A stretch of 64,000 nt of DNA, from IMG/VR virus record IMGVR_UViG_3300043409_000680, positions 1 through 64,000 of that record; one strand, given 5' to 3'. This DNA comes from a virus. Position numbers and translations under genes: made by a program. The notes under the pieces are model-generated. The model was not told the DNA's origin. It made no database searches and saw only the letters and a program-made list of their open reading frames with translations. Below, one piece after another: positions 1 to 64,000 of this stretch (position 1 is its first letter; each line of letters starts with the position of its first letter).

Positions 1-1398
1 CAAGGACTTCAAGGTACGACAGGTTTACAAGGCACAGCTGGTAGTCAAGGAACTACGGGTGCTCAAGGACTTCAAGGTACCACTGGTATACAAGGTTTTC
101 AAGGCACCATAGGTGATGATGGGTTTGTTGCTCAAGCCTCAGCACCTACTAACACAAGCCTTTTATGGCTAGACACAACTACCGCCGCAGTTGCAGCACA
201 GGTAGCTATCCCTGAAAGCTTGAACACAGTATCAGTAGGTGGATATTTTGATGGTACAGGGTTACGGTTATATGGGGCACAACTTAACTCTGCATCCACA
301 CCAGATTCTACAGCGTTAGACATCACTGGAGACATAGATATACGCACACAGGTAGCGGCTACTGACTGGACTCCTACTTTTAATACTAGCGTTGTAGGAA
401 AATGGAGCGGCGTACAGCAATCGTATGCATTTTATATTAACTCATCTGGTCTATTAGAATTTAAATGGTCTACCACAGGAAGCGACACTATAACAAAACA
501 ATCTACAGTTGCTACTGGCTTAACTGACGGCAGCACAAAGTGGATTCGTGTAACACTAGACGTTGATAATGGTGCTTCAGGCAATGATGTTAAATTTTAC
601 ACGTCAGATAATGGTACTACCTGGACACAATTAGGGTCAACTGTAACAACTGCGGGTGTTACTTCCATATTTAGTTCAACTTCTACTCTAGATATAGGCG
701 CTAACCAAGGCGGAACAAGCTTTGCAGGAACTATTTACCGTACACAAATAAGAAATGGAATAGACGGTACGGTAGTATTTGACGCTAACTATGCAAATGC
801 ATCTACAGATTCTTTTGCTTTTACTGAATCTAGTTCTAATGCTGCTACGGTAACTCTGACTACATCTCGTTATTCATTTGGTATTCCTGGCAAATCATTT
901 TCTAGCCTTAGTACAAGCGTAACTCCTAGTACTAATTCAGATTTATATAGCCCATTTAGAGTTACAGGAACTCCCATAACTGTAAAACATATAGCCTATG
1001 AAATTACCTCAGCGCCAGCATCAACTTCTACCATGTATCTTGCTATATACGCTGCTGATAGCAATATGCAGCCTACAGGCTCTCCTTTATATGCTTCTTC
1101 TGCAATTTCTATTTCTACTACTGGAGCAGGTGTTTACAGAGTATATATCACACCACTTACTCTTTCAGCAGGACAATATTTGGTTGCATTTAACATGAAT
1201 GTATCAGCAACTTTTAGAACTTTTTTAGTTCCAACCACTTCCATTATGAATGTTATGGGTACAAACAGCGTTCGATTATATTTAGCTAATTCTAGAACTG
1301 CAGCAGCATTTACTAGCTCACCGACTCCTTGGAGCTCAGTGAGTACATCATCTAATAACGCAAGTACAACTAATTTCTTACTGTTAGGATGGATGTAA
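1..1398 (+). CDS. Collagen-like tail-fibre protein with lectin-like domain (5' truncated)
   Basis: The reading frame is open from the first base of the window, so the N-terminus lies upstream; ATG or TTG codons inside are not the true start. The visible part begins with about 36 residues of Gly-X-Y repeats (QGLQGTTG type), which form a triple-helical shaft in phage collagens. A region of about 200 residues follows that resembles a concanavalin/LamG-like beta sandwich, with motifs such as YAFYINSSGLLEFKWS and IRVTLDVDNG. The last 150 residues form another beta-rich, Ser/Thr-rich region. The role is inferred to be a trimeric fibre that binds the host surface. It is the first of a run of fibre genes. 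The fold assignment comes from pattern only. Confidence 0.7.
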   Translation, partial: QGLQGTTGLQGTAGSQGTTGAQGLQGTTGIQGFQGTIGDDGFVAQASAPTNTSLLWLDTTTAAVAAQVAIPESLNTVSVGGYFDGTGLRLYGAQLNSASTPDSTALDITGDIDIRTQVAATDWTPTFNTSVVGKWSGVQQSYAFYINSSGLLEFKWSTTGSDTITKQSTVATGLTDGSTKWIRVTLDVDNGASGNDVKFYTSDNGTTWTQLGSTVTTAGVTSIFSSTSTLDIGANQGGTSFAGTIYRTQIRNGIDGTVVFDANYANASTDSFAFTESSSNAATVTLTTSRYSFGIPGKSFSSLSTSVTPSTNSDLYSPFRVTGTPITVKHIAYEITSAPASTSTMYLAIYAADSNMQPTGSPLYASSAISISTTGAGVYRVYITPLTLSAGQYLVAFNMNVSATFRTFLVPTTSIMNVMGTNSVRLYLANSRTAAAFTSSPTPWSSVSTSSNNASTTNFLLLGWM

Positions 1399-1493
1399 TG
1401 CCTAGACTTATTGATATTAACGAAGTAACTGGTGAAATCCACATTACAGATATTCCTGATGATTTAGAGGAGGACACCAGTGGCACAACTTAA
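1398..1493 (+). CDS. Possible 31-residue acidic peptide between two fibre genes
   Basis: A 31-codon frame starts in a TAATG overlap with the stop of the preceding fibre gene and ends 14 bases inside the next one. The product (MPRLIDINEVTGEIHITDIP...) is acidic and unrecognised. The tight overlaps on both sides resemble the real gene junctions nearby. However, its 3' end also carries the Shine-Dalgarno sequence (GAGGAGG, 1467-1473) of the next gene, so it may serve only to couple translation, or may not be a gene. Confidence 0.35.
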   Translation: MPRLIDINEVTGEIHITDIPDDLEEDTSGTT

Positions 1494-2442
1494 ATATTGG
1501 GATGGTTCTCAGTGGGCTACTGCAGTAATTGGTGCACAAGGTGTACAAGGTATCCAAGGAAATCTTGGTACACAAGGCACAACAGGAGCAGGAACACAAG
1601 GAACAACTGGTACACAAGGTCTTGGTGGTTTTCAAGGTGTTCAAGGTACCCAAGGTATCCAAGGTTTAATTGGAACACAAGGTCTAACAGGTTCACAAGG
1701 AGCAACTGGAACTACAGGAACCCAAGGTTTAACTGGACTTCAAGGCACAACTGGAACCACCGGAACTCAAGGTACTACAGGTTCTCAGGGAACAACCGGC
1801 TCAACAGGTGCACAAGGCCTAACTGGTTCAAATGGAGCACAAGGTACAACCGGAGCAAATGGTTCTCAAGGTTTAACTGGTTTTCAAGGATTAACAGGTT
1901 CGCAAGGAACTACTGGCTCAACTGGAGCTCAGGGTTTGACTGGTTTCCAAGGATCAACCGGAGCACAGGGAACTATTGGTCAAAACGGTACACAAGGATT
2001 AACCGGTTTTCAGGGTTCTACTGGAACACAGGGTTTGACTGGTTTCCAGGGCCTAACGGGACTTCAAGGACCAACTGGTGCCCAAGGAACTACTGGTGCA
2101 AACCTATTAACTACTAAAGGTGACTTAGCCACATTTTCCACCACTACAACCCGTTTGCCAGTTGGTACAGATGGATTGTATTTAAAAGCTGATTCAACTC
2201 AAACTACAGGTTTGGCTTGGGCTGCGGCTGGTGGAGGCTCAGTAACTGTATCAGATACCCCTCCAGTCTCACCTACTGCGGGAGACTTATGGTTTGAGTC
2301 GGATACAACGAAGTCTTATGTATACTATGATTCGTATTGGATTGAACAAGGAAACGTAATTACCACCATAGGAAATCTTGATGGTGGAGCACCTACCTCA
2401 ACATACGGCGGTATGACACTAATTGACGCAGGTGGGGTATAA
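1480..2442 (+). CDS. Collagen-like tail fibre protein
   Basis: This 320-residue protein starts at a GTG that sits 6 bases after GAGGAGG. The N-terminus has a short attachment-like motif (YWDGSQWATAVI), seen in related form in the genes at 3939 and 8501. Residues about 18-207 are uninterrupted Gly-X-Y triplets of the TQG, LQG and TTG type, almost free of proline, which is typical of viral collagens. A C-terminal head of about 110 residues carries a PPVSPTAGDLWFES motif that recurs in the large tail protein at 27297. The likely product is a trimeric fibre with a collagen shaft and a globular tip. The function is inferred from architecture and location. Confidence 0.75.
   Translation: MAQLKYWDGSQWATAVIGAQGVQGIQGNLGTQGTTGAGTQGTTGTQGLGGFQGVQGTQGIQGLIGTQGLTGSQGATGTTGTQGLTGLQGTTGTTGTQGTTGSQGTTGSTGAQGLTGSNGAQGTTGANGSQGLTGFQGLTGSQGTTGSTGAQGLTGFQGSTGAQGTIGQNGTQGLTGFQGSTGTQGLTGFQGLTGLQGPTGAQGTTGANLLTTKGDLATFSTTTTRLPVGTDGLYLKADSTQTTGLAWAAAGGGSVTVSDTPPVSPTAGDLWFESDTTKSYVYYDSYWIEQGNVITTIGNLDGGAPTSTYGGMTLIDAGGV
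1531..2100 (+). repeat. Collagen-like (Gly-X-Y) coding repeat
   Basis: About 190 codons of degenerate 9-base repeats encode GTQ, GLQ, GTT and GSQ triplets inside the fibre gene. Similar but shorter tracts occur at 1-105 and 2616-2721. Repeats of this kind are prone to length change by recombination or slippage, so shaft length may vary between related phages. Confidence 0.85.
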
Positions 2443-2459
2443 TAGGTTAAGGAGAAAAT

Positions 2460-3029
2460 ATGCCAATTCAAATACAATATAGACGAGGAACAGCAGCGGA
2501 ATGGACAGCTGCTAATACACTCTTGTCCGCAGGCGAGCCAGGATACGAGACTGATACTGGAAAGTTTAAAGTTGGTAACGGCTCTACTGCTTGGAACTCA
2601 TTAGCGTATGCTTCTGGTATACAAGGTACCCAAGGTACCCAAGGACTACAAGGTACTCAAGGTACCCAAGGGCTCCAAGGAACTCAGGGTCTTCAGGGAA
2701 CACAAGGAGTCCAAGGTATTTTTGGCCCTTACAACACCCCTGTTCAGGGAGTTGCTACATACACATTGCTGGCAACAGACACTGGAAAAACAATTGCCCC
2801 AACAACAGGCGGTGTTACAGTAAATACATCTACATTTAGTGCTGGTGATAACTGCGTTATTTACAATAACTCTGCCGCTAACCAGTTAATTACACAGGGT
2901 TCAGGTGTTACGCTTCGTCTTAGTGGAACAGGAACAACGGGTAACAGAACGCTAGCACAATATGGAGCTGCTACTTTATTGTGCGTTGCAGCAAATACTT
3001 ACGTAATTGCTGGAACTGGACTTTCATGA
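2460..3029 (+). CDS. Tail fibre protein with tropism-determinant-like N-terminus
   Basis: Residues 1-50 (IQYRRGTAAEWTAANTLL, then GEPGYETDTGKFKVGNG and TAWNSLAYA) match the N-terminal module common to many phage fibres and related to the Mtd N-terminal domain. A short collagen-like tract (about residues 53-88) follows. A C-terminal beta domain of about 95 residues then follows that is clearly related to the domains in the genes at 3939 and 4700 (YTLLATDTGKTI near its start, a threonine-rich hairpin, then YVIAGTGL at its end). A Shine-Dalgarno AAGGAG lies before the ATG. The protein probably forms part of the adsorption apparatus. Confidence 0.7.
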   Translation: MPIQIQYRRGTAAEWTAANTLLSAGEPGYETDTGKFKVGNGSTAWNSLAYASGIQGTQGTQGLQGTQGTQGLQGTQGLQGTQGVQGIFGPYNTPVQGVATYTLLATDTGKTIAPTTGGVTVNTSTFSAGDNCVIYNNSAANQLITQGSGVTLRLSGTGTTGNRTLAQYGAATLLCVAANTYVIAGTGLS

Positions 3030-3904
3030 GTGGGTTTCCTTGCATATCTATTGGGATTGACAAGCAATCAACTGCGACTATTTCGGCCGTTAACAACGGT
3101 TCAGCACTAACCCCTACAAGTGATGCTACCTACTACTACTACACCTTTACAACTGGTACTTGCAGTTTAGCCGTATCTGGCTCAAACATTAACTGCGATA
3201 TCCTCACTGTTGCTGGCGGTGGCGGTGGTGGTTCAGGTATTTCTTCTGGAGGTGGCGGAGGAGGTGCTGTTATTCTGTTTACTTCCTACCCACTCTCACC
3301 TAATGATGGAACATATTCAATTACTGTTGGTGCATCTGTTGCTGCTGCAACTAATGGAAATACAACATCTTTTGGTTCGTTAACTCCGCAAGCAACTGGT
3401 GGTGGTCGTGGTGCATCTTCTGCAACAAACGCTGCAGGTAACAGCACTCTAGGTTCGGGTGGTGGAGCATCTGCTGCTTTAGCAACTGTAGGGACTGGTG
3501 CTACTGGAACTGGTACAACTGCTGCGGTAGTTAGTTACCTTTACTATGGTAACAACGGCGGTGCTGGTCGTTCAGCAGGTAACGCATCTACATACGCAGG
3601 CGGAGGTGGAGGAGGCGCTGGAGCAGTAGGCGGAGCAGCATCCTCAGGCACAGGTGGTACAGGTGGTGCAGGACAAGTAATTTCTGGCTTTGGTACGTAT
3701 TCTGGTGGTGGTGGTGGTATTTCCGTTAACACACAGGCTTCTGCTGGTGGTACAGGTGGCGGTGGTGCTGGTGGTTTGACCACTGGAACTGCAGGAACTG
3801 CTAACACAGGTGGTGGTGGTGGTGGTGGCGGAACAACTGGCGGTGCTGGTGGTTCTGGTGTAGTTGTTGTTCGTGTTCCTAGAGCAGTTATTACTGGCGG
3901 TTAA
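3026..3904 (+). CDS. Glycine-rich adhesin-like tail fibre protein
   Basis: The start at 3026 forms an ATGA overlap with the previous gene; an in-frame upstream ATG at 2981 lies inside that gene and is less likely. After about 70 residues containing SDATYYYYTFTTGTCSL the protein becomes dominated by polyglycine stretches. It ends in the motif GGSGVVVVRVPRAVITGG. Gly-rich C-terminal modules of this type are known from phage receptor-binding tips such as the gp38-type adhesins of T-even phages, where polyglycine II helices pack under variable loops. The role in host recognition is inferred. A paralogue lies at 5083. Confidence 0.65.
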   Translation: MSGFPCISIGIDKQSTATISAVNNGSALTPTSDATYYYYTFTTGTCSLAVSGSNINCDILTVAGGGGGGSGISSGGGGGGAVILFTSYPLSPNDGTYSITVGASVAAATNGNTTSFGSLTPQATGGGRGASSATNAAGNSTLGSGGGASAALATVGTGATGTGTTAAVVSYLYYGNNGGAGRSAGNASTYAGGGGGGAGAVGGAASSGTGGTGGAGQVISGFGTYSGGGGGISVNTQASAGGTGGGGAGGLTTGTAGTANTGGGGGGGGTTGGAGGSGVVVVRVPRAVITGG

Positions 3905-3938
3905 TTAGTTTTTATTCCTATAGAAGAAGGTATTTATT

Positions 3939-4703
3939 ATGGCTTATGACTTTCCGAATAGTCCTACAGTAGGTCAACTACAAACAGTAAACGGCATAGC
4001 CCGTAGATGGGATGGAGTTACTTGGAGCATTGTCCCAGTAACAATTCAAGGTGTAACTGGTGCTCCTGGTATCCAGGGCACACAAGGCTTAATTGGTCCT
4101 CAAATTGTTAGCGCTACTTCTCCCATACTATGGGATTCTGGAACTAGAGTTATTTCATTTGACACCACTCCTGATTTAGGAACACCAAGTGCAGCAGTAC
4201 TTACTAATGCTACAGGTTTGCCAATATCAACTGGTGTATCTGGTCTTGGTACTAACGTTGCTACTTTTTTAGCTACACCGTCTTCTGCTAACTTAGCAGC
4301 TGCGTTAACCGATGAAACTGGTACTGGAGCTAATGTATTTGGTACTAGCCCTACTATTACCGACCCTAAACTTAACTTAAGCTTAAACGCAAAAACTGCA
4401 ACGTACAGCATGACTGCAGCCGATCTTACAGATAACGGCAAACTAATTACCTTTAGCAGTGCTACAGCGGTAAACTTTAACATCCCTACAAATGCTAACA
4501 ATGCGTTCCCTACAGGTGCTCAGATACACGTTATTCAAATTGGTGCAGGACAGGTAACAATTCAAGCTGCTACGCCAGCTACAACTACCATATCATCTAC
4601 TGGAGCCACCTCAACAACGCCAAAAACTAGAGTTCAGTTTTCATCAGCTACCTGTATAAAAGCAGGAACTGACCTTTGGTACGTTATAGGAGATATAGTA
4701 TGA
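3939..4703 (+). CDS. Tail fibre protein, modular
   Basis: This 254-residue protein begins with an attachment-like motif (residues 4-31: DFPNSPTVGQ, then RRWDGVTWSIVP) that is also seen at the start of the gene at 8501. A short collagen-like stretch (about residues 39-54) and a Thr/Ser/Ala-rich central shaft follow. The C-terminal 100 residues form the recurring beta module (TATYSMTAADLTDNGKLITF to WYVIGDIV), shared with the next gene. The protein is inferred to be a short fibre or fibre segment. Confidence 0.6.
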   Translation: MAYDFPNSPTVGQLQTVNGIARRWDGVTWSIVPVTIQGVTGAPGIQGTQGLIGPQIVSATSPILWDSGTRVISFDTTPDLGTPSAAVLTNATGLPISTGVSGLGTNVATFLATPSSANLAAALTDETGTGANVFGTSPTITDPKLNLSLNAKTATYSMTAADLTDNGKLITFSSATAVNFNIPTNANNAFPTGAQIHVIQIGAGQVTIQAATPATTTISSTGATSTTPKTRVQFSSATCIKAGTDLWYVIGDIV

Positions 4704-5083
4704 GCCTAAAAACATATCCTACAACCTTAGCAACTCCTGTACTTTTATCACCTAAAATTTCGAACACGTACACAGCTAAAACATCTGCATATACGTTTAT
4801 ATCTGGTGATGAAGGTAACCTCTTCTCAATGAACAATGCTGCTTCCGTAGCATTTACAGTACCAACTGATGCAACATTTAACTTTGCGATAGGTACAGAG
4901 TTCAACGTATTTTGGATTACAGGTGCAGGTCAGCCCACTATCTCAGCAGTAACTCCTGGAACAACAACAGTTATTTCAACTGGTGCTACATCTGCTACGC
5001 CTAAACTTCGTGCAGTTAACTCAGGTGCAACTATTAAAAAGATTGCCGCTAACTCTTGGATAGTATTTGGAGACATAGTATAA
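4700..5083 (+). CDS. Small tail-fibre tip module protein
   Basis: The start at 4700 lies in an ATGA overlap with the gene upstream. This 127-residue protein is almost entirely one copy of the beta module found at the C-terminus of that gene. Both have Y-[ST]-[MF]...D..G.L..[FM] followed by TTT[IV][IS]STGATS[TA]TPK and a closing [WS]..[IF]GDIV. It therefore looks like a tandem duplication of a fibre tip domain that became a free-standing gene. Confidence 0.6.
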   Translation: MSLKTYPTTLATPVLLSPKISNTYTAKTSAYTFISGDEGNLFSMNNAASVAFTVPTDATFNFAIGTEFNVFWITGAGQPTISAVTPGTTTVISTGATSATPKLRAVNSGATIKKIAANSWIVFGDIV

Positions 5084-5850
5084 TGACACCTATTTTAGGA
5101 ATTATGAGCAGTAAAAAACGTGCTAGTGCCATCGGTGGTACCGTAGTTTCTGATGCAACCTATTATTATCATATATTTTATTCAAATGGTACTTTTCAGT
5201 TTACAGCAACTAGCAGCACTAGCTGGACATTTGATGCAATAGCCTTTTCTGGTGGTAATTCGTCAAGTGGTGGTGTAGGTGGTTCAGGAGGTCGCTACAC
5301 ACTTAGCAATGGTGCTGCAACTACTGGCAGTGCAACATGGAACGTTGTAATTGGGGCGGGTGGAACTGGTGGCGTAGGTGGAAGTCAAAGCACTGTTGCA
5401 GCGCTGAGCCTAACTAGTGGTACTACTGGTTTTAGCGCAGGAGGAAGCACTGGTTATAGCACTGGTGCTGGTTATGGTGGAGGCGGGGGTGCCGGAGGTA
5501 GCGGTGTAACTGGAACATCTGGACTATGGTACAGCACATTTGCTATAAGCTACGGTGGAGCAGGTGGAATTGGATACAATCCTTGGAGTAGTACTGCTTT
5601 AAGTTCGTATGGCGCAGGTGGTGGTGGCGCTGCTACTGGTGGAGTAGGAGACGCAGCACTTGCTGGTGGTGGCGGCTCGGCAGGTGGAGGAAATGGTGGA
5701 ACTTATACAACGGATAACGTATACAACCAAAGCAGTAGCAGTGGTAGTCAGGGTGGAGGATCAGGTGGATATACTGGTGTTGGCGCCATAGCTAATGGTG
5801 GAAGCGGTATAGTAGTTATAAGGTATGCAAGATCGATTGTAGGAGGCTAG
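5083..5850 (+). CDS. Glycine-rich adhesin-like protein, paralogue of the gene at 3026
   Basis: The start is in a TAATG overlap with the gene upstream. Residues 20-30 (VSDATYYYHIFY) match the start of the earlier Gly-rich adhesin, and the C-terminus (GGSGIVVIRYARSIVGG) matches its end. The middle is rich in GGxGG stretches interrupted by Ser/Thr/Tyr loops. Phage proteins with this design usually form receptor-binding tips. Two different copies in one locus suggest alternative or combined receptor specificities. Confidence 0.6.
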   Translation: MTPILGIMSSKKRASAIGGTVVSDATYYYHIFYSNGTFQFTATSSTSWTFDAIAFSGGNSSSGGVGGSGGRYTLSNGAATTGSATWNVVIGAGGTGGVGGSQSTVAALSLTSGTTGFSAGGSTGYSTGAGYGGGGGAGGSGVTGTSGLWYSTFAISYGGAGGIGYNPWSSTALSSYGAGGGGAATGGVGDAALAGGGGSAGGGNGGTYTTDNVYNQSSSSGSQGGGSGGYTGVGAIANGGSGIVVIRYARSIVGG

Positions 5851-5851
5851 T

Positions 5852-6178
5852 ATGGCACACTGGGCAGAGGTAGACGAAAATAATATTGTACTTCAAGTAA
5901 CTGTTGGTGATAATAATGACCCAGCAGGTGATGAAGGATACCAATGGTTAATAGATGTCCTTGGTGGAAGTTGGATTAAGACTTCCTACAACGCAGTAGG
6001 GGGAAAACGACGTGACCCTTTAACAAATGAAGTAACTGAGGAACCTGGGTTTAGAAAAAATTTTGCTGGGGTCGGTTACCTGTACGATCCAATCCGTGAC
6101 GCATTTATTCCCCCAAAACCATTAGAGGGCGAATGGGTATTAAATGAAAACACATGTTTATGGGAAGAAGTTATCTAA
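5852..6178 (+). CDS. Conserved phage tail-fibre-associated protein
   Basis: This 108-residue protein (MAHWAEVDENNIVLQVTVGD... WLIDVLGGSWIKTSYN... RDAFIPPKP... CLWEEVI) belongs to a family I recognise from T4-like cyanophages and other environmental myoviruses, where it sits near tail fibres. No enzymatic motif is visible. The Shine-Dalgarno AGGAGG precedes the ATG. Its stop overlaps the stop of the convergent methyltransferase gene by 8 bases. Confidence 0.65.
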   Translation: MAHWAEVDENNIVLQVTVGDNNDPAGDEGYQWLIDVLGGSWIKTSYNAVGGKRRDPLTNEVTEEPGFRKNFAGVGYLYDPIRDAFIPPKPLEGEWVLNENTCLWEEVI

Positions 6179-6839
6179 CCCAACACATACCAACATCAGC
6201 GGTAGGTCTTAGGTAGGCTTCTTTCCATCCCCCATCTTCCCAAGCAGGAAAATTAGCTATGACCCAATCGTCTAACCGCATCTTGTCTATAGGGAACCAT
6301 TCTTTTGGTTCCTCTAAGTGGCTTACAATAAACTGAGGCCCTATCTCTTTATAGCCTAACTTAGCTAGGTATTCGATTTGAGCTTGGTGCTCACCAATAG
6401 TAACGTTGGTCCATTCAAAAGTGAGCATCCCATGGTACTTAGTCATACCTTTAAGAACAGCCCACTCTGCACCCTCAACATCGATCTTAATTAAGTCAGG
6501 TTCCCCGTAAATCTCTGCTAAATCATCTATGGTTATAGTTCTAGCTTTTACTGTTCTATACGGCTTACCTTTATATGGCATATCACCAGCAGTCAACCAA
6601 TCTATGTTCATAGTTGATAAGCCATCTTCTTCTGCTTCGTAAAACTCTATTATCTTACATGAAGTATCTGATACGGCCATGCGAAGCGGCACTACCATAG
6701 GGCTGTAAATAAAGTTACCCACTAGTTCCCCAAAGACCTTAGGGGCAGGCTCTAAAGCAATTACTTTATATCCTTTTGCAACACCAACTACAGTTGCATC
6801 TCCTCGATTTGCACCAACATCAAATAGTAGCAATTCCAA
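6171..6839 (-). CDS. FkbM-family SAM-dependent methyltransferase
   Basis: This 222-residue class I methyltransferase has a SAM-binding glycine motif near the N-terminus (LLFDVGANRGDATVVG), an acidic motif after the second strand (VIALEPAP), and the characteristic FkbM segment (LIKIDVEGAEWAVLKG). FkbM-family enzymes O-methylate sugars and other hydroxyl groups, often on surface glycans. Its start overlaps the TPR-like gene upstream by 20 bases, so the three reverse-strand genes look like one operon. The substrate cannot be read from sequence; a glycan is the likely guess. Confidence 0.8.
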   Translation of the reverse strand: MELLLFDVGANRGDATVVGVAKGYKVIALEPAPKVFGELVGNFIYSPMVVPLRMAVSDTSCKIIEFYEAEEDGLSTMNIDWLTAGDMPYKGKPYRTVKARTITIDDLAEIYGEPDLIKIDVEGAEWAVLKGMTKYHGMLTFEWTNVTIGEHQAQIEYLAKLGYKEIGPQFIVSHLEEPKEWFPIDKMRLDDWVIANFPAWEDGGWKEAYLRPTADVGMCWVR

Positions 6840-7395
6840 GCCTTTCTAAGTTACCAGCAACAGCGTCTTTATACTCTTTTTCCATATCTAAAGAACTAAG
6901 TAGAGACAGTAAAGAGATGCTTTCGTCTTGTCTACCAATCCACCAAGAGCTAACTGCTTGCTGGAATAGCAGGCAGTACTCTCCGTAGTAGCCTACAAAA
7001 CAAGGTAACTCTTCTGTGCCCCCAGCTCTAGAGAAGCCCATCTTAGCCCAGGTGTATGCCTCTTGCCAGCTTCCCTGTTTTTCAAAGAACTGAGACAGTA
7101 AGAAGTACGCCTCTTTACGTTCAGGGGCAAAAGAGATAGCTTGTAGTAAGCAGTTGCTCACAGTGTAGAGTCTATTATTTTGATCATCTATGCACTTAGC
7201 TACTTTTAGTAGTGAGGCGTAAACAATTAGTGGTTGAGTATCAATACCGTACTCTGCCGCTCTAAGATAAAACGACACTGCAGAAGCGGTCTGATTTAGT
7301 TTTTCATACTCTAAAGCAGCCTTGAAGTTCTTCTCCGGATCATGAGGGTCCTGTGACAGGTCTACGATTAGTTTTTCTATATGGTCATAGTTCAT
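6820..7395 (-). CDS. TPR-like helical repeat protein
   Basis: The 191-residue protein contains degenerate helix-turn-helix repeats of TPR type (ALEYEKLNQTASAVSFYLRAAEYG; YFLLSQFFEKQGSWQEAYTW). It has no catalytic motif. TPR proteins next to sugar-modifying enzymes commonly act as scaffolds, or are fused to glycosyltransferases. The gene overlaps both neighbours (10 and 20 bases), which indicates co-translation with the glycosidase-like and FkbM genes. Confidence 0.65.
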   Translation of the reverse strand: MNYDHIEKLIVDLSQDPHDPEKNFKAALEYEKLNQTASAVSFYLRAAEYGIDTQPLIVYASLLKVAKCIDDQNNRLYTVSNCLLQAISFAPERKEAYFLLSQFFEKQGSWQEAYTWAKMGFSRAGGTEELPCFVGYYGEYCLLFQQAVSSWWIGRQDESISLLSLLSSLDMEKEYKDAVAGNLERLGIATI

Positions 7396-8443
7396 AGGTA
7401 AGTGCCTCCATAATCATGTCCTCAACTACTGCCTTTGGAGTTCTAAGAATAAATGCAGCATTGTCCTGGAAACCAAAGGAGATCAATAGATCATCCTTGT
7501 ACACTGCTGCTCCAGCACAGAACTCAATACGAGCATCTAGGAAAGAGAATGCGGTTGGGCTTAATCCAACTAGATTTAGCTGATCATCCCAGACGCATAA
7601 CCTATGACGATAGTATCCGTCTTTTTGATCAAGGTAGTTTTTGAATAGGTCTACTTCGTGAGTAATAGACAGGTACATACTTCCCCACTTAACTAAGTGA
7701 GAACTACCCCTCTGGTCTTTGGGAGGAAGCATGCATTCTTTTAAGGACACTTGCTCACATCTTGGTGGAAGAGTTGGGAAGGTCTTTACTACCTCCGTAG
7801 GGGAGGTCCACTTTATAAAGTGGAATGGTTTATCTAATATTGGCACCCAGTTTTTCTCACAGTAAGAGTTATTCTCTCCTGGTGCTGGAATACGAATGCG
7901 AGAGGTTTCTTTAGCTGTCCATTTTTTCTTATTAAGATTAATCTTAGACAGCTCCATACGGCCCTCACCGTGGGTAGTTGTATCTCTACGTACCCCAATA
8001 AGGTAGTACTCGCCTTCCCACTTGACTAGGCGACAGTCTTCTTCTCCGTGAAACTCCCACATTGGCGTAACATCTAGCTTAGATGTGTCCACCTGTACGA
8101 AGTCAGTCATAGACAGATTCTCATCAAGTCTGCAGAGATAATTGACAGTTGCTAATCTTTGGTCCTTCTCAGGATGTAGGTAAGACAGGGGACCCCATCG
8201 GCTATTAAATCTTTGGGTATTCTCAGAGTGATAAAGGGTATAGTTGACATGTCTTAGGTTTACTAAGATTTCCCCGTCATCGTCTACAAAGACTGAGGGG
8301 TTCATAAGACCAGTACCGCTAGTTAGGCCATCTGAGATTACTAATGGGGCTAATTTGCCTCCATGGGCGACCGCCCTTTGCACCAGGTTATCCATAGTAT
8401 AAGTATACCATAGGAAGCCGATATCTAAATAATGCTGTATCAT
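7385..8443 (-). CDS. Beta-propeller glycosidase/phosphorylase-like protein
   Basis: This 352-residue protein shows the repeated beta-blade pattern of five-bladed propeller glycosidases and phosphorylases of the GH130/GH43-like superfamily. It has MNPSVFVDDDGEILVNLR, GEEDCRLVKWEGEYYLIGVR, EKNWVPI, RGSSHLVKWGSMYLSI and IEFCAGAA...LLISFGFQDNAAFIL. Related proteins occur in phage and bacterial glycan loci, and their substrates are mostly unknown. The start at 8443 is preferred because AGGAAG lies upstream; an ATG 16 codons later has no ribosome site. It is the first gene of the three-gene reverse operon. Confidence 0.65.
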   Translation of the reverse strand: MIQHYLDIGFLWYTYTMDNLVQRAVAHGGKLAPLVISDGLTSGTGLMNPSVFVDDDGEILVNLRHVNYTLYHSENTQRFNSRWGPLSYLHPEKDQRLATVNYLCRLDENLSMTDFVQVDTSKLDVTPMWEFHGEEDCRLVKWEGEYYLIGVRRDTTTHGEGRMELSKINLNKKKWTAKETSRIRIPAPGENNSYCEKNWVPILDKPFHFIKWTSPTEVVKTFPTLPPRCEQVSLKECMLPPKDQRGSSHLVKWGSMYLSITHEVDLFKNYLDQKDGYYRHRLCVWDDQLNLVGLSPTAFSFLDARIEFCAGAAVYKDDLLISFGFQDNAAFILRTPKAVVEDMIMEALTYEL

Positions 8444-8500
8444 AAGTCCCTAGACTTCCTTTATCCGTAAAATTATTGTACTAAGGGGTATACTACAAAT
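8444..8500. promoter_or_regulatory. Divergent intergenic region
   Basis: These 57 bases separate the reverse-strand glycan operon from the forward fibre gene at 8501, so they should hold start signals for both directions. On the + strand TATACT (8489-8494) resembles a -10 element and lies 6 bases before the ATG, which would give a nearly leaderless message; no convincing -35 is visible. On the - strand TACAAT (8474-8479 reversed) is a possible -10. Both calls are weak. Confidence 0.3.
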
Positions 8501-9766
8501 ATGGCTATTAATTTTCCTACACCCACATCAGTTGGGCAACAATACCGTTACGGTATCCGCACTTGGGAATGGAACGGCACTGCTTGGCAGCTTCTTATTA
8601 ACCCAGCATTTGGTTATGGCAGTACTACTGTAAATGGCGATCTATCCGTAGCTGGTACTCTGACTGTAAGTGGAACAACTACAACTATTAACTCTACTAC
8701 TCTTACTGTAGATGATAAAAATATTGAGTTAGGTTCTGTAGATACACCATCAAATACTACAGCCAATGGTGGAGGTATCACTCTTAAAGCTGGCACGGAC
8801 GTCGATAAGACAATCCTTTGGGATTCTGCGAACAGCAACTGGACTACTTCTGAAAACTTAAATCTAGCAACAGGTAAGACACTTAAGATTAATAACGTAA
8901 ACGTTATCTCTGGCACAGGAGCTGCTCTTGTTGTAGGCGGAAATGCCTCTACAAGTTTGACTCTTGGTGCTTCCGGAGGAACAGTATCTATTGCATCTGG
9001 TGCTACGTTTAGCCCAACTCTTACATCTCCAACTATTAACACCAGCATTGTTACAGGAACAACCTTTACTTTAGGCGCTTTGGCTACTACATTATCTTTA
9101 GGCGCAACAACTGGAACTACTGCAGTTAAAAACCCTACTATTGAAATAGGACAGACTTCTGCAACAGTATCTTTTCCTACAGCAACTACTATTACATATA
9201 CTAGTGGTGGAGCAACGCCTTCTGTTGCATTCCACAACTTAACAGCTACTACTTTTACAACTGCAGGTGCTGCAACCAGCTATACCATAGGTGGAACCAC
9301 TACTGCTACATTAACTGCTTCTTTCTTTGCTAACGCAACAGCTTCAGGTAATACAAAGACTCTTAACCTTGGTACCGCTGGTGTATCTGGTTCTATTACT
9401 AATATCAATATTGGTTCTGCTGTATCTGGAGCTACTGGCACTACTACACTCAACCAAAACGTAATTCAAACCAAATTACTTGCTATGGGTACCACATCTG
9501 GTGCTCCAACAGTTACTATTGCCTCTAACACTATTACACCTACTACACCTATTGTTTTTCTTGGAGCTGGGTCAATCAATACCATAACACCTCCGGCCCC
9601 TATATCTACAAATGGTGGACAAATTACTATTATTCCTACAGCAGCATTTACTACCACCACTACAGGCGGCGGAGCAAATATTGGTCTTGCCTCAACTGCG
9701 GTAATTAGCAAAGCGTTGATTATGACTTATGACCCTACTACAACAAAATGGTATCCATCTTACTAA
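8501..9766 (+). CDS. Tail fibre protein
   Basis: This 421-residue Thr/Ser/Gly-rich protein begins with an attachment-like motif (INFPTPTSVGQ, then TWEWNGTAWQLL). A block follows that is typical of environmental myovirus fibres (GDLSVAGTLTVSGTTT, TTLTVDDKNIELGS, GGGITLKAGTD, ILWDSANSNW). A long beta-repeat shaft and a short C-terminal tip complete it. It is the first forward gene after the antisense cassette and restarts the structural operon. Confidence 0.7.
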   Translation: MAINFPTPTSVGQQYRYGIRTWEWNGTAWQLLINPAFGYGSTTVNGDLSVAGTLTVSGTTTTINSTTLTVDDKNIELGSVDTPSNTTANGGGITLKAGTDVDKTILWDSANSNWTTSENLNLATGKTLKINNVNVISGTGAALVVGGNASTSLTLGASGGTVSIASGATFSPTLTSPTINTSIVTGTTFTLGALATTLSLGATTGTTAVKNPTIEIGQTSATVSFPTATTITYTSGGATPSVAFHNLTATTFTTAGAATSYTIGGTTTATLTASFFANATASGNTKTLNLGTAGVSGSITNINIGSAVSGATGTTTLNQNVIQTKLLAMGTTSGAPTVTIASNTITPTTPIVFLGAGSINTITPPAPISTNGGQITIIPTAAFTTTTTGGGANIGLASTAVISKALIMTYDPTTTKWYPSY

Positions 9767-9780
9767 GCTAAGGAGCTTAA

Positions 9781-10107
9781 ATGGCAACAGTATACAAAAT
9801 CCTGGGACAAAGTGCCCCGGCAGCTACTACAGAAACACTAGCATACACAGCAGGTAATCAGGCTGTACTATCTAGTATTACAATCTGTAATCAAGCAGCA
9901 ACATCTGCTACATTCCGTATTGCTGTTCGCCCAGCTGCAGACCTTACTACAACTCAGAAGCACTGGATTGTTTACGGATCTACAGTAGCAGCTAATGATT
10001 CTACTATCATTACTCCAGGCATTACCTTGGCGACAGGGGATAAGGTATTTGTTTACGCTTCAACTACAACAATGTCTTTCTCTGTATTCGGTACTGAACT
10101 CTCCTAA
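9781..10107 (+). CDS. Small beta-structured tail-associated protein
   Basis: This 108-residue protein has alternating hydrophobic strands and ends in DKVFVYASTTTMSFSVFGTEL. It is a paralogue of the 109-residue protein at 24008, which ends KYVWVRASTANVSFQVYGYEE and shares the SI[TN][IA]CNQ motif. AAGGAG stands before the ATG. No function is recognised; the context suggests a decoration or fibre-joining protein. Confidence 0.55.
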   Translation: MATVYKILGQSAPAATTETLAYTAGNQAVLSSITICNQAATSATFRIAVRPAADLTTTQKHWIVYGSTVAANDSTIITPGITLATGDKVFVYASTTTMSFSVFGTELS

Positions 10108-10111
10108 ACTA

Positions 10112-10549
10112 ATGGAAATTAAGTACGTATCAGATCTGTATGTTAGTGACCAGCCTCCTTTAGGTGAGGTTCCTGACCCACCTAAACAAAAGCCATTTGC
10201 TGAGCGCATCGGCACTACTAGAGATGTACGTGTTTATTTCAACCCCTCAGTAACGGGTGGAGTAGCTACGTCGTACTTGGTAACTTCCTATAAGTTGCCA
10301 TACCTAATTCTTGATACTCCAACTGGAACCGGAGTATCCTCTCCAATTACTGTTACTGGTCTTCCTGATTTTGGGGTATATAAATTTAAGGTTCAAGGGG
10401 TAAATGCAAGTGGGGCTGGTCCAGTAAGTAGGCCTACTAACTCAATTGGATATGGTACAGATCAAGGCCAAGATGATCAAAATTCTGGAAACAATAAGGG
10501 TGCCGGTTCACGTGATGATCATAAGTACTACTGGCCACCGGAGGTGTAA
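10112..10549 (+). CDS. FN3-domain structural protein
   Basis: The ATG at 10112 follows the previous stop by 4 bases. About 85 central residues have the fibronectin type III pattern (VRVYFNPSVTGGVATSYLVTS, then PITVTGLPDFGVYKFKVQGVN and SGAGPVSRPTNSI). The C-terminal 30 residues are hydrophilic and Gly/Asn/Asp-rich. FN3 domains on phage structural proteins are thought to mediate weak surface binding. No Ig or enzyme domain is seen. Confidence 0.6.
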   Translation: MEIKYVSDLYVSDQPPLGEVPDPPKQKPFAERIGTTRDVRVYFNPSVTGGVATSYLVTSYKLPYLILDTPTGTGVSSPITVTGLPDFGVYKFKVQGVNASGAGPVSRPTNSIGYGTDQGQDDQNSGNNKGAGSRDDHKYYWPPEV

Positions 10550-10551
10550 TT

Positions 10552-10905
10552 GTGACCGCAATTAAGAGCATTTCACAAAGACAAGTAACACGGGCAAACA
10601 ATCAAGTTACTACTAAAATTGTTGATGTTACAGATATCCCAACTATTGGAACTGCAACAAAGTCAACCACTACCGCATCAGTTACCTTTACTCCAGCGGC
10701 TACAGGTGGCGCAGCTACTTCTTTTAAAGTAAGTGCGTTTACTGCTGGGGTTATTACCTCCCCTCTTCTGAGCCAAACAGGATCCACATCTCCAATTGTA
10801 GTAACAGGATTATCAATAGGAACAGCCTATACCTTTAAAGTACAAGCAATAAATACTAAGGGGACTAGCGGGTATAGCGCCCAATCAAACGCAATTACTC
10901 CATGA
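10552..10905 (+). CDS. FN3-domain structural protein
   Basis: This 117-residue protein starts at GTG, two bases after the previous stop. Nearly all of it is one fibronectin type III domain (ASVTFTPAATGGAATSFKVSA, PIVVTGLSIGTAYTFKVQA, GTSGYSAQSNAITP). It is closely similar to the FN3 domain of the preceding gene and to those at the C-terminus of the hub-like gene at 22736, so the domain has been copied within the genome. Confidence 0.65.
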   Translation: MTAIKSISQRQVTRANNQVTTKIVDVTDIPTIGTATKSTTTASVTFTPAATGGAATSFKVSAFTAGVITSPLLSQTGSTSPIVVTGLSIGTAYTFKVQAINTKGTSGYSAQSNAITP

Positions 10906-11117
10906 CCGTACGTCCTTGGGACCTGTTTACTGCCTACAGGGCAGACTCAGATTCTATAGCGCATCGTATGAAAATTTGTCAAGAATGCGATAGATTTATC
11001 AAGTTAACCGCACAATGTAAAGAGTGTGGCTGCTTTATGAAAGGCAAGACTAAACTTGCCGAAGCCGAATGTCCCCTAGCTAAATGGGGCCCAGTAGAAG
11101 CAGTGGAAGAGGACTAG
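10902..11117 (+). CDS. Conserved phage zinc-ribbon protein
   Basis: The 71-residue protein carries Cys26, Cys29, Cys39, Cys42, Cys44 and Cys57 (ICQECDRFIKLTAQCKECGCFMKGKTKL, split by short spacers). This arrangement is familiar from small proteins encoded beside structural genes in T4-like environmental phages. It probably binds one zinc ion. It overlaps the FN3 gene by an ATGA junction. Its role is unknown. Confidence 0.65.
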   Translation: MTVRPWDLFTAYRADSDSIAHRMKICQECDRFIKLTAQCKECGCFMKGKTKLAEAECPLAKWGPVEAVEED

Positions 11118-11843
11118 ATGCGTGGAGAACGTGTAGACGGGCGCTTTAGTATTGATAGCGAACGCAAATCTATTATCTCTGGAACTAGCAAAGAACTTGT
11201 TCGACTTGTAGGCAGCCAATTAGAGTGGTGGTTCTTTGACCATGAAAATACAGTTGTAGATGGAATTTACGATGTAGGCTATGATGGTGCTGGCGGGGGA
11301 CGTAAATGGTCTGGGCCTATTATAATACCTGTAGTAACTGCCAACTTAGATCAAGGCGTTACTGTTCAAAATGACCGTGGTTTTTATAACACTGACGTAC
11401 TGACAATTACTATTAACATGGACATTATTGATAGCGGGCGCAATAAAACAAAAATGGGCATTGTTGGAAGTAATGCCGCTACTATCCCACAGCTATCTAA
11501 AATTCAAACTAACCCGGACCACTACCTGACAGACAGGGTGGTCTTTCGTAATGAAGTTTTTACCCCTATTCAAATTTTTCCAGAGGGAATCATTACAGAT
11601 CAGTACACCCTTATAACTATTAGGTGTGCTCAAGTTAACTCTGAAGAGCTAGTCAATGATTCTCAGTTTCAGGTGTATGCTAACTACCTACCGCTTCAGT
11701 CTATTACCCCCAGTCTTCAGACAGTTCAAGCAGTACAAGCAGTTCAAGCAACCCAAGGGGTTCAGGGCGTACAGGGAGTTCAAGGAACTAACCCAGTACA
11801 AGATGTCCTCCAAGGCCTAGTAGATCCATGGAACATATACTAA
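11118..11843 (+). CDS. Structural protein with collagen-like C-terminal tail
   Basis: The 241-residue protein has a beta-rich N-terminal region of about 190 residues (WWFFDHENTVVDGIYDVGYD near the start). It ends in a short run of VQA/VQG triplets related to the fibre collagen repeats. I do not recognise the family. The position, after the fibre genes and before the Lys-rich miniproteins, suggests a virion component. Confidence 0.45.
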   Translation: MRGERVDGRFSIDSERKSIISGTSKELVRLVGSQLEWWFFDHENTVVDGIYDVGYDGAGGGRKWSGPIIIPVVTANLDQGVTVQNDRGFYNTDVLTITINMDIIDSGRNKTKMGIVGSNAATIPQLSKIQTNPDHYLTDRVVFRNEVFTPIQIFPEGIITDQYTLITIRCAQVNSEELVNDSQFQVYANYLPLQSITPSLQTVQAVQAVQATQGVQGVQGVQGTNPVQDVLQGLVDPWNIY

Positions 11844-12046
11844 TGGCAAAGATAAAGGTTGACGGGGAAATCCACGTCATTAAGAAAAACACGTCTGGCG
11901 AAGTCATTGTTGATCACGCAGGCAATAAAGGTAAATATGATAAGATTAACCTAACCAAAAAGGCCGGGGCTAAGACCATTAAAGCTGGTGAAAAGGCAAC
12001 TCGGACTTGGCATAAAAACAACCCAACTAAGAAGAAAGGCAAGTAA
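11843..12046 (+). CDS. Lys-rich small protein
   Basis: A 67-residue basic protein (MAKIKVDGEIHVIKKNTSGE...) starts in a TAATG overlap; an in-frame ATG 15 bases upstream is less likely. The first 40 residues have a beta-hairpin pattern and the rest is Lys/Thr-rich. It is the first of a run of very small, lysine-rich genes that closes this operon. Nucleic-acid or head binding is possible, but nothing proves it. Confidence 0.55.
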   Translation: MAKIKVDGEIHVIKKNTSGEVIVDHAGNKGKYDKINLTKKAGAKTIKAGEKATRTWHKNNPTKKKGK

Positions 12047-12047
12047 T

Positions 12048-12173
12048 ATGTGCGCTGTATGCGGATGTGGTAAGAAAAAAGGCGAACCAGGATTTGGTAA
12101 GGGCCCAAAGACAAAGTCAAAGAAGGCTTGTACTTGCGGTACTTGTAAGGCTTGTAAGGCAAAGAAAAAGTAA
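12048..12173 (+). CDS. Cys/Lys-rich 41-residue protein
   Basis: The product opens MCAVCGCGKKKG and closes ACTCGTCKACKAKKK. That gives Cys2, Cys5 and Cys7 at the front and four cysteines at the back, enough for one or two metal sites, in a strongly basic chain. It begins one base after the previous stop, and its stop overlaps the next start (TAATG). The next gene starts with nearly the same heptapeptide. Function unknown. Confidence 0.55.
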   Translation: MCAVCGCGKKKGEPGFGKGPKTKSKKACTCGTCKACKAKKK

Positions 12174-12316
12174 TGTGCGCCACCTGTGGCTGCATGAAGC
12201 CCAAGGATAAGCACGGCATGAAGACCCTAGATGCTGCTAATAAAAAGTACGCTAAAAAGTCTGACTCAAAGGGTAAGGCTAAGAAGCCAACAATGGTTAA
12301 GAAGAAAGGTATGTAA
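12173..12316 (+). CDS. Cys/Lys-rich 47-residue protein, partial paralogue of its neighbour
   Basis: This starts in a TAATG overlap and opens MCATCGCMKPKD, matching the MCAxCGC start of the gene upstream; the rest is Lys/Ala-rich without further cysteines. Its stop overlaps the following start. The shared N-terminus and adjacent position indicate a local duplication. The chain is basic; function unknown. Confidence 0.55.
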   Translation: MCATCGCMKPKDKHGMKTLDAANKKYAKKSDSKGKAKKPTMVKKKGM

Positions 12317-12507
12317 TGGCCAAGTCTGATAAAGAACAAGATAAAGAGACAATGTCAAAGCTTAGTCCTAAGGGCAAGGCTCGCTTCAAAAAAGAAGACA
12401 AAAAAATGGACAAGAAGAACCCCCCTAAGGGCAAGGATAAAAAGATAGATGAAGCCTTAGCAGACAAGATTGCTAAGGATGAGAAAAAAGGTAAGAAAAA
12501 GAAGTAA
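12316..12507 (+). CDS. Highly charged Lys-rich protein
   Basis: The 63-residue protein is dominated by Lys, Asp and Glu and opens MAKSDKEQDKETMSKLSPKG. It has no predicted fold or cysteine. It is the last gene before a strong terminator, and the TAATG overlap continues the operon. Composition suggests a disordered protein. Confidence 0.5.
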   Translation: MAKSDKEQDKETMSKLSPKGKARFKKEDKKMDKKNPPKGKDKKIDEALADKIAKDEKKGKKKK

Positions 12508-12513
12508 CGACTT

Positions 12514-12540
12514 AGCCCCCGTAAGGGGGCTTTTTCGTTT
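12514..12540 (+). terminator. Rho-independent terminator
   Basis: A perfect 7-bp stem AGCCCCC / GGGGGCT with a GTAA tetraloop is followed by a T-rich tract (TTTTCGTTT). It lies 6 bases after the stop of the Lys-rich gene and separates the fibre operon from the tail operon. I found no convincing promoter directly after it; 12541-12613 holds no supported gene. Confidence 0.9.
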
Positions 12541-12613
12541 ATGATTACCTTGACGCCAGAGCAATCTGGAACCCTGAAGCTTTACCTACACACCTTCCTA
12601 TGGAGGACTTGCT

Positions 12614-12775
12614 ATGAACCTTTTTATTGATCGTTTATTGCGTGCTGAAACTAGCGCTGACAAAGAAGAGTTTGTCCGTGGTGTTGCAGGTCTAGACAAA
12701 AACCCAAGCACTAAAAGAATTCTTATTGGTATTCTTGCTGGGACATTGCTAGCAGCCGCAAGGCGAAATAAATGA
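12614..12775 (+). CDS. Small membrane-associated protein
   Basis: This 53-residue protein has a ribosome site (TGGAGG, 12601-12606) 7 bases before the ATG and an ATGA overlap with the next gene. Residues about 36-49 (ILIGILAGTLLAAA) form one short hydrophobic helix followed by Arg-Arg-Asn-Lys. It could be a membrane peptide or an amphipathic structural segment. Not recognised. Confidence 0.55.
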   Translation: MNLFIDRLLRAETSADKEEFVRGVAGLDKNPSTKRILIGILAGTLLAAARRNK

Positions 12776-13056
12776 CTCTTGGATTTCTTAGCAAACTAAT
12801 TGGTGGAGAGTATGTAAGGGCTTCTTTAACTGAAGAACGCATTCATACACACAATATTCGTCTTGCTGCCCGTAGAGCAGGATGGCCTTCAGAAGCCGTA
12901 AACGGGCTTTCTATAAAAGTAGAAGACGGTAAGTACCACCCACATATTGATCCTACTGTTAAACCTCTGGTGGATAGTATTACCTATGGAAACAGTTCTA
13001 CCCAATCTTCTCATGTAATTTTAGCCTTCATGCGTACCTTAGGGCCGGTGGCATAA
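12772..13056 (+). CDS. Conserved structural-region protein
   Basis: A 94-residue protein in the neck/tail region, joined to both neighbours by overlapping start and stop codons. The central part (ERIHTHNIRLAARRAGWP) is helical. Position before a tail-terminator-like gene and the sheath suggests a head-tail connector or tail accessory, but I do not recognise the family. Confidence 0.45.
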   Translation: MTLGFLSKLIGGEYVRASLTEERIHTHNIRLAARRAGWPSEAVNGLSIKVEDGKYHPHIDPTVKPLVDSITYGNSSTQSSHVILAFMRTLGPVA

Positions 13057-13655
13057 TGCCATTTATTTTAAATGAAGATAAGGCTCTTAAAGAACTTATA
13101 TCAAATATCACAGTCTCAGACTCTGGGAACCCAACCCGTCCCGTAGGTGTCTGGTTTGGTCAGCCTGACCCACAAATTCGGCAACAGAGTTATCCATATA
13201 TTACGATAGACTTAGTTGGTGTATCAGAGGCTAAAGAACGTGTTCATACAGGATTTGGCCCATTGAGCTACACCCCTGAGGGAGTAGATCCTGATCTTGA
13301 TTTTGAAACTAATAAGCCAATAGCTATTAATCTTGACTATCAAGTCACTACGTACTCACGACAACCACGTCATGATAGACAACTTATGGCTACATTGCTT
13401 GGCGCAGATCGCCTACCGTTTAGATTTGGTGTTCTAGTTATCCCTGAAGACAATACTGTCCGCAGATTAGATATGCTAGGATTCTCAAAAAGGGATACTA
13501 CTGAAGGAGACAAGCGTCTTTTTAGTAATGTCTTTATGTTACAGATTAGCTCGGAAATTCTCCGTGATGATCTGGTAGAAGTACACAAAGTGCTATATCC
13601 TCCTACAATTTCGTACACAGTACAAGATACTGACTTCACTATACAAGAACTATAA
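13056..13655 (+). CDS. Probable tail terminator / neck protein
   Basis: The 199-residue protein lies directly upstream of the sheath gene, the usual place of the tail terminator in myoviruses. Features include PYITIDLVGVSEAKER, a central DYQVTTYSRQPRHDRQL segment and a long C-terminal beta region. Tail terminators are alpha/beta proteins of this size that cap the tube. The assignment is mostly from gene order. Confidence 0.45.
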   Translation: MPFILNEDKALKELISNITVSDSGNPTRPVGVWFGQPDPQIRQQSYPYITIDLVGVSEAKERVHTGFGPLSYTPEGVDPDLDFETNKPIAINLDYQVTTYSRQPRHDRQLMATLLGADRLPFRFGVLVIPEDNTVRRLDMLGFSKRDTTEGDKRLFSNVFMLQISSEILRDDLVEVHKVLYPPTISYTVQDTDFTIQEL

Positions 13656-13704
13656 CATTCGGCCCCAACACAAACACACCCACTTAATTAAGGAGTAATA
13701 CCGT

Positions 13705-15276
13705 ATGGCTACATATAGTAGACCCGGTGTCTATATTCAAGAAATTGAATTGCCACAGACAGTTGCCCTTGCCAATAATGGCACAGCAATTGGAGCCTTC
13801 GTAGGCCCACTTGCAAAAGGACTAACATCTGTTCCAATCCTATTGACATCTTGGACACAGTTCACCAAAACTTTTGGCTCACTAGAAGATGCATACCCAA
13901 CAACTTGGGCTGCTTATAACTTCTTCGCTAATGGCGGACGCCAATTATACGTGAAGCGCATTACAGGCTCAGGCGCCCTTGCAGCTTCTACACGCCTAGT
14001 AGACAAATCAAATGATGCTCTTGACACACTTGATGTCTTTGCTGCTAATGCTGGATCATGGGGAAATGACCTCGGAATCCAAATTAAAGCAGCTGGATCA
14101 ACAGATCGTTTTACACTTGTTGTATACGGTTCCCCAACAAATAGCAATGTAGCAACATCAAATGCTTTAGAACAGTTTACTGATCTAAGCATGGACATTA
14201 CAGACCCACGTTACGCTATTTCAATGATCAACACTTCTTCTGCCTATATTCGAGTCGTAGACTTGGAATCAGGCTCAACAGGTGATGAAAAAAATCCTGA
14301 TGTTACTTCAGCAACTGTACCAGTTGCATTGTCAAGTGGCGCAGATGGAGCAGCTCCAGTTCGTGCTGATTATTCAAACGCTCTTGCTACATTTGATCCA
14401 ATTGACAATCCACTAGTATTTAACATTCCAAATGCTGCATACTTTTATACAACTTCCGGTTCAGGAACTGAGCGCACACTTGCTGTAAACGTACAGGGAG
14501 ATGCAGTCAACTACTCAGAACTTCGTGGAGATTGCTTTGTAGTAGTAGACATTCCTGCTGGTCTTTCATCTACGGATGCACAGACATTTGCAACAGATGT
14601 AGTTTCTGCTGCACCTGACTCAGACGGTGGTTGCGCTGCTGCGTACTACCCATGGTTAAACGTTCCAGACACTCTTCGTGCTGCTCGTGGCGCAGTTCGT
14701 TCACAGGCACCGGGTGCTGCAATGGTTGGTCAGTATCTTGCTACAGACGCTTCTCGTGGCGTATTCAAGACACCAGCTGGCTACAACAACCGTGTAGCCC
14801 TTGCAGTCTCTACTGAATTCCAGTTTACAAATACTCAATTAGATGCATTGAACGTTAGTGCACATCCAGTAAACGTAATCCGTCAAGTTCCAGGTAATGG
14901 AATTGTTGTAATGGGTGGTCGTACTCTTAACAACACAACTGGAGACCGCTACATTAACGTTCGTCGTTCTATCATGTACCTTAAGAAAGAACTTACAGAC
15001 CGCAGTGCTTTTGCAGTATTTGAAAATAATGATGAGCGTCTATGGTCTTCTCTTCGTACGGTATTGGGTACGTTCTTACGTACTTATTGGCAAGCTGGTG
15101 GTCTTCGTGGAGCGACTACTAATCAAGCATTCTTTATACGTTGCGACGAGACTACAACAACAGAAGCTGATATCTTGAATGGTTTAGTCAACATTGAAGT
15201 TGGCGTAGCTTTAGAGTATCCAGCAGAGTTTGTGGTTATCAAACTCGGACAAATCACAGGAAACGCTTCGGCGTAA
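13705..15276 (+). CDS. Contractile tail sheath protein
   Basis: This 523-residue protein has the classical sheath N-terminus (SRPGVYIQEIELPQTVALA, then TAIGAFVGPLAKGLTSVPIL). It also has the sheath C-terminal region (RYINVRRSIMYLKKELTDR, FVVIKLGQITG). Sheath subunits form the outer contractile cylinder that drives the tube through the cell envelope. AAGGAG lies 14 bases before the ATG. It is followed directly by the tube gene, the standard myovirus order. Confidence 0.93.
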   Translation: MATYSRPGVYIQEIELPQTVALANNGTAIGAFVGPLAKGLTSVPILLTSWTQFTKTFGSLEDAYPTTWAAYNFFANGGRQLYVKRITGSGALAASTRLVDKSNDALDTLDVFAANAGSWGNDLGIQIKAAGSTDRFTLVVYGSPTNSNVATSNALEQFTDLSMDITDPRYAISMINTSSAYIRVVDLESGSTGDEKNPDVTSATVPVALSSGADGAAPVRADYSNALATFDPIDNPLVFNIPNAAYFYTTSGSGTERTLAVNVQGDAVNYSELRGDCFVVVDIPAGLSSTDAQTFATDVVSAAPDSDGGCAAAYYPWLNVPDTLRAARGAVRSQAPGAAMVGQYLATDASRGVFKTPAGYNNRVALAVSTEFQFTNTQLDALNVSAHPVNVIRQVPGNGIVVMGGRTLNNTTGDRYINVRRSIMYLKKELTDRSAFAVFENNDERLWSSLRTVLGTFLRTYWQAGGLRGATTNQAFFIRCDETTTTEADILNGLVNIEVGVALEYPAEFVVIKLGQITGNASA

Positions 15277-15290
15277 GGAGATAGAGACAA

Positions 15291-15926
15291 ATGACAATAC
15301 CAAATATTAATCCGTTATCACACATTGAAACAGATCCAATTCGTAACTTTAAGTTTCTAGTAAAGTTTACTCCACTTGACGGCGACGGCGGAGATACAAA
15401 GTGGGGAGCACAATTTGGAAAGCTTGGTTTCGTATCAGTAAGCGGCCTTAGTGTAACAACTGAGTCTATTGCTTACCGTGAAGGCGGATACAACACGAAT
15501 CTACACCAGATTCCTGGACAAACTTCTTTCACACCAATTACCCTTTCTAAGGGAGTTATGATCGGTAGCGGAAGCGATGTCCACGCTAACTGGATGAAGC
15601 GTCTGTTTACTATCATGACATCAACCTCTGCAGCAGGAGCTGTTGGTAATGACTTCCGTTGCCACGTAGACATTCAAGTGCTAAGCCACCCAAACCCAGC
15701 AGGATACAGCGGAAAAGGTGGAGCAGCGGTTGCTACTGCAGATCTGCAACATACATCTATGCGTTTTAAGGTCTATAATGCATGGATTACAAACTTAACA
15801 TACAGCAATCTTGATGCCGGAGCAAACTCACTCATGGTTGAAGAGATGACTCTAATGCATGAAGGTTTTGATGTAAGTTTTGCTGCAGACTTAAAAACTA
15901 CAGCAGCAACTCCTTCCGAATACTAA
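15291..15926 (+). CDS. Tail tube protein
   Basis: The 211-residue protein belongs to the T4 gp19-like tube family. It has NPLSHIETDPIRNFKFLVKF at the N-terminus, then GKLGFVSVSGLSVTTESIAY, YREGGYNTNLHQIPGQTSF and ITLSKGVM. Tube subunits stack as hexameric rings inside the sheath. The ribosome site AAGGAG is close to the sheath stop. Gene order and motifs agree. Confidence 0.9.
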   Translation: MTIPNINPLSHIETDPIRNFKFLVKFTPLDGDGGDTKWGAQFGKLGFVSVSGLSVTTESIAYREGGYNTNLHQIPGQTSFTPITLSKGVMIGSGSDVHANWMKRLFTIMTSTSAAGAVGNDFRCHVDIQVLSHPNPAGYSGKGGAAVATADLQHTSMRFKVYNAWITNLTYSNLDAGANSLMVEEMTLMHEGFDVSFAADLKTTAATPSEY

Positions 15927-15947
15927 AACTAAACAAAGGTGAATAAT

Positions 15948-16772
15948 ATGGATACAGAAACAAAAGTAGACGCACAATCTAACCCTGCCTTACTTAATAA
16001 GTTAGCGGCAGAAGCTATGGCACCATCTCAGGCGGAGGTAACAGCCACTAAACCAGTGGCTGTTATCACCCCTCCTGATTTAACAGTTGAACTTCCAGGT
16101 GGGTTGTATGACCCATTTGACGGGGTAACAAAAACTGCAGAAATCCGTGAATTAAACGGAGCTGACGAAGAAGCTATTGCTCGTATTACAGACGCTGGTA
16201 AAGCCTTGCTTACAGTGCTAGAAAGAGCAACAGTTAAAATTGGTGAAAAACCTGTAAATAAAGAGTCTTTAGATACTTTGTTAGCTGGTGATAGAGAAAT
16301 GCTATTACTTGCTATTAGAAAAGCAACTTTTGGTTCTACTGTTGAAGTAGGTCCGGGATTTTGCCCATCATGCGATGCAGAGCAGACCTTTAAAATTGAC
16401 CTAACTGAAGATGTTACAGTAAAGACACTTAATGAAGAAGATCGTGAATTTACTATGAACTGTAAAGTTGGGAAAGTTATAGTCTCTTTACCTAATGGGT
16501 ATGTACAAAAAAGTATTGTGACTGCAACAAATAAGAACTCTGCTGAACTTGATACTTTATTATTAAAAGGATGCGTTCTTTCAATCAATGATGGTCCTAT
16601 AGTCACTATAGATCATATTAAAAAACTAAGTCTTACAGATCGTAGAGATATTATTACAGAGATTACAAATCGTAACCCAGGACCACAATTAAGTGACATT
16701 AAAAAACCATGTATTTCCTGCGGCCTGGAGGTACCGCTTCCGCTAACTTTAGCGGATCTATTTCGAGAGTAG
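15948..16772 (+). CDS. gp26-like baseplate/tail assembly chaperone (0-frame product)
   Basis: I prefer the ATG at 15948 (AAGGTG 6 bases upstream) to the GTG at 15939. The 274-residue product resembles the T4 gp26-type baseplate family. It has GGLYDPFDGVTKTAEIRELNG..., a CPSC pair at Cys139/Cys142, a CISC pair at Cys255/Cys258, and the C-terminal tail LEVPLPLTLADLF. Paired CxxC motifs suggest a zinc site. The gene lies between tube and tape measure, where tail assembly chaperones are made, and those usually produce an extended form by frameshifting; see the entry at 16753. Confidence 0.75.
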   Translation: MDTETKVDAQSNPALLNKLAAEAMAPSQAEVTATKPVAVITPPDLTVELPGGLYDPFDGVTKTAEIRELNGADEEAIARITDAGKALLTVLERATVKIGEKPVNKESLDTLLAGDREMLLLAIRKATFGSTVEVGPGFCPSCDAEQTFKIDLTEDVTVKTLNEEDREFTMNCKVGKVIVSLPNGYVQKSIVTATNKNSAELDTLLLKGCVLSINDGPIVTIDHIKKLSLTDRRDIITEITNRNPGPQLSDIKKPCISCGLEVPLPLTLADLFRE

Positions 16773-16914
16773 TATAGACTATCAAGAATTGATAGAAATA
16801 TACTCTATTCTTACGCAGTTTTATAGTGGTTGGTCTCTTACAGAGATCAAAAGTCTTTCTAACAGAGAAAGGTTTATGTGGCTAGAGATGGCTTTAAATA
16901 GACCTAGAAGATAA
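16753..16914 (+). CDS. Frameshift extension of the tail assembly chaperone
   Basis: A frame at +1 relative to the chaperone opens at 16753 and stops at 16914. It encodes ESSIDYQELIEIYSILTQF, then YSGWSLTEIKSL and SNRERFMWLEMALNRPRR, a compact helical segment that looks like real protein. It has no ATG or GTG near its beginning and no ribosome site. At CTA TTT CGA GAG TAG the Phe tRNA on TTT could slip forward to TTC, giving a fused product of about 321 residues (272 + 49). Location just before the tape measure fits. Initiation at TTG 16789 is the main alternative. Confidence 0.6.
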   Translation, partial: RIYFESSIDYQELIEIYSILTQFYSGWSLTEIKSLSNRERFMWLEMALNRPRR

Positions 16915-16933
16915 TAATAGGTGGTGAGTTCTA

Positions 16934-19900
16934 ATGGATAACACAGGTAGTAGTCCTTCTGCTGCAGGTAATATGATTACCGCTAGTGACGCTGGGTCAC
17001 TTGGCTTTGCAGTCGTGGATAAGTCAATTACATCTATGAATAAGGGTATTTTTGCCACCCTTAAAAACTCACAACTTATTGAAAAAACATGGAAAAGTAT
17101 CCATAAGTTTGCTTCCATGTCCGCTAGAATATTTGGGATAACAGGTAGGGGCGGTGGCGCTAGTAGTCTAGGTATGGGCGCAATGCCTAATACTGGACCA
17201 CTATCTGGTCAACAAAAACTAGGACTTGCTGCGGGTATTGGAACAACTGCCGCAGTGGCTGCACCAGCTTTGTTTATGGGCTTAATGCCAAATACAATGG
17301 CAGCTGTTACACAGCGCATGGCGGCAGAAACTACTGCTGGTGTAAGCGGTATGGCTCCTCGTCAAATGATCCTTGGTGCAAATAAAATCATTGCACGAGG
17401 TAATGGAGCCACTAGTGCGTATAGCCCTACAATGGCTGCTTCTGCAATGCTCTATCAAGGCGGTGTTGCTTTTGGCTCAAAAGGCTCTAAAAATATCTTT
17501 GGTGCTCTTTCAGGTCTTAGTGCGCTTACCGGCGGTACTAATGAACAAATAGCTGGAGGATACGCTAGTTGGAATAGCAATAATATGTTTAGCCTTGGTA
17601 TTCGTACTCGTGATTCAAAAGGCGAACAGCGTAAACCCCACGAAATTATAAATGAACTTTGGAGGGTTATGTATGGGGGCAAAAAGGTAACTAAAGAGCA
17701 AGTAGCTATAGTGTTTACCCCCGGATCTCCAAGCAATCTTACTGTAATGAATGCCGCTAATGGCAGCCCAGAAATGTTTAGCGTTCTTGCTAATGGTCTT
17801 TTAGCTAAAGCAACAACTAGCGGTGAAGTTAGAAACTTAACTGCAAAATCATTAGCTAGCTCAGGTGCTGCATTAGACCTTGCAGGGGTACCTAAAAACT
17901 CTATATTTAGAGCTAACTTTAGAAACAATACTGCACAAAATAAAGCATTAGGGGCAACTGAAAAAGGGCTTTCAGAAGGGTACATGAGTGCAGTAAATCT
18001 TAATGCGTCTGCAACTCAAAACATGGCCGGCTTTGCTCAGGAAATCCAAGGTGCCACTGATGCTCTCATGAAGTTTAAGGGATTTTTACAGACAATGCCA
18101 TCAACTGGTGGCGTTGGCGGCGGTATAGCTAGCGCAGTACAAACAGCTGGAAGTTTTGCTTTACAAATGGCAGTTATGAAAAAAATGATGGGCGGAGGAC
18201 CGTTATTTGTAGGCCCTAAAGGCGGTGGAGGCGCTAAACCTAGCGGACTCCTAGGACCTAACGGAATGCCTTTAGCTGCAGCGACAACAACAGCTGCTGG
18301 TCCTGGATTTATGAGTTTTTTAACTAGAGGAGGTAAGCTTACTCCAACAGGAGTTTTAGGTGCAGGCTCAGTTGCATCAAAAGTTGGTAGAGCTGGACTT
18401 GCTCTTGGAGTCTATGCGGGAGGAGAATTTTTACAAAAATGGTTAAATAAAAAAGGAAAAAATTTACCTGGTTGGGCAAAATGGGCAGGTAACTTTGCGT
18501 ATGATCTTGGTCAAGGTGCTTTAACTGGGCTAGCAGCTGGAGGATTACCTGGAGCCATTGCTGGAACTGCTGCTGGTGGTATTGGAAACCTTGCTACTGG
18601 AACAGGTATGGGTGGAGATAATCCTTCTGCTGGTAGCTCTAGTGGTGGAAAAACTAGTGGTTTAACTTTACAGCCGCCTGTTAAAGGACCTATTTCATCT
18701 GATTTTGGACCAAGACAAGCAGCACATGATAAGAATCCAGAAGTTAGTGCAAAACATAGCGGAATTGATTATGCTGTACCGGTAGGAACATCAGTTGCAG
18801 CTGCTGGTGATGGAATAGTTACTGAAACTGGTCTTCACAGACAATATGGAAACTATGTGATTATCAAACACGGTAGAAAATCTACTCTATACGCCCACCT
18901 AAGTAAGATTATGGTTGGAACAGGTAAAAGAGTAAAGGGTGGAGAGACAATTGCTTTATCCGGTGGTAGAAAAGGATCTTCGGGTGCTGGTAGTTCTACT
19001 GGTCCACACGTTCACTTTGAAGTAAGAAACAATGGTGGTGTTGCTGCCCAAGGTCGTGAAAATCCTCATGGATTTTTTGGTCAACTAGTTAGCAGCCTTA
19101 AATCAGCAGGCACAACCGGACTCAATATGATTAAAAAAGCAGTTAATACCGTTACTGGAAAGGATATCTTTTCATATAGTAATACTGCTTCTAACGAAAA
19201 TCCTTTTGATTTTAGTCGTACCAGCGATGTCATTGGTATAAATAATACTAGTATTGCTAGTGCAATGAAGTACGCTTACCGTTCAGGTGCACCAATTTCA
19301 TTTGCAGATATTCAAGGTTCTACTGAAGGCGGAGGTGCTGGGTCGTATAGCTTTAATGCTAAGATACCTGGTAAAAACGGAGAATTTATTAATACTAACG
19401 TAAATGCTAATGTTGACCCAGGTATCAATAAAGTTAGCGGAGATAAGGGCGGTATGGGAGGAGGCAGTAGAGCAGGTTTAATTAGGCTTCTTTACAACGC
19501 AGGCTTTAAAGGAAAAGCCTTAGAGACAGCTTTTGCTGTAGCTTTGGCAGAATCCGGTGGGCGAACTCATGCACATAATGGAGTAGCACCTGATGATTCT
19601 TACGGCATGTTCCAAATCAATATGATCGGTGATTTAAAGGGCGCCCGCCTATCTAAAAAATGGCGTAGTGCTGATGGCTCTAAGTTTAAATTATCCAACG
19701 TGGAAGATCTATATGATCCTATGCTGAATGCTAAAGTGGCCTATCATATGACTAAGCACGGTACTAATTGGTCTAGATGGTCTACGTACACTGGTGGAAA
19801 GTTTGTTGAGTTTCTAGATGATGCTCGTACAGCAGCCATAAAAGCAAAAATTCCATCATATGATGTGGGAACTAAAAGAGTCCCTAAAGATCAAATTGCT

Positions 19901-20113
19901 ACTGTTCACAAAGATGAAATGATTCTTACTGCAAAAGAAGCAGAGAAAGTACGCAATGCTGTCTCCCCTTCTGGTGGGAGCACTGCTAATATTAACGTTA
20001 ATATGAAAGTTACTCTTAACAATTCTTCTCCACAACAAGCTCAACAACTTCTAGCCTTCTTTAAAAAGCAGTTGAAGGAAGAACTTAAAAGTGAAGGGTT
20101 AGGTATATTCTAA
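16934..20113 (+). CDS. Tape measure protein with M23 peptidase and lysozyme-like domains
   Basis: This 1059-residue protein is long, Ala/Gly-rich and helical in its first half, with hydrophobic stretches around residues 85-130, as in tape measures. Residues about 590-710 form an M23 (LytM-type) endopeptidase with the metal ligands His608 and Asp612 (HSGIDYAVP) and His692/His694 (HVHFE). Residues about 850-970 resemble a transglycosylase: AVALAESGGRTHAH with Glu873, then DDSYGMFQINM and a Tyr/His-rich end. The protein sets tail length and probably also cuts peptidoglycan during DNA entry. A chaperone with frameshift precedes it, as expected. Confidence 0.88.
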   Translation: MDNTGSSPSAAGNMITASDAGSLGFAVVDKSITSMNKGIFATLKNSQLIEKTWKSIHKFASMSARIFGITGRGGGASSLGMGAMPNTGPLSGQQKLGLAAGIGTTAAVAAPALFMGLMPNTMAAVTQRMAAETTAGVSGMAPRQMILGANKIIARGNGATSAYSPTMAASAMLYQGGVAFGSKGSKNIFGALSGLSALTGGTNEQIAGGYASWNSNNMFSLGIRTRDSKGEQRKPHEIINELWRVMYGGKKVTKEQVAIVFTPGSPSNLTVMNAANGSPEMFSVLANGLLAKATTSGEVRNLTAKSLASSGAALDLAGVPKNSIFRANFRNNTAQNKALGATEKGLSEGYMSAVNLNASATQNMAGFAQEIQGATDALMKFKGFLQTMPSTGGVGGGIASAVQTAGSFALQMAVMKKMMGGGPLFVGPKGGGGAKPSGLLGPNGMPLAAATTTAAGPGFMSFLTRGGKLTPTGVLGAGSVASKVGRAGLALGVYAGGEFLQKWLNKKGKNLPGWAKWAGNFAYDLGQGALTGLAAGGLPGAIAGTAAGGIGNLATGTGMGGDNPSAGSSSGGKTSGLTLQPPVKGPISSDFGPRQAAHDKNPEVSAKHSGIDYAVPVGTSVAAAGDGIVTETGLHRQYGNYVIIKHGRKSTLYAHLSKIMVGTGKRVKGGETIALSGGRKGSSGAGSSTGPHVHFEVRNNGGVAAQGRENPHGFFGQLVSSLKSAGTTGLNMIKKAVNTVTGKDIFSYSNTASNENPFDFSRTSDVIGINNTSIASAMKYAYRSGAPISFADIQGSTEGGGAGSYSFNAKIPGKNGEFINTNVNANVDPGINKVSGDKGGMGGGSRAGLIRLLYNAGFKGKALETAFAVALAESGGRTHAHNGVAPDDSYGMFQINMIGDLKGARLSKKWRSADGSKFKLSNVEDLYDPMLNAKVAYHMTKHGTNWSRWSTYTGGKFVEFLDDARTAAIKAKIPSYDVGTKRVPKDQIATVHKDEMILTAKEAEKVRNAVSPSGGSTANINVNMKVTLNNSSPQQAQQLLAFFKKQLKEELKSEGLGIF

Positions 20114-21636
20114 TGGCCTATGTGTATGACGTTACGGCTCGGGAGTATGATAATACAACCGCCACGCTAGGCGGCACTGCTTTAAATGGAAGCCCTAAAG
20201 TAAGCGTAAGCTCTGTAATTAGGTACATAGTTAAAATCTATGAATCAGATGGTACTACCAGATACAGTGGTACGGGTGTAAGTGTACATTGGGGAGTTGT
20301 TGCTAGTCAACCTAAAAATATTACTTGGGAAGATTATTTTAAGGTAAAAGGGATGCCGGATAATCTTAACTTTGTGGCAGATATTTCAGGTAAGGGCCCA
20401 TCTACAATAACCCCAACTTTTACAGTGGAAGTAAATGGAGACGCAGCTACTTTACAGGGATCAATTGCTACTCCTATCTTTACTTTAGCTACTGTTACTA
20501 CACTACCTACAGTACCAAGCCAAATTACCGCTGATTTAGTTGGTACTAACTCTTCTACAAAGGATGTTTACTATAATCCTTGTCCAGATGCGGTAAATAA
20601 TGTGTGGGCAGCGGATATTAAAACTTTATCTGGCCTTACCTATAACCATGTAATTAAGTTTTATAAAAAAGATGGAAGTGCTGGTGCTACAGCAATATCC
20701 TATGGAACAGAGTATCAAAGGGTTTTAAAATACCTTCTTGATTTTAAATCTGGAATTTTTTGCCCGTCAAATAGAAAAGCTATAACAGGATCTAGTTCTT
20801 TTAATACAACAGCCTATACTGGACCTAGATGGAATCCCCCTAATCATAAAGGCACACGTGGGGACTCCCATGGAGAACGTACAGCAGGTGGTCATGCAGC
20901 AAAAGATACGAGACTTGGATACATGTACTCTAATACAGATTATAAGAGCAGTACACTTAATAAGCCTGTTTTAATGTCAACCACTGGCAAATCTCCAATT
21001 GCTGAAAACGCTGCGTGGGGATTTAGATTTCATTATAATCCTGGTGACTTTAGTTATCAAACTTCTGTAATGGAGGGTTTAAATATAGAATCAATTCAAA
21101 AAGACCCTACTCTTATAGTACCTGGTAATACTAGTATTACTTTAGGTCTTGTATTAAACCGCCAATTAGATATGCACTTGCTGGACCCAGCAAACCCAGA
21201 ACGTTCTAAATGGGCTAGTCATTATGAAACAAGCTCTGTTCGTGGATCTTTGACAGAAGATCAATTAAATAACTTTTGGACTAGAGGTACGGAGTATGAT
21301 TTAGAGTTCTTTTATAGAATTGTGTCTGCTATGGAACCAACTAAACGAACTCTATTAACAAATGGGGATATTACTTCAGATCTTGGGTTTGTAACCGTAC
21401 AGCCCTTTTGGTTAACACTCCATGATAATATGAACTACTTTGTCAAGTTACAGAATATTAGTGTTTTTCATAGAGCATTTACAAAGAATATGGTTCCATA
21501 CTTAACTGAAGTTACTTTAACAATGACACGAATGATGACACCAGAGCTTAATGTTACAGACATTGTAAATAAAACTACTGTTTCATATGATCCTCGTTCT
21601 GGTTTAAAGGTAGATTTTAACGGAGGTACGCCATGA
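20113..21636 (+). CDS. Tail/baseplate structural protein
   Basis: The 507-residue protein overlaps the tape measure stop by one base and the next start by four. It has segments WGFRFHYNPGDFSYQTSVMEG, LGLVLNRQLDMHLL and FWLTLHDNMNYFVKLQNISV, a beta-rich pattern typical of distal tail or hub-proximal proteins. I do not recognise the family. Its place between tape measure and the LysM-like gp53-type gene supports a baseplate role. Confidence 0.6.
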   Translation: MAYVYDVTAREYDNTTATLGGTALNGSPKVSVSSVIRYIVKIYESDGTTRYSGTGVSVHWGVVASQPKNITWEDYFKVKGMPDNLNFVADISGKGPSTITPTFTVEVNGDAATLQGSIATPIFTLATVTTLPTVPSQITADLVGTNSSTKDVYYNPCPDAVNNVWAADIKTLSGLTYNHVIKFYKKDGSAGATAISYGTEYQRVLKYLLDFKSGIFCPSNRKAITGSSSFNTTAYTGPRWNPPNHKGTRGDSHGERTAGGHAAKDTRLGYMYSNTDYKSSTLNKPVLMSTTGKSPIAENAAWGFRFHYNPGDFSYQTSVMEGLNIESIQKDPTLIVPGNTSITLGLVLNRQLDMHLLDPANPERSKWASHYETSSVRGSLTEDQLNNFWTRGTEYDLEFFYRIVSAMEPTKRTLLTNGDITSDLGFVTVQPFWLTLHDNMNYFVKLQNISVFHRAFTKNMVPYLTEVTLTMTRMMTPELNVTDIVNKTTVSYDPRSGLKVDFNGGTP

Positions 21637-21914
21637 TAACTAGACTTTCACGCTATTTTAATGGAAAGTTATTTCAACCAAAACACAAGTATACAAGTGT
21701 ACAAAATATTGTTGTAGACCGAACGTTTCCTTACTTTCAAAAAATAAGTTATCTTGATTACACCTGGATTTATGGAGATAGTTTAGGAGCATTAGCAGAA
21801 AAATATTTAGGGAATTCAAAGCTATGGTGGAGAATTATGGAGATTAATCAAGAGATTAGTGATCCATTCTCTATAGCTCCCGGCACTGTAATTAGGATTC
21901 CATATGGCTCTTGA
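21633..21914 (+). CDS. LysM-like baseplate protein (gp53/X-type)
   Basis: This 93-residue protein ends in a LysM-like fold (IYGDSLGALAEKYLGNSKLWWRIMEIN, split, then PFSIAPGTVIRIPY). Small LysM-containing proteins such as P2 gpX-type or T4 gp53-type attach the hub to the wedges or the tube. It overlaps both neighbours, so the three hub genes are translated together. Confidence 0.75.
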   Translation: MITRLSRYFNGKLFQPKHKYTSVQNIVVDRTFPYFQKISYLDYTWIYGDSLGALAEKYLGNSKLWWRIMEINQEISDPFSIAPGTVIRIPYGS

Positions 21915-22743
21915 TCCAAAACTTGCTGCCAAGATTACCGTAACTGATGCGGATGATAGTGCTTTTGCTGTTGAATTTCCTAAATCACCTGATATTCAGT
22001 TTTTCTTAGTAAGTGCTAACTTGCATCAAGCTGCCGAAAGACATGAACGCCTTACTCTATACTTTAAAGGTGTTCCAACAGATCAAACTATGTCAATAGC
22101 TGCAGATGACCCTGTAATTTTTAAATACAGACGTGGTTTAGAGAGCGCTACTTTTAACGGCTATGTTCACAGTATCACACAGGAAAACACTCAAAATAAT
22201 AATGAGACCTCTGTGACTTGTGTAGGCGCAACATACTATATGAAAGACACAGATCAGCAAATCTATAAGAATGTTAGCGCTGATCAAGTTGTATCAAAAA
22301 TTGCAAGGAAATACGGGTTTACACCAATTACTCAAATACACCCTAGAAAGAGAAAATCTATTGTTCAAGCTGGATTAACCGACTGGCAAATGCTTACTAG
22401 CCTTGCTAGACAAACTGGTTATGCCCTATATTCATCTAATACATTTCTTGTCTTTATGTCTAAGGACAAGATTTATAATGATAAAAAAGTTAACGCCCCA
22501 TACTTTTTTTATGTATCAGAAGAAGATGCTCCTACTACACCTTTTGGATTGCGTATGTACGGAACTATTCTTAATTATACTATTGAAGTATCAGATCAAT
22601 CACCAGAGTCAGGAAGAGTAGTTGATCGAGTTCTTACTGGACGCAACAATCTTACAGGCACTGCTATTAAAGACACAATAGTATACACAAAACCTGCTTC
22701 TGGAACAAGTGCTGCTATACCTGGGGAGACTTACTTTGAATAA
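21904..22743 (+). CDS. Baseplate hub protein, N-terminal part (gpD/gp27-like)
   Basis: This 279-residue protein resembles the late-control gpD/gp27 hub family. It has a first beta-barrel (FFLVSANLHQAAERHERLTL, then DPVIFKYRRG and FNGYVHSITQ) and a segment like the LysM-linked central part (SADQVVSKIARKYGFTPI, then QAGLTDWQMLTSLARQTGY). It ends where such proteins normally continue into the second barrel; that part seems to be encoded by the next gene, so the hub may be split into two chains. Confidence 0.65.
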   Translation: MALDPKLAAKITVTDADDSAFAVEFPKSPDIQFFLVSANLHQAAERHERLTLYFKGVPTDQTMSIAADDPVIFKYRRGLESATFNGYVHSITQENTQNNNETSVTCVGATYYMKDTDQQIYKNVSADQVVSKIARKYGFTPITQIHPRKRKSIVQAGLTDWQMLTSLARQTGYALYSSNTFLVFMSKDKIYNDKKVNAPYFFYVSEEDAPTTPFGLRMYGTILNYTIEVSDQSPESGRVVDRVLTGRNNLTGTAIKDTIVYTKPASGTSAAIPGETYFE

Positions 22744-24004
22744 ATCTCCTTTTACAAATGTCTTACCTAATGCTACGCCAAAGGCAAAGTTTAAACGGCA
22801 TCAAGTTCATGAGGTCATTGATAACTTAAGTGATGCTAGGCATATAGGTAGAGACTACGCTTTAGCTACTAGATACACTCACCGTATGTTAGTAACTATT
22901 GCCGCTTCTCCTAATATTCGCCCTTACGACCCAATTTACCTAGACGGTTTATTAAATGGTTTATCAGGATATTGGACAGTATTAGAAGTTCAACATCTTT
23001 TTAACTCTCCACAAGCTAACTACACTATGAAACTACTAGTGGGAGCAGATGTACTTGGTGATGTCAACCCAAATGCTGGGGAAGCTTCTCAATTAAGAAA
23101 CCTAAATGATTCTTTAATAAACCAAAATATCACAGAAAGCGCCTCTACTTTACTAGACACTTCCTTTAGTACTCCAGTAGATGCTGCTAACACATCTTCT
23201 TTATCTTTAATCACTAGTGATGTAGTTGCTCCTGTGGGGATGTTTATGATTAGTAGTACCCCTACCACTGAACTGGTTTCAACACCTACACCTGATTTCT
23301 CTATTGTTAAACGCCCAGTTTCCTGGCAAAGCCCTACACAAACAACTCTTACAACAACACCAACAGCCTCTGCGATGCCTAGCACATCTGCTACGGCAAC
23401 AGTACCGACTCTTACAAGCGTATCTGCCGTAGTCAATACCGGTACAACCTATAATGCCGGCACAGTAACAGTAACTGTAGCCCCACAGACTACTGGTGGC
23501 TCAGACATTACCCTATACACCGTTACGACTACACCTACAACAAGCACATTTACAAGCACTACCTCAACTGTTACTGTTACTGGCCTGTCTTCTAATACTT
23601 CATATGTATTTAAAGGCAAGGCAACTAACGCAGTAGGTAACTCGACTATCCTTTCAAGCTCTAATACATTAGTAACAACTACGCCTCAGGCACCTACTAT
23701 TGGTGCAGCTACTAAGATTAATGGGACTACGGTGACCGTAGCCTACACCGCAGGAAACACAGGGGGCTCTGCAATAACTGGATACACTGTGGTATCAAGC
23801 CCAAGCGTGAGTGGACTTATAGTTACTGGGGGATCTGGTATACTGAGTGTGTCTGGGGCATTTGCTAAAAATACGTCGTATACTTTTACCGTTGCTGCAG
23901 TAAATGCAAACGGCACGGGGGCGTATAGTGGCTCTTCTAATGCAGTTACAGGATTAGGGTCATCTAGTATGACCAACGCTAAAGTTTACTTTATGAAGGG
24001 ATAG
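22736..24004 (+). CDS. Baseplate hub protein, C-terminal part with FN3 domains
   Basis: I prefer the TTG at 22736, 7 bases after GGGGAG, which overlaps the previous gene by 8 bases; a GTG at 22709 is the alternative. Residues about 30-110 (GRDYALATRYTHRMLVTIAA, PYDPIYLDGL, YWTVLEVQHLF, YTMKLLVGAD) look like the second barrel of a gpD-type hub. A Ser/Thr-rich linker follows, then two FN3 domains (about 225-325 and 330-415) related to those at 10112 and 10552. The product is about 422 residues. FN3 domains on a hub are unusual and may be surface-exposed. Confidence 0.6.
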   Translation: MNKSPFTNVLPNATPKAKFKRHQVHEVIDNLSDARHIGRDYALATRYTHRMLVTIAASPNIRPYDPIYLDGLLNGLSGYWTVLEVQHLFNSPQANYTMKLLVGADVLGDVNPNAGEASQLRNLNDSLINQNITESASTLLDTSFSTPVDAANTSSLSLITSDVVAPVGMFMISSTPTTELVSTPTPDFSIVKRPVSWQSPTQTTLTTTPTASAMPSTSATATVPTLTSVSAVVNTGTTYNAGTVTVTVAPQTTGGSDITLYTVTTTPTTSTFTSTTSTVTVTGLSSNTSYVFKGKATNAVGNSTILSSSNTLVTTTPQAPTIGAATKINGTTVTVAYTAGNTGGSAITGYTVVSSPSVSGLIVTGGSGILSVSGAFAKNTSYTFTVAAVNANGTGAYSGSSNAVTGLGSSSMTNAKVYFMKG

Positions 24005-24007
24005 AAG

Positions 24008-24337
24008 ATGGCTAGCGGACTTTTAGGAAAAGCTATACCGGCTCTTAATACGTGGAATAACGTATACACCGTTCCAACAGGAACATTAGCTAGTATAAGC
24101 ATTAATGCGTGTAATCAGTCAACTACTGTTCCGGCAACCATTGATATAGTAATTTCTACCTCCTCTACTTTAGGAGGAATAACAACTAGCGAATATCTAA
24201 TGGCTGCTACTGCTCTACCTGTATCCTCGGTAATTGAGCGTAGCGGTCTTGTTACTGATGATGTAAACGGAAAATACGTTTGGGTCAGGGCGTCTACTGC
24301 AAACGTATCATTTCAAGTATACGGGTATGAGGAGTAA
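24008..24337 (+). CDS. Small beta-structured tail-associated protein, paralogue of the gene at 9781
   Basis: The 109-residue protein shares the SI[NT][AI]CNQ motif and the closing strand pair ([VF]V.AST..[VM]SF.V[YF]G.E) with the protein at 9781. Here it sits between the hub and spike genes. It is probably a decoration or adaptor on the baseplate. No enzyme motif is present. Confidence 0.55.
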   Translation: MASGLLGKAIPALNTWNNVYTVPTGTLASISINACNQSTTVPATIDIVISTSSTLGGITTSEYLMAATALPVSSVIERSGLVTDDVNGKYVWVRASTANVSFQVYGYEE

Positions 24338-24339
24338 AA

Positions 24340-24777
24340 ATGAATGAGCTTGAATATAACCTAGATCCTCAAGGCCGTATACGTTTTCCCGGAGTATATT
24401 CTGCTAAAGTTATTTCTATTAACGACCCTTTAAATAAAAGCCGTATTCAAGTAACAGTTGACCAGCCTACTGGTTCAAAGGTAACCTCTTGGGCACAGGC
24501 TTGTTTACCCGTTCATCAAAACGCTATTCACCCTGATCACAACCCCCACTTAGCTACTTTTACTACCACTTCTGCTGGAGATCCCTCTCATACCCATAGC
24601 GTAACAGTATCTTTTGATAACCATGCCCACGTAGCCTCAACAGATCCCCAAGAAACTGATACCGTGAACGAGCATACAGCACACCGAATTATCCCTAGAA
24701 TAGGACAATTAGTATGGGTCATGTTTATAGCAGGAGACCCTGATCACCCAGTCTGGATAGGAGTGCAGCATGACTAA
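24340..24777 (+). CDS. Baseplate spike protein (gp5/gpV-like OB-fold) with His-rich insert
   Basis: Residues 8-50 and 116-145 form the split OB-fold of phage spikes (FPGVYSAKVISINDPLNKSR, and IIPRIGQLVWVMFIAGDPD with HPVWIGVQHD). Between the halves lies an insert with ten histidines between residues 59 and 115, in motifs HPDHNPH, HTH, HAH and EHTAH. Known spike tips hold an iron ion through HxH motifs, so a metal site is plausible. The protein is short (145 residues) and lacks the usual C-terminal beta-helix. It overlaps the gp25-like gene by 8 bases. Confidence 0.75.
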   Translation: MNELEYNLDPQGRIRFPGVYSAKVISINDPLNKSRIQVTVDQPTGSKVTSWAQACLPVHQNAIHPDHNPHLATFTTTSAGDPSHTHSVTVSFDNHAHVASTDPQETDTVNEHTAHRIIPRIGQLVWVMFIAGDPDHPVWIGVQHD

Positions 24778-25162
24778 AGCGATAAACTTTCCGTTTAACT
24801 TTAGAGGCAATGGCACACTTATTGAAACTGAGGACATAGCTAAGATTTATGTAGACAGAGTACTGACACTCTTGTCTACAAATACCGGTCAGCGCCCCAT
24901 GGCTCAAACCTATGGCACAGACCTTTCTGAGGCGTTATTTGAAAATGATAACAAATTAGAAGCAGCTGTAAAGGAAGCGGTTACCTCTTCTTTAAATAGA
25001 TGGATTCCAGAGGTTGTGGCAGAGGAAATCATAGTCGGAATGCCTGATGAAACAGGCATTGCTGAAGTAGATATTCGGTTGCGTTTACCAAATAACGTAA
25101 CTACAGCTGTACAGATAAACACTGCTATTTTCTATGCTGACGGGAAGATTACACAACAATGA
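24770..25162 (+). CDS. gp25/gpW-like baseplate wedge protein
   Basis: This 130-residue protein has the gp25-like fold: INFPFNFRGNGTLIETEDIA, LSTNTGQRPMAQTYGTDLSE, then a helical EAAVKEAVTSSLNRWIPEV and a closing beta region. gp25-family proteins belong to the conserved core wedge and contact the first sheath ring. The overlap with both neighbours and the order spike - gp25 - J is the standard one. Confidence 0.9.
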   Translation: MTKAINFPFNFRGNGTLIETEDIAKIYVDRVLTLLSTNTGQRPMAQTYGTDLSEALFENDNKLEAAVKEAVTSSLNRWIPEVVAEEIIVGMPDETGIAEVDIRLRLPNNVTTAVQINTAIFYADGKITQQ

Positions 25163-26697
25163 CCAAATATCAGATTGACTACACCTCTAGAGACTTTGAG
25201 TCTATTAAAGCTGATCTAATTAAGATCATTAACTACCGCACCAATAATGAGTGGGATTTGAATGACCCATCAGATTTGGGAGCAATTCTTATTGAGTCAT
25301 TTGCTTATATGGGCGATATGGTTTCCTACTATATTGATCGTGTTGCAAATGAGTCCTCTGTTATGACGGCTACAAAAGAAGAAAACCTTCTTAACTTTGC
25401 AACTCTTTATGGGTATAAACCATCTGGTCCTACATCAGCTACCGCAGACGTGACATTTACTAATATTGGAATAGCAAATATCGATATTCCTGTTGGAACT
25501 CAGGTTATTGGAAAGATCAACTATAACTCTTATACTGAAATTTATTTTGAAACTATTAACTCTGCCATTGGTCTTTTACCTGGTCAGAGCGTAACTCTTA
25601 CTTGTCAAGAAGGTAAAACAGTAAATACTGATCGTCCTGATCTTATTGACCCAACAACAAATAAAGCCTTGCCAATTTCCTTAGGTACTTCCTCAGGAGC
25701 AGCTAATCAAGAGCTATCTCTCATTGATCTTAATGTTGTTGATACATCCTTAAAAGTGTACGTAGGACAAGGCTCAGCATTTGTTGGTTGGACCTATGTA
25801 GATTCCTTACTAGATCATGGTCCTGGGGAGACAGTATTTACCACCCGCCGTAACTCTGATGGAACTGTTGTTGTTATCTTTGGAGATAGCGTTAATGGCG
25901 CTATTCCTCAAGCAAATGCTTTAATTAGTGCTGTGTATAAAGTAAGCGCTGGCTTTGTAGGAAATATTGGAAGTAACGTTCTTGCTGAAGTTACTTACCT
26001 TCCAGGAAATACAAATTCAGAAGCGGTTACTTATCTTGAGGTTAATAACTCTGAAGCGGCTTATGGCGGAGCAGATGCGGACTCTTTTGACCAGTTACGA
26101 ACAAAAATCAAAGCCGCTATTGCTACAAAAAGACGTGCAATCACTCTTATTGACTATGAGTATCTGGCTTCTTTAGTTCCACAAGTAGGAAAAGTAAAGG
26201 CAGATTCTTCTGTTTATAGCTCTGTACAGATTTACTTACAGACTCAAAATGATGGAAGTACCACCCCTGGAATTGTTAACAACGTTACTACTACTGTATG
26301 GGAAGATATCGCTACAAATATTTCTAGCTTTTTATCTGATAAGATTCCTGCAGGAACAACAGTGTCAGTTCTTCCCCCTACATATTCTCCTATTTATTTA
26401 GATTTAAATATTACTATAGATAACGCGTACAAGCAAGCAACTGTAAAGCAAGATGTATATCGAGGACTTATCGGTTCAGAGGGACTATTTTCATATGACA
26501 TGAATACCTTTGGCAGATCAATTACGTTATCCAGTGTAATTTCAAAGATTTCAGCAATTCCTGGAGTGACAGATGTTGAGATTACCCGTATGGATACTGG
26601 GTATGCTATTGTATTAGGCAATATAAACCTAGCTGTTGGGGAAATTGGATACCTTATTCCAGGCAATATAACCTTAACATCTACAGGGGGAATGTAA
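25159..26697 (+). CDS. Baseplate J-like wedge protein (gp6 type)
   Basis: The 512-residue protein belongs to the baseplate J family. It has the N-terminal DYTSRDFESIKADLIKIIN, SDLGAILIESFAYMGDMVSY and ATLYGYKPSGPTSATADV. The central YGGADADSFDQLRTKIKAAI with TKRRAITLIDYEYLASLVP is the J signature region. J proteins form the wedge ring that opens on contraction. It follows gp25 with an ATGA overlap. Confidence 0.92.
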   Translation: MTKYQIDYTSRDFESIKADLIKIINYRTNNEWDLNDPSDLGAILIESFAYMGDMVSYYIDRVANESSVMTATKEENLLNFATLYGYKPSGPTSATADVTFTNIGIANIDIPVGTQVIGKINYNSYTEIYFETINSAIGLLPGQSVTLTCQEGKTVNTDRPDLIDPTTNKALPISLGTSSGAANQELSLIDLNVVDTSLKVYVGQGSAFVGWTYVDSLLDHGPGETVFTTRRNSDGTVVVIFGDSVNGAIPQANALISAVYKVSAGFVGNIGSNVLAEVTYLPGNTNSEAVTYLEVNNSEAAYGGADADSFDQLRTKIKAAIATKRRAITLIDYEYLASLVPQVGKVKADSSVYSSVQIYLQTQNDGSTTPGIVNNVTTTVWEDIATNISSFLSDKIPAGTTVSVLPPTYSPIYLDLNITIDNAYKQATVKQDVYRGLIGSEGLFSYDMNTFGRSITLSSVISKISAIPGVTDVEITRMDTGYAIVLGNINLAVGEIGYLIPGNITLTSTGGM

Positions 26698-26730
26698 TAA
26701 TGATCATCTATAGAACGATAAGGAACTAAT

Positions 26731-27288
26731 ATGGTAGCCCAATTTCCAACACAGGTAAGAGTTTTTTCTAATAAAAAAGACTTAACTAATACTGTTATGG
26801 CAGATCACGTAAACGCTCTGCAAGAAGAAGTAACAGCGATAGAAAACACACTTACTACTGATATCCTAACTTCTACCTATACTGGGGCTTTTGTTGCTAC
26901 TACGGCTTGGACTACTTTACAGCAAAGACTGGTAAACATTGAAAAAGGTCTTGTTAATGGAGTACCTAATTCTCCATATGTAAGAACTGCTGGTGGCAGT
27001 ACTCTAGCAAATAGTAGCGGTTTCGTAGGACTTAGCCTATCTACTAGTACTGGAACCAATAACTTAATATCAGCATTTGCATATGAGAATATTCCTGGGT
27101 TTAATGCTGGGGCATTAACATTTAACCTTAACTATAATGGTATTCCAAAAGTAGGTACTGGAAATGTACTTTATGTAGGTGGAATGGACTATAATGCTTT
27201 ATTAGCGTTAATAGCTGCGGCTCAAAACACAGCAGATTCTGCAATAATTTCGGGAGCTATCCACCCATTTGTATTATCAGGTATGTGA
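26731..27288 (+). CDS. Baseplate/tail accessory protein
   Basis: The 185-residue protein starts with a helical segment (KKDLTNTVMADHVNALQEEV) similar to the trimerising N-terminal helices of some phage fibres. Beta-rich Gly/Ser/Thr sequence follows. It lies between the J-like and the large tail I-like genes. AAGGA lies upstream of the ATG. It is not recognised at family level; a small fibre or connector is likely. Confidence 0.5.
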   Translation: MVAQFPTQVRVFSNKKDLTNTVMADHVNALQEEVTAIENTLTTDILTSTYTGAFVATTAWTTLQQRLVNIEKGLVNGVPNSPYVRTAGGSTLANSSGFVGLSLSTSTGTNNLISAFAYENIPGFNAGALTFNLNYNGIPKVGTGNVLYVGGMDYNALLALIAAAQNTADSAIISGAIHPFVLSGM

Positions 27289-27296
27289 TATAAAAA

Positions 27297-30200
27297 ATGG
27301 CAAAATATTCATATGATAAGTATGGTAATTTTATATACGGAGAATCAAATCCGGAAACAAGCCCATACTATCAAGCTAATATAGTTGCAGAGTCGGTAGA
27401 CTATAATACTATTAGAATTTTGTGGCAACCTATAAGCCCAAATCCTGTAATTGGTACCCCTACCTGTTGGGCTTTAGTAAAAACATTTACTGGAAAACCA
27501 GATGATCCATATGATGGTCGTATTGTTATTGCAGATTCTATGGAAAGATATCAAACTTCATGGGTAGAAACCTTTGTAAATACTACTGATATAGAGATTA
27601 ACTACTCTGTATGGGTATTTACTGAAGGATATGGTTGGACATTTTGTGGTAGTGCAAATGCACTTATTATTGCAAAGACTACTACTCCAGATTTAGTATC
27701 TAAATGGATACCTCGTGCATGGCAAAATGATAAAGAAGGTGTTGGAGATTCTGTAGGCGAGTACGAACTACAAGATCTTATGACAGCGATTACTGCGTAC
27801 TCAATTGAATATGACAAATTTCGTTTAATGTCAAAAATGCTAGAAAAGGTAAATACTTCCAAGTATATTACTAATAACTATGCTTCTACTAAACTATTAG
27901 ATTTTGGCTTTTCTTATGAGCCTAATTTGGGTGACCCTTACTATCGAACTTTAGCTATTTCTGGTGAAAAAATTAACAGCCTTAAGGGAACAACAGAAGG
28001 TATTTCTCAATACATAACTGCTCTTACCCACATACAAAACAAAATAGAAATTGGCCATAACTTAATTCTTGACTACAATGACTCCTCTTTTGAAGAGAGC
28101 ACTGGTAGATGGGGACCCAATATTGCTTGGACAACCTATACGATAGAAGGCATTACCCCTCCTTCCCCAAATCTTTATGATATTGAAGCATTGCCTAGAT
28201 CAGTAGGTTTAGGAAAAGTAACGTCAGGATCAAATTTAGTATTGGAACTTCCTTATTTACCATTAGCTACAACAATAGGTGGAGTTATTGATGGGTATTC
28301 CCAAATGATTCCAGTAAATCCAGGAACTAGGTATATATTTACTGGGTGGATTAAATCTGCTTCCTCATTTTCAATTCGAACAGAAATTCAATGGTATAAC
28401 TCTAAAGGACAGGGTATTTCTACCACTCCAGTTAATTCTACTACTACTATTGCTGCAGGTAGTTGGACAGAGTTTAAGTCAGTATCTGATGCATATAGAA
28501 ATGGTCAAATAGCGCCACCTGGTGCAAGATTTGCTTTAATTTCCCTTAGTACTACGGGAGCATATCCAACTTTTTATATAGACATGTGTCAGTTCTGTGA
28601 ATGGCAGCACAGCCTTTCATATGAAGACCCAAGACTTATTAAAATTTACCTTCGTGGACAAGAAGAAAACTTACTGCTTAATTCGTCTTTTAAAGAGGGT
28701 ATTGGTGGTTGGTTTGGAAAAAATGTTCAGCTAACTCATGACCAAAGCTCTGGATCTGGTTCTTTAGGAATATATCCTCTTGAAACAATACAACCTTGGG
28801 GATATTGGAATCAAATAAGTTCATTAATTCCTTATACAGGATCAATTGTTTGGTCAGATTGGGTGGAAGTAGACCCTGGCATTTCTTATACTTTTAGTAT
28901 TAATAAAGATCAAAATCTTACAAACAAAATTATATTGGGTATTGAATTTTCTAACGTTAGCAGTGAAGAAAATCAATCCTATGTTACTTTACTTGGCGAT
29001 ACTCTTTACTATGATAGTTTTGAAACAGCAAACAAAAATAAACTTGAGGAACTATTTTATGATGTAACTACTCATACTATTAAAGCTTCTCCAAATGTTT
29101 TTTTTCAAGCTGGTGATTCTGTAACTATTATTGGTGCTAGTAACGCACTATTTAATGGAACTTGGACGGTTTCTAGTGCTGACACAACAGGTTTTTACAT
29201 AAATAACGTATATTATGCTATTAATGCTAATTTACTTGAAGTTACTAATGCATATGCTGTCGGCACTACAAAAATTTACGGTAATGTTAATGAAGAGGTA
29301 TATCGTTATAATAATGAGATATCTCCGGATACTACATCTGTTACGGCAGTCGCCCCACCCAAGACAAAAGATTCTGGAAAACCATACGCTCGTGTGTACA
29401 TGCTTGGTGTTAATCAGTATGAATATCTAACTATAAAAAATGCTAGGTTTGCCCCTACTCTTATTGAAGACCGTAGTCAAGTAAAGGGTGATATTGTTTC
29501 ACTTAATCCAACGTATAATACTATTTATTTTGATGGTAACGGAAATGATCCAGACGATATAGTTACTGGTTTTGATCCTATAACTACTCAATATTTTAAT
29601 ACAGAAGGCTGTTTTTGGGAAACATCTAAGCGATATAACTTTGTTAACAATTCTAATTTTGAAACTAACATTACTGGATGGTCTGCTGTAGGAAGTAGCG
29701 TACTATCTAGCAACACATCCTCTGGATATAGTGGAACAAAATCTCTTAAGGTAACTGGTAGCTCAGGAAGTGCTGGTGGAGCAACTACTACGGTTTATCT
29801 TCCATATCCTGCAGTTGGTGGAGAATCTGTAGCTATCTCAGCTTATGTAAAAGGTGCGTTAGGAACATTTTCTATAACAAGCCCAGATGCAAATGCTTTT
29901 CCTTATTCAGGAGATAAGTCTTTTTATTTAGACGCAACTCAAGCAACCTCATGGACAAGAATTGATAATGTTATTACATTAAATCAAAACCAAACTAGTT
30001 TTACATTAAATGTCAACTCTGTTCTTGATTCTGGCTCTACTATTTATAGTATTGATGCAGTACAGGCTGAGTGGGGTCAGGTGCCATCACACTTTATTAC
30101 ACTAACTGATCCTGGAACTTTTTCTTTCCCTAATCCAAATCAGACATCTAATACACTATGGTCTGCTTATAATCAAAATATTAATAACGGTAAAAGCTCA

Positions 30201-31226
30201 TACATCTCAGAATGGGGCGTTAAGTTTAATCGTTTATTTGCAACTCTTCCTAATTTTGTTCCTACTGGAAGTAGTTGGACTATTAAAACTGGTTGGCCTA
30301 AACAACCTAGTGCAGACCTAGAGGAATCATTAATTCCTTCTTCTTCATTTGAGAATGATCTTGGAGACTGGAATAGTGATACAGCTCATTTGAAACGTGT
30401 TCCATATATGGGGTTGCACGTTGACTATGTAACACATGGAATTGCATATGCTGAAGTAACAACTCTTAGATCAGTAACTGATGAAAAGTATAATTTTGGT
30501 ATCTCTTCGGACAAGATATATGTAAATCCAAATAAAGGATATTATGGATCTGTTGCTGTGCGCCCTGTTCCTGGAACCTCTGCTTCTGGATTTTACGGTA
30601 TTGTAGTTGAAGCTTACAATGAAAATGATGTACTAATTCAAACATTTAATAATACTCTTAGAGTAAATACAGACCTTATTACTAATGGTATTGCCTTTAC
30701 ATCTAGCACAACAGCTCCAACGACTCCAGTTGAGGGCGATCGTTGGTTAGAGCCAGACAGTGGACGAATGTACACTTGGGTAATAGATGGAGACTCTTCT
30801 CAGTGGGCAGAAGTTGATGAGTATAACTATTATGTAGGTTCTAACCTAAACATTGATTCTCGCTATGCGTACAGCGCTACCCCACCAATTAATCCTATCG
30901 TAGGAAGCCGTTGGATAGATACAGATACCCAAATTGGCTACACATGGTTTGATGATGGAGATACCCAACAGTGGGTAGAGTTTGCAGTAATTTATTCAGA
31001 TTCTTCTTCATACGTTGATGAAACATACTCTCCTCGTTGGGCCTACCTAAATATCGTTATTCCTAAGGGAGAACTACTTATCCCAATCTATGGTGGCAGC
31101 CCAACTCTGGTACCTCCTACATCTTTGGAGACTGCTGCATATGTTAAATTTAAAGTAGAGTGTACTCCTGACGTATTTGCTACAGGACAAGCGTTCCAGA
31201 TAGATAGGGCTATTTTCCGAGAGTAA
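27297..31226 (+). CDS. Large tail protein: gpI-like N-terminus plus jelly-roll modules
   Basis: This 1309-residue protein has an FN3-like start (about 25-130) and then a region like phage tail protein I (WIPRAWQNDKEGVGDSVGEY, LMTAITAYSIEYDKF, LLDFGFSYEPNLGDPYYRT). Up to four carbohydrate-binding jelly-roll-like modules follow, each opening with a motif such as NLLLNSSFKEGIGGW, NFVNNSNFETNITGW or LIPSSSFENDLGDWN. Near the C-terminus are two copies of a P..G.RW....YTW..DGD..QW motif. The protein probably links the baseplate to fibres and may bind cell-surface glycans. It is the last gene of the tail operon. Confidence 0.7.
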   Translation: MAKYSYDKYGNFIYGESNPETSPYYQANIVAESVDYNTIRILWQPISPNPVIGTPTCWALVKTFTGKPDDPYDGRIVIADSMERYQTSWVETFVNTTDIEINYSVWVFTEGYGWTFCGSANALIIAKTTTPDLVSKWIPRAWQNDKEGVGDSVGEYELQDLMTAITAYSIEYDKFRLMSKMLEKVNTSKYITNNYASTKLLDFGFSYEPNLGDPYYRTLAISGEKINSLKGTTEGISQYITALTHIQNKIEIGHNLILDYNDSSFEESTGRWGPNIAWTTYTIEGITPPSPNLYDIEALPRSVGLGKVTSGSNLVLELPYLPLATTIGGVIDGYSQMIPVNPGTRYIFTGWIKSASSFSIRTEIQWYNSKGQGISTTPVNSTTTIAAGSWTEFKSVSDAYRNGQIAPPGARFALISLSTTGAYPTFYIDMCQFCEWQHSLSYEDPRLIKIYLRGQEENLLLNSSFKEGIGGWFGKNVQLTHDQSSGSGSLGIYPLETIQPWGYWNQISSLIPYTGSIVWSDWVEVDPGISYTFSINKDQNLTNKIILGIEFSNVSSEENQSYVTLLGDTLYYDSFETANKNKLEELFYDVTTHTIKASPNVFFQAGDSVTIIGASNALFNGTWTVSSADTTGFYINNVYYAINANLLEVTNAYAVGTTKIYGNVNEEVYRYNNEISPDTTSVTAVAPPKTKDSGKPYARVYMLGVNQYEYLTIKNARFAPTLIEDRSQVKGDIVSLNPTYNTIYFDGNGNDPDDIVTGFDPITTQYFNTEGCFWETSKRYNFVNNSNFETNITGWSAVGSSVLSSNTSSGYSGTKSLKVTGSSGSAGGATTTVYLPYPAVGGESVAISAYVKGALGTFSITSPDANAFPYSGDKSFYLDATQATSWTRIDNVITLNQNQTSFTLNVNSVLDSGSTIYSIDAVQAEWGQVPSHFITLTDPGTFSFPNPNQTSNTLWSAYNQNINNGKSSYISEWGVKFNRLFATLPNFVPTGSSWTIKTGWPKQPSADLEESLIPSSSFENDLGDWNSDTAHLKRVPYMGLHVDYVTHGIAYAEVTTLRSVTDEKYNFGISSDKIYVNPNKGYYGSVAVRPVPGTSASGFYGIVVEAYNENDVLIQTFNNTLRVNTDLITNGIAFTSSTTAPTTPVEGDRWLEPDSGRMYTWVIDGDSSQWAEVDEYNYYVGSNLNIDSRYAYSATPPINPIVGSRWIDTDTQIGYTWFDDGDTQQWVEFAVIYSDSSSYVDETYSPRWAYLNIVIPKGELLIPIYGGSPTLVPPTSLETAAYVKFKVECTPDVFATGQAFQIDRAIFRE

Positions 31227-31236
31227 TCTCGCAAAG

Positions 31237-31265
31237 TTGACAAATCCAAACTAAACGAGTAAAAT
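31237..31265 (+). promoter_or_regulatory. Sigma70-type promoter, probably giving a leaderless mRNA
   Basis: TTGACA (31237-31242) is followed after exactly 17 bases by TAAAAT (31260-31265), close to the consensus for the major sigma factor. The ATG of the next gene lies at 31273, 7 bases after the -10 element, so transcription should begin at or within a base or two of the start codon. No ribosome-binding site is present, which agrees with leaderless initiation, common in Actinobacteria. Confidence 0.8.
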
Positions 31266-31272
31266 AAAATCT

Positions 31273-31548
31273 ATGGGCATAATTCTAATAGCAGCATTAG
31301 CGACAGCATTTATCCTAACCGCAGTTGAAAGCCTCCTCATTCCTTTAGGAAAATGGCGGGGGCTACTTGCGCTGGGCATATCAATGTTAGCGCTTATAAA
31401 CCTTGAAGTCAAATGGTTGTACTTAGTCGTTTATGCCTTTGCGTCAACCTTTGTCGGACTCACCCTTTCTATTCTTGTAGACCAAATTTTTGCAGGTTCT
31501 ACACGTAGAGATTTCCGTGATTTGCCAAGAAGGGTCGACGTACGCTAA
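31273..31548 (+). CDS. Small membrane protein, probably leaderless
   Basis: This 91-residue protein has three hydrophobic segments: about residues 2-24, 30-45 and 48-73. An Arg/Asp-rich cytoplasmic tail follows (STRRDFRDLPRRVDVR). The ATG is 7 bases after a strong -10 element, with no Shine-Dalgarno sequence. It is the first gene after the tail operon and opens the replication region. The function is unknown; a host-takeover or superinfection role would be a guess. Confidence 0.7.
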   Translation: MGIILIAALATAFILTAVESLLIPLGKWRGLLALGISMLALINLEVKWLYLVVYAFASTFVGLTLSILVDQIFAGSTRRDFRDLPRRVDVR

Positions 31549-31570
31549 TATAGTATATAAGGAGGGTTAT

Positions 31571-32536
31571 ATGTTAAAACCTATTGTTAACCCAGGACTA
31601 TCGTTACGTGCAAGATCTTTGTTCTACTACTTCCTTGAGAAGGGTAGACTCATGTCTGCAGATGAGTTGTGGGCGAGTAAAGAATTTCCCGAGGGCCGTG
31701 ATGCTCTCGTCAACGCCTTGAATGAGCTAAAAGCCTTCAAGTACGTTCGTGCTGTCCGCACGAATGTCAATGGTCGCTGGGTCCACCAGCTTAAATTTAC
31801 CGACGCCGCCCTGAAGTTATTGGGCGATTCCGTGCCCGGATTCTCAGGGCATATGTATATCTATAGAGATGTGTCTGTCAATACTAGTACTAGTACTAGT
31901 GACTTAACCACTAGTAGCAAGCATATAGATACAGTTACTAACGTAACTGTATCTATACCCGAGCAAGCTCGGGAAGAAGGAGAAGCAATGGCATGGAATC
32001 TTGATGGAGAAGAAACACCCGATGGCGACTTTAAAAGCAAGTCTCAGTTACGCAGAGCTAATATTATGCAGGAGGCCGAAGATACTCCTGGCGCTGTTGG
32101 CAAACTTGAAGATCGTCAAAAGAAGCTTAACAATAAATACAAGCGTGCTACCAAAGCACAACACGCTGGGCGTAACCGCAGAGATGTTCCAGAGGCCGAT
32201 TGGACTACAACAGATCTAATCGCAGAGTTCTATGCGTTAACTGATGAGAAGGCTCCAGGTGTACCTGGGCAGGTTAATCAGGTTCGCATGGCAGGCTGGA
32301 TTAATCAACAGGTTGGGCTTGGTACAGAGCGTGCAGTAATCCTTGCAGCGATTCGTATGTTCTTTGCGGATCCACGAATGCTTCACGATGCTGGAGTAGG
32401 CAAGCCACTCTACCAGCGCTTCTTTGGCTACTATCTCACAGTTCACGGGGTGGTTACTAAGAAAGCAACTGTTTACGAAGACGAAGAGTTCCTAGCTCAC
32501 CAAGAAAAGATGTTACGACTACTGAGAGGCGAATAA
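31571..32536 (+). CDS. Probable replication initiator (winged-helix protein)
   Basis: The ATG at 31571 has AAGGAGGG directly upstream. The first 85 residues resemble a winged-helix domain (LSLRARSLFYYFLEKGRLMSA, DELWASKEFP, ALVNALNELKAF, then a beta wing). A Ser/Thr-rich linker (about residues 95-135) joins it to a helical C-terminal region containing DWTTTDLIAEFYALTDEK. The next gene is a DnaC-like loader and helicase and primase follow, so an initiator role like lambda O is likely. The linker-coding DNA holds strong repeats; see 31883 and 31924. Confidence 0.6.
   Translation: MLKPIVNPGLSLRARSLFYYFLEKGRLMSADELWASKEFPEGRDALVNALNELKAFKYVRAVRTNVNGRWVHQLKFTDAALKLLGDSVPGFSGHMYIYRDVSVNTSTSTSDLTTSSKHIDTVTNVTVSIPEQAREEGEAMAWNLDGEETPDGDFKSKSQLRRANIMQEAEDTPGAVGKLEDRQKKLNNKYKRATKAQHAGRNRRDVPEADWTTTDLIAEFYALTDEKAPGVPGQVNQVRMAGWINQQVGLGTERAVILAAIRMFFADPRMLHDAGVGKPLYQRFFGYYLTVHGVVTKKATVYEDEEFLAHQEKMLRLLRGE
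31883..31915 (+). repeat. ACTAGT repeats inside the initiator-like gene
   Basis: Three tandem copies of the palindrome ACTAGT occupy 31883-31900 and a fourth copy is at 31910-31915. They lie in the part of the gene that codes for the Ser/Thr-rich linker, where amino-acid constraint is low. Together with the hairpins that follow they resemble an internal replication origin. Confidence 0.7.
31924..31973 (+). repeat. Two adjacent perfect inverted repeats (possible origin element)
   Basis: A perfect 15-bp inverted repeat (arms 31924-31938 TATAGATACAGTTAC and 31943-31957) with a TAAC loop is followed without gap by a second perfect repeat, CCCGAGC (31958-31964), loop AA, GCTCGGG (31967-31973). 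Both lie within a coding region, so they are unlikely to be terminators: no T-run follows and the frame continues. Cruciform or hairpin structures of this kind are common at origins that lie in initiator genes. Confidence 0.7.
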
Positions 32537-33216
32537 TGTTTGACCTAAAAAGCTTAGCGCCCAGCCGTCGTTCTCAGATTATGACAGCAGGACTGCCAAT
32601 GAAAACTATCGGTATGGAGTTCTCAGATTTGGATCCAACTCCAGCTTTGGAGATTGTGAAGAACTGGGTAGCCTCAGTCATCGAAGGTAACGTTATCCAA
32701 GCAGTCGGAAAAGGCTCCTGCGGGGTCGGATTACTCCTGGTAGGCAATCCAGGTCACGGCAAGACTACTATGGCCTCTACGGCCCTCCAGGAGCTTATTA
32801 GGGGTATTCCAGGGGACGCCTCCGGTGTACTGCCAAGGCACTTTGGGGGGTTTATGGACTACCCCAAGTTTTTAAGGCTACAACAGAAAAACTGGGGCAA
32901 TGACGTAGACGACCAAAGTGAGATTTCTTTCCGACTTGACAGCATACGGGGTGATGCTGGTAATATGAATAATACAAGAGTATTTATTCTCGATGACTTA
33001 GGTAAAGAATACAGAACCCAGTCTGGATGGTCAGAGAACCAGTTTGATGCTTTGTTGCGTTCAAGATTTAATGCGGGGTTACCCACAATTGTCACAACAA
33101 ACGTACCAAAACAAGATTGGGGAAAGGTTTACGGAGAACCCATGGGTAGTTTCGTAAACGAAGCGTTTATTCCAGTTGTAGTATCGTCTAGTGAAGGGGA
33201 TCGTCGAGGAAAATGA
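32536..33216 (+). CDS. DnaC-like helicase loader (AAA+ ATPase)
   Basis: The 226-residue ATPase has Walker A GNPGHGKTT (residues 70-78), Walker B VFILDDLG (149-156) and a sensor-like VTTNVPK. This is the DnaC/IstB-type AAA+ pattern. Such proteins load the hexameric helicase at the origin. It follows the initiator-like gene with a one-base TAATG overlap and lies two genes upstream of the helicase, which supports the role. Confidence 0.85.
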   Translation: MFDLKSLAPSRRSQIMTAGLPMKTIGMEFSDLDPTPALEIVKNWVASVIEGNVIQAVGKGSCGVGLLLVGNPGHGKTTMASTALQELIRGIPGDASGVLPRHFGGFMDYPKFLRLQQKNWGNDVDDQSEISFRLDSIRGDAGNMNNTRVFILDDLGKEYRTQSGWSENQFDALLRSRFNAGLPTIVTTNVPKQDWGKVYGEPMGSFVNEAFIPVVVSSSEGDRRGK

Positions 33217-33509
33217 GAGAGACTACAATGACCTGGCAAACCACACAGTTGTTTTTATCTACTACAGGTGTACATGAAGTTCAAATTAACCTTGACAACC
33301 AAAAACTTCGATGCAACTGTCAAGGAGCAAGTTCTCGCAGTTACTGCAAACATATGGTTTTTGTTGATAAGCGTATGGAGCGTAACGGTGGGGTTTATCC
33401 TGTTGAAATTTCTAAAAATGCAAAAATGGAAGACGCAGCAATTGCTAATTTAGATCCAGAAGCATTTAGAGAATTTTTAGTTAGGTACGGCAAGATTGAA
33501 GTAGTTTAG
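33213..33509 (+). CDS. SWIM-type zinc-finger protein
   Basis: The 98-residue protein contains a CxCx(8)CxH motif: Cys34, Cys36, Cys45 and His47 (CNCQGASSRSYCKH). That is the SWIM zinc-finger pattern found in DNA-associated and ATPase-linked proteins. The start at 33213 makes an ATGA overlap; a second ATG at 33228 is possible. It sits between helicase loader and helicase, so a DNA-binding accessory role in replication is plausible. Confidence 0.65.
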   Translation: MRETTMTWQTTQLFLSTTGVHEVQINLDNQKLRCNCQGASSRSYCKHMVFVDKRMERNGGVYPVEISKNAKMEDAAIANLDPEAFREFLVRYGKIEVV

Positions 33510-33511
33510 AT

Positions 33512-33931
33512 ATGAGAGGGGGCGACATATCAAATGAGGTTCCAGCTCGTATGCTTGTCGCTCTTGACTGCATATTAAACCGAGAAATTAAAATAACTAA
33601 AGTTTTAGGTATTCCAGTACCTAAAGAAGAAGTTACATATAGTCGCATCTCGTTAGCAATGTTTTGGCGATTTGCAGAGAAGTATGGTTATACGCTAGAA
33701 TTAGTAGGGTTCGGTCATTCTCAAAAAGAAATGGATGATGTACTTGAGGATCTTCATAATTTAGGTACTAACCCATTTAGTTATTCTACCGCCTATAACG
33801 TAGTGGCTGACTTAGTAGCAGAGTTGCCTTATAGACCTGAAGTAAAAAACGTAATTGATATACCCAGTCGTAGTTTGCGTTATGGGCATTGGTATTTGGA
33901 TTTGGAGGCATTAAATAATGGCAGCAGATAA
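33512..33931 (+). CDS. Unrecognised replication-region protein
   Basis: This 139-residue protein contains TYSRISLAMFWRFAEKYGYT and ELVGFGHSQKEMDDVLEDL and has a mixed helix-strand pattern. It has no visible catalytic or metal motif. Its 3' end overlaps the helicase gene by 14 bases, so the two are probably co-translated. I do not assign a function. Confidence 0.5.
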   Translation: MRGGDISNEVPARMLVALDCILNREIKITKVLGIPVPKEEVTYSRISLAMFWRFAEKYGYTLELVGFGHSQKEMDDVLEDLHNLGTNPFSYSTAYNVVADLVAELPYRPEVKNVIDIPSRSLRYGHWYLDLEALNNGSR

Positions 33932-35153
33932 TGAAGAGCGGTTACTTTCTCGTGTTATCAAAACAAGAGATCTTTCCCGTGCATTAGAAGCTGGTGTAAC
34001 AGAGGAATGGTTTTACGTAGACGAGAATCGTGCTATGTGGAAGTTCTTAGTTGCTCACTGGTCTAAGTACCAAGAAGTACCTACCGCAGTAACAGTTAAA
34101 GATAACTTCCCAACTTACCGGTTACTTGCTGTAGAAGACTCCGCTGAGTACTTAGTAGACCAGCTTGCTGAATACAGACGACGCCAAAAAGCTATTGAAG
34201 TAATCCAGAACGCAGCTGAATTTATTGCGGAGGGAAACCACGATGAGGCTATTGCTGAAATGGGCCGTGGGCTTTCTGCTATCCATGATGAGACTAGCGG
34301 AGAATCAGAAGATGAGAACCTTAGCAAAGATGCACTAAAGCGTTACGATGAGTACCTTGCAATTAAGACCCGTCCTAACGGATTACTTGGTATCTCCACC
34401 GGATTTAAAACTATTGATGATATTACGGCAGGTATCTTAAAGCAGCAGCTTTGGACAATCATCGCACCGCCTAAGACAGGTAAATCTGTGTTAGCTATGC
34501 AGATGGCAATTAGAGCACAAGATGAAGATCTTAAAGTTCTCTTTCAGTCTTTTGAAATGACTGCTCGTGAAATGAAAACTCGTTATGATGCTATGCGTGC
34601 CCACATCTCTCATGCTCGTCACATTCGTGGTGCGTTAACTTCCGTTGAAGAAGAGCGGCTACTTGCTCACTTAAATACTGAGCGTAATGATTTTATTATG
34701 CCTGATGCAATCTCTGCCCGTACAGTCTCTGGCTTGTCAGCAAAGATTGAAAAATTTACCCCTGATATTGTTTTTGTAGACGGTGTTTACCTTATGCACG
34801 ATGAGGCAACAGGTGAAACAGAGACAGAGCGTGCTCTACGTAGCTTAACACGTAGCTTAAAGCGCCTAGCACAGCGCTATGATCTTCCAGTAATTATCAG
34901 TACTCAGTCTCTTCGTTCTAAAATGCGTGGTGGCAAAGTAACTTCTGATTCTATTGGGTACACTTCTTCGTTTGCTCAAGACTCGGATATGATCCTAGCT
35001 TTGCAGCGTCAAGACGAAGAGGACGACAGTTCTCGTTCATTGTCTATTGTAGAAAGCCGTATTTCCGGTAAAGGAAGTACTGATCTTCTATGGGACTGGG
35101 AGGAGGGCCGCTTTGAAGAATATGGCACCTTTGGTCAACAAATCACCTTTTGA
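33918..35153 (+). CDS. dnaB: DnaB-like replicative helicase
   Basis: This 411-residue RecA-fold helicase has an N-terminal helical domain (about 1-125). Walker A is APPKTGKS (183-190), the SFEM segment is typical of DnaB (VLFQSFEMTAREMKTRYDAM), Walker B is DIVFVDGVYLMHD, and the C-terminal FAQDSDMILALQR with ISGKGSTDLLWDWEEGRFEE matches the DnaB family. It unwinds DNA ahead of the phage polymerase. Loader and primase genes flank it. Confidence 0.9.
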   Translation: MAADNEERLLSRVIKTRDLSRALEAGVTEEWFYVDENRAMWKFLVAHWSKYQEVPTAVTVKDNFPTYRLLAVEDSAEYLVDQLAEYRRRQKAIEVIQNAAEFIAEGNHDEAIAEMGRGLSAIHDETSGESEDENLSKDALKRYDEYLAIKTRPNGLLGISTGFKTIDDITAGILKQQLWTIIAPPKTGKSVLAMQMAIRAQDEDLKVLFQSFEMTAREMKTRYDAMRAHISHARHIRGALTSVEEERLLAHLNTERNDFIMPDAISARTVSGLSAKIEKFTPDIVFVDGVYLMHDEATGETETERALRSLTRSLKRLAQRYDLPVIISTQSLRSKMRGGKVTSDSIGYTSSFAQDSDMILALQRQDEEDDSSRSLSIVESRISGKGSTDLLWDWEEGRFEEYGTFGQQITF

Positions 35154-35382
35154 TGGTACTCAGCTATGCGTAGATGCGGATCCGGAAATCTTTTTTCCTC
35201 AAACGTATACATACCTAGATAAGGATACTGTAAACGCTGCTAAAGCAGTGTGCGGTGATTGTTGGATGCAGAAGGACTGTTTAGAATATGCACTAAACGA
35301 ACCAGGTCTAGAAGGGATCTGGGGAGGAACAACCCCACTAGAAAGAAAGCGGTTAAAAAAATTAAACATATTAACGATGTAA
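35113..35382 (+). CDS. WhiB-family iron-sulfur protein
   Basis: Cys19, Cys47, Cys50 and Cys56 follow the WhiB pattern (C...CGDCWMQKDC), and GIWGG (68-72) with TPLERKRLKK is the family's turn and basic tail. WhiB proteins carry a [4Fe-4S] cluster, bind the principal sigma factor and alter transcription; they are restricted to Actinobacteria and their phages. The TTG at 35113 follows AGGAGGG by 5 bases; ATG at 35122 is the alternative. The gene overlaps the helicase gene by 41 bases. Confidence 0.9.
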   Translation: MKNMAPLVNKSPFDGTQLCVDADPEIFFPQTYTYLDKDTVNAAKAVCGDCWMQKDCLEYALNEPGLEGIWGGTTPLERKRLKKLNILTM

Positions 35383-35426
35383 AACCTGACTACAAAAATG
35401 CACTAGATGTACGTGGTGAGCCAACA

Positions 35427-35582
35427 ATGGTTTGTCCATGTGGATGTTATGTGTGGAATCTTAAAGTAAGCTTTGATGAAGAAGGCGTGATCAATACCTA
35501 CTTTACAGATATGGAATGTATTGAGTGCGGAACACTAGCTACGGCACCAATGCCAGGAGTTAATATCGGTTTGGAGGACTAA
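35427..35582 (+). CDS. Small zinc-ribbon protein
   Basis: The protein of 51 residues starting at ATG 35427 (GGTGAG upstream) has CPCGC near its N-terminus and CIECG about 28 residues later, a zinc-ribbon arrangement. The frame stays open upstream and reads plausible protein (PDYKNALDVRGEPT), but no standard start codon is found there outside the WhiB gene. The true start is therefore uncertain. It ends in a TAATG overlap with the primase gene. Confidence 0.6.
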   Translation: MVCPCGCYVWNLKVSFDEEGVINTYFTDMECIECGTLATAPMPGVNIGLED

Positions 35583-36556
35583 TGTATCGTCAGGGTGATG
35601 TAGAGAGCGCATTACTCCGTCTTGGTATTGAAGTAGACCAGCGGGGAGATGAGCTATTAGGCCTGTGCCCAATGCACTTAGAGCGCACAGGAAAATCAGA
35701 TTCAAATCCTTCCTGGTCTATGAATTCAGAGACTGGTGTTCATCACTGCTTCTCTTGTGGTTACAAAGGAACGCTCCTTACTTTAGTTGCTGAAGTTAAA
35801 GACTTCAACACTCAGTGGGATCGTCTTGACTTTGATGCTGCAAAGGATTGGCTACGTAGCAATATCGAGGTTAACTTCGAACTACTAGCTAAGCAGTTAG
35901 ATGAAGCTAAAGAAGCTTACATTCCTGTCCAACGTTTGTTGGAGATGAGTGAGGCACGTCTTGCAGTCTTTGCAGACATTCCACCACAGTGGGCGCTAGA
36001 CGCCCGTAATTTAACTGCGGATGCGTGTGTTACTCACAAAGTTAAGTGGGATACCAAACAGAATGCGTGGATCACCCCTATTAGAAATCCTGAAACCCAC
36101 TCCCTATTGGGGTGGCAAGAAAAGGGACAGAGCAATAGGTACTTCCGCAATCGCCCTGCCGGTGTAGAAAAGTCTAGAACCTTATTTGGTCTCGATGTCT
36201 GGAAGGGAGGCTCTATGATCGTAGTAGAGTCTCCTTTAGACGTCGTACGACTCTCATCATTGGGAATATCTGGTGGTGTCTCAACCTATGGGGCGTCAAT
36301 TAGCGAAACACAAAAGAACTACATGCGTCAAGCTGAGAAGTTGATTATTGCCTTTGATAACGCTATAATGGATAGTGCGGGGTTAAAAGCCTCGCAAGAT
36401 ATGCTTGCCTACGGTAAGAAGACTGGCCTTGAGTGCTACTTCTTTAACTATGGTAAGAGTGAGTACAAAGATATAGGAGATATGCCAGAGCAAGAAGTTT
36501 GGGATGGAATACGTACATCTAAACATTCAGTATTTGGAGAGGCGGCATTTGTATGA
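35582..36556 (+). CDS. DnaG-like primase
   Basis: This 324-residue protein has an N-terminal zinc-binding motif (Cys29, His32, Cys56, Cys59: CPMH and CFSCGYKG). Its TOPRIM domain begins with VVESPLDVVRL (Glu216). The second TOPRIM motif reads AFDNAIMDSAG, with Asp259 and Asp264, so the usual DxD spacing is stretched. The protein makes RNA primers for the phage polymerase together with the DnaB-like helicase. It is compact compared with bacterial DnaG and lacks a helicase-binding domain. Confidence 0.85.
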   Translation: MYRQGDVESALLRLGIEVDQRGDELLGLCPMHLERTGKSDSNPSWSMNSETGVHHCFSCGYKGTLLTLVAEVKDFNTQWDRLDFDAAKDWLRSNIEVNFELLAKQLDEAKEAYIPVQRLLEMSEARLAVFADIPPQWALDARNLTADACVTHKVKWDTKQNAWITPIRNPETHSLLGWQEKGQSNRYFRNRPAGVEKSRTLFGLDVWKGGSMIVVESPLDVVRLSSLGISGGVSTYGASISETQKNYMRQAEKLIIAFDNAIMDSAGLKASQDMLAYGKKTGLECYFFNYGKSEYKDIGDMPEQEVWDGIRTSKHSVFGEAAFV

Positions 36557-36786
36557 CACACGATGAACTGCTGGCAGAAATAAATCTAGCATCAATAGGT
36601 GAGTATGCCAGCCTTGCTGTAGCCCTAATTGCAGTAGTGGAATTGCATAAGCCAAAAGAAGAAGATGGCAAACTGTGGTGCATACACGAGGTTTGTTACA
36701 ACCACGTAGAGTTTCTTGAACGAAATGACTGTGACTGTTCCTATCCCTGCCCAACTATTGAGGCAATAATTGAGGAACTTAAATGA
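36553..36786 (+). CDS. Conserved actinophage-type Cys-rich protein
   Basis: The 77-residue protein has an N-terminal helix with a VVELHKP motif and a C-terminal Cys cluster (WCIHEVC... [17 protein letters not shown]). The end motif PC.TI.AI is one I recognise from small hypothetical proteins of many actinobacteriophages. It probably binds a metal. It is joined to its neighbours by ATGA overlaps. Confidence 0.6.
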
Positions 36787-36950
36787 GTAAAGCAACTTGG
36801 GAAGAATGGATGGATGTACCCAAAGAAGTGCAAGATGTTATTGCAAAAAATATTGCTCGCAAACTAAGGGAAGAATACCCTCATCCATCTGAAGAGGCTA
36901 AGGCTTGGGCATATGCCTATGCAGAAGTAATTGAAAAGGAGTTGCAATGA
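36783..36950 (+). CDS. Small helical protein
   Basis: A 55-residue protein ([20 protein letters not shown]...) predicted to be nearly all helix and acidic. ATGA overlaps on both sides support it as a real gene. Not recognised. Confidence 0.55.
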
Positions 36951-37138
36951 GAGGTGTATGTAGCATTAATACGTGCGAAATGTATATGGACAAACGCACA
37001 AAAATCACCAGAAAAGTAATACCAATTCCAAACAAAATTCACGAATCATTTGAGTGGGCTGCGGTTGATAGTAATATTAATATATGCTGGCATTGCGGTG
37101 ACAAAATATTAAAGGCTATCGAGAAGGAGTTGGGATGA
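36947..37138 (+). CDS. Small Cys-containing protein
   Basis: The 63-residue protein has CSINTC near the N-terminus and CWHCGDKIL near the C-terminus, a likely single zinc site formed by two separated Cys pairs. ATGA overlaps on both sides place it in the replication operon. Function unknown. Confidence 0.55.
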
Positions 37139-37686
37139 TTATAGGACTAACAGGTTACGCTCAGTCCGGTAAGGACACCGTAGCTAGTACCTTAGTAAAT
37201 AACTACGGGTTTACTCGTGTTGCTTTTGCAGATAAGATTCGTGACTACCTTTATGAAATGAATCCTATGGTAGATAACATGTCTGGACAACCAATTTATC
37301 TTAAAGAATTGGTTGATATTGCAGGTTGGGAAAACGCTAAAAAATCTCCTCATGTACGCCGTGCATTACAGAATGCTGGTGTTGCTGCCCGTACAATATT
37401 TGGACCTCAATTTTGGGTGCACGAGGCCATGAAAACTATGCTTAATGATCCTAGACCAGATCTTAACTACGTCATAACAGATGTTAGATTCCTAAATGAG
37501 GCAGATATGATACGTGCTAATAAAGGCCAACTTTGGCGCATAAAGCGTTTAGGCATAGAAGCAGTAAATAGTCATGTGTCAGAACATGAACTAGATAACT
37601 ATGCGGTTGATCAAATCTTTACAAATAATGGTACCCTAGAAGACCTAGAGGCTATGATTAATGCAAGAATGGTGGCGTTAGTCTAA
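37135..37686 (+). CDS. Deoxynucleoside monophosphate kinase
   Basis: This 183-residue P-loop kinase has the motif GYAQSGKDT at residues 7-15. It also has an Arg/Asp-rich segment (YVITDVRFLNEAD) typical of phage dNMP kinases such as T4 gp1. It converts dNMPs to dNDPs so that host nucleotides can be recycled into phage DNA. This fits with the class II ribonucleotide reductase at 60936. Confidence 0.85.
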   Translation: MIIGLTGYAQSGKDTVASTLVNNYGFTRVAFADKIRDYLYEMNPMVDNMSGQPIYLKELVDIAGWENAKKSPHVRRALQNAGVAARTIFGPQFWVHEAMKTMLNDPRPDLNYVITDVRFLNEADMIRANKGQLWRIKRLGIEAVNSHVSEHELDNYAVDQIFTNNGTLEDLEAMINARMVALV

Positions 37687-37892
37687 TGTGGTCTTGGATA
37701 TTAGCTATTATTGGAGTAACTGGTATTTACTTTGTAGGGCGTAAAACCCTCTGGGGTTGGTTTGTGCTCTTGTTTAACGAATGCCTATGGATTACCTATG
37801 CCATTATTACAGACCAATATGGATTTATATTCTCTGCTTTAGCATACGCAGCAGTTTACATACGATCATATTTACATTGGAAAGCTGAGTAA
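37686..37892 (+). CDS. Small integral membrane protein
   Basis: The 68-residue protein has three hydrophobic segments (about 2-16, 22-42 and 45-62) rich in Trp, Tyr and Phe. It contains GRKTLWGWFVLLFNECLW. I recall similar small membrane proteins in other actinophages, but no function is established. It is linked by one-base overlaps to the dNMP kinase and the helicase genes. Confidence 0.6.
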   Translation: MWSWILAIIGVTGIYFVGRKTLWGWFVLLFNECLWITYAIITDQYGFIFSALAYAAVYIRSYLHWKAE

Positions 37893-39451
37893 TGTCATTC
37901 ACTGGAACTTTATTACCCTACCAGGTTGAGGCTGTAGATGCCATGGTGGCACGCAAGAAAATGCTTGTTGCCTATGACCTGGGTTTAGGTAAGACTGTTC
38001 TAACTATTGCAGCAATAGAAGAGTTGAATTTAGAAGAGCCTGGTATTGTTATATGCCTATCCAGCCTTAAATATCAGTGGGCTGAACAAATCAGAAAGTT
38101 TACTGATGTTGGAAATCCTTTGGTCATTGATGGCACCCCCAAGCAAAGAGCCCTCCAGTATGAGCAAGCGCTCACTGGAGAGTACACTCATATCATTATC
38201 AACTACGAGCAAGTTGTTAACGACTGGGAGCAAGTACGACTACTCCCACAGGGATTCATTGTCTGCGACGAAGCAACCGCAATTAAATCTTTCAGGTCTA
38301 AACGATCAAAGCAAGTAAAGAAGTTAGAAAGTAAAGTTAAATTTGCACTTACCGGAACTCCTATTGAGAATGGTAAGCCTGAAGAGCTGTATAGCATTAT
38401 GCAGTTTATTGACCCTAAGATCTTAGGGCGTTTTGATTTATTTGACCAAACCTTTATTGTACGTAATCGTTTTGGTGGGGTAGAGCGTTACCGTAACTTA
38501 CCTACATTAAGCAAGACACTTGCTACAGCGACAGTACGCAAACGCCAACAAGACCCAGACGTTGCACCATATCTTCCAGATACTATCTTTGCAGAACCTA
38601 TTTTAGTATCTTTTGATAAAGCTGGATCAGCGCTATATAAGCAAATAGCAAATGAAATACTAAATGATTTAGATGATGCTTTAGATAGTTACGGCAGCTC
38701 CTTTGACTTATTTTCACACTACTCTGGTGAACATCAAGATGAGGCTGCCAATGCTCTTAAAGGAAAGATTATGTCTAAGCTTACTGCATTACGCATGCTT
38801 TGCGATAGTCCGTCTTTGTTGTCTAACTCTGCTGGTAAATACCGTAAAGATCCTGACAATGGGTCTAAATATGTTAATGATTTAGATGAGGCAGGCAAGT
38901 TAGCTGTGCTTAAAGCAAGTCCTAAAGCTAAAGCACTTGAGTCTTACGTAGTTGACTTCTTAGATAGTTATGAAGGCAACAAGCTAGTAATCTTTACCAG
39001 TTATGTGCATATGGTAAAATTATTGCACAAATCTTTAGAAAACTATTCACCACAAATGTATACAGGAGAAATGAATGCAAAAGACAAAGAAGCTGCTAAA
39101 GTTACTTTCCAAACTGATCCAGGTTGTCGTATTCTTATTAGTTCTGATGCCGGTGGCTATGGTGTGGATCTGCCTCAAGCTAATCTCCTTATTAATTACG
39201 ACCTTCCGTGGAACGCCGGTTTGGCTCTCCAACGCAATGGCCGTATACGAAGAGCCTCTAGTACTTGGCCTACAATTGTTATTCAAGACTTCTTAATGGA
39301 AGGATCCATTGAGGAACGTCAACATGCTATGCTTGTACAAAAGATGGCTGTGGCTAATGCCGTACTTGATGGGGAAGGAATAAATGATGCAGGTGGAGTT
39401 ACCCTAACTGCGGGTACACTTAGGGCTTTTTTAACGGCTATTTCAGTCTAA
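37892..39451 (+). CDS. SNF2-type superfamily 2 helicase
   Basis: The 519-residue protein has motif I DLGLGKT (residues 29-35), motif II DEAT (126-129) and motif III FALTGTPIEN. Motif V/VI is SSDAGGYGVDLPQANLLINYDLPWN followed (after a break) by QRNGRIRR. This is the SNF2/SSO1653-like family that moves along duplex DNA. In phages it probably remodels protein-DNA complexes or forks during replication or recombination. No nuclease domain is fused. Confidence 0.85.
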   Translation: MSFTGTLLPYQVEAVDAMVARKKMLVAYDLGLGKTVLTIAAIEELNLEEPGIVICLSSLKYQWAEQIRKFTDVGNPLVIDGTPKQRALQYEQALTGEYTHIIINYEQVVNDWEQVRLLPQGFIVCDEATAIKSFRSKRSKQVKKLESKVKFALTGTPIENGKPEELYSIMQFIDPKILGRFDLFDQTFIVRNRFGGVERYRNLPTLSKTLATATVRKRQQDPDVAPYLPDTIFAEPILVSFDKAGSALYKQIANEILNDLDDALDSYGSSFDLFSHYSGEHQDEAANALKGKIMSKLTALRMLCDSPSLLSNSAGKYRKDPDNGSKYVNDLDEAGKLAVLKASPKAKALESYVVDFLDSYEGNKLVIFTSYVHMVKLLHKSLENYSPQMYTGEMNAKDKEAAKVTFQTDPGCRILISSDAGGYGVDLPQANLLINYDLPWNAGLALQRNGRIRRASSTWPTIVIQDFLMEGSIEERQHAMLVQKMAVANAVLDGEGINDAGGVTLTAGTLRAFLTAISV

Positions 39452-39460
39452 TATATAACT
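39445..39460 (+). promoter_or_regulatory. Operator-like site upstream of the RHH gene
   Basis: AGTCTAATATATAACT matches 13 of 16 positions of a second site at 39624-39639 (AGTCTATAATATTACT). Both have AGT and ACT half-sites 10 bases apart. This copy overlaps the end of the SNF2 gene and lies 3 bases before the RHH start codon. It contains possible -10 sequences (TAATAT, TATAAC). It could be where the RHH protein represses its own synthesis. Confidence 0.5.
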
Positions 39461-39463
39461 ACT

Positions 39464-39625
39464 ATGCCTAATGCGCCTAAAACCCCGACACGTACTATAC
39501 GTGTGTCAAACGATCTTTGGACTGCTGTTAAAGACAAAGCCGCTATTGAAGAACGTACCGTTACGGACGTTATTATTCAGGCTCTAAAAGCCTATATTAA
39601 GGATTTGCATTCTACGGATTTATAG
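39464..39625 (+). CDS. Ribbon-helix-helix DNA-binding protein
   Basis: The 53-residue protein has the RHH pattern: a beta strand TRTIRVSNDLW, helix 1 AVKDKAAIEE, a turn with RTVT and helix 2 VIIQALKAYIKDL. Such Arc/CopG-like dimers bind short palindromes. The gene is flanked on both sides by near-identical 16-bp AGT-N10-ACT sites, the second one over the promoter of the next operon. It probably acts as a repressor of itself and of the downstream genes. Confidence 0.75.
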   Translation: MPNAPKTPTRTIRVSNDLWTAVKDKAAIEERTVTDVIIQALKAYIKDLHSTDL

Positions 39626-39642
39626 TCTATAATATTACTATA
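39605..39642 (+). promoter_or_regulatory. Promoter overlapped by an operator-like palindrome
   Basis: TTGCAT (39605-39610) and a perfect TATAAT (39628-39633) are 17 bases apart. The -10 element lies inside an inverted repeat TATAGT-N10-ACTATA (39621-39642), which also contains the second copy of the operator-like site. AAGGGGG (39642-39648) then serves as ribosome site for the gene at 39654. A protein bound here would block RNA polymerase. Confidence 0.65.
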
Positions 39643-39653
39643 AGGGGGTAAAA

Positions 39654-40091
39654 ATGCCAAAAGTTATAAGCAAAGAACCAAGCAAAGTTGAAGACCCATT
39701 TTTGGGTAAAGTCCGAGAATTCCTTGGGCTTCGTAGTCGTGTAAAAGACCTAACAGCGCAGCAAGATGCTATTAAATCAGAGCTGTCTGATATTGTAGAT
39801 ACTGACGGTGAACCTGACGAAAAAGGTAGCCTGTATGTTTATTTACCTGAAGAAATTGATGGGTATGTTGCACTAAAACGTGAGCGCAAAGTTTCACAGT
39901 CTCTTGACGCAGACACAGCAGAAAAGCTTTTAAAAGAAAAGGGCTTATTTGACCGATGCTACATACTGGAGCCCGTTCTTAAAGAAGATGAAGTTATGGC
40001 TTGTCTATACGACGGGTTGCTTTCTGAAGAAGAAATTGATATAATGTTTCCTAAGAGAGTTTCATACGCTTTTATTCCAGTAAAGTCTTAA
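39654..40091 (+). CDS. Unrecognised acidic phage protein
   Basis: The 145-residue protein has a coiled-coil-like start (FLGLRSRVKDLTAQQDAIKS) and a C-terminal region with LKRERKVSQSLDADTAEKLL and EEEIDIMFPKRVSYAFIPV. I have seen such proteins next to replication genes of actinophages but know no function. It has its own promoter, with a likely operator, and leads the operon that contains the SSB-like protein and the polymerase. Confidence 0.5.
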   Translation: MPKVISKEPSKVEDPFLGKVREFLGLRSRVKDLTAQQDAIKSELSDIVDTDGEPDEKGSLYVYLPEEIDGYVALKRERKVSQSLDADTAEKLLKEKGLFDRCYILEPVLKEDEVMACLYDGLLSEEEIDIMFPKRVSYAFIPVKS

Positions 40092-40093
40092 CA

Positions 40094-40567
40094 ATGTCCG
40101 ACAAGGTCGAAGAGTTCTTTGGAAGCCTGGATGATTACTACCCAGGCTCTAAACGTAAACGTCGCCCTATTGATCCAATTGTTTCAGATAAGAAAAAGAA
40201 AAAAGAAGAAGCAAATTCCTGGGATGCAAATCCTCAGGTAAAAACCTTACCTAACGGTAAGACAGTAGAGCTGTTTAGTGCAGGGTCATTGTGCCAAGCA
40301 TTAGGCAGACCGATAGTAACTCTACGGCTGTGGGAACGTAAAGGTTATATACCGCGTGCACCTTACAGACTGCGGTCTATGATTATAGATGGAGTAAAGA
40401 AGCCAGGTTGGCGTATGTACTCTAGAGCTATGATCGAGACTACTATCAAAAGTTTCGAGTCCAGGAAGCTACTTAATGCTCCCCGGATTGATTGGAATAA
40501 GTTTCCAGACTTATCATTTGAATTAATGGAAGACTGGAAACAAATTCACGATCAAGAAACTGCTTAA
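40094..40567 (+). CDS. MerR-like helix-turn-helix protein
   Basis: Residues about 59-92 (LFSAGSLCQALGRPIVTLRLW, then ERKGYIPRAPYR) match the winged-helix/MerR DNA-recognition motif. The N-terminus is a lysine-rich, probably disordered segment. There is no effector domain. It may regulate phage transcription or help replication; its place just upstream of the SSB-like and polymerase genes is suggestive only. Confidence 0.65.
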   Translation: MSDKVEEFFGSLDDYYPGSKRKRRPIDPIVSDKKKKKEEANSWDANPQVKTLPNGKTVELFSAGSLCQALGRPIVTLRLWERKGYIPRAPYRLRSMIIDGVKKPGWRMYSRAMIETTIKSFESRKLLNAPRIDWNKFPDLSFELMEDWKQIHDQETA

Positions 40568-40573
40568 TCAACT

Positions 40574-40602
40574 TAGCGCAAAAGCTCACCCGAGCTTAGC
40601 TA
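40574..40602 (+). promoter_or_regulatory. Leader hairpin upstream of the SSB-like gene
   Basis: A perfect 6-bp stem AAGCTC / GAGCTT with the loop ACCC (40582-40597) is enclosed by an outer TAGC / GCTA pair set (40574-40577 and 40599-40602). It lies 24 bases before the ATG of the SSB-like gene, whose ribosome site is GAAAGGA. No T-run follows, so a terminator is unlikely; an RNA control element is possible. Confidence 0.4.
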
Positions 40603-40626
40603 TCAACCTACAACCGAAAGGACGCC

Positions 40627-41322
40627 ATGAGCGCCGCATCACTAAAGCTAAAGAAAGAAACACCTAATGTAGATTCATACGGATCTGCAGACCTTGAAGA
40701 AGAACTCTTTGAGGTAGAAGATGAAAATGAAACTCCTGCTCGTTCATCTTCAGTACAATCAGGCTGGGCTGCTGCTAAAAAAGTAGCAAGCTCACAATCT
40801 AAGTCTTTTGCAACTGATTTCAAGTTTGACGAAGACGTGCAACTAATCAAGTTTATCTCTGATGAACCAATGGCTTTTATGCAACACTGGGTTAATCGCC
40901 CAGGTAAAAAGTCATTCATCAGCATCGGTGAAGATGATCCACTACTAAAGGTTGGAAGTGTTCCTTCCCCTAAGTTTGCATTCACCGTACTAAATATCTC
41001 TGATGAAGAACCAGAGGTACAGTTAATGACCGTTGGGGTGCGCCTTTGTGGTCAGCTAGAGAAGCTTGCTTCGAATCCGAAGACAGGTCCTCTAAATCGT
41101 GCTGATCTCTATTGGGCAGTAAGCAAGTCTGGTCAAGGCACCAAAACTTCTTACTCTGTAGTTCCTGTAAAGGAACGAGACCTCGCTGAAGAATGGGAAC
41201 TTGATCCCGTTGCTGTTGCTGAGTTGGTCAAAACTGCTAAGCCTCTAGGGTCTGAAGCTCTCCAGACTTCTACCAAGGCCGAGTTGGCAGAGATTGCTCG
41301 TGAAATCGCAGCAAGCATCTAA
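40627..41322 (+). CDS. Probable single-stranded DNA-binding protein
   Basis: The 231-residue protein has an acidic, disordered N-terminus and a core of about residues 60-185 that resembles phage gp32-type SSBs. It has VQLIKFISDEPMAFMQHWVN, then GKKSFISIGEDDPLL and SPKFAFTVLNIS. In relatives the DPLL region often contains Cys residues of a zinc site; they are missing here. The gene lies directly before the DNA polymerase gene, as expected for an SSB. Confidence 0.65.
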   Translation: MSAASLKLKKETPNVDSYGSADLEEELFEVEDENETPARSSSVQSGWAAAKKVASSQSKSFATDFKFDEDVQLIKFISDEPMAFMQHWVNRPGKKSFISIGEDDPLLKVGSVPSPKFAFTVLNISDEEPEVQLMTVGVRLCGQLEKLASNPKTGPLNRADLYWAVSKSGQGTKTSYSVVPVKERDLAEEWELDPVAVAELVKTAKPLGSEALQTSTKAELAEIAREIAASI

Positions 41323-41337
41323 GTAACCCATAAACGT

Positions 41338-41396
41338 TGTGGGGGCCTGGTTTTTAACCTCCTTTCTACAGGCCCCCACAGCACCTATTTAAGGAG
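41338..41396 (+). promoter_or_regulatory. Hairpin with 16S-3'-end-like loop, able to pair with the polymerase ribosome site
   Basis: A 12-bp perfect stem (41338-41349 TGTGGGGGCCTG and 41369-41380) closes a 19-base loop. The loop bases 41357-41368 read ACCTCCTTTCTA, the sequence of the 3' tail of many bacterial 16S rRNAs (anti-Shine-Dalgarno). CTCCTT in the loop (41359-41364) is complementary to AAGGAG (41391-41396), the ribosome site of the DNA polymerase gene. Pairing would make an H-type pseudoknot that hides that site. No T-run follows, so it is not a typical terminator. Confidence 0.65.
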
Positions 41397-41400
41397 AGCA

Positions 41401-43389
41401 ATGAACATTATTACTACCACAGAACAGCTTGATGAGTTTGTTGCTGCCTACGATAAAGTAGATGCATTTGTCTATGACGTAGAAACTGTTGGAGTACACC
41501 GAGGAGATCCACGACAGAATATTGTTACGTGGATTGCTTTTGCTACTAACGGCCGTGTAGATGTTATTCCTATGGGTCATCCAAATGGTGATTATATTCG
41601 TACCAATTTTCCCCTCTTGCCTTCTGCTCAAGACCGTATTATAAAAGGACTTGCTATTCGTCCATCAGACTACAGCAAAGATGAGCGCAAAGCAACTAAA
41701 GTATTTACAGAAGCACCAGAGCAATTAACTACTGGTGAAGTATTCAAGGCTCTTAAGCCTTTGTTTAGAAGTGATAAACTAAAGATCGGACACAACTTAA
41801 AGTTCGATCTGCAGAGTGTAACCAAGTACCTTGGTGCCCTGCCAGCGCAGCCGTACGCTTGTACCCTCAATGCTGCGTTTATTATTAATAGCCAGAACCG
41901 TCTCAACTTAGGTCTTGATGATTGCCTAAAGCGTGAGTTTGGTTACGAAATGGTTAAGGGTGTGGGTAAAGAAGTCGAAGTCTACAGCTTTGATGAGGTT
42001 GCTACCTACGCTGCCTTAGATGCTGAGTGGACGTGGAAACTGTGGCAAAAGTACTCCCAAGATCTTGACAATGATAACTTGCGTGGACTATTCCGTCTTG
42101 AAATGGATGTGCTTGAGGTTATCTCTAATATGGAGCTTCATGGCGCTAACATTGACGTAAGCCAGTTAACAAAGCTTAAAGCGGAGCTTGAGGTACAGCT
42201 GGAGACTACAAAAGCTACTATCTACAGGCTAGCAGGTAAGGCTTTTAATATTAATAGTATTCCTGAAAAGCAAAGACTTGTTTTTGGCGCTAAGAAAGAT
42301 GGCGGACGAGGTTTAAAACCTAAGGGACGTAATGCGTTAACTCCAAAAGGTACAAAGAATGAAGAAAGCGGAAACGCTCTTTCTATTACAGATTACTCTG
42401 TATCTGAGCCAGCATTAAAAATCTTTCAAGGCAAAGATGCTTTAGTAGATGCTCTACTTAACTATGCTGATTTAAATAAACTATTAACTACATATGTTAT
42501 TCCATACTTAGGTGGAGACATTACCCGTACAACTTCAGGTAAAGCTAAGATTGTTGCTAAGAAGAGTCTGTTAGTTAAGGGAAAGATCCATACTGATTTT
42601 ATACAGTATGGTGCTGAAACGGGTCGCTTTGCTTCACGCAACCCTAACCTTCAAAATATCCCTAACTCTAAAAGTGTCAACGGTAAGGCGATCCGTAACC
42701 TCTTCGTTGCTCCGGATGGTTACAAAATGATTGTGGCTGACTACTCACAGATCGAACCACGTGTCACCGCTTCCTTCAGCGGGGATCGCCTTATGTGTGA
42801 GGGTTACTTAAATGGTGAAGATGTGTACGTAACCATGGGTAAGCTTATGGGTATTGATGATCGTCCCAAGTGTAAGACCTTGTTTCTTGCTGTTATGTAC
42901 GGAGTTGGCCCAGATAAAGTAGCAGCAGATATTGGCTGCTCTGTTAGCGAGGCTCGTGACTTGTTAGATCAGTTTGCAGGTAAATTTCCTACTGTTATGC
43001 GTTATAAGAAGCAAGTCATTTCTGACTCACGTCGACGTGGCCCAATACCTTACGCCAAGACTTATTTAGGACGCCGCCGTTACTTGCCTAATCTTCGTTC
43101 TGGTGTAATGTGGGAGCGTGCCCAGGCAGAGCGCCAGGCGTTTAACACTGTTATACAAGGGTCTTCAGCAGATCTTATAAAGCTTGCTATGATTAGGGCA
43201 CATAAGCTAATCCCGGATAAAGCAAGCCTTATCCTTACCATCCACGATGAACTTGTAACTGTTACTCCAGAGAATTTGGTAGAAGAAACAGAAGCAGCAA
43301 TTCGTGAGGCTATGGAAGGAATTACCGCTCTCAGCATTCCGTTGTTAGCAGAAGTAAGTATTGCTAATAGATGGGGAGATGCTAAATAA
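41401..43389 (+). CDS. Family A DNA polymerase with 3'-5' exonuclease
   Basis: The 662-residue protein has a DnaQ-like exonuclease with Asp26 and Glu28 (YDVETVG). The polymerase motifs are A VADYSQIEPR (Asp447), B R488...K492TLFLAVMYG and C IHDE (615-617). It lacks the 5' nuclease domain of bacterial Pol I. At the position equivalent to E. coli Phe762 it has Leu496. In motif A, Pro replaces the Leu of SQIELR. It is the replicative polymerase of the phage. AAGGAGAG stands 2 bases before the ATG and may be controlled by the hairpin upstream. Confidence 0.93.
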   Translation: MNIITTTEQLDEFVAAYDKVDAFVYDVETVGVHRGDPRQNIVTWIAFATNGRVDVIPMGHPNGDYIRTNFPLLPSAQDRIIKGLAIRPSDYSKDERKATKVFTEAPEQLTTGEVFKALKPLFRSDKLKIGHNLKFDLQSVTKYLGALPAQPYACTLNAAFIINSQNRLNLGLDDCLKREFGYEMVKGVGKEVEVYSFDEVATYAALDAEWTWKLWQKYSQDLDNDNLRGLFRLEMDVLEVISNMELHGANIDVSQLTKLKAELEVQLETTKATIYRLAGKAFNINSIPEKQRLVFGAKKDGGRGLKPKGRNALTPKGTKNEESGNALSITDYSVSEPALKIFQGKDALVDALLNYADLNKLLTTYVIPYLGGDITRTTSGKAKIVAKKSLLVKGKIHTDFIQYGAETGRFASRNPNLQNIPNSKSVNGKAIRNLFVAPDGYKMIVADYSQIEPRVTASFSGDRLMCEGYLNGEDVYVTMGKLMGIDDRPKCKTLFLAVMYGVGPDKVAADIGCSVSEARDLLDQFAGKFPTVMRYKKQVISDSRRRGPIPYAKTYLGRRRYLPNLRSGVMWERAQAERQAFNTVIQGSSADLIKLAMIRAHKLIPDKASLILTIHDELVTVTPENLVEETEAAIREAMEGITALSIPLLAEVSIANRWGDAK

Positions 43390-43820
43390 TGTTTGGTAGA
43401 AAAAAGAAACAGTCAGAACAGCTGTCTAGGCTATTGAGTGTGCCGTTGCCTGTTTTAATTAGACAAGTTATTTACGATTCTATGTTAGAGCCAGCAGAAG
43501 ACATTGCTGAAGCTTTAGGCTTACCTCCAATTTCTGATGAGGTATCTGAAATGGAAGAGCGTGCAAGTCAAGATCGTTTGCAATTCTTTTCTCAACTACT
43601 TCCTTTTATTGACTCACATGCAGATATTGCAGCAAAGATTGCTTCAGCAGCATATGTGTTTTCTGATGAAATTGACACAGAAGAAAAAGTAGAGAGCATT
43701 GATTTAGAGGAAATGACTAAGTTATTTAGGCTTGTATCGTTGTCTGCGTCAGTATCTTGCATCTCTACATTATTTAGTTTAGACCTAATACACTTGAATG
43801 GAGCAAAGCATGGCAAATAA
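43389..43820 (+). CDS. Unrecognised helical acidic protein
   Basis: The 143-residue protein is predicted to be mainly helical (LLSVPLPVLIRQVIYDSML, DIAAKIASAAYVFSDEI) with a basic first ten residues. It overlaps the polymerase stop by one base and the next gene by about 11. No motif is recognised; a polymerase accessory role would be a guess based on position. Confidence 0.5.
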   Translation: MFGRKKKQSEQLSRLLSVPLPVLIRQVIYDSMLEPAEDIAEALGLPPISDEVSEMEERASQDRLQFFSQLLPFIDSHADIAAKIASAAYVFSDEIDTEEKVESIDLEEMTKLFRLVSLSASVSCISTLFSLDLIHLNGAKHGK

Positions 43821-44205
43821 TGATTGGTGGGCTAACAAGTTAGGTGGAAAAACCGGTTCTTCAAGTTCTACACCTGCAGTAGGTCCTGCACCCAACGTGC
43901 CATACAGCCCTCCTGCACAGCAACCAAATGTACAGGTTAACTATGATCCTGAAAATGATCAGTTAGTTTCTAAAGCTAGGACATCACGCATGTCTGATCG
44001 TTGTCCTGAATGCAACAGTGGTAACTATTTTGCTCCACAAGGTACGCAACGAATGCGTTGTTACGACTGCGGGTACCCTGTAATGCAGTCTGGTTCAGGT
44101 GCAGGAATGCCTAGTGGAAGTAGCGCAGGGCCTACTCAAGCTGCAAAGCAAGTGGGACAAAAGGGCGGGTTTAATCCAAACATAATTGTAGATAGGATCG
44201 GGTAA
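43810..44205 (+). CDS. Zinc-ribbon protein
   Basis: I prefer the ATG at 43810 (GGAG 6 bases upstream) to that at 43798. The 131-residue protein has a Pro/Ser/Gln-rich first half and a zinc ribbon with Cys65, Cys68, Cys84 and Cys87 (CPECNSGNYFAP... CYDCGYP). A Gly/Ser-rich tail follows. Placed between polymerase and RecA genes, it may bind nucleic acid. Confidence 0.6.
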   Translation: MANNDWWANKLGGKTGSSSSTPAVGPAPNVPYSPPAQQPNVQVNYDPENDQLVSKARTSRMSDRCPECNSGNYFAPQGTQRMRCYDCGYPVMQSGSGAGMPSGSSAGPTQAAKQVGQKGGFNPNIIVDRIG

Positions 44206-45266
44206 TGAAACTTAACGCAGAAGCTTTAAAAGTTGTAGCAAACATTAACAAAAAGGTTGGTGCGGGCACTGTGTTACTTGCTAGTCAAGTGCGATTGCCT
44301 GAACGTATCACTACCGGATCACTTACTTTAGATGTAGTTCTTGGCGGCGGTTGGCCAATGAATCATTGGGTAGAACTAGTTGGAGAAGCATCACATGGTA
44401 AGACTGCTCTTGCTCTACGTACTATTGGTGCTAACCAACAAAACAATCCAGACTTTACCGCTGTTTGGATTGCAGCTGAAGCGTTTGACGCACAGTATGC
44501 AGAATTATGCGGGGTTGACACAGAGCGTGTCATTCTTGTAGAGACAAATAGTATGGAGGATGCTTTCGATGCAGTTATTCAATTCATGGAAAGTAAAGCT
44601 GTTGATATGGTCGTTGTTGATTCTCTTCCTGCCCTGGTTCCTAGTGCAGAGGACGAGAAGCACATGGAAGAGTTCACCGTTGGACGAGGAGCACTCATCA
44701 CCAACAAGTTCTTCCGTAAAGTAGCCTCAGCTACTAAACGTGACTTAATAGAAGCAGAGCGCCCTGTATTAGGGCTTATGATCAATCAGTATCGAATGAA
44801 AATTGGAGTTATGCATGGAGATCCACGTACCACCCCAGGTGGTCTTGGAAAAGACTACGCCTATAGTATCCGAGCAGAAGTCAAGCGCGATGACTGGCTG
44901 GAGGTTGGGACTGGGCAGGATAAGCGTCGCATTGGACAGACTATCCGAGTTAGAACCATTAAGAATAAGACCTTCCCGCCACAACAAACGGCGTACCTAG
45001 ACTTTTACTTTGCAGACGGCGGCCCAATTGATGCTGGAAGCTATGACACTGGCAAAGAGATTGTTGCCCTAGGTATACTAAACGGTATCATTGACCGCAG
45101 GGGTGGCTGGATGTATTACGGGGACCGTAAGTGGCAAGGTGCTCAAGCGTTGATCGAATCCCTTCGTGAGGAGGTAGACTTAGCTAGTGAGATTAGCACA
45201 GCCGTAATGGATACGCTAAGATCTGCTCCAATCTTGTTGCTTAACAAAGATGACAGTGAAGAGTGA
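44205..45266 (+). CDS. recA: RecA-like recombinase
   Basis: The 353-residue protein has the RecA core: ITTGSLTLDVVLGGGWPMNHW, Walker A GEASHGKTA (60-68) and Walker B VDMVVVDSLPALVPSAEDE. The L2 region and the NQYRMKIGVMHGDPRTTPGG segment also fit phage RecA proteins. It forms filaments on single-stranded DNA for recombination-dependent replication and repair. The Hjc-like nuclease gene overlaps its 3' end by 17 bases. Confidence 0.9.
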   Translation: MKLNAEALKVVANINKKVGAGTVLLASQVRLPERITTGSLTLDVVLGGGWPMNHWVELVGEASHGKTALALRTIGANQQNNPDFTAVWIAAEAFDAQYAELCGVDTERVILVETNSMEDAFDAVIQFMESKAVDMVVVDSLPALVPSAEDEKHMEEFTVGRGALITNKFFRKVASATKRDLIEAERPVLGLMINQYRMKIGVMHGDPRTTPGGLGKDYAYSIRAEVKRDDWLEVGTGQDKRRIGQTIRVRTIKNKTFPPQQTAYLDFYFADGGPIDAGSYDTGKEIVALGILNGIIDRRGGWMYYGDRKWQGAQALIESLREEVDLASEISTAVMDTLRSAPILLLNKDDSEE

Positions 45267-45573
45267 AGGACAAAAGCAATCTCTTAAACATGAAAAACGT
45301 TTAGAGAAAGCAATAGGCGGCCAGCGCAGTGCCGCTTCCGGTGCATTTTGGTCTCGTAAGGGGGACGTCAGAAGTGACGACCTTCTTATTGAACACAAAT
45401 GGACGGGAAAGAAACAAGTTACTATTAAGTCTGACGTACTTAAGAAAATAACTATTGAAGCAATCTTAGATAGCAGAATGCCTGTTCTTGGGTTGCATCT
45501 TGACGGTGAGAATTATGTTGTTCTATGTGAGGAGGATTTCTTTGAGTTACGTAACTCAGTAAAAGGTGAATAA
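45250..45573 (+). CDS. Hjc-like PD-(D/E)xK endonuclease
   Basis: The 107-residue protein has the Holliday-junction-resolvase-like pattern: a basic helix (KHEKRLEKAIGGQRSAASG), then GDVRSDDLLIEHKWT, in which Asp44, Glu48 and Lys50 are candidate catalytic residues. Phage proteins of this size resolve branched DNA after recombination. It overlaps recA by 17 bases and the second WhiB gene by one base. Confidence 0.7.
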   Translation: MTVKSEGQKQSLKHEKRLEKAIGGQRSAASGAFWSRKGDVRSDDLLIEHKWTGKKQVTIKSDVLKKITIEAILDSRMPVLGLHLDGENYVVLCEEDFFELRNSVKGE

Positions 45574-45905
45574 TGCGATATAGCGATGACCCGTCATGGA
45601 CATGGCGGTATGAGGCTAAGTGTAGGGGCGAAGACACAGAGTTATTTTTTCCACCCCGTGATAAGGCTTTATACAAACCTATCGCAGATAAAGCTAAAGC
45701 AATTTGCTTAGGCAAGGATGGGCGACCAGTTTGCCCAGTTAGACAAGAGTGCCTTAAAGAGGCTATAATGAATGAAGAGCTTCACGGAATATTTGGTGGG
45801 ATGTCCCACAGAGAACGGAATGCAGTAAAACGTAAAATTACAAAGCAGGGGATTACCCTTGATGAGTGGTTAGAGAAAGAGGGCAGAAAGTATGGGAAAA
45901 CCTAG
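45573..45905 (+). CDS. Second WhiB-like protein with atypical cysteine spacing
   Basis: Cys17, Cys45, Cys54 and Cys60 together with HGIFGGMSHRERNA (71-84) place this 110-residue protein in the WhiB family. The usual CxxC is expanded to C-x8-C (ICLGKDGRPVCPVRQEC), and Phe replaces the Trp of the GxWGG turn. The cluster geometry may therefore differ. Like other WhiB proteins it could bind the host sigma factor. It overlaps the Cas4-like gene by 14 bases. Confidence 0.85.
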   Translation: MRYSDDPSWTWRYEAKCRGEDTELFFPPRDKALYKPIADKAKAICLGKDGRPVCPVRQECLKEAIMNEELHGIFGGMSHRERNAVKRKITKQGITLDEWLEKEGRKYGKT

Positions 45906-46752
45906 AACTATTGCTAGCAAGGACTTAAAAGCGTTCCTTGATGCTAACAAGCGTACCACTAGACTTATGGGCGCTATTGAACGACATGTAATTTCTAAAC
46001 CATTTGATAACCGCAATATGAAGGTTATCCACCCCTCAGATATTATTAAAGATGAGTGGTGCGGTCTTGCACAATACCACGCATTACTTGGGAACTATAA
46101 AGAAGTAAGAGATAAGCCAGCACTGCGTATGTCATCTATCTTTGCTGAGGGTCACGTGATCCATGCTAAGTGGCAGCAATGGCTGCAAGAAATGGGTGTG
46201 CTCTATGGTTATTGGAAAAAGGGCAACAAGAAAGTTGGCCCGGTACTAGCTTCTGAAGTATCTAAAACTCACACGTATGCTGAGTTCCCACTGACTAGTG
46301 CTAAACATATGATGGCCGGTCACACTGATGGTTGGGTCAAAGGAATTGGTGAAGATTTCTTAATTGAGATTAAGTCTATTGGATCAGGCACACTGCGTTA
46401 TGAAGCGCCTGCAATTCTTGCACAAGCTGAAGGTGACATTGAGAAGGCATGGAAAAATATTAAGATGCCTTTCCGTGCACACCAATTGCAAGGTCAAGTT
46501 TATTTGCACTTATGCCATTTAATGGTAGAAGAAGGGTTGATCCCCTCAGCACCAAATGAGATTGTTTTTATCTACGAGCTTAAAGCCAACCAGGATTATA
46601 AAGAGTTTGTAGTTCAGTACTCTCCTGAGTTTACTGCTGAAATCTTTGAAAAAGCCAGAGATGTAGCATGGGCTGTAGAAAATAGCCGACCACCTGTTTG
46701 TTCAACCGACCCAGAGAAGGGATGTAAACGCTGTGAGCCTTTCCGTATCTAA
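45892..46752 (+). CDS. Cas4/RecB-like nuclease with iron-sulfur cysteines
   Basis: The 286-residue protein is a PD-(D/E)xK nuclease: His91 in motif region I, GHTDGWV with Asp146, and FLIEIKSIG with Glu159 and Lys161. Cys57 together with Cys270, Cys278 and Cys281 gives the one-plus-three cysteine pattern of Cas4/AddB [4Fe-4S] nucleases. No CRISPR genes are nearby, so a role in phage DNA end processing or recombination is most likely. Confidence 0.8.
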   Translation: MGKPRTIASKDLKAFLDANKRTTRLMGAIERHVISKPFDNRNMKVIHPSDIIKDEWCGLAQYHALLGNYKEVRDKPALRMSSIFAEGHVIHAKWQQWLQEMGVLYGYWKKGNKKVGPVLASEVSKTHTYAEFPLTSAKHMMAGHTDGWVKGIGEDFLIEIKSIGSGTLRYEAPAILAQAEGDIEKAWKNIKMPFRAHQLQGQVYLHLCHLMVEEGLIPSAPNEIVFIYELKANQDYKEFVVQYSPEFTAEIFEKARDVAWAVENSRPPVCSTDPEKGCKRCEPFRI

Positions 46753-47224
46753 GAGAGCTTTAGACACCATTACTGAGTTAGGCTTCCCACTAAGCCCTAA
46801 ACCTAAGTACGATATACCTGGTTTGCCCCGTGACATTACAGAGTTAGACGATGAAGGCCTTATGGATCTTTTTGTTCAGTTCACACAGTGGAATGATCAT
46901 TTAGCTGGTGCACACGCTATTGCTATTATTAATGAGAGAGAATCTCAAAGAGCGTTAGATAATGCTGAAGATGCAGCTATGATGGCTAACTGGACTGGTG
47001 CAAAAGGCGGGGACAAAATTACTATTATTAAGGCCATTATTGGGGCCAGCCAATCCATTCAAGATCTTAAACAAGACGCAGATATTAAATACGCTTTTCG
47101 TAAGCTTATAGAGACCAAGACCCAGTGTGTAGAGCGTGACTCTCAACTAGTATCTCGTGAATTAACTCGTCGTACCTCAGACGGAGGCGGCATGCGATCT
47201 AGAACAAGAAAGTTTAACACATGA
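46733..47224 (+). CDS. Conserved helical actinophage protein
   Basis: A GTG start with AGAAGGG upstream gives a 163-residue protein of mostly helical, charged sequence (LGFPLSPKPKYDIPGLPRDI, then ELDDEGLMDLFVQFTQWNDH). It ends in a basic tail (RRTSDGGGMRSRTRKFNT). I recognise it only as a type of hypothetical protein found in actinophages near Cas4-like nucleases. It overlaps that gene by 20 bases. Confidence 0.55.
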   Translation: MSLSVSKRALDTITELGFPLSPKPKYDIPGLPRDITELDDEGLMDLFVQFTQWNDHLAGAHAIAIINERESQRALDNAEDAAMMANWTGAKGGDKITIIKAIIGASQSIQDLKQDADIKYAFRKLIETKTQCVERDSQLVSRELTRRTSDGGGMRSRTRKFNT

Positions 47225-47343
47225 GTCACGAATGTTCTTTTACGTTAGACCTTGACGGACAGGTAACTTGTTTGCATTGTGGTGCCATGGATGATGTTAC
47301 TCCTCCTTCTTGGGGAGACATTCCAGTTAGTTTTGAGGAATAA
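47221..47343 (+). CDS. 40-residue Cys-pair protein
   Basis: The product opens MSHECSFTLDLDGQVTCLHC; Cys5, Cys17 and Cys20, with His3, could hold one zinc ion. The ATGA overlap with the preceding gene and the start of the next gene directly after its stop support translation. Function unknown. Confidence 0.55.
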   Translation: MSHECSFTLDLDGQVTCLHCGAMDDVTPPSWGDIPVSFEE

Positions 47344-47433
47344 ATGAAAAAAGCATATCCTGAAGAATGGATTGGAATTTGCGGTAAATGGCATCATGCC
47401 TATTCTAATAATGAATGTGAGGACTGTAAATGA
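47344..47433 (+). CDS. 29-residue Cys/His protein
   Basis: A very short product (MKKAYPEEWIGICGKWHHAY, then SNNECEDCK) starts at the base after the previous stop and ends in an ATGA overlap. Cys13, two His and a terminal CEDC suggest a zinc knuckle. The short length lowers confidence. Confidence 0.45.
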   Translation: MKKAYPEEWIGICGKWHHAYSNNECEDCK

Positions 47434-47681
47434 GTAAGCGCCAAGAAAAGATTGCTGGTCGTAAAGAAGAGCAGGCTGCTTTCTTAACAGCTCGCCGCCA
47501 AGATAATATGGCTAAGTTTGCAGCTAGGGTTGAAATGGGCAAGATGCTTCTCAATGATAATAGGGACAAGATTCCTGCTGAAGAGTTAGCTCTCCTAGAA
47601 GCTGAGCTTGCACAGAATGAAAAGATAATTGCTGATTATTTGGAGGAAATAAAGAATGCCGAGTCAACACAGGAAGCATAG
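47430..47681 (+). CDS. Coiled-coil protein
   Basis: The 83-residue protein is highly charged and helical throughout (RQEKIAGRKEEQAAFLTARR, then LALLEAELAQNEKIIADYLEE). This is consistent with a coiled coil. The 3' end overlaps the next nuclease gene by 26 bases. No function is recognised. Confidence 0.5.
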   Translation: MSKRQEKIAGRKEEQAAFLTARRQDNMAKFAARVEMGKMLLNDNRDKIPAEELALLEAELAQNEKIIADYLEEIKNAESTQEA

Positions 47682-48003
47682 AGGTTACCGCTCACAGAAA
47701 GTAGTAGCTAACTACTTAGCTGAGCACGGGTTTCCATTTGCTGAGTCTACTGGTGCAGGCCGTCCCGGTACAGATATTACTGGCACTGTTGGTATTGACT
47801 GGGAAGTAAAAGCACGTAAGGATTTCAGCCCTAGCACGGTAATTAAACAGCTTAAGGATCGTTCTAATGGAAAAGATCTACCCGTTGCTGTACTGCGCTT
47901 AAATGGGCAAGGAGAGGCTTCTATTGGGGAGTGGGTGACCATCCTTAGACTAGAAGACTTTGTAAAGCTACTTAAGGATGCGGGATACGGCGATACACCT
48001 TAG
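47656..48003 (+). CDS. Hjc/VRR-NUC-like endonuclease
   Basis: The 115-residue protein has YRSQKVVANYLAEHGF, then GRPGTDITGT with Asp40 and WEVKARKDF with Glu50 and Lys52, the PD-(D/E)xK core of small resolvase-like nucleases. It is the second such enzyme in this region. It may cut branched intermediates or trim DNA. The ribosome site lies inside the preceding gene. Confidence 0.7.
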   Translation: MPSQHRKHRGYRSQKVVANYLAEHGFPFAESTGAGRPGTDITGTVGIDWEVKARKDFSPSTVIKQLKDRSNGKDLPVAVLRLNGQGEASIGEWVTILRLEDFVKLLKDAGYGDTP

Positions 48004-48053
48004 AATAGTACTTAGGTGGGCGACTATAAATCGAACCTAAAGGACTACAAATT

Positions 48054-48332
48054 GTGACTGAAATTCAAGAAGAAAACATCCTGCGTGCAGGAGCCGGCTC
48101 AAATGCTCAATCATTAGGGTCTGCAATAGCACACGCTTTATATGAATCCCCACAGGTTAAGGTAAGGGCCGTAGGCGCCTCAGCCGTAAACCAAGCAGTG
48201 AAGGCAATTGCTATCGCTAGTGGCTACGTAGCCCCTAGAGGAATGCGATTAGCTACTATCCCCGGGTTTACCACAGTGGACTCTAGAGATGGAAAAATCT
48301 CAGCAATAGTATTTACAATTTTCTCTATTTGA
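48054..48332 (+). CDS. SpoVS-like protein
   Basis: The 92-residue protein matches the SpoVS family: ILRAGAGSNAQSLGSAIAHAL, then VKVRAVGASAVNQAVKAIAI, ASGYVAPRGMRLATIPGF and a final beta strand. The family includes a sporulation-associated protein of Bacillus and many homologues in other bacteria; its nucleic-acid-binding role is suspected but not settled. A GTG start with AAAGGA upstream is used. In a phage it may act on the cell cycle or on nucleic acids. Confidence 0.8.
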   Translation: MTEIQEENILRAGAGSNAQSLGSAIAHALYESPQVKVRAVGASAVNQAVKAIAIASGYVAPRGMRLATIPGFTTVDSRDGKISAIVFTIFSI

Positions 48333-48347
48333 TATACTCTTAGGGCA

Positions 48348-48361
48348 AGAGCTCGAGCTCT
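48348..48361 (+). promoter_or_regulatory. Perfect 14-bp palindrome in a possible promoter region
   Basis: AGAGCTCGAGCTCT is a perfect palindrome located between the SpoVS stop and the gene at 48381. A TATACT (48333-48338) just upstream could be a -10 element, with TTTACA (48312-48317) as a -35 at a short 15-base spacing. The palindrome would then lie just after the transcription start, a typical operator position. The promoter call is weak. Confidence 0.4.
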
Positions 48362-48380
48362 CTAACAGTTAGGTACCAAC

Positions 48381-48740
48381 ATGGCAAAGTCAGATCTAGA
48401 CACTGCGGTAGCCGCAGGAAACACACAGGGTCGTTCTACTATGGGTAGCGAAGGCGTGAAGTTTTCTTCACCGTCTGCCTCACCAGCATCAGGAACACTT
48501 GTAGAAAAGAAGAACACAGCAGCTGGGGACCCAACAGCTTCTGGAACAAAAGCAAATCGTGTGAACGTACAGCAGACTCCAGCAATGGAGCGTAATGGTG
48601 CGGCTAACACAATTAAAGGTATGTATATGAAGCAAACCGATCCCGCAGCAGGACTAACACAGGCTAATGGCCGTATTGTTTCTCCTTCAGTAGTTCGTAG
48701 CACACAAAGCTTTGATCAAGGAATTGGCACTTCGTACTAA
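48381..48740 (+). CDS. Low-complexity Ser/Ala/Thr-rich protein
   Basis: The 119-residue protein is rich in Ser, Ala, Thr, Gly and Asn (SPSASPASGTLVEKKNTAAG) and looks disordered. A short conserved-looking segment (NGAANTIKGMYMKQTDPAAG) lies in the second half. It is monocistronic in appearance, with a promoter of the next gene inside its 3' end. A virion protein is possible; the family is unrecognised. Confidence 0.5.
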   Translation: MAKSDLDTAVAAGNTQGRSTMGSEGVKFSSPSASPASGTLVEKKNTAAGDPTASGTKANRVNVQQTPAMERNGAANTIKGMYMKQTDPAAGLTQANGRIVSPSVVRSTQSFDQGIGTSY

Positions 48741-48753
48741 AATATGTTATAAT
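48724..48753 (+). promoter_or_regulatory. Sigma70-type promoter
   Basis: TTGGCA (48724-48729) and a perfect TATAAT (48748-48753) are 18 bases apart. The -35 lies within the last codons of the preceding gene. The expected start, near 48760, coincides with the base of a hairpin in the leader of the gene at 48804. Confidence 0.75.
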
Positions 48754-48757
48754 AAGT

Positions 48758-48787
48758 AATAGGGCCTGACTAACCTCGGGCCCTATT
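48758..48787 (+). promoter_or_regulatory. 5'-leader hairpin
   Basis: A perfect 9-bp stem AATAGGGCC (48758-48766) / GGCCCTATT (48779-48787) lies right after the promoter and 7 bases before the ribosome site AGGAGG (48794-48799). A-rich sequence follows, not a T-run. The loop holds CCTC (48774-48777), complementary to GAGG of the ribosome site. It could stabilise the message or modulate translation. Confidence 0.5.
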
Positions 48788-48803
48788 AAAATTAGGAGGC
48801 GCA

Positions 48804-49034
48804 ATGCTAGAACAGTTATATGAAAAAGCAAAACTAGAAAGCGTAGCTAACCGCTGCGTTGTAGCACAATGGGGCCAGCAATTTACAGGCTCTGACAAAG
48901 AAGCCTTTAATGCATCTATTGCAGATGATGACTTCTCTAATAAAAACCTGTTTAACTTATACAAAGATGCCGGGGCCAACTTTAGTTTAACTTCTCTCCG
49001 TGCTCATAGAGTAGGAGAATGTGGATGTCGCTAG
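48804..49034 (+). CDS. Small unrecognised protein
   Basis: The 76-residue helical protein (MLEQLYEKAKLESVANRCVV...) ends in AHRVGECGCR. It has a strong ribosome site (AGGAGG) and overlaps the phosphoesterase gene by 10 bases. The C-terminal segment FSLTSLRAHRVGECGC suggests a DNA-binding-like helix and a Cys pair, but no family is identified. Confidence 0.5.
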   Translation: MLEQLYEKAKLESVANRCVVAQWGQQFTGSDKEAFNASIADDDFSNKNLFNLYKDAGANFSLTSLRAHRVGECGCR

Positions 49035-50170
49035 GTGATGCATACAGTGAGGCAAAGACAGACGCTACGTCGTCTAATGGAATTAACTCCATTGAAAAAT
49101 TACTTAAGGCCAATGGCCTAACCCCTGAAGATGTAGGGAAGATTAGCAAGGTTAGCCTTTCTAATAACCCTGATGATACAAAAATTATTCTTTCTCCTAA
49201 GTGGAGTGAAGGACCAAAATGGCAACCTGTACAGCAGGCTGCACCTACAGTAGTTACCCCTAAAGAACGAACACCTGCACTTATATCAAGTGATTGGAAA
49301 GTTGCAGTAGCGCTTCCAGATCCTCAGATAGGATATCGTCGCTATGAAGATGGTTCTTTAGATCCGTTTCACGATGAAGCAGCTATGGATGTGGCCCTAC
49401 AAGTTGTAGGACTAGACCATGGCCACCCTCTTGCTCAGGTAATTAACCTCGGGGATTTCTTAGATCTCCCTATGTATGGTACTTACGAGCAAGAGGCTGT
49501 GTTTGCAATGACTGCACAGAAGGCCATTGACCGTGGACACTTGTTCCTTGCCCAGCAACGTGCTGAAGCTGGTGCAGATGCGCGTATTATCTTATTAGAG
49601 GGTAACCACGATAAGCGTCTGTCCCGTTTTATTAACACAAATGCAGCAGCAGCTTACGGCCTTAAAGTGGCTAATATGCCAGATTCATGGCCTGTAAACA
49701 GTTTGCAAAATTTATTACGTTGCGATGAACTAGGAGTTGAGTTTATTGATGGATATCCTGCAGCAGCACACTGGATTAACAAACGTCTTCGTGCTATGCA
49801 CGGTGATCGTGCTAATAGCGCTGGTTCGACTGCTGCACAGTATGCAAATTCAAATCCAAATATATCCACACTTTTCGGCCATACACATCGCATGGAGCAA
49901 CAGTCCAAGACTGTATTTGATCGTGACCAAGCAATTAAGAGTGTGTCTTTTAGCCCGGGATGCCTCTGCAGAGTTGATGGGGCCGTACCCTCTGTTAAGG
50001 GCGGTGTGGATGTCAAGGGTCAAGCTTTACAGTACTTTGAAAACTGGCAACAAGGAGTAAGTGTTATCTTCTTTAAAGACGGGGATGACGACAGCTTCCA
50101 CTTTGACCAGGTACATATACATAAAGGTAAAACTATGTACCGTGGACAAGAAATACAGGCTAAAATGTAG
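49025..50170 (+). CDS. Calcineurin-like metallophosphoesterase
   Basis: I prefer ATG 49025, 8 bases after GGAG, over 49019. The 381-residue protein has a disordered N-terminus. A phosphoesterase domain follows with PDPQIGYRR (motif I), NLGDFLDLP (II), LLEGNHDKRLSR (III), AMHGD and FGHTH (IV/V), which are the ligands of a two-metal centre. Similar phage proteins are often called Mre11/SbcD-like phosphoesterases, but no SbcC partner is present. The substrate may be DNA or a nucleotide. Confidence 0.85.
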   Translation: MSLGDAYSEAKTDATSSNGINSIEKLLKANGLTPEDVGKISKVSLSNNPDDTKIILSPKWSEGPKWQPVQQAAPTVVTPKERTPALISSDWKVAVALPDPQIGYRRYEDGSLDPFHDEAAMDVALQVVGLDHGHPLAQVINLGDFLDLPMYGTYEQEAVFAMTAQKAIDRGHLFLAQQRAEAGADARIILLEGNHDKRLSRFINTNAAAAYGLKVANMPDSWPVNSLQNLLRCDELGVEFIDGYPAAAHWINKRLRAMHGDRANSAGSTAAQYANSNPNISTLFGHTHRMEQQSKTVFDRDQAIKSVSFSPGCLCRVDGAVPSVKGGVDVKGQALQYFENWQQGVSVIFFKDGDDDSFHFDQVHIHKGKTMYRGQEIQAKM

Positions 50171-50189
50171 CGCATTTAGCAGTACGAAA

Positions 50190-50230
50190 AGTCCGGTGTA
50201 ATGCATACTATGTGCATACGCCGGCTTTTT
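50190..50230 (+). terminator. Rho-independent terminator
   Basis: Base pairing of CCGGTGTA with TACGCCGG (one G-T pair), extended by TGCATA with TATGTGCA-type pairing across a bulge, makes a long hairpin. It is followed directly by CTTTTTC. It lies 20 bases after the phosphoesterase stop and separates it from the lysis cassette. Confidence 0.85.
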
Positions 50231-50253
50231 CATTGTAAAGGACTATATGTACC

Positions 50254-50565
50254 GTGAATATCAATAATGTTTCTATGTGGGCTACAGCAATAAGTGGTTA
50301 TTTATTTATAGTATTAACTTTCTTAGCTGGCGCTAGATGGGCATTTAAACACTATTTACAAAACATACTTCAAGACTTTAAAGAAGCTATTCTTCCTATA
50401 CAAGAACTTAAACCAAATGGCGGTAATTCTTTAAATGATAGAATTAATAAACAAATTATTCCTATGCTAGATACGCTTATAGAAAAACAACAGACAATTG
50501 CTGTAGATCTAGCCACATTAGATGGTAAGTTTGAGCAGCACATAAGAGAGCATAACAAATCATGA
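50254..50565 (+). CDS. Single-pass membrane protein, possible holin or lysis accessory
   Basis: A GTG start with AAAGGA upstream gives a 103-residue protein. It has one transmembrane helix (about residues 9-30, TAISGYLFIVLTFLAGARW) and a long helical, coiled-coil-like cytoplasmic tail. It overlaps the next peptidase gene by 4 bases. Position beside the endolysin supports a lysis role, but holin identity is unproven. Confidence 0.55.
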   Translation: MNINNVSMWATAISGYLFIVLTFLAGARWAFKHYLQNILQDFKEAILPIQELKPNGGNSLNDRINKQIIPMLDTLIEKQQTIAVDLATLDGKFEQHIREHNKS

Positions 50566-51053
50566 GTGACGAAGCATACGTTCCACGCCCCGGTGATTTT
50601 GGTGTAGTAAAAACTGACGGCATTATTGGTAGACTTATTCGTGTTGGTACAGCATCTAGATGGAATCATGCTTTTATTTATCTAGGTGATGGACTTATTG
50701 TAGAGGCTAATCCCACCGGAGTAGCTATCAGCTCTGTAAGTAAGTACCCTCAAATTGCTTGGAATCGCCACACAAATATACCAGCAAAGACTAGAGATAA
50801 GATTGTAGAAGCTGCTTATAAAGAAGTAGGTAAGCCATATGCTTTCTTAGATATCATCGTTATATTTCTTAGGATTATAGGATTAAGATTTATTCGTCCA
50901 AACACTTTTTGGAAGAAGCTTTCAGATATAAATGGTTGGTTTTGCTCTGAACTCGTGTCGTATTGTTACAGAACCTCTGGAATACCTATTCTTAAAAAGA
51001 AAGATGATCTGGTTACCCCAGGAGATTTAGCTGAGTTTTTGGTTTATCAATGA
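50562..51053 (+). CDS. YiiX-like permuted NlpC/P60 cysteine peptidase
   Basis: The 163-residue protein has PRPGDFGVV, RWNHAFIYLGDGLIVEA (His36) and NGWFCSELVSY (Cys128). The order His before Cys marks the permuted papain-like YiiX/YebB type of amidase. Such enzymes cleave amide bonds in peptides, lipids or peptidoglycan. It sits between a membrane protein and the CHAP endolysin, so a cell-wall or membrane-linked lysis role is likely. Confidence 0.75.
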   Translation: MSDEAYVPRPGDFGVVKTDGIIGRLIRVGTASRWNHAFIYLGDGLIVEANPTGVAISSVSKYPQIAWNRHTNIPAKTRDKIVEAAYKEVGKPYAFLDIIVIFLRIIGLRFIRPNTFWKKLSDINGWFCSELVSYCYRTSGIPILKKKDDLVTPGDLAEFLVYQ

Positions 51054-51898
51054 GCAGCGCCGCGGAGGTACTTGAGGCCGCTCGTACTCAAATAGGAACC
51101 ATAGAAGGTAAGAATAACGACAGTAAGTATGGCAAGTGGTATGGATTAAACCATGAACCTTATTGCGCTATGTTTGTTTCTTGGTGTTTTAATGAGGTTG
51201 GTATAGCTTCTATTGTGGCTGCACAAAGCAAAAAAGGTTTTGCTTCCTGTAGTGCGGGTTTGACTTGGTTTCAGAAAAAAGGACTTGTTGTAGATAAGTA
51301 CAAAGCTCAACCAGGAGACATTGTATTTTTCCAGTTTGACAGAGATGCACAGCCTGACCATGTTGGCATTATAGAAAACGCCAGCAAAGATGGAATCACT
51401 ACCATTGAAGGAAATACTTCTCCAGATCATTCACTTGGATCCCAATCTAACGGTGGGGGCGTATATCGCCGTCATCGCTCTTATCTTCAAGTTATGGCTA
51501 TAGTTCGACCTAAGTACCCTGTTGTGTCTAAACCCTCATCTTCTTTACTGCAAAGTAAAAAACTAGCTGGTGGCGTAGCTGCAGTTACCGCTCTTGGTGG
51601 GGGTAGTGCAGCCACTCTCAATAATAATAGTACAACAGATACAAAAGCCCCCACAGTAATTGCAGCACCCCAATTTCCAGGAGTATCAGCATTTAAAATA
51701 GGGTCTAAAAATGCAGCTGTACTAGCTGTAGAAACTGCCCTTGCTAAAAAAGGTCTACTCCCAAAGAACTTAGCAGAGGGCGTGTACACTAAAGAAACCA
51801 CAGCCGCAATTAAAAAATACCAGGCATCCCATTTGACTCTAGGTAAAGCTGATGGTATAATTGGTATTAAGACGTACCGTTCAATTACAAAGGGGTAG
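51050..51898 (+). CDS. Endolysin: CHAP amidase plus peptidoglycan-binding domain
   Basis: Residues 1-155 form a CHAP domain with Cys39 (EPYCAMFVSWCF) and His104 (PDHVGIIEN). A Ser/Ala-rich linker follows. Residues about 210-280 form a peptidoglycan-binding type 1 domain (KIGSKNAAVLAVETALAKKG, then VYTKETTAAIKKYQ and GKADGIIGIKTYRSI). It cuts the wall at the end of infection. No signal peptide is visible, so release should depend on a holin. Confidence 0.9.
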   Translation: MSSAAEVLEAARTQIGTIEGKNNDSKYGKWYGLNHEPYCAMFVSWCFNEVGIASIVAAQSKKGFASCSAGLTWFQKKGLVVDKYKAQPGDIVFFQFDRDAQPDHVGIIENASKDGITTIEGNTSPDHSLGSQSNGGGVYRRHRSYLQVMAIVRPKYPVVSKPSSSLLQSKKLAGGVAAVTALGGGSAATLNNNSTTDTKAPTVIAAPQFPGVSAFKIGSKNAAVLAVETALAKKGLLPKNLAEGVYTKETTAAIKKYQASHLTLGKADGIIGIKTYRSITKG

Positions 51899-51902
51899 AT
51901 AA

Positions 51903-52133
51903 ATGGGAGTAAAGTTAAACTTAACTAACCCAGTATCTATGGGAATTGCGGGGAGTGCTGGAATGACTACCTGGGCAGCTATGGGTTACCCAACAGATCC
52001 AAAACAACTAATAGCAGTAGCAACCACTGTGCTTGCTGGTTCAGCCCAGACTACTAGTTACTCTTCAAAGCCAAACGTCTCAGCGGATTCACATATTGTG
52101 ACTCCATACGTAAACAACATCGAAAGCGAGTAA
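51903..52133 (+). CDS. Small protein of the lysis region
   Basis: The 76-residue protein has a moderately hydrophobic, Gly/Ala/Thr-rich first half (MGIAGSAGMTTWAAMG, QLIAVATTVLAGSAQT) that could insert in a membrane, and a polar tail. It lies between the endolysin and another small membrane-type protein. A holin subunit is possible but unproven. Confidence 0.5.
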   Translation: MGVKLNLTNPVSMGIAGSAGMTTWAAMGYPTDPKQLIAVATTVLAGSAQTTSYSSKPNVSADSHIVTPYVNNIESE

Positions 52134-52136
52134 TAC

Positions 52137-52313
52137 ATGAACGCAAAGACAAAAACACTAGTAGAATACTATCTAATTGCCGTTGCAGCAGCCGGCGTAG
52201 CTATTTATCAGGGCGGAAACCACGATGTAAAACAGGTCGCATGGGCAGCTGTTATTGGTGTACTTGGTCCAGTTGCTAAAGCAGCTTGGGATAAAGTCAA
52301 ACCATCAAAGTAA
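52137..52313 (+). CDS. Small hydrophobic protein, holin candidate
   Basis: A 58-residue protein with two hydrophobic helices (about 10-24 YYLIAVAAAGVAIY and 34-50 QVAWAAVIGVLGPVAKAAW). The turn between them is short and the C-terminus is basic. That is the size and topology of small class II holins. It is the last gene of the lysis cassette before a terminator. Confidence 0.6.
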   Translation: MNAKTKTLVEYYLIAVAAAGVAIYQGGNHDVKQVAWAAVIGVLGPVAKAAWDKVKPSK

Positions 52314-52329
52314 GTATTTAACACCAAGG

Positions 52330-52356
52330 CCCCGGGGATTACACCTCGGGGTTTTG
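52330..52356 (+). terminator. Rho-independent terminator
   Basis: CCCCGGGG (52330-52337) pairs with CCTCGGGG (52344-52351, one G-T pair) around the loop ATTACA. TTTTGTTATT follows. It ends the lysis operon 16 bases after the last stop. Confidence 0.88.
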
Positions 52357-52394
52357 TTATTTGCGGTATGATAGGAAGGGTCTAAGGAGTATAT

Positions 52395-52940
52395 ATGGCA
52401 CAGTCGCATCAAAACTGGCAGTATCTCGGTGCTAGCGGTTATATTGGAGCGTACACTACAACAGGTGGTGGCGGTACTCCTGTCGTACCACGAAGTGGTA
52501 TGGACTTCATCCGTATGGGTGTTGGTCGTGCTCCGCAAGCAGAGTATCCAGATGGCTACCTAGGAACTATTCGTTCACGTCGTGACGATAAGGGTAAACC
52601 TTATGCTATGTCCGACACAGTATTAGACTCACTAAAGAATCGCCAGAACCAGCGGGCGTATCAACGTGGAGTTCACAAAGGTGAGCGCATTGATCCAGGT
52701 TCATATATGTGGCCAGAAGGTCTAGAACCAGATCGTCGCTTAAACCCAAAGAAATATAAATTTGAAGACAATGACGGTGGAATTACTATGGTGACTGCAC
52801 GCTATGCTCCAGAAGCTAAATTAGCTCCTCCTCCACATCTTGTTAATGATGGTAAAGCAAACATTTCTGCTAACGTACCAGCAGAATTTAATCCTCGCAC
52901 AGCACAGTACTTTACACACTTAAAACCACGGTGGAAGTAA
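52395..52940 (+). CDS. Unrecognised basic protein
   Basis: The 181-residue protein has WQYLGASGYIGAYTTTGGGG, then a central basic region (RRDDKGKPYAMSDTVLDSLK; QNQRAYQRGVHKGERIDPGS). AAGGAG precedes the ATG. It opens an operon of about a dozen small, basic or disordered proteins. A virion or DNA-associated role is conceivable; I assign none. A TATGAT at 52367 may be its -10 element. Confidence 0.5.
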   Translation: MAQSHQNWQYLGASGYIGAYTTTGGGGTPVVPRSGMDFIRMGVGRAPQAEYPDGYLGTIRSRRDDKGKPYAMSDTVLDSLKNRQNQRAYQRGVHKGERIDPGSYMWPEGLEPDRRLNPKKYKFEDNDGGITMVTARYAPEAKLAPPPHLVNDGKANISANVPAEFNPRTAQYFTHLKPRWK

Positions 52941-53584
52941 TGGCTCGTATATCTAACAGAGCAGTAACTGGGTTTTCTACACCCGACAATCCAGTAACTG
53001 GCCCAAGACATGGTAGACCCGTAAACTTTACTATTGATAGTGAAAAAGCTCCGCCTCCCGTAGATGATGAAGGCATAGAAATGCTTAGCAATCATGAAGT
53101 TGGTGAAATATTTGGCTGGAATAATCATAATTCAAAACGTATTAGTTATAATAAACCTATAAAACAGTATAAAGTTTACCCTACTAAAGAAAAAATTGAA
53201 AATTCAGAAAACACTGGACAAGGTGCACGTACTTGGTTTAGCTTATCTCATGTTGTAGAACATTTAGAGGACGCAGCAAAAGATGACCCTAAATGGAAAG
53301 GCGCACATACTTTTCATTCAAACAGGCTAAAACAAGCTCGCAAAATAGAAAAAACTCGCATTAAAAATGGCGGGGAAGTTTTTAATACTACTAATCAACC
53401 GCACCCAGCTAATAAAGTTAAAGGTATCTTTGGGCCTGATATCCGTAAATGGACTGAACAACGTGTAGGTATGACTAAGGGGCAATATGCGCCTTCAACA
53501 GAAAATGATTTAAGTTCAAATTTAGATAACCCCTATAACAATGGATTATTTACTTCAGTAGAAGACAGAGGAAACCCATCATGA
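52940..53584 (+). CDS. Unrecognised basic protein
   Basis: ATG 52940 in a TAATG overlap is preferred to the GTG at 52931. The 214-residue protein has a helical middle (EMLSNHEVGEIFGWNNHNSK; TWFSLSHVVEHLEDAAKDDP) and an Asn-rich end. The HEVGEIFGWN segment looks like a short DNA-binding helix-turn-helix, but this is weak. Confidence 0.45.
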   Translation: MARISNRAVTGFSTPDNPVTGPRHGRPVNFTIDSEKAPPPVDDEGIEMLSNHEVGEIFGWNNHNSKRISYNKPIKQYKVYPTKEKIENSENTGQGARTWFSLSHVVEHLEDAAKDDPKWKGAHTFHSNRLKQARKIEKTRIKNGGEVFNTTNQPHPANKVKGIFGPDIRKWTEQRVGMTKGQYAPSTENDLSSNLDNPYNNGLFTSVEDRGNPS

Positions 53585-53937
53585 TGAACCAAGACAGCGT
53601 TTATGATCATAGCAAAGGTCGTGCCATAGTTGGAGATGAGCCAGAACCAAATCTTCTCCGGTATGACTTCATGGGTCCATTTGCTAACATTCAAGAGGCA
53701 AACATGGCCAGAGCCCTTAAATCTGTTACTATGCCAGCACAGCTGCTTCCAGACTTAGTACGACCACCCCTTCCTAACTTAGTTTTGTTTCCACCACGTT
53801 TTGGGTATCGTACTCGTGAATTAGGAATCCTAGATGTAATGGATGTTAATGAAGAGTTCCAGCCAACCCGTGTAGACTTTACACGTGAACCCGGCGGTTA
53901 CCAGGGAACTGTTAGAAATGGATCCCTAGGAGTATAA
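53581..53937 (+). CDS. Unrecognised protein
   Basis: The 118-residue protein contains LLRYDFMGPFANIQEANMAR, then Pro/Leu-rich sequence (PAQLLPDLVRPPLPNLVLFP). It is linked by ATGA and TAATG overlaps to its neighbours. No family is recognised. Confidence 0.5.
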   Translation: MMNQDSVYDHSKGRAIVGDEPEPNLLRYDFMGPFANIQEANMARALKSVTMPAQLLPDLVRPPLPNLVLFPPRFGYRTRELGILDVMDVNEEFQPTRVDFTREPGGYQGTVRNGSLGV

Positions 53938-54107
53938 TGAAAGAAGAGATTTCTACTGAGACTATCTATGAGGGTAGTGTTCAATGCCCTAAATGCGACC
54001 GGATTATGACCCCTCTAGAGGTTATGTACGCTGGTGGTAAACTATGTCCAGACTGTAGAAATCGCCAGTATGAATACCACACAAAGAATAAGATGGTAAA
54101 TGACTAA
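53937..54107 (+). CDS. 56-residue zinc-ribbon protein
   Basis: Cys17 and Cys20 (CPKC) and Cys37 and Cys40 (CPDC), separated by 16 residues with a VMYAGGK turn, form a typical zinc ribbon. A basic, helical C-terminus (RNRQYEYHTKNK) follows. The gene begins in a TAATG overlap and overlaps the next gene by 8 bases. Confidence 0.65.
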   Translation: MKEEISTETIYEGSVQCPKCDRIMTPLEVMYAGGKLCPDCRNRQYEYHTKNKMVND

Positions 54108-54420
54108 GCCCGTTACTAGTCGGGGAAGATCCCCTAGGCCTAAGAAAGTTCCTAGTCCTAAAGTATCCAAACCAAATACTAGTGCTTCTAGAAGTCAGGC
54201 TCATGAGACTTCACACGTTAAAAAAGAGTTCCATAGCTCAGATAACTGGAAAAAAGTAGTTCGGGATGCCCCATGGGTCGGTGGACAATCCTCTGATTTA
54301 AACCCAGGCAGTACTGGAGCAATAGGTCGCAGAAAGAATAGCTCTAAGTTTAAAGCAAGGGGCAAAAAAGTAATTCGCCCTAGAATACAAAAACACCGCA
54401 AACAGACAGACAAGAAATAA
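54100..54420 (+). CDS. Strongly basic protein
   Basis: The 106-residue protein is rich in Lys, Arg, Pro and Ser (SRGRSPRPKKVPSPKVSKP) and ends in a basic tail (RPRIQKHRKQTDKK). It is probably disordered and nucleic-acid-binding. WVGGQSSDLNPGSTGAIGRR is the only ordered-looking part. Unrecognised. Confidence 0.5.
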   Translation: MTKPVTSRGRSPRPKKVPSPKVSKPNTSASRSQAHETSHVKKEFHSSDNWKKVVRDAPWVGGQSSDLNPGSTGAIGRRKNSSKFKARGKKVIRPRIQKHRKQTDKK

Positions 54421-54441
54421 AAATAGGGGGATACTTACACC

Positions 54442-54618
54442 ATGGCTACTCATAGAATCATGACCCCAGACGGCAAGAAAGCCGACGGAGTTATTGTTAA
54501 GAAGGCTGTAGCTAAGACTTCTGAGCAGAAGATTAGACAGAAGATTAGAGAAGAGTTAAAGGCAAAAGCAGATGCTAAGCCTAAGGCAAAAAAACTACCA
54601 GGAAAGAAGAAAAAATAA
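54442..54618 (+). CDS. 58-residue Lys-rich protein
   Basis: The product opens MATHRIMTPDGKKADGVIVK and ends in a helix and a Lys-rich tail (AKKLPGKKKK). Its stop overlaps the next start by one base, and AGGGGG lies upstream of the ATG. The basic composition is like the miniproteins at 11843-12507. Confidence 0.5.
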   Translation: MATHRIMTPDGKKADGVIVKKAVAKTSEQKIRQKIREELKAKADAKPKAKKLPGKKKK

Positions 54619-54878
54619 TGGGACTATTAAGTTTTGTTCGTAACCGTAAGGCGGTAGTTGCTTCACGTGCTACAACGTCGGGAATACCTGATAATTGGGA
54701 CGAGCCCTATGTTCACCCAACAGGGCCTAGCAATAAAGAATTAATGGCAGCTAAAGATGCAAAAACAGCTGCAAAAAATGAAGCAAATAACACACCGAGG
54801 AAACCAGTAACTTTTTCACAACCAGATATGACAAATGACCCACACAAGTATCGTTTAACAAGTTATGGTGATGATTAA
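54618..54878 (+). CDS. Small protein with shared N-terminal motif (copy 1)
   Basis: The 86-residue protein begins MGLLSFVRNRKAVVASRA, almost the same as the next gene. After that it is polar and probably disordered, with TSGIPDNWDEPYVHP. The shared N-terminus has the look of an amphipathic targeting or assembly helix. Function unknown. Confidence 0.5.
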   Translation: MGLLSFVRNRKAVVASRATTSGIPDNWDEPYVHPTGPSNKELMAAKDAKTAAKNEANNTPRKPVTFSQPDMTNDPHKYRLTSYGDD

Positions 54879-54879
54879 C

Positions 54880-55176
54880 ATGGGACTAGGTAGTTTTGTA
54901 CGTTCTCGTAAAGCTGTAAAAGCTTCACGCGCTTCTTTAAATGGTATTGCTGGTCATCAAGCTGCTATGAAAGCATTAGGTAACCAGATGTCTAGAAAAA
55001 GCCGTGATCGCATGAGCTCAGAAAATATTGCAAAACGAAGTGTTCAGATTGACTCAGATAATGCTTCTCGTAACATTAAACCTATTACAGTAGATAACAG
55101 CCCAGAGTCAAAAATAAGAGTAACTCACTCTATAGATAACCTAGCAGCAAAGTATGCGGAAGAAGGACCACTATAA
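54880..55176 (+). CDS. Small protein with shared N-terminal motif (copy 2)
   Basis: The ATG at 54880, one base after the previous stop, gives MGLGSFVRSRKAVKASRA; two upstream in-frame ATGs are less likely because the motif would not be N-terminal. The 98-residue chain continues with helical, basic sequence and ends in NLAAKYAEEGPL. It arose with copy 1 by local duplication. Confidence 0.5.
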   Translation: MGLGSFVRSRKAVKASRASLNGIAGHQAAMKALGNQMSRKSRDRMSSENIAKRSVQIDSDNASRNIKPITVDNSPESKIRVTHSIDNLAAKYAEEGPL

Positions 55177-55457
55177 TGGCAACTAACGAATCACGTTCTC
55201 TTAATGAGAGCCTATCAGAGGGATCAACAGACGGTAAGTACCGTAAAGTTGCTCCTAACCGTACTGTAGATCCAGGCATGGGTGATGAAATCACTACAGC
55301 TAACCGCCGTGGTCTACACCCATATTGGAACTATGATTTTATTGATCAAGAAGCTCCTATTAAGGTAGAGCCAGGTAAGATGGACGCTCCTTCAAAGAAG
55401 CGCTCTCCTATGCCTGTAGCTGATATCTCTAACAATCAGATGCTTGGTACATACTAG
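55176..55457 (+). CDS. Unrecognised protein
   Basis: The 93-residue polar protein contains TTANRRGLHPYWNYDFIDQE and a Pro/Lys-rich end. It overlaps the previous stop by one base. Nothing recognisable. Confidence 0.45.
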   Translation: MATNESRSLNESLSEGSTDGKYRKVAPNRTVDPGMGDEITTANRRGLHPYWNYDFIDQEAPIKVEPGKMDAPSKKRSPMPVADISNNQMLGTY

Positions 55458-55461
55458 TACT

Positions 55462-55653
55462 ATGGGAAACTATGTATACAACAGAAACAAAAGTCGTAGA
55501 ACTTTTGGCCGTAATCCTCAAGAAATAGGGGATGCTGTAACGGCTTCTGGTATACCTGATGATGTAAGCTCCCCTAATGTTAAACCACTCAGAGATACTG
55601 CTGAGTTAAGAAAAATTGCTGCTGATTTAAAAGACCCTAAAAGGAAAAAATAA
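55462..55653 (+). CDS. Small basic protein, possible third relative of the 54618 family
   Basis: The ATG at 55462, five bases after the previous stop, gives a 63-residue protein. It starts MGNYVYNRNKSRRTFG and contains TASGIPDDVSSPNVKP, similar to TSGIPDNWDEPYVHP in the gene at 54618. The end is basic (KDPKRKK). An in-frame start at 55444 would overlap the previous gene. Confidence 0.45.
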   Translation: MGNYVYNRNKSRRTFGRNPQEIGDAVTASGIPDDVSSPNVKPLRDTAELRKIAADLKDPKRKK

Positions 55654-55654
55654 C

Positions 55655-56035
55655 ATGGCTAAAAAGTCTGCTAAAATGATTATGCAACAAAGAAAGAACT
55701 TTGCTGTCGCAAAATCTAAATTAGTAGACACAGTAAAAAAGAATTACATAGACCCTGTTAGGCGTGACCCCAACACTCCTAAAGAACCTAGAGCTAAGTT
55801 TGGCTCATGGGAAGGTAGAACATCTACTTTTTTTGGTCTTTCTCCAAGTCAAAATGAAAATAGAGAAATACAGCCAGTACAAGGCGCACTAGATAACCAT
55901 ATACAAAATGCACAGGCCAATGCACCTGAATCTTTGGGGTTAAAGAGGGTCAATCATTTTAATACAGGTGGTTCTGAGCATCTAGCTACTGTTACTGACA
56001 TAGGTCCAGATAGCGCAATTCGAAACCGTAAGTAA
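55655..56035 (+). CDS. Unrecognised basic protein
   Basis: The 126-residue protein has a basic helical start (MAKKSAKMIMQQRKNFAVAK) and a polar remainder with RAKFGSWEGRTSTFFGLSP. It starts one base after the previous stop. Unrecognised. Confidence 0.45.
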   Translation: MAKKSAKMIMQQRKNFAVAKSKLVDTVKKNYIDPVRRDPNTPKEPRAKFGSWEGRTSTFFGLSPSQNENREIQPVQGALDNHIQNAQANAPESLGLKRVNHFNTGGSEHLATVTDIGPDSAIRNRK

Positions 56036-56042
56036 TAGTATA

Positions 56043-56930
56043 ATGGCATCTACAGATAAACCCAATCCTGGTAGAGGTGTAGATAAAAAACCTGTTCTCG
56101 TAGAGCGTGGGCACGTTGTACCTGTTGCTCCCTATGATCAAACTAATCCAAATACCTCAGGTCCTGCATACTCTCCTGTAACAGGGGATAGGGCAGAAAA
56201 CCAAGAGTGGATCAATACCCCACTTAGATGTGATCATGGTGCTCCCCATAAAACAACTCCTATTTACCGTGTATCTCAAACAGGTAAAGAAAAACCTCAA
56301 AATCTTTGTGGATTTCATTATGAAAGAGCAAAGAACAACGGGCTAATTGACTCTAGTAGACCACCAATAGAACTGACTAATGACCCTGAGCACATTAAAA
56401 GTATTAACCTTGAAGATTATCAGATTAAGTTAGGACAAAAAAATAGAGACGCCGCAATAGTTTTTGAAAACACAGGTTTACTAAGAAATGTTAGAACTGT
56501 TGGACGTCCTGCCACCCCCTCTTCAGATACACAAGCAGCCTTAGATAGAGCAAATACTGGCGGAGGACATTTACCTAAAGACCACGAAGAAATTTTAAGT
56601 AAGGCATATACTGCATTGTTACACTCTAAGAAAGAAAATGATGACGTACCACACTATCCTACTTACGCCAAGAAAGCATTAAGTTTAGGGGTACACCCTT
56701 CTCATGTATCTAAATACTTTGATTATGCTGTCGCTTACCATAAAAAATTAACCGGGGAATCTGCTGTACCCCCAGTTAGCCGTGAAATAAAGATCCGTAA
56801 AGCCCAACTTGACTTTGCTAGTAGCGATTCTCCAGTTGAATCAACAGAGACACTTATGCAGTCTGATATCCCGGCAGCCGTAGATGAACAAGGTAACTCA
56901 AGTAGATCCCCTAAACCTCGCTACGATTAG
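56043..56930 (+). CDS. Unrecognised protein with one Cys/His cluster
   Basis: The 295-residue protein has a disordered Pro/Asn-rich start. A segment LRCDHGAPHKTTPIYRVSQ followed by LCGFHYERAKNNG could bind zinc through Cys and His. A helical region follows (ILSKAYTALLHSKKEND; YAKKALSLGVHPSHVSKYFDY). It is the last gene before a promoter. The fold is unknown. Confidence 0.45.
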   Translation: MASTDKPNPGRGVDKKPVLVERGHVVPVAPYDQTNPNTSGPAYSPVTGDRAENQEWINTPLRCDHGAPHKTTPIYRVSQTGKEKPQNLCGFHYERAKNNGLIDSSRPPIELTNDPEHIKSINLEDYQIKLGQKNRDAAIVFENTGLLRNVRTVGRPATPSSDTQAALDRANTGGGHLPKDHEEILSKAYTALLHSKKENDDVPHYPTYAKKALSLGVHPSHVSKYFDYAVAYHKKLTGESAVPPVSREIKIRKAQLDFASSDSPVESTETLMQSDIPAAVDEQGNSSRSPKPRYD

Positions 56931-56956
56931 CATTTCTAGTCAAAATATAGTATAAT
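56927..56956 (+). promoter_or_regulatory. Sigma70-type promoter
   Basis: TATAAT (56951-56956) is perfect; TTAGCA (56927-56932) 18 bases upstream is a fair -35 element that overlaps the stop codon of the preceding gene. A strong ribosome site TAGGAGGAG follows, 6-7 bases before the ATG at 56987. Confidence 0.65.
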
Positions 56957-56986
56957 AGGAACATAACGTATTAGGAGGAGCACTCT

Positions 56987-57568
56987 ATGGCCGTCCCTAT
57001 TTTGGGTGGAAGTTCGCAACCAGCGGATGAAGGAACATACACAGAGATCAAGGACGATGGTCCTAAGATTCGTCTGCTGTATTGCTATAACTGTAAGAGC
57101 ATTGAAGAACTGCCTGATTATGAAGGCCACCCAGATGATGATGTAACCCTACAAGTATTAATTGATCGCCACGAATCTGCCGGTATTCCACATAACGGAT
57201 TCCTATCTAAAGTGGGAGTTAAGTTATACTCACGCCCTGAAGTTAAGAAACAGATTGTAGAAAACCTACGCAATAAAGTAGGTGGAGGTCTTGCTGATAT
57301 TGACCCAGACTACTACACTACTAAAGCTACATTCTACGATGATGCAATGAAGTGCTTTAACCTTCATCTACGTCCTGTAGAGGGCTGTTATGATTGGAAG
57401 AGCGAAACAAAGCGCCTAGTTCCAAAGAGCACAGCAGAGGCACGTAAAGAATTAGGTCTAGAATCAGCAGCAAAGTCCGGCGGTACAAAAGTGTACCTCT
57501 GCGATTTTTGTCCTGCTAAAACTTATGTAGTTGAACAAAACCGTAAAAAACTCGGACTATACGAATAG
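56987..57568 (+). CDS. Conserved actinophage zinc-binding protein
   Basis: The 193-residue protein has Cys33 and Cys36 (CYNC) and Cys172 and Cys175 (CDFC) at opposite ends, probably brought together around a zinc ion. The middle is alpha/beta, with HPDDDVTLQVLIDRH and ATFYDDAMKCFNLHLRP. I recognise it as a type found in actinophages but know no function. It has a strong promoter and ribosome site. Confidence 0.6.
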   Translation: MAVPILGGSSQPADEGTYTEIKDDGPKIRLLYCYNCKSIEELPDYEGHPDDDVTLQVLIDRHESAGIPHNGFLSKVGVKLYSRPEVKKQIVENLRNKVGGGLADIDPDYYTTKATFYDDAMKCFNLHLRPVEGCYDWKSETKRLVPKSTAEARKELGLESAAKSGGTKVYLCDFCPAKTYVVEQNRKKLGLYE

Positions 57569-57576
57569 GATATAAA

Positions 57577-57843
57577 ATGACAGAAGAAACAACCACAGAT
57601 ACTCCAGTAGATGCAACAAACCTACCAGTTCTTAAGTATGGTTTTGCCGTACTAGTAGATGAAGATGCAAATGTTTTCATTGAAAAGAACCCATCAGTAT
57701 TCTCAATTCCAGTAGAGCGTGAATCTACATTAGTAGAGGTTCGCCGCTATATGTCAGAAATCCTTATGGATCTTCAGGCACAAGCCGCTGCAGAATACAC
57801 AGTTCTACGACTAAATGCAAGTAAAGAAGAGACAGCCTCTTAA
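57577..57843 (+). CDS. Unrecognised acidic protein
   Basis: The 88-residue protein has an alpha/beta pattern (KYGFAVLVDEDANVFIEKN, then ESTLVEVRRYMSEILMDL). It starts 8 bases after the previous stop. It might interact with the protein before it; no family is recognised. Confidence 0.5.
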   Translation: MTEETTTDTPVDATNLPVLKYGFAVLVDEDANVFIEKNPSVFSIPVERESTLVEVRRYMSEILMDLQAQAAAEYTVLRLNASKEETAS

Positions 57844-57898
57844 TATTCATATCCACCAAGCCGAGACGTAATGACGATTGAGATGGAAGAATACGGGT

Positions 57899-58813
57899 AT
57901 GGAATACGCAGAGTTTGGAAAGGCCCCGGAGATTACTCCTGGGGCAACGTCCTACTTCAGCGCACCTTCATCTGAACTAGACCCCACATTATTCCAAGAC
58001 CAGGAGTTAAGGCCGTGGGTACGCACAGGCGTGCTCTCTATGCTCTTTGCCTATCTGGCTACTAGATTTTCTAACCCACACCAGTGGACACACGTCTGGT
58101 TAGCTGGATCTGGAATCTCATATCAATGGGAAGCTCAACGTTCTCCAGGAGACTTAGACTGCTTAGTTGGTATTGAGTATGTTAAGTTTCGTCAAAGTAA
58201 CCCAGAATATGTTGGTTACTCCAATGTTGAAATTTCTAAAGAACTCAATGAAGGATTTAATGCTGAGCTTATGCCTAAAACCCGTAACTGGGAAGGCTAT
58301 GAGCTTACATACTATGTAAATACACAGAGTGATATAAGAGATATCAATCCGTATGCAGCTTATGATCTAACGGCTGATGTTTGGACTGTAAAACCAGATA
58401 TGAATCCGCAACCTCCTTACAGCAGAGCATGGGAACATCGCACGCAACGTGATCATGACATGGCTGTAGATATGTTGGGTAAGTATAACTCTGCTATTGA
58501 TGAGATTAGAAGTACAAATAACCCTGCTTACCGCACTAATGCTGAGCGAAAGCTTAAATTAGCAATGGAGCAGGCAGTTGCTTTCTATGATGATATTCAT
58601 GCAGCACGGCACATTGCATTCAGTAGTACAGGATCCGGGTATTCAGATTATAACAACTATCGTTGGCAAGCTGGAAAACGTTCTGGGGCAATACAGGCAC
58701 TAAGATCTCTCAAAGATCTTAAGACTAATGCAGAGCGTGTTAACCAGGTACAGACATATGGTGTAGAATTACCGGACGCATCAACTTTGATTAGGAGAAC
58801 GCTACGTGGGTAG
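57899..58813 (+). CDS. Nucleotidyltransferase-fold protein
   Basis: I prefer ATG 57899 (GGAAG 10 bases upstream); TTG 57878 is possible. The 304-residue protein has LAGSGISYQW at residues 69-78 with the GSG motif (70-72) and PGDLDCLVG with Asp85 and Asp87. This hG[SG]...DxD pattern marks the pol-beta-type nucleotidyltransferase superfamily. YELTYYV may give the third acidic strand. A helical C-terminal half follows. Enzymes of this fold add nucleotides to RNA, proteins or antibiotics. The substrate is unknown. Confidence 0.65.
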   Translation: MEYAEFGKAPEITPGATSYFSAPSSELDPTLFQDQELRPWVRTGVLSMLFAYLATRFSNPHQWTHVWLAGSGISYQWEAQRSPGDLDCLVGIEYVKFRQSNPEYVGYSNVEISKELNEGFNAELMPKTRNWEGYELTYYVNTQSDIRDINPYAAYDLTADVWTVKPDMNPQPPYSRAWEHRTQRDHDMAVDMLGKYNSAIDEIRSTNNPAYRTNAERKLKLAMEQAVAFYDDIHAARHIAFSSTGSGYSDYNNYRWQAGKRSGAIQALRSLKDLKTNAERVNQVQTYGVELPDASTLIRRTLRG

Positions 58814-58916
58814 TACTGTTTTTTGTAGAAAGTGTGGGCATGAGTTAGATCATGGAACATGTGTTTCAAATATTTGTAAATGTATTTGTGAAAAAGTAGG
58901 TACACCGGAGGATTAA
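58806..58916 (+). CDS. 36-residue zinc-finger protein
   Basis: The product starts at GTG and contains seven Cys-type ligands including CRKCGHELDHGTC and CKCIC, with two His. It overlaps the nucleotidyltransferase by 8 bases and stops immediately before the next ATG. The CxxCGxEL start is typical of small zinc ribbons. Confidence 0.55.
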   Translation: MGSTVFCRKCGHELDHGTCVSNICKCICEKVGTPED

Positions 58917-59381
58917 ATGGCAACAGCACTCGTAGCACTAGAAGGCGTACTTATGACGGAGGTCGGGGATCCAATCCCTGAGGGCATTCGTTTATTCCGC
59001 ATACTCTCAGCTAGCTATCGTGTTGTAATTTGCTCTGATATGTCACAGGCACACACAGAACATTGGTTACGCTCCCACTTGATTACAGGTCAAGGAGATG
59101 TCTATGATAATAGGTACTTCTTTGAGGGCCAAGACCTACGCTCCCGCCAGCTAGCTGTAGCTCTTAATGGTGGTCGTGTGGATCTATTTGTAGATCCGGA
59201 CGCTGATAGATGTGCTGAAGCAGTTGCTATGGGAATAACCGCCCTTCTATTTGCAGCACCTAAATTTGTAAGAACTAAGCGCCAAGTAAAACCATGGGAA
59301 GATGTGGTTAATGAGGTTGAACGCCAGAAACTCGCCCTACTAGAAGCAGAGCTCGGTAGCTCAGTTAAGAGATATGAATGA
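58917..59381 (+). CDS. HAD-like protein without the catalytic aspartates
   Basis: The 154-residue protein has the layout of a small HAD phosphatase: a first strand with ALVALEGVL, a second motif VVICSDMS, and a fourth motif VDLFVDPDADRCAEAVAMG. In active HAD enzymes the first motif is DxD; here it reads A-L-E, so the nucleophile is missing and the protein may only bind a ligand. It overlaps the TGT-like gene by 4 bases. Confidence 0.55.
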   Translation: MATALVALEGVLMTEVGDPIPEGIRLFRILSASYRVVICSDMSQAHTEHWLRSHLITGQGDVYDNRYFFEGQDLRSRQLAVALNGGRVDLFVDPDADRCAEAVAMGITALLFAAPKFVRTKRQVKPWEDVVNEVERQKLALLEAELGSSVKRYE

Positions 59382-60871
59382 ACATAGTATTCCTAGGTGG
59401 AGAGGTTCCCTCTCACCGTAACCTCTTGGTTAATGCTGGTGTAAAGCATATTGGCGTAAGCTATTACCGTCTAGTAAAGCGTGGTTTGCCTAAGTCTAAA
59501 CCCTACCTATTATCAGAGAGATTTCCTGATGATGTAAAGATTTACGTAGATGGCGGCGGCCACCAGCTCAATGACCTAAACATGACAGAGCGAGAGCTCG
59601 AAGAGTATGCTGCCGACTATCAAGACTGGCTTATTCTCAATGAAGATAGAGTTACCCTAGCCAGTGAATTGGATATTAAATCCCTGGGATCTAACTGGAT
59701 CAACCATGAGCGCCGTACATTTTGGGAAGACTTTGGTTTAGATAAATTTATTGCAATTTGGCACCAAGAAACCGGGCATGCAGCCCTATATGGCCTTGCT
59801 CAGCGTTACACCCACGTAGGAATACTCGGAGAGTCTATTGAGGACGACACGAGCCTTGCAGCCCGTTCTAAGGCCATCCTACAGGAGTTCCCTGAAGTCT
59901 CATTTCATGGAATCGCTTGTGCTCGCCCGGACAATCTACGCCAGGTATCTTTAACAACTGCCAGCACCCTATCTTGGCTCAGCCCAATGATGAGAGGGGA
60001 AACAATTGTGTGGGACGGCACTCGTCTGGTTCGTTACCAGAAGAAGATGAAGGATCAGGCTCGCCCACGATACAAAGCAGTTATTGAGAAAGTCGGTTTG
60101 GACTTTGAGAAGATTCTTAATGATGATAGTAACGAAGTTACTAAGTTAGCCATATGGTCATACCTGCAGCTAGAAAATTCTTTAAACAAGAAATCACACC
60201 TTTCAGTAGTTAATCAAGAGAAGTTATCTGATAACAGTGCGGATAAGGATGACCCCGGAAGTGCGGAAACCATGGGTCCCGACCCTGATAATAGAGGGGT
60301 AGAGGTGCGGAAAGAATTTAAACTTAAACAGCCTAAAGAGACCTATACCCTTCCAGTTTTTGGCGTAACTTCTAAAACTATTATGGAAAAAGATGAACTT
60401 GGAAGGGATGTTATTAAAGATGTTCCCATCATCGTCAGCACACAGAATTCCTTTCGTCAATGTAATACTTGTTTTGTTGCATCGAATTGCCCAGCATTTA
60501 CTCCTAATAGTGCATGCGCTTTTAACCTCCCAGTGGAAATTAAGACTAAAGACCAACTCAAGAGTTTATTGAACGCAATTATTGAAATGCAGGGCGCTAG
60601 AGTCGCTTTTGCACGTTTTGCTGAAGAATTGAACGGCGGATACCCTGATCCAAATACCGGCCAAGAGATTGATCGACTCTTTAAGATCATAGGAGAACTT
60701 AAGAAAATGGAAGAGAACAAGGAGTTTGTTCGCATGACCGTAGAGCGTCAAACCTCTAGCGGTGTAATGTCAGCACTCTTTGGAGATAAAGCAAACACTT
60801 TAAGGGAACTTCCGATTGGACTTACCGAGGGTGAATCTGCTAGAATAATCAATGACACATTAGAAGGATAG
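59378..60871 (+). CDS. TGT/DpdA-like barrel protein with Cys-rich C-terminal domain
   Basis: Residues 1-255 resemble the tRNA-guanine transglycosylase superfamily. YVDGGGHQLNDLN parallels the DSGGFQ motif of TGT, FIAIWHQETGHAALYGLAQR and THVGILGE parallel the middle strands, and VSFHGIACARPDNL with TASTLSWL parallels the HGxG and DSTSW region of the phage DNA-modifying relatives (DpdA). The C-terminal half has a C-x2-C-x5-C-x8-C cluster (362-380) and long helices. It might exchange bases in RNA or DNA, but no 7-deazaguanine synthesis gene is seen here. Confidence 0.5.
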   Translation: MNIVFLGGEVPSHRNLLVNAGVKHIGVSYYRLVKRGLPKSKPYLLSERFPDDVKIYVDGGGHQLNDLNMTERELEEYAADYQDWLILNEDRVTLASELDIKSLGSNWINHERRTFWEDFGLDKFIAIWHQETGHAALYGLAQRYTHVGILGESIEDDTSLAARSKAILQEFPEVSFHGIACARPDNLRQVSLTTASTLSWLSPMMRGETIVWDGTRLVRYQKKMKDQARPRYKAVIEKVGLDFEKILNDDSNEVTKLAIWSYLQLENSLNKKSHLSVVNQEKLSDNSADKDDPGSAETMGPDPDNRGVEVRKEFKLKQPKETYTLPVFGVTSKTIMEKDELGRDVIKDVPIIVSTQNSFRQCNTCFVASNCPAFTPNSACAFNLPVEIKTKDQLKSLLNAIIEMQGARVAFARFAEELNGGYPDPNTGQEIDRLFKIIGELKKMEENKEFVRMTVERQTSSGVMSALFGDKANTLRELPIGLTEGESARIINDTLEG

Positions 60872-60935
60872 TACTTCCCCGCTATCCTTGCTTTACCTGA
60901 TAACAGTCAATTACTATTAGAAATGAGAGTCTATT

Positions 60936-62966
60936 TTGTTTTCCTTCAAGCTCACCGAAGATTTTGTAAATTCATATAAAGAAAAAACTGTACCATGGGG
61001 ATATAAAGATGCCGCAGGTAACTCAGTCGGTGAGATTATCTTTCTAAGGACCTACTCTCGTCTTAAAGAGGACGGGACAAAGGAGACTTGGACTGAAGTA
61101 TGCGAACGTGTCATCAATGGCATGTACTCCTTGCAGAAAGACCACGCCAAGCAGAACCGCCTACCATGGAATGACGCCAAAGCACAAGCTTCAGCCAAAG
61201 AAGCATTCCAGCGTCTATTTGAATTGAAGTGGACACCTCCAGGTCGAGGCCTATGGGTAATGGGTACTGACATTGTGAATGTTCAAAGGAACTCAGCCGC
61301 ACTTCAGAACTGCTCATTCGTATCTACAAACTCAATGACCAAGCTAGATCCTGCCAAGCCATTTGCATTCCTAATGGAGGCTTCTATGCTGGGAGTGGGA
61401 GTTGGCTTTGACGACAAGGGTGCAGACAAAGACTTCACAATCTACGAACCACAGAAGGGAGATGACTATGTCATCCCAGATACCAGAGAAGGATGGGTCG
61501 AATCCACATCCGCTCTCATCAATGCTTACCTCAGAGCAGATACAAAGGCTCCAGTATTTCGTTACGAAGAAATTAGACCAGCAGGCACGCCAATTAAAAC
61601 TTTCGGGGGAACAGCCGCCGGATCCGAACCTCTAGAGAAACTTCATGCCTATATCTCTAAGATCTTTGGGGGACGTGCTGGACAAAAAGTTACTCGCAAG
61701 GACATCGCAGATCTAGGAAATCTAATTGGAGTCTGTGTCGTTTCCGGTAACGTTCGCCGTTCAGCTGAGCTACTCATTGGTCGTATTGACGATGATGAGT
61801 TCCTTAACCTAAAGAATGCAGATGTATTCCCGGAGCGTAATTCTTATGATCCAAAGGCTCCAGGTTGGGGTTGGATGTCAAACAACTCGGTAGAGGCTAG
61901 TGTAGGTACAGACCTCTCAAAGATCATAGACGGCATTTCTCGTAATGGAGAGCCAGGCGTGGTCTGGATGGATGTAACTCGTAAATACGGTCGACTTGCT
62001 GATCCAATAAATAATAAAGACTGGAGAGCTGCCGGGTATAACCCGTGTGCAGAACAATCCCTAGAATCAATGGAGTGCTGTACTTTGGTAGAGACCTACC
62101 TCAATCGTCATACAGACCTAGATGACTACAAGCGTACGCTTAAGTTTGCTTACCTCTATGCAAAGACTGTAACTCTTCTTCCTACTCATTGGGAAGAGAC
62201 AAACGCAATCATGCAGCGTAATCGCCGTATTGGAACATCAATGTCAGGTGTTGCAAACTTTGCGGATTTGAAGGGGCTTCCAACTCTACGTGAGTGGATG
62301 GATGCAGGTTATCAGACAGTTACTGCCTATGATAAGAGTTACTCTGAATGGCTTGGTATTCGTGAATCAATTAAAACTACAACTGTAAAACCATCCGGCA
62401 CTGTATCTATTCTCGCAGGAGAATCACCAGGAGTACATTGGACCCCCGGTGGTAAGTATTTCCTACGTACTATTCGCTTTGCTAATAGTGATGCAATGCT
62501 CCCATTGTTCAAAATGGCTAACTACCGTATTGAACCAGCGTTAGAATCCCCCGGTACAACATCGGTGGTGTACTTCCCAATTAAGAGTGAAGCGATACGT
62601 TCTGAGAGAGAAGTATCTATTTACGAAAAGATGGCGCTTGCTGCAACTGCACAACGCTATTGGTCAGACAACTCTGTAAGTGTAACGATCAGCTTTGATC
62701 CTGCTACAGAGGCTAAAGCAATCGGCACAGCACTTCACATGTACGACGGACAACTTAAGACTGTATCATTTCTACCGATGGACCCGAATAGTTACCAACA
62801 AATGCCGTATACACAGAGCACTGAAGCTGAGTATGCGGACGGTACTATGAAACTCTTTCCCATTGATTTTAGTGGAATCTATAATGGGTTGGGATCGGAC
62901 GCTATCGGAGAAGCATACTGTACGACCGATGCATGTGAAGTAAAGCTAATCAAAGATAATATCTAA
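60936..62966 (+). CDS. nrdJ: Class II (B12-dependent) ribonucleotide reductase
   Basis: The 676-residue protein matches the monomeric adenosylcobalamin-dependent reductases. It has NCSFVST with Cys126, NPCAEQ with Cys371 and Glu373, Cys382, and a C-terminal redox pair Cys662/Cys667 (YCTTDACEVK). It turns ribonucleoside triphosphates into deoxy forms and needs host B12. The start is TTG with a poor ribosome site; no ATG is usable nearby. Its product feeds the polymerase, alongside the dNMP kinase at 37135. Confidence 0.92.
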   Translation: MFSFKLTEDFVNSYKEKTVPWGYKDAAGNSVGEIIFLRTYSRLKEDGTKETWTEVCERVINGMYSLQKDHAKQNRLPWNDAKAQASAKEAFQRLFELKWTPPGRGLWVMGTDIVNVQRNSAALQNCSFVSTNSMTKLDPAKPFAFLMEASMLGVGVGFDDKGADKDFTIYEPQKGDDYVIPDTREGWVESTSALINAYLRADTKAPVFRYEEIRPAGTPIKTFGGTAAGSEPLEKLHAYISKIFGGRAGQKVTRKDIADLGNLIGVCVVSGNVRRSAELLIGRIDDDEFLNLKNADVFPERNSYDPKAPGWGWMSNNSVEASVGTDLSKIIDGISRNGEPGVVWMDVTRKYGRLADPINNKDWRAAGYNPCAEQSLESMECCTLVETYLNRHTDLDDYKRTLKFAYLYAKTVTLLPTHWEETNAIMQRNRRIGTSMSGVANFADLKGLPTLREWMDAGYQTVTAYDKSYSEWLGIRESIKTTTVKPSGTVSILAGESPGVHWTPGGKYFLRTIRFANSDAMLPLFKMANYRIEPALESPGTTSVVYFPIKSEAIRSEREVSIYEKMALAATAQRYWSDNSVSVTISFDPATEAKAIGTALHMYDGQLKTVSFLPMDPNSYQQMPYTQSTEAEYADGTMKLFPIDFSGIYNGLGSDAIGEAYCTTDACEVKLIKDNI

Positions 62967-62975
62967 GGAGATATA

Positions 62976-63116
62976 ATGACAGAGCCAGAGATCAATCCAG
63001 ACCTATTTGAAGAAGACTTTGAGGATGACTTTGAAGACTTCGAGTTTGATGAAGAAGACCTAGAGGACATTGATGATTTGTTCCTAGAGGAAGACTCAGA
63101 AGAGACGGCAGAATAA
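62976..63116 (+). CDS. Extremely acidic 46-residue protein
   Basis: The protein contains 26 Asp/Glu residues, six Phe and no Lys, Arg or His (FEEDFEDDFEDFEFDEED). AAGGAG lies 5 bases before the ATG, and the gene follows the reductase by 9 bases. Such composition is known from DNA mimics and from acidic phage inhibitors, but also from disordered linkers. The function is unproven. Confidence 0.6.
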   Translation: MTEPEINPDLFEEDFEDDFEDFEFDEEDLEDIDDLFLEEDSEETAE

Positions 63117-63141
63117 CGCCCAAACGCCCAACACAAACATT

Positions 63142-63171
63142 TGGCCCCGACTCAATTAAGAGCCGGGGCCA
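63142..63171. terminator. Terminator between converging operons
   Basis: TGGCCCCG (63142-63149) pairs with CGGGGCCA (63164-63171), and CTC with GAG inside the loop lengthens the stem. TTTGCTTTGTCTT follows on the + strand. It lies between the last forward gene and the reverse operon at 63183 and may stop transcription from both sides. Confidence 0.75.
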
Positions 63172-63182
63172 TTTGCTTTGTC

Positions 63183-63338
63183 TTATTCGTCTTCGCATTC
63201 TTGATTTAAATAGTCAATCTCTGAATAGATATCATTGATATGCCACTCAAGATTAGTTATACGCCGTGAATTTATACGGTCATACCACATGTCGACGCCT
63301 ACGTATAATATAATCCCTATGATTATAAGCCAGTTCAT
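63183..63338 (-). CDS. Small membrane protein
   Basis: A 51-residue protein starts MNWLIIIGIILYVGVDMWYD, an N-terminal membrane anchor. A helical polar tail follows, ending in ECEDE. GGAGAAC precedes the start codon. It is the last gene of the reverse-strand operon. Confidence 0.55.
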   Translation of the reverse strand: MNWLIIIGIILYVGVDMWYDRINSRRITNLEWHINDIYSEIDYLNQECEDE

Positions 63339-63347
63339 TTGTTCTCC

Positions 63348-63560
63348 TTAATCGGATAGTTGCTTACCTTGTCCGTTACGTAATTCATAGAAGCTTTGAT
63401 TGCTATCCTCTATACTATCATGTGCATCATCAAGGTCTGCTTCGTATATATCACCATCTAATAGGGCCTCATACATTTCTAATGCATGAGCATCATCGTC
63501 AGCCGTGAATGTTATTGTTCCTGATCTTTCTGTACTGTACATTACTGAGTAGTTAGGCAT
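63348..63560 (-). CDS. Small acidic protein
   Basis: The 70-residue protein has a beta-alpha pattern (MPNYSVMYSTERSGTITFTA, DDDAHALEMYEALLDGDIYE) and is acidic. It overlaps the zinc-finger gene upstream by 8 bases. Unrecognised. Confidence 0.5.
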   Translation of the reverse strand: MPNYSVMYSTERSGTITFTADDDAHALEMYEALLDGDIYEADLDDAHDSIEDSNQSFYELRNGQGKQLSD

Positions 63561-63747
63561 TTTCTTTATCCTCCATTTTCATTTCCATTTCGTCATACGC
63601 ATCAGCAGCTAGGATGTTATTGCTTCCCGCCTCATCATTGCATTCTTCGCAAGGTTGAATATCCCATTCTTCCTCGTCACCGAAGTAGATATAGCCCCGT
63701 CCATGACACTCTGTACATGTCCGGGGCAGCACTGTTTCCATATCCAT
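63553..63747 (-). CDS. DnaJ-type zinc-finger miniprotein
   Basis: The start at 63747 (GGGGA 6 bases upstream) gives 64 residues with CTECHGRGYI and, 16 residues later, CEEC. This is one CxxCxGxG repeat like those of the DnaJ cysteine-rich region. The C-terminus is acidic and helical. A TTG at 63774 is an alternative start. Confidence 0.6.
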   Translation of the reverse strand: MDMETVLPRTCTECHGRGYIYFGDEEEWDIQPCEECNDEAGSNNILAADAYDEMEMKMEDKENA

Positions 63748-63848
63748 TACTCTTCCCCTGTATCCCAACCACAATCAGAACATGCCCAAGTACCGTTCTC
63801 GGACATGCTCTCGTATGTGATTTTAGCTCCGCATTCTTTACATCTCAT
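63747..63848 (-). CDS. 33-residue zinc-ribbon protein
   Basis: The product begins MRCKECGAKITYES and continues with WACSDCGWDTGEE, two CxxCG knuckles of a complete miniature zinc ribbon. It overlaps both neighbours by one base (TAATG type), which supports a real gene in a compact operon. Confidence 0.6.
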   Translation of the reverse strand: MRCKECGAKITYESMSENGTWACSDCGWDTGEE

Positions 63849-64000
63849 TATGCACCAACCTTCCAACTTAACAGACCTACCAAATGTGTTGGTTTGCCAG
63901 CATCATTGGTTGATTCAACCACCATCTTAATAGATTTGCGTGGAGTGGTTTCAATGACATGGGCTTTAAGATACCGCTTAGCTGCAGACGGATTAGCCCA
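63848..64000 (-). CDS. Unrecognised protein, C-terminal part only
   Basis: On the reverse strand a frame enters from the right edge and stops at 63848, giving the last 50 residues (KRYLKAHVIETTPRKSIKMV, then a beta-rich end). Its stop overlaps the next start. The N-terminus is outside the window, so no function can be given. Confidence 0.5.
   Translation of the reverse strand, partial: WANPSAAKRYLKAHVIETTPRKSIKMVVESTNDAGKPTHLVGLLSWKVGA

Follow-up and report, generated by a model that had tools for sequence, protein, structure and literature searches.

In phages T4 and RB69, the gp43 operator is a short hairpin with a conserved UAAC loop that lies 5' of the start of a B-family polymerase gene, overlaps or adjoins the ribosome-binding site (RBS) and is bound by the polymerase, while the gene 32 operator is a pseudoknot that lies 5' of gene 32, near a Shine-Dalgarno sequence (SD), and regulates this gene for a single-stranded-DNA-binding protein (SSB). 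Among SD-sequestering expression platforms, H-type pseudoknots like preQ1-I have an anti-SD strand able to pair with an SD located 3' of the stem. The RBS-masking hairpins of T4 e, soc and 49 and of phage mobE dampen the initiation of phage genes by holding the SD inside a stem, and the staphylococcal UCCC-loop RNAs (C-rich-loop sRNAs) are independent, trans-acting sRNAs with a loop complementary to SDs.

Here we describe a hairpin between the genes for an SSB and a family A DNA polymerase (polA) in a viral stretch of 64,000 nucleotides (positions 1 to 64,000 of IMG/VR record IMGVR_UViG_3300043409_000680; hereafter, the window). Like the gp43 operator, it is a conserved-loop hairpin just 5' of a polymerase start and its RBS; unlike that operator, which contains no anti-SD or 16S mimic, it displays a copy of the 3' end of 16S rRNA, and it is known here from sequence alone. 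It also resembles the gene 32 operator in combining an SSB gene with an RNA structure near an SD. An earlier, sequence-only reading of this DNA had likened the element to T4 gp43 and gp32 autoregulation, a comparison that holds for position only, since the gp32 operator is found 5' of gene 32 and not 3' of it; the pseudoknot with UUAAA repeats 5' of the SSB start that typifies gp32 operators was not found here, where the element is 3' of the SSB gene. The element differs from the preQ1-I type in carrying its anti-SD in the loop of a long stem, in reproducing as many as 12 nt of the 16S tail and in having no recognised aptamer, and from the hairpins of T4 e, soc, 49 and mobE in that the SD lies outside a separate hairpin. 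With the staphylococcal sRNAs it shares an SD-complementary loop, but not their nature as independent trans-acting RNAs. No description of an anti-SD-loop hairpin was found in the open-access literature and the few subscription papers covered, and Rfam covariance models gave no match at gathering score in the window or in 8 loci of other contexts. Taken together, the sequence comparisons point to an undescribed RNA control element.

The hairpin lies on the + strand. Its stem comprises 12 perfect base pairs (41338-41349/41369-41380), which T41337·G41381 and G41336-C41382 lengthen to 14 bp, so that the full arms, identified by direct reading, folding and compensatory changes across relatives, span 41336-41349 and 41369-41382. 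The 19-nt loop (41350-41368) is U-rich in its first half and ends in ACCTCCTTTCTA (41357-41368), an anti-SD mimic equal to the 3' end of actinobacterial 16S rRNA. The 12-base identity is real, because an actinobacterial 16S gene (in L717) reads ...GGATCACCTCCTTTCTAAGGAG and matches the loop at 12/12 bases; an alphaproteobacterial 16S gene, for contrast, reads GGATCACCTCCTTTCT. Two other near matches in the window have 2 mismatches each, and the exact 12-mer occurs once, with ~0.008 copies expected by chance on both strands. The CTCCTT of the loop (41359-41364) is complementary to the polA SD AAGGAG (41391-41396), with a computed duplex energy of -8.2 kcal/mol; 22 bases separate ACCTCCTTTCTA from this SD, the strength of which is middling for the phage (rank 18 of 46). 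Directly 3' of the stem is ACCTATTTAAGG, with no T run, and an 8-nt spacer (41383-41390; the family median is also 8 nt), which would form loop 3 of a pseudoknot, leads to the SD, placing the stem end 18 nt from the polA ATG at 41401. The hairpin folds at -32.6 kcal/mol (z = -3.98), a value equalled by 1/200 shuffles. On re-reading, the stem, loop and coordinates given in the sequence-only reading proved exact, as did its identification of the 16S end, its judgement that chance was unlikely, the loop-SD complementarity and its pseudoknot loop spacings of 9, 4 and 10 bases, the last of which becomes 8 with the 14-bp stem.

Two further observations concern similar structures. The actinobacterial pre-16S in L717 (~1940) reads ACCTCCTTTCTAAGGAG, so that its anti-SD can fold back on the spacer 3' of it (CUCCUU-UCU-AAGGAG), a pairing identical to that of the window loop with the polA SD. 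The window also contains a second strong hairpin (48757-48788; 12-13 bp, loop CTAACC) that lacks an anti-SD loop, 3' of a 119-aa gene and directly 5' of the Shine-Dalgarno AGGAGG.

The polymerase gene (41401-43389, + strand) was assigned by homology. The upstream gene (40627-41322, + strand; 231 aa) had been called SSB-like, a label that is borne out by a weak PHROG match (phrog_1192, E 3e-4) together with homology to the annotated SSB of Streptomyces phage Alone3 (25% identity, E 2e-10), the gene for which also adjoins polA. No + strand terminator was found in 40400-41600, so the hairpin itself lacks the combination of a GC stem and T run; nor was any + strand promoter-like match found between ssb and polA. 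Because there is no such terminator and the sole + strand promoter-like match, at chance frequency, lies 5' of the SSB gene, the hairpin is probably contained within an ssb-polA operon transcript. The neighbourhood is actinophage-like, with genes for helicases, a primase, a RecA/UvsX-like recombinase, a resolvase, WhiB and a Cas4-like exonuclease; WhiB has been reported in phages of freshwater Nanopelagicales (PMC10202952).

Conservation was assessed in 63 viral contigs related by polA in which the upstream region was readable; close cultured relatives were not found. The exact 11-mer ACCTCCTTTCT is present in 48/63, CTCCTTTCT is kept in a further 4, CCTCC forms occur in 6, and 5 have none of these. 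The loop is retained on differing stems down to ~65% protein identity, while some relatives (L024, L044, L045 and L058) have kept the hairpin and lost the loop. Stem letters vary freely with pairing maintained: RNAalifold finds two-sided changes at 6/9 pairs, and a stem-anchored count over 34 distinct hairpins gives, for example, CG/GC/TA/AT at pair 2. Hairpin and loop are thus conserved upstream of polA in related phages, and the stem covaries, so that both comparative checks proposed in the sequence-only reading turn out in its favour.

Pattern scans had first found the same design before other genes, in unrelated phages, after which sampling was by protein homology and not by motif; the two additional families were therefore located through the motif and sampled afterwards by homology. 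In the first, in which a gp32-like SSB gene (PF08804) is followed by uvsX, 79/80 loci carry the loop UUUCCUCCUUU or a close form. In the second, in which the phrog_1328 major head protein gene precedes the next gene, ~70 loci share an almost invariant GG-UUCUUUACCUCCUUUCU-CC, and more distant capsid relatives with the design were also seen (L452, L478 and L526). The same anatomy occurs once between an SSB gene and a nucleotidase gene (L503). In L436 and L459, a 147-aa gene follows the major head gene and is itself followed by a terminator-like hairpin with the loop UUUUACCUCCUUUCU; in L459 (1870-1920) this 15-nt loop is accompanied by an uninterrupted T run and a next gene without an SD. Capsid cases in which CCTCCTTTCT forms, or could form, the 3' arm of an ordinary terminator (L128, L150, L171, L176, L109, L145 and L184) were not counted. 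Across 20 records, CCTCCTTTCT occurs 0-3 times per record and the hairpin of this design at most once. Within the loop, 11 nt are constant in the polA family and 17 nt in the capsid family. The polA and gp32-uvsX families, each with gp32-like SSBs, might have a common origin; the capsid family is separate. Among the matches listed from bacterial genomes, none has a stem, SD and gene context like those of the phage cases.

Most members of the polA and capsid families are contigs of uncultured phages. In the cultured Streptomyces phages BRock, Alone3 and pSt2308 and in Stanwilliamsviridae, a hairpin without the 16S loop occupies the corresponding place. The same loop was also seen in hairpins 3' of genes of unknown function in L231, L513, L219 and L146. 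In Bacillus phage Goe26 (L342, 2990-3060), a strong hairpin 3' of the gp32-like gene is followed by CCTCCTA-GTC-TAGGAGG, a separate small hairpin that hides the recA SD and so reaches the same outcome by another structure. Finally, in the loops of all three families the stem-top GGU or GG has an alternative partner in the motif's (A)CC (GGU...ACC, or GGA...UCC in L301 and L331), giving a possible second conformation.

Substitution patterns in the stems distinguish between the strands. With wobble types counted without bias, G·U outnumbers A·C by 28:12 in the polA family, 47:9 in the gp32-uvsX family and 83:2 in the capsid family, where 8/16 pairs are compensatory. It is therefore the sense strand that folds and, as judged from these patterns, the functional molecule is sense-strand RNA; an antisense SD-loop RNA on the reverse strand is ruled out by the same excess. 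It is accordingly very improbable that the element is a chance match or a DNA-level feature (a replication origin hairpin or an antisense transcript with an SD loop), for although single-stranded DNA could form the hairpin too, the site lies among replication genes and the reverse strand carries a perfect SD, the design recurs after capsid genes, the G·U excess marks sense RNA as selected and, on sequence comparison, a chance match of the loop is excluded because it is identical across ~200 loci.

The sequence-only reading had proposed that the loop masks the polA SD in a cis pseudoknot and acts as a translational switch. We considered the geometry, derived from folding only up to the SD, through the median stem and spacer of each family: 13 bp/8 nt for polA, 12 bp/7 nt for gp32-uvsX and 20 bp/2 nt for capsid. 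Spanning 13 bp with 5-8 nt of spacer is a tight fit, and the models make a loop-SD pseudoknot possible, if tight, in the first two families, including the window (13-bp stem, 8-nt spacer). In the capsid family, with a stem of ~20 bp, a covarying outer helix and an SD only 0-4 nt away, it is predicted to be impossible with the stem formed. As a group, then, these elements share the loop-SD complementarity of SD-masking H-type pseudoknots, but the stem/spacer fit fails in the capsid family. This is also the family in which the loop is most constant, and yet its SDs vary (AGGAG, AGGA, GGGA, CGGAG). Since loop and SD are both constrained by 16S rRNA, loop-SD covariation is uninformative; SD pairing requires only 4-7 nt of loop, whereas 11 nt (polA) or 17 nt (capsid) are constant and SDs vary widely. 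In the window, masking of the neighbouring SD may occur, but it cannot explain the loop in general, because capsid-family geometry forbids it and the next gene in L459 has no SD. The switch is consistent with the conservation, covariation and SD complementarity seen around polA, but fails to explain the capsid family and the L459 copy.

The explanation we favour, at somewhat less than even confidence, is an intercistronic RNA element that damps translation after a stoichiometric gene. The element sits 3' of the stop codon of a protein needed stoichiometrically, which is the SSB in the window and gp32 or capsid in the other families, and the SD of the following gene usually comes directly after it. 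Its presumed effect would be to hold initiation at the second gene below that at the first: the stem would keep ribosomes that terminate on the first gene apart from the start of the second, and the loop, as a counterpart of the ribosomal anti-SD, would compete with 16S rRNA for the polA SD. A ligand such as the SSB, the polymerase or a ribosomal protein might open the structure or lock it. In the window this form would be an H-type pseudoknot with a 12-14 bp stem, a 6-bp loop-SD helix and an 8-nt crossing loop. Such damping is supported by the conserved loop, the compensatory stem pairs, the sense-strand G·U excess and the recurrence of the design, by the loop-SD duplex energy and the tight spacers between stem and SD, by SD hiding in Goe26 and by the hairpins at the same site in cultured Streptomyces phages. 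Against it, cis pairing in the capsid family is impossible unless the outer helix opens, the L459 copy is a terminator whose next gene lacks an SD, the loop is conserved beyond the needs of cis pairing, some relatives have kept the hairpin and lost the loop, and no more than one such hairpin exists per genome examined, though many gene pairs need different dosage.

A broader reading, to which we give rather less credence, is that the hairpins form a convergent phage RNA class in which the most abundant messages end in a hairpin displaying the 16S rRNA 3' end. Members of this class would act by imitating rRNA, capturing either a factor that binds the 16S tail or SDs in trans, and not by simple local SD masking.

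It is also conceivable, but unlikely, that the pyrimidine-rich loop on its stem is a protein operator, the putative binding site of the phage's SSB or polymerase, as with T4 gp32/gp43, or of a ribosomal protein or 16S-tail-binding factor to which the loop looks like rRNA; complementarity to the SD would then be a by-product of copying the 16S tail. A constant loop that exceeds the needs of SD pairing (17 nt in the capsid family) would fit such an operator, which would also account for the capsid family and the terminator copy; three upstream genes encode SSBs, and the T4 gp43 operator, a conserved-loop hairpin ~40 nt 5' of the polymerase start, provides a precedent. However, the presence of the same loop beside capsid genes argues against the SSB or the polymerase as the single ligand, and against gp43-type polymerase binding and repression, and the T4 gp32 operator sits 5' of gene 32, not 3'. 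Phage bS21 was rejected as a ligand, its gene being found in only 1/20 records and missing from the other 19/20. One gp32-uvsX phage record (G019, 124346-124498) encodes a ribosomal protein S21 homolog.

That the hairpin acts as a leaky transcription terminator, or stabilises the mRNA end, 3' of an abundant gene, with the loop secondary, appears less probable again. This is suggested by the T runs of at least 5 after the stem in 16/40 distinct gp32-uvsX copies, by the terminator-like L459 hairpin with its uninterrupted T run and by plain terminator-like hairpins 3' of the SSB gene in Streptomyces phages, but a T run is absent from the window and the capsid family and present in 1/49 polA-family copies, and terminators have no need of a conserved 11-17 nt loop.

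Equally doubtful, if not more so, is a trans-acting decoy, in which a loop carried on very abundant messages would pair with the SDs of other messages and lower their translation. In keeping with this, the element is present once per genome and follows genes (SSB, capsid) whose messages should be the most plentiful, and its loop is complementary to any SD and independent of the neighbouring one; yet the phage's own SDs would be affected too, free 30S subunits should be in large excess over the decoy, and six capsid-family genomes have no conserved perfect complement. No constant trans complement of the loop was found within the phage, and pairing with the SD of the upstream gene was discarded, as the SSB, gp32 and MCP SDs differ and do not track the loop.

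The broad kind of regulation involved, phage intercistronic translational control, is already known; what is unexplained, and most interesting, is the rRNA mimicry. The finding would add to phage gene control a recurrent, Rfam-absent RNA element, in which the part of the ribosome that reads start sites is reproduced within a message, at the junction between a stoichiometric gene and its successor. RNA libraries curated from cultured genomes would miss it, because the polA and capsid families come from contigs of mainly uncultured phages. It would open to test the means by which phages adjust SSB:polymerase and capsid:neighbour ratios in a single operon, and also whether mimicry of rRNA serves against the ribosome or is put to use by it.
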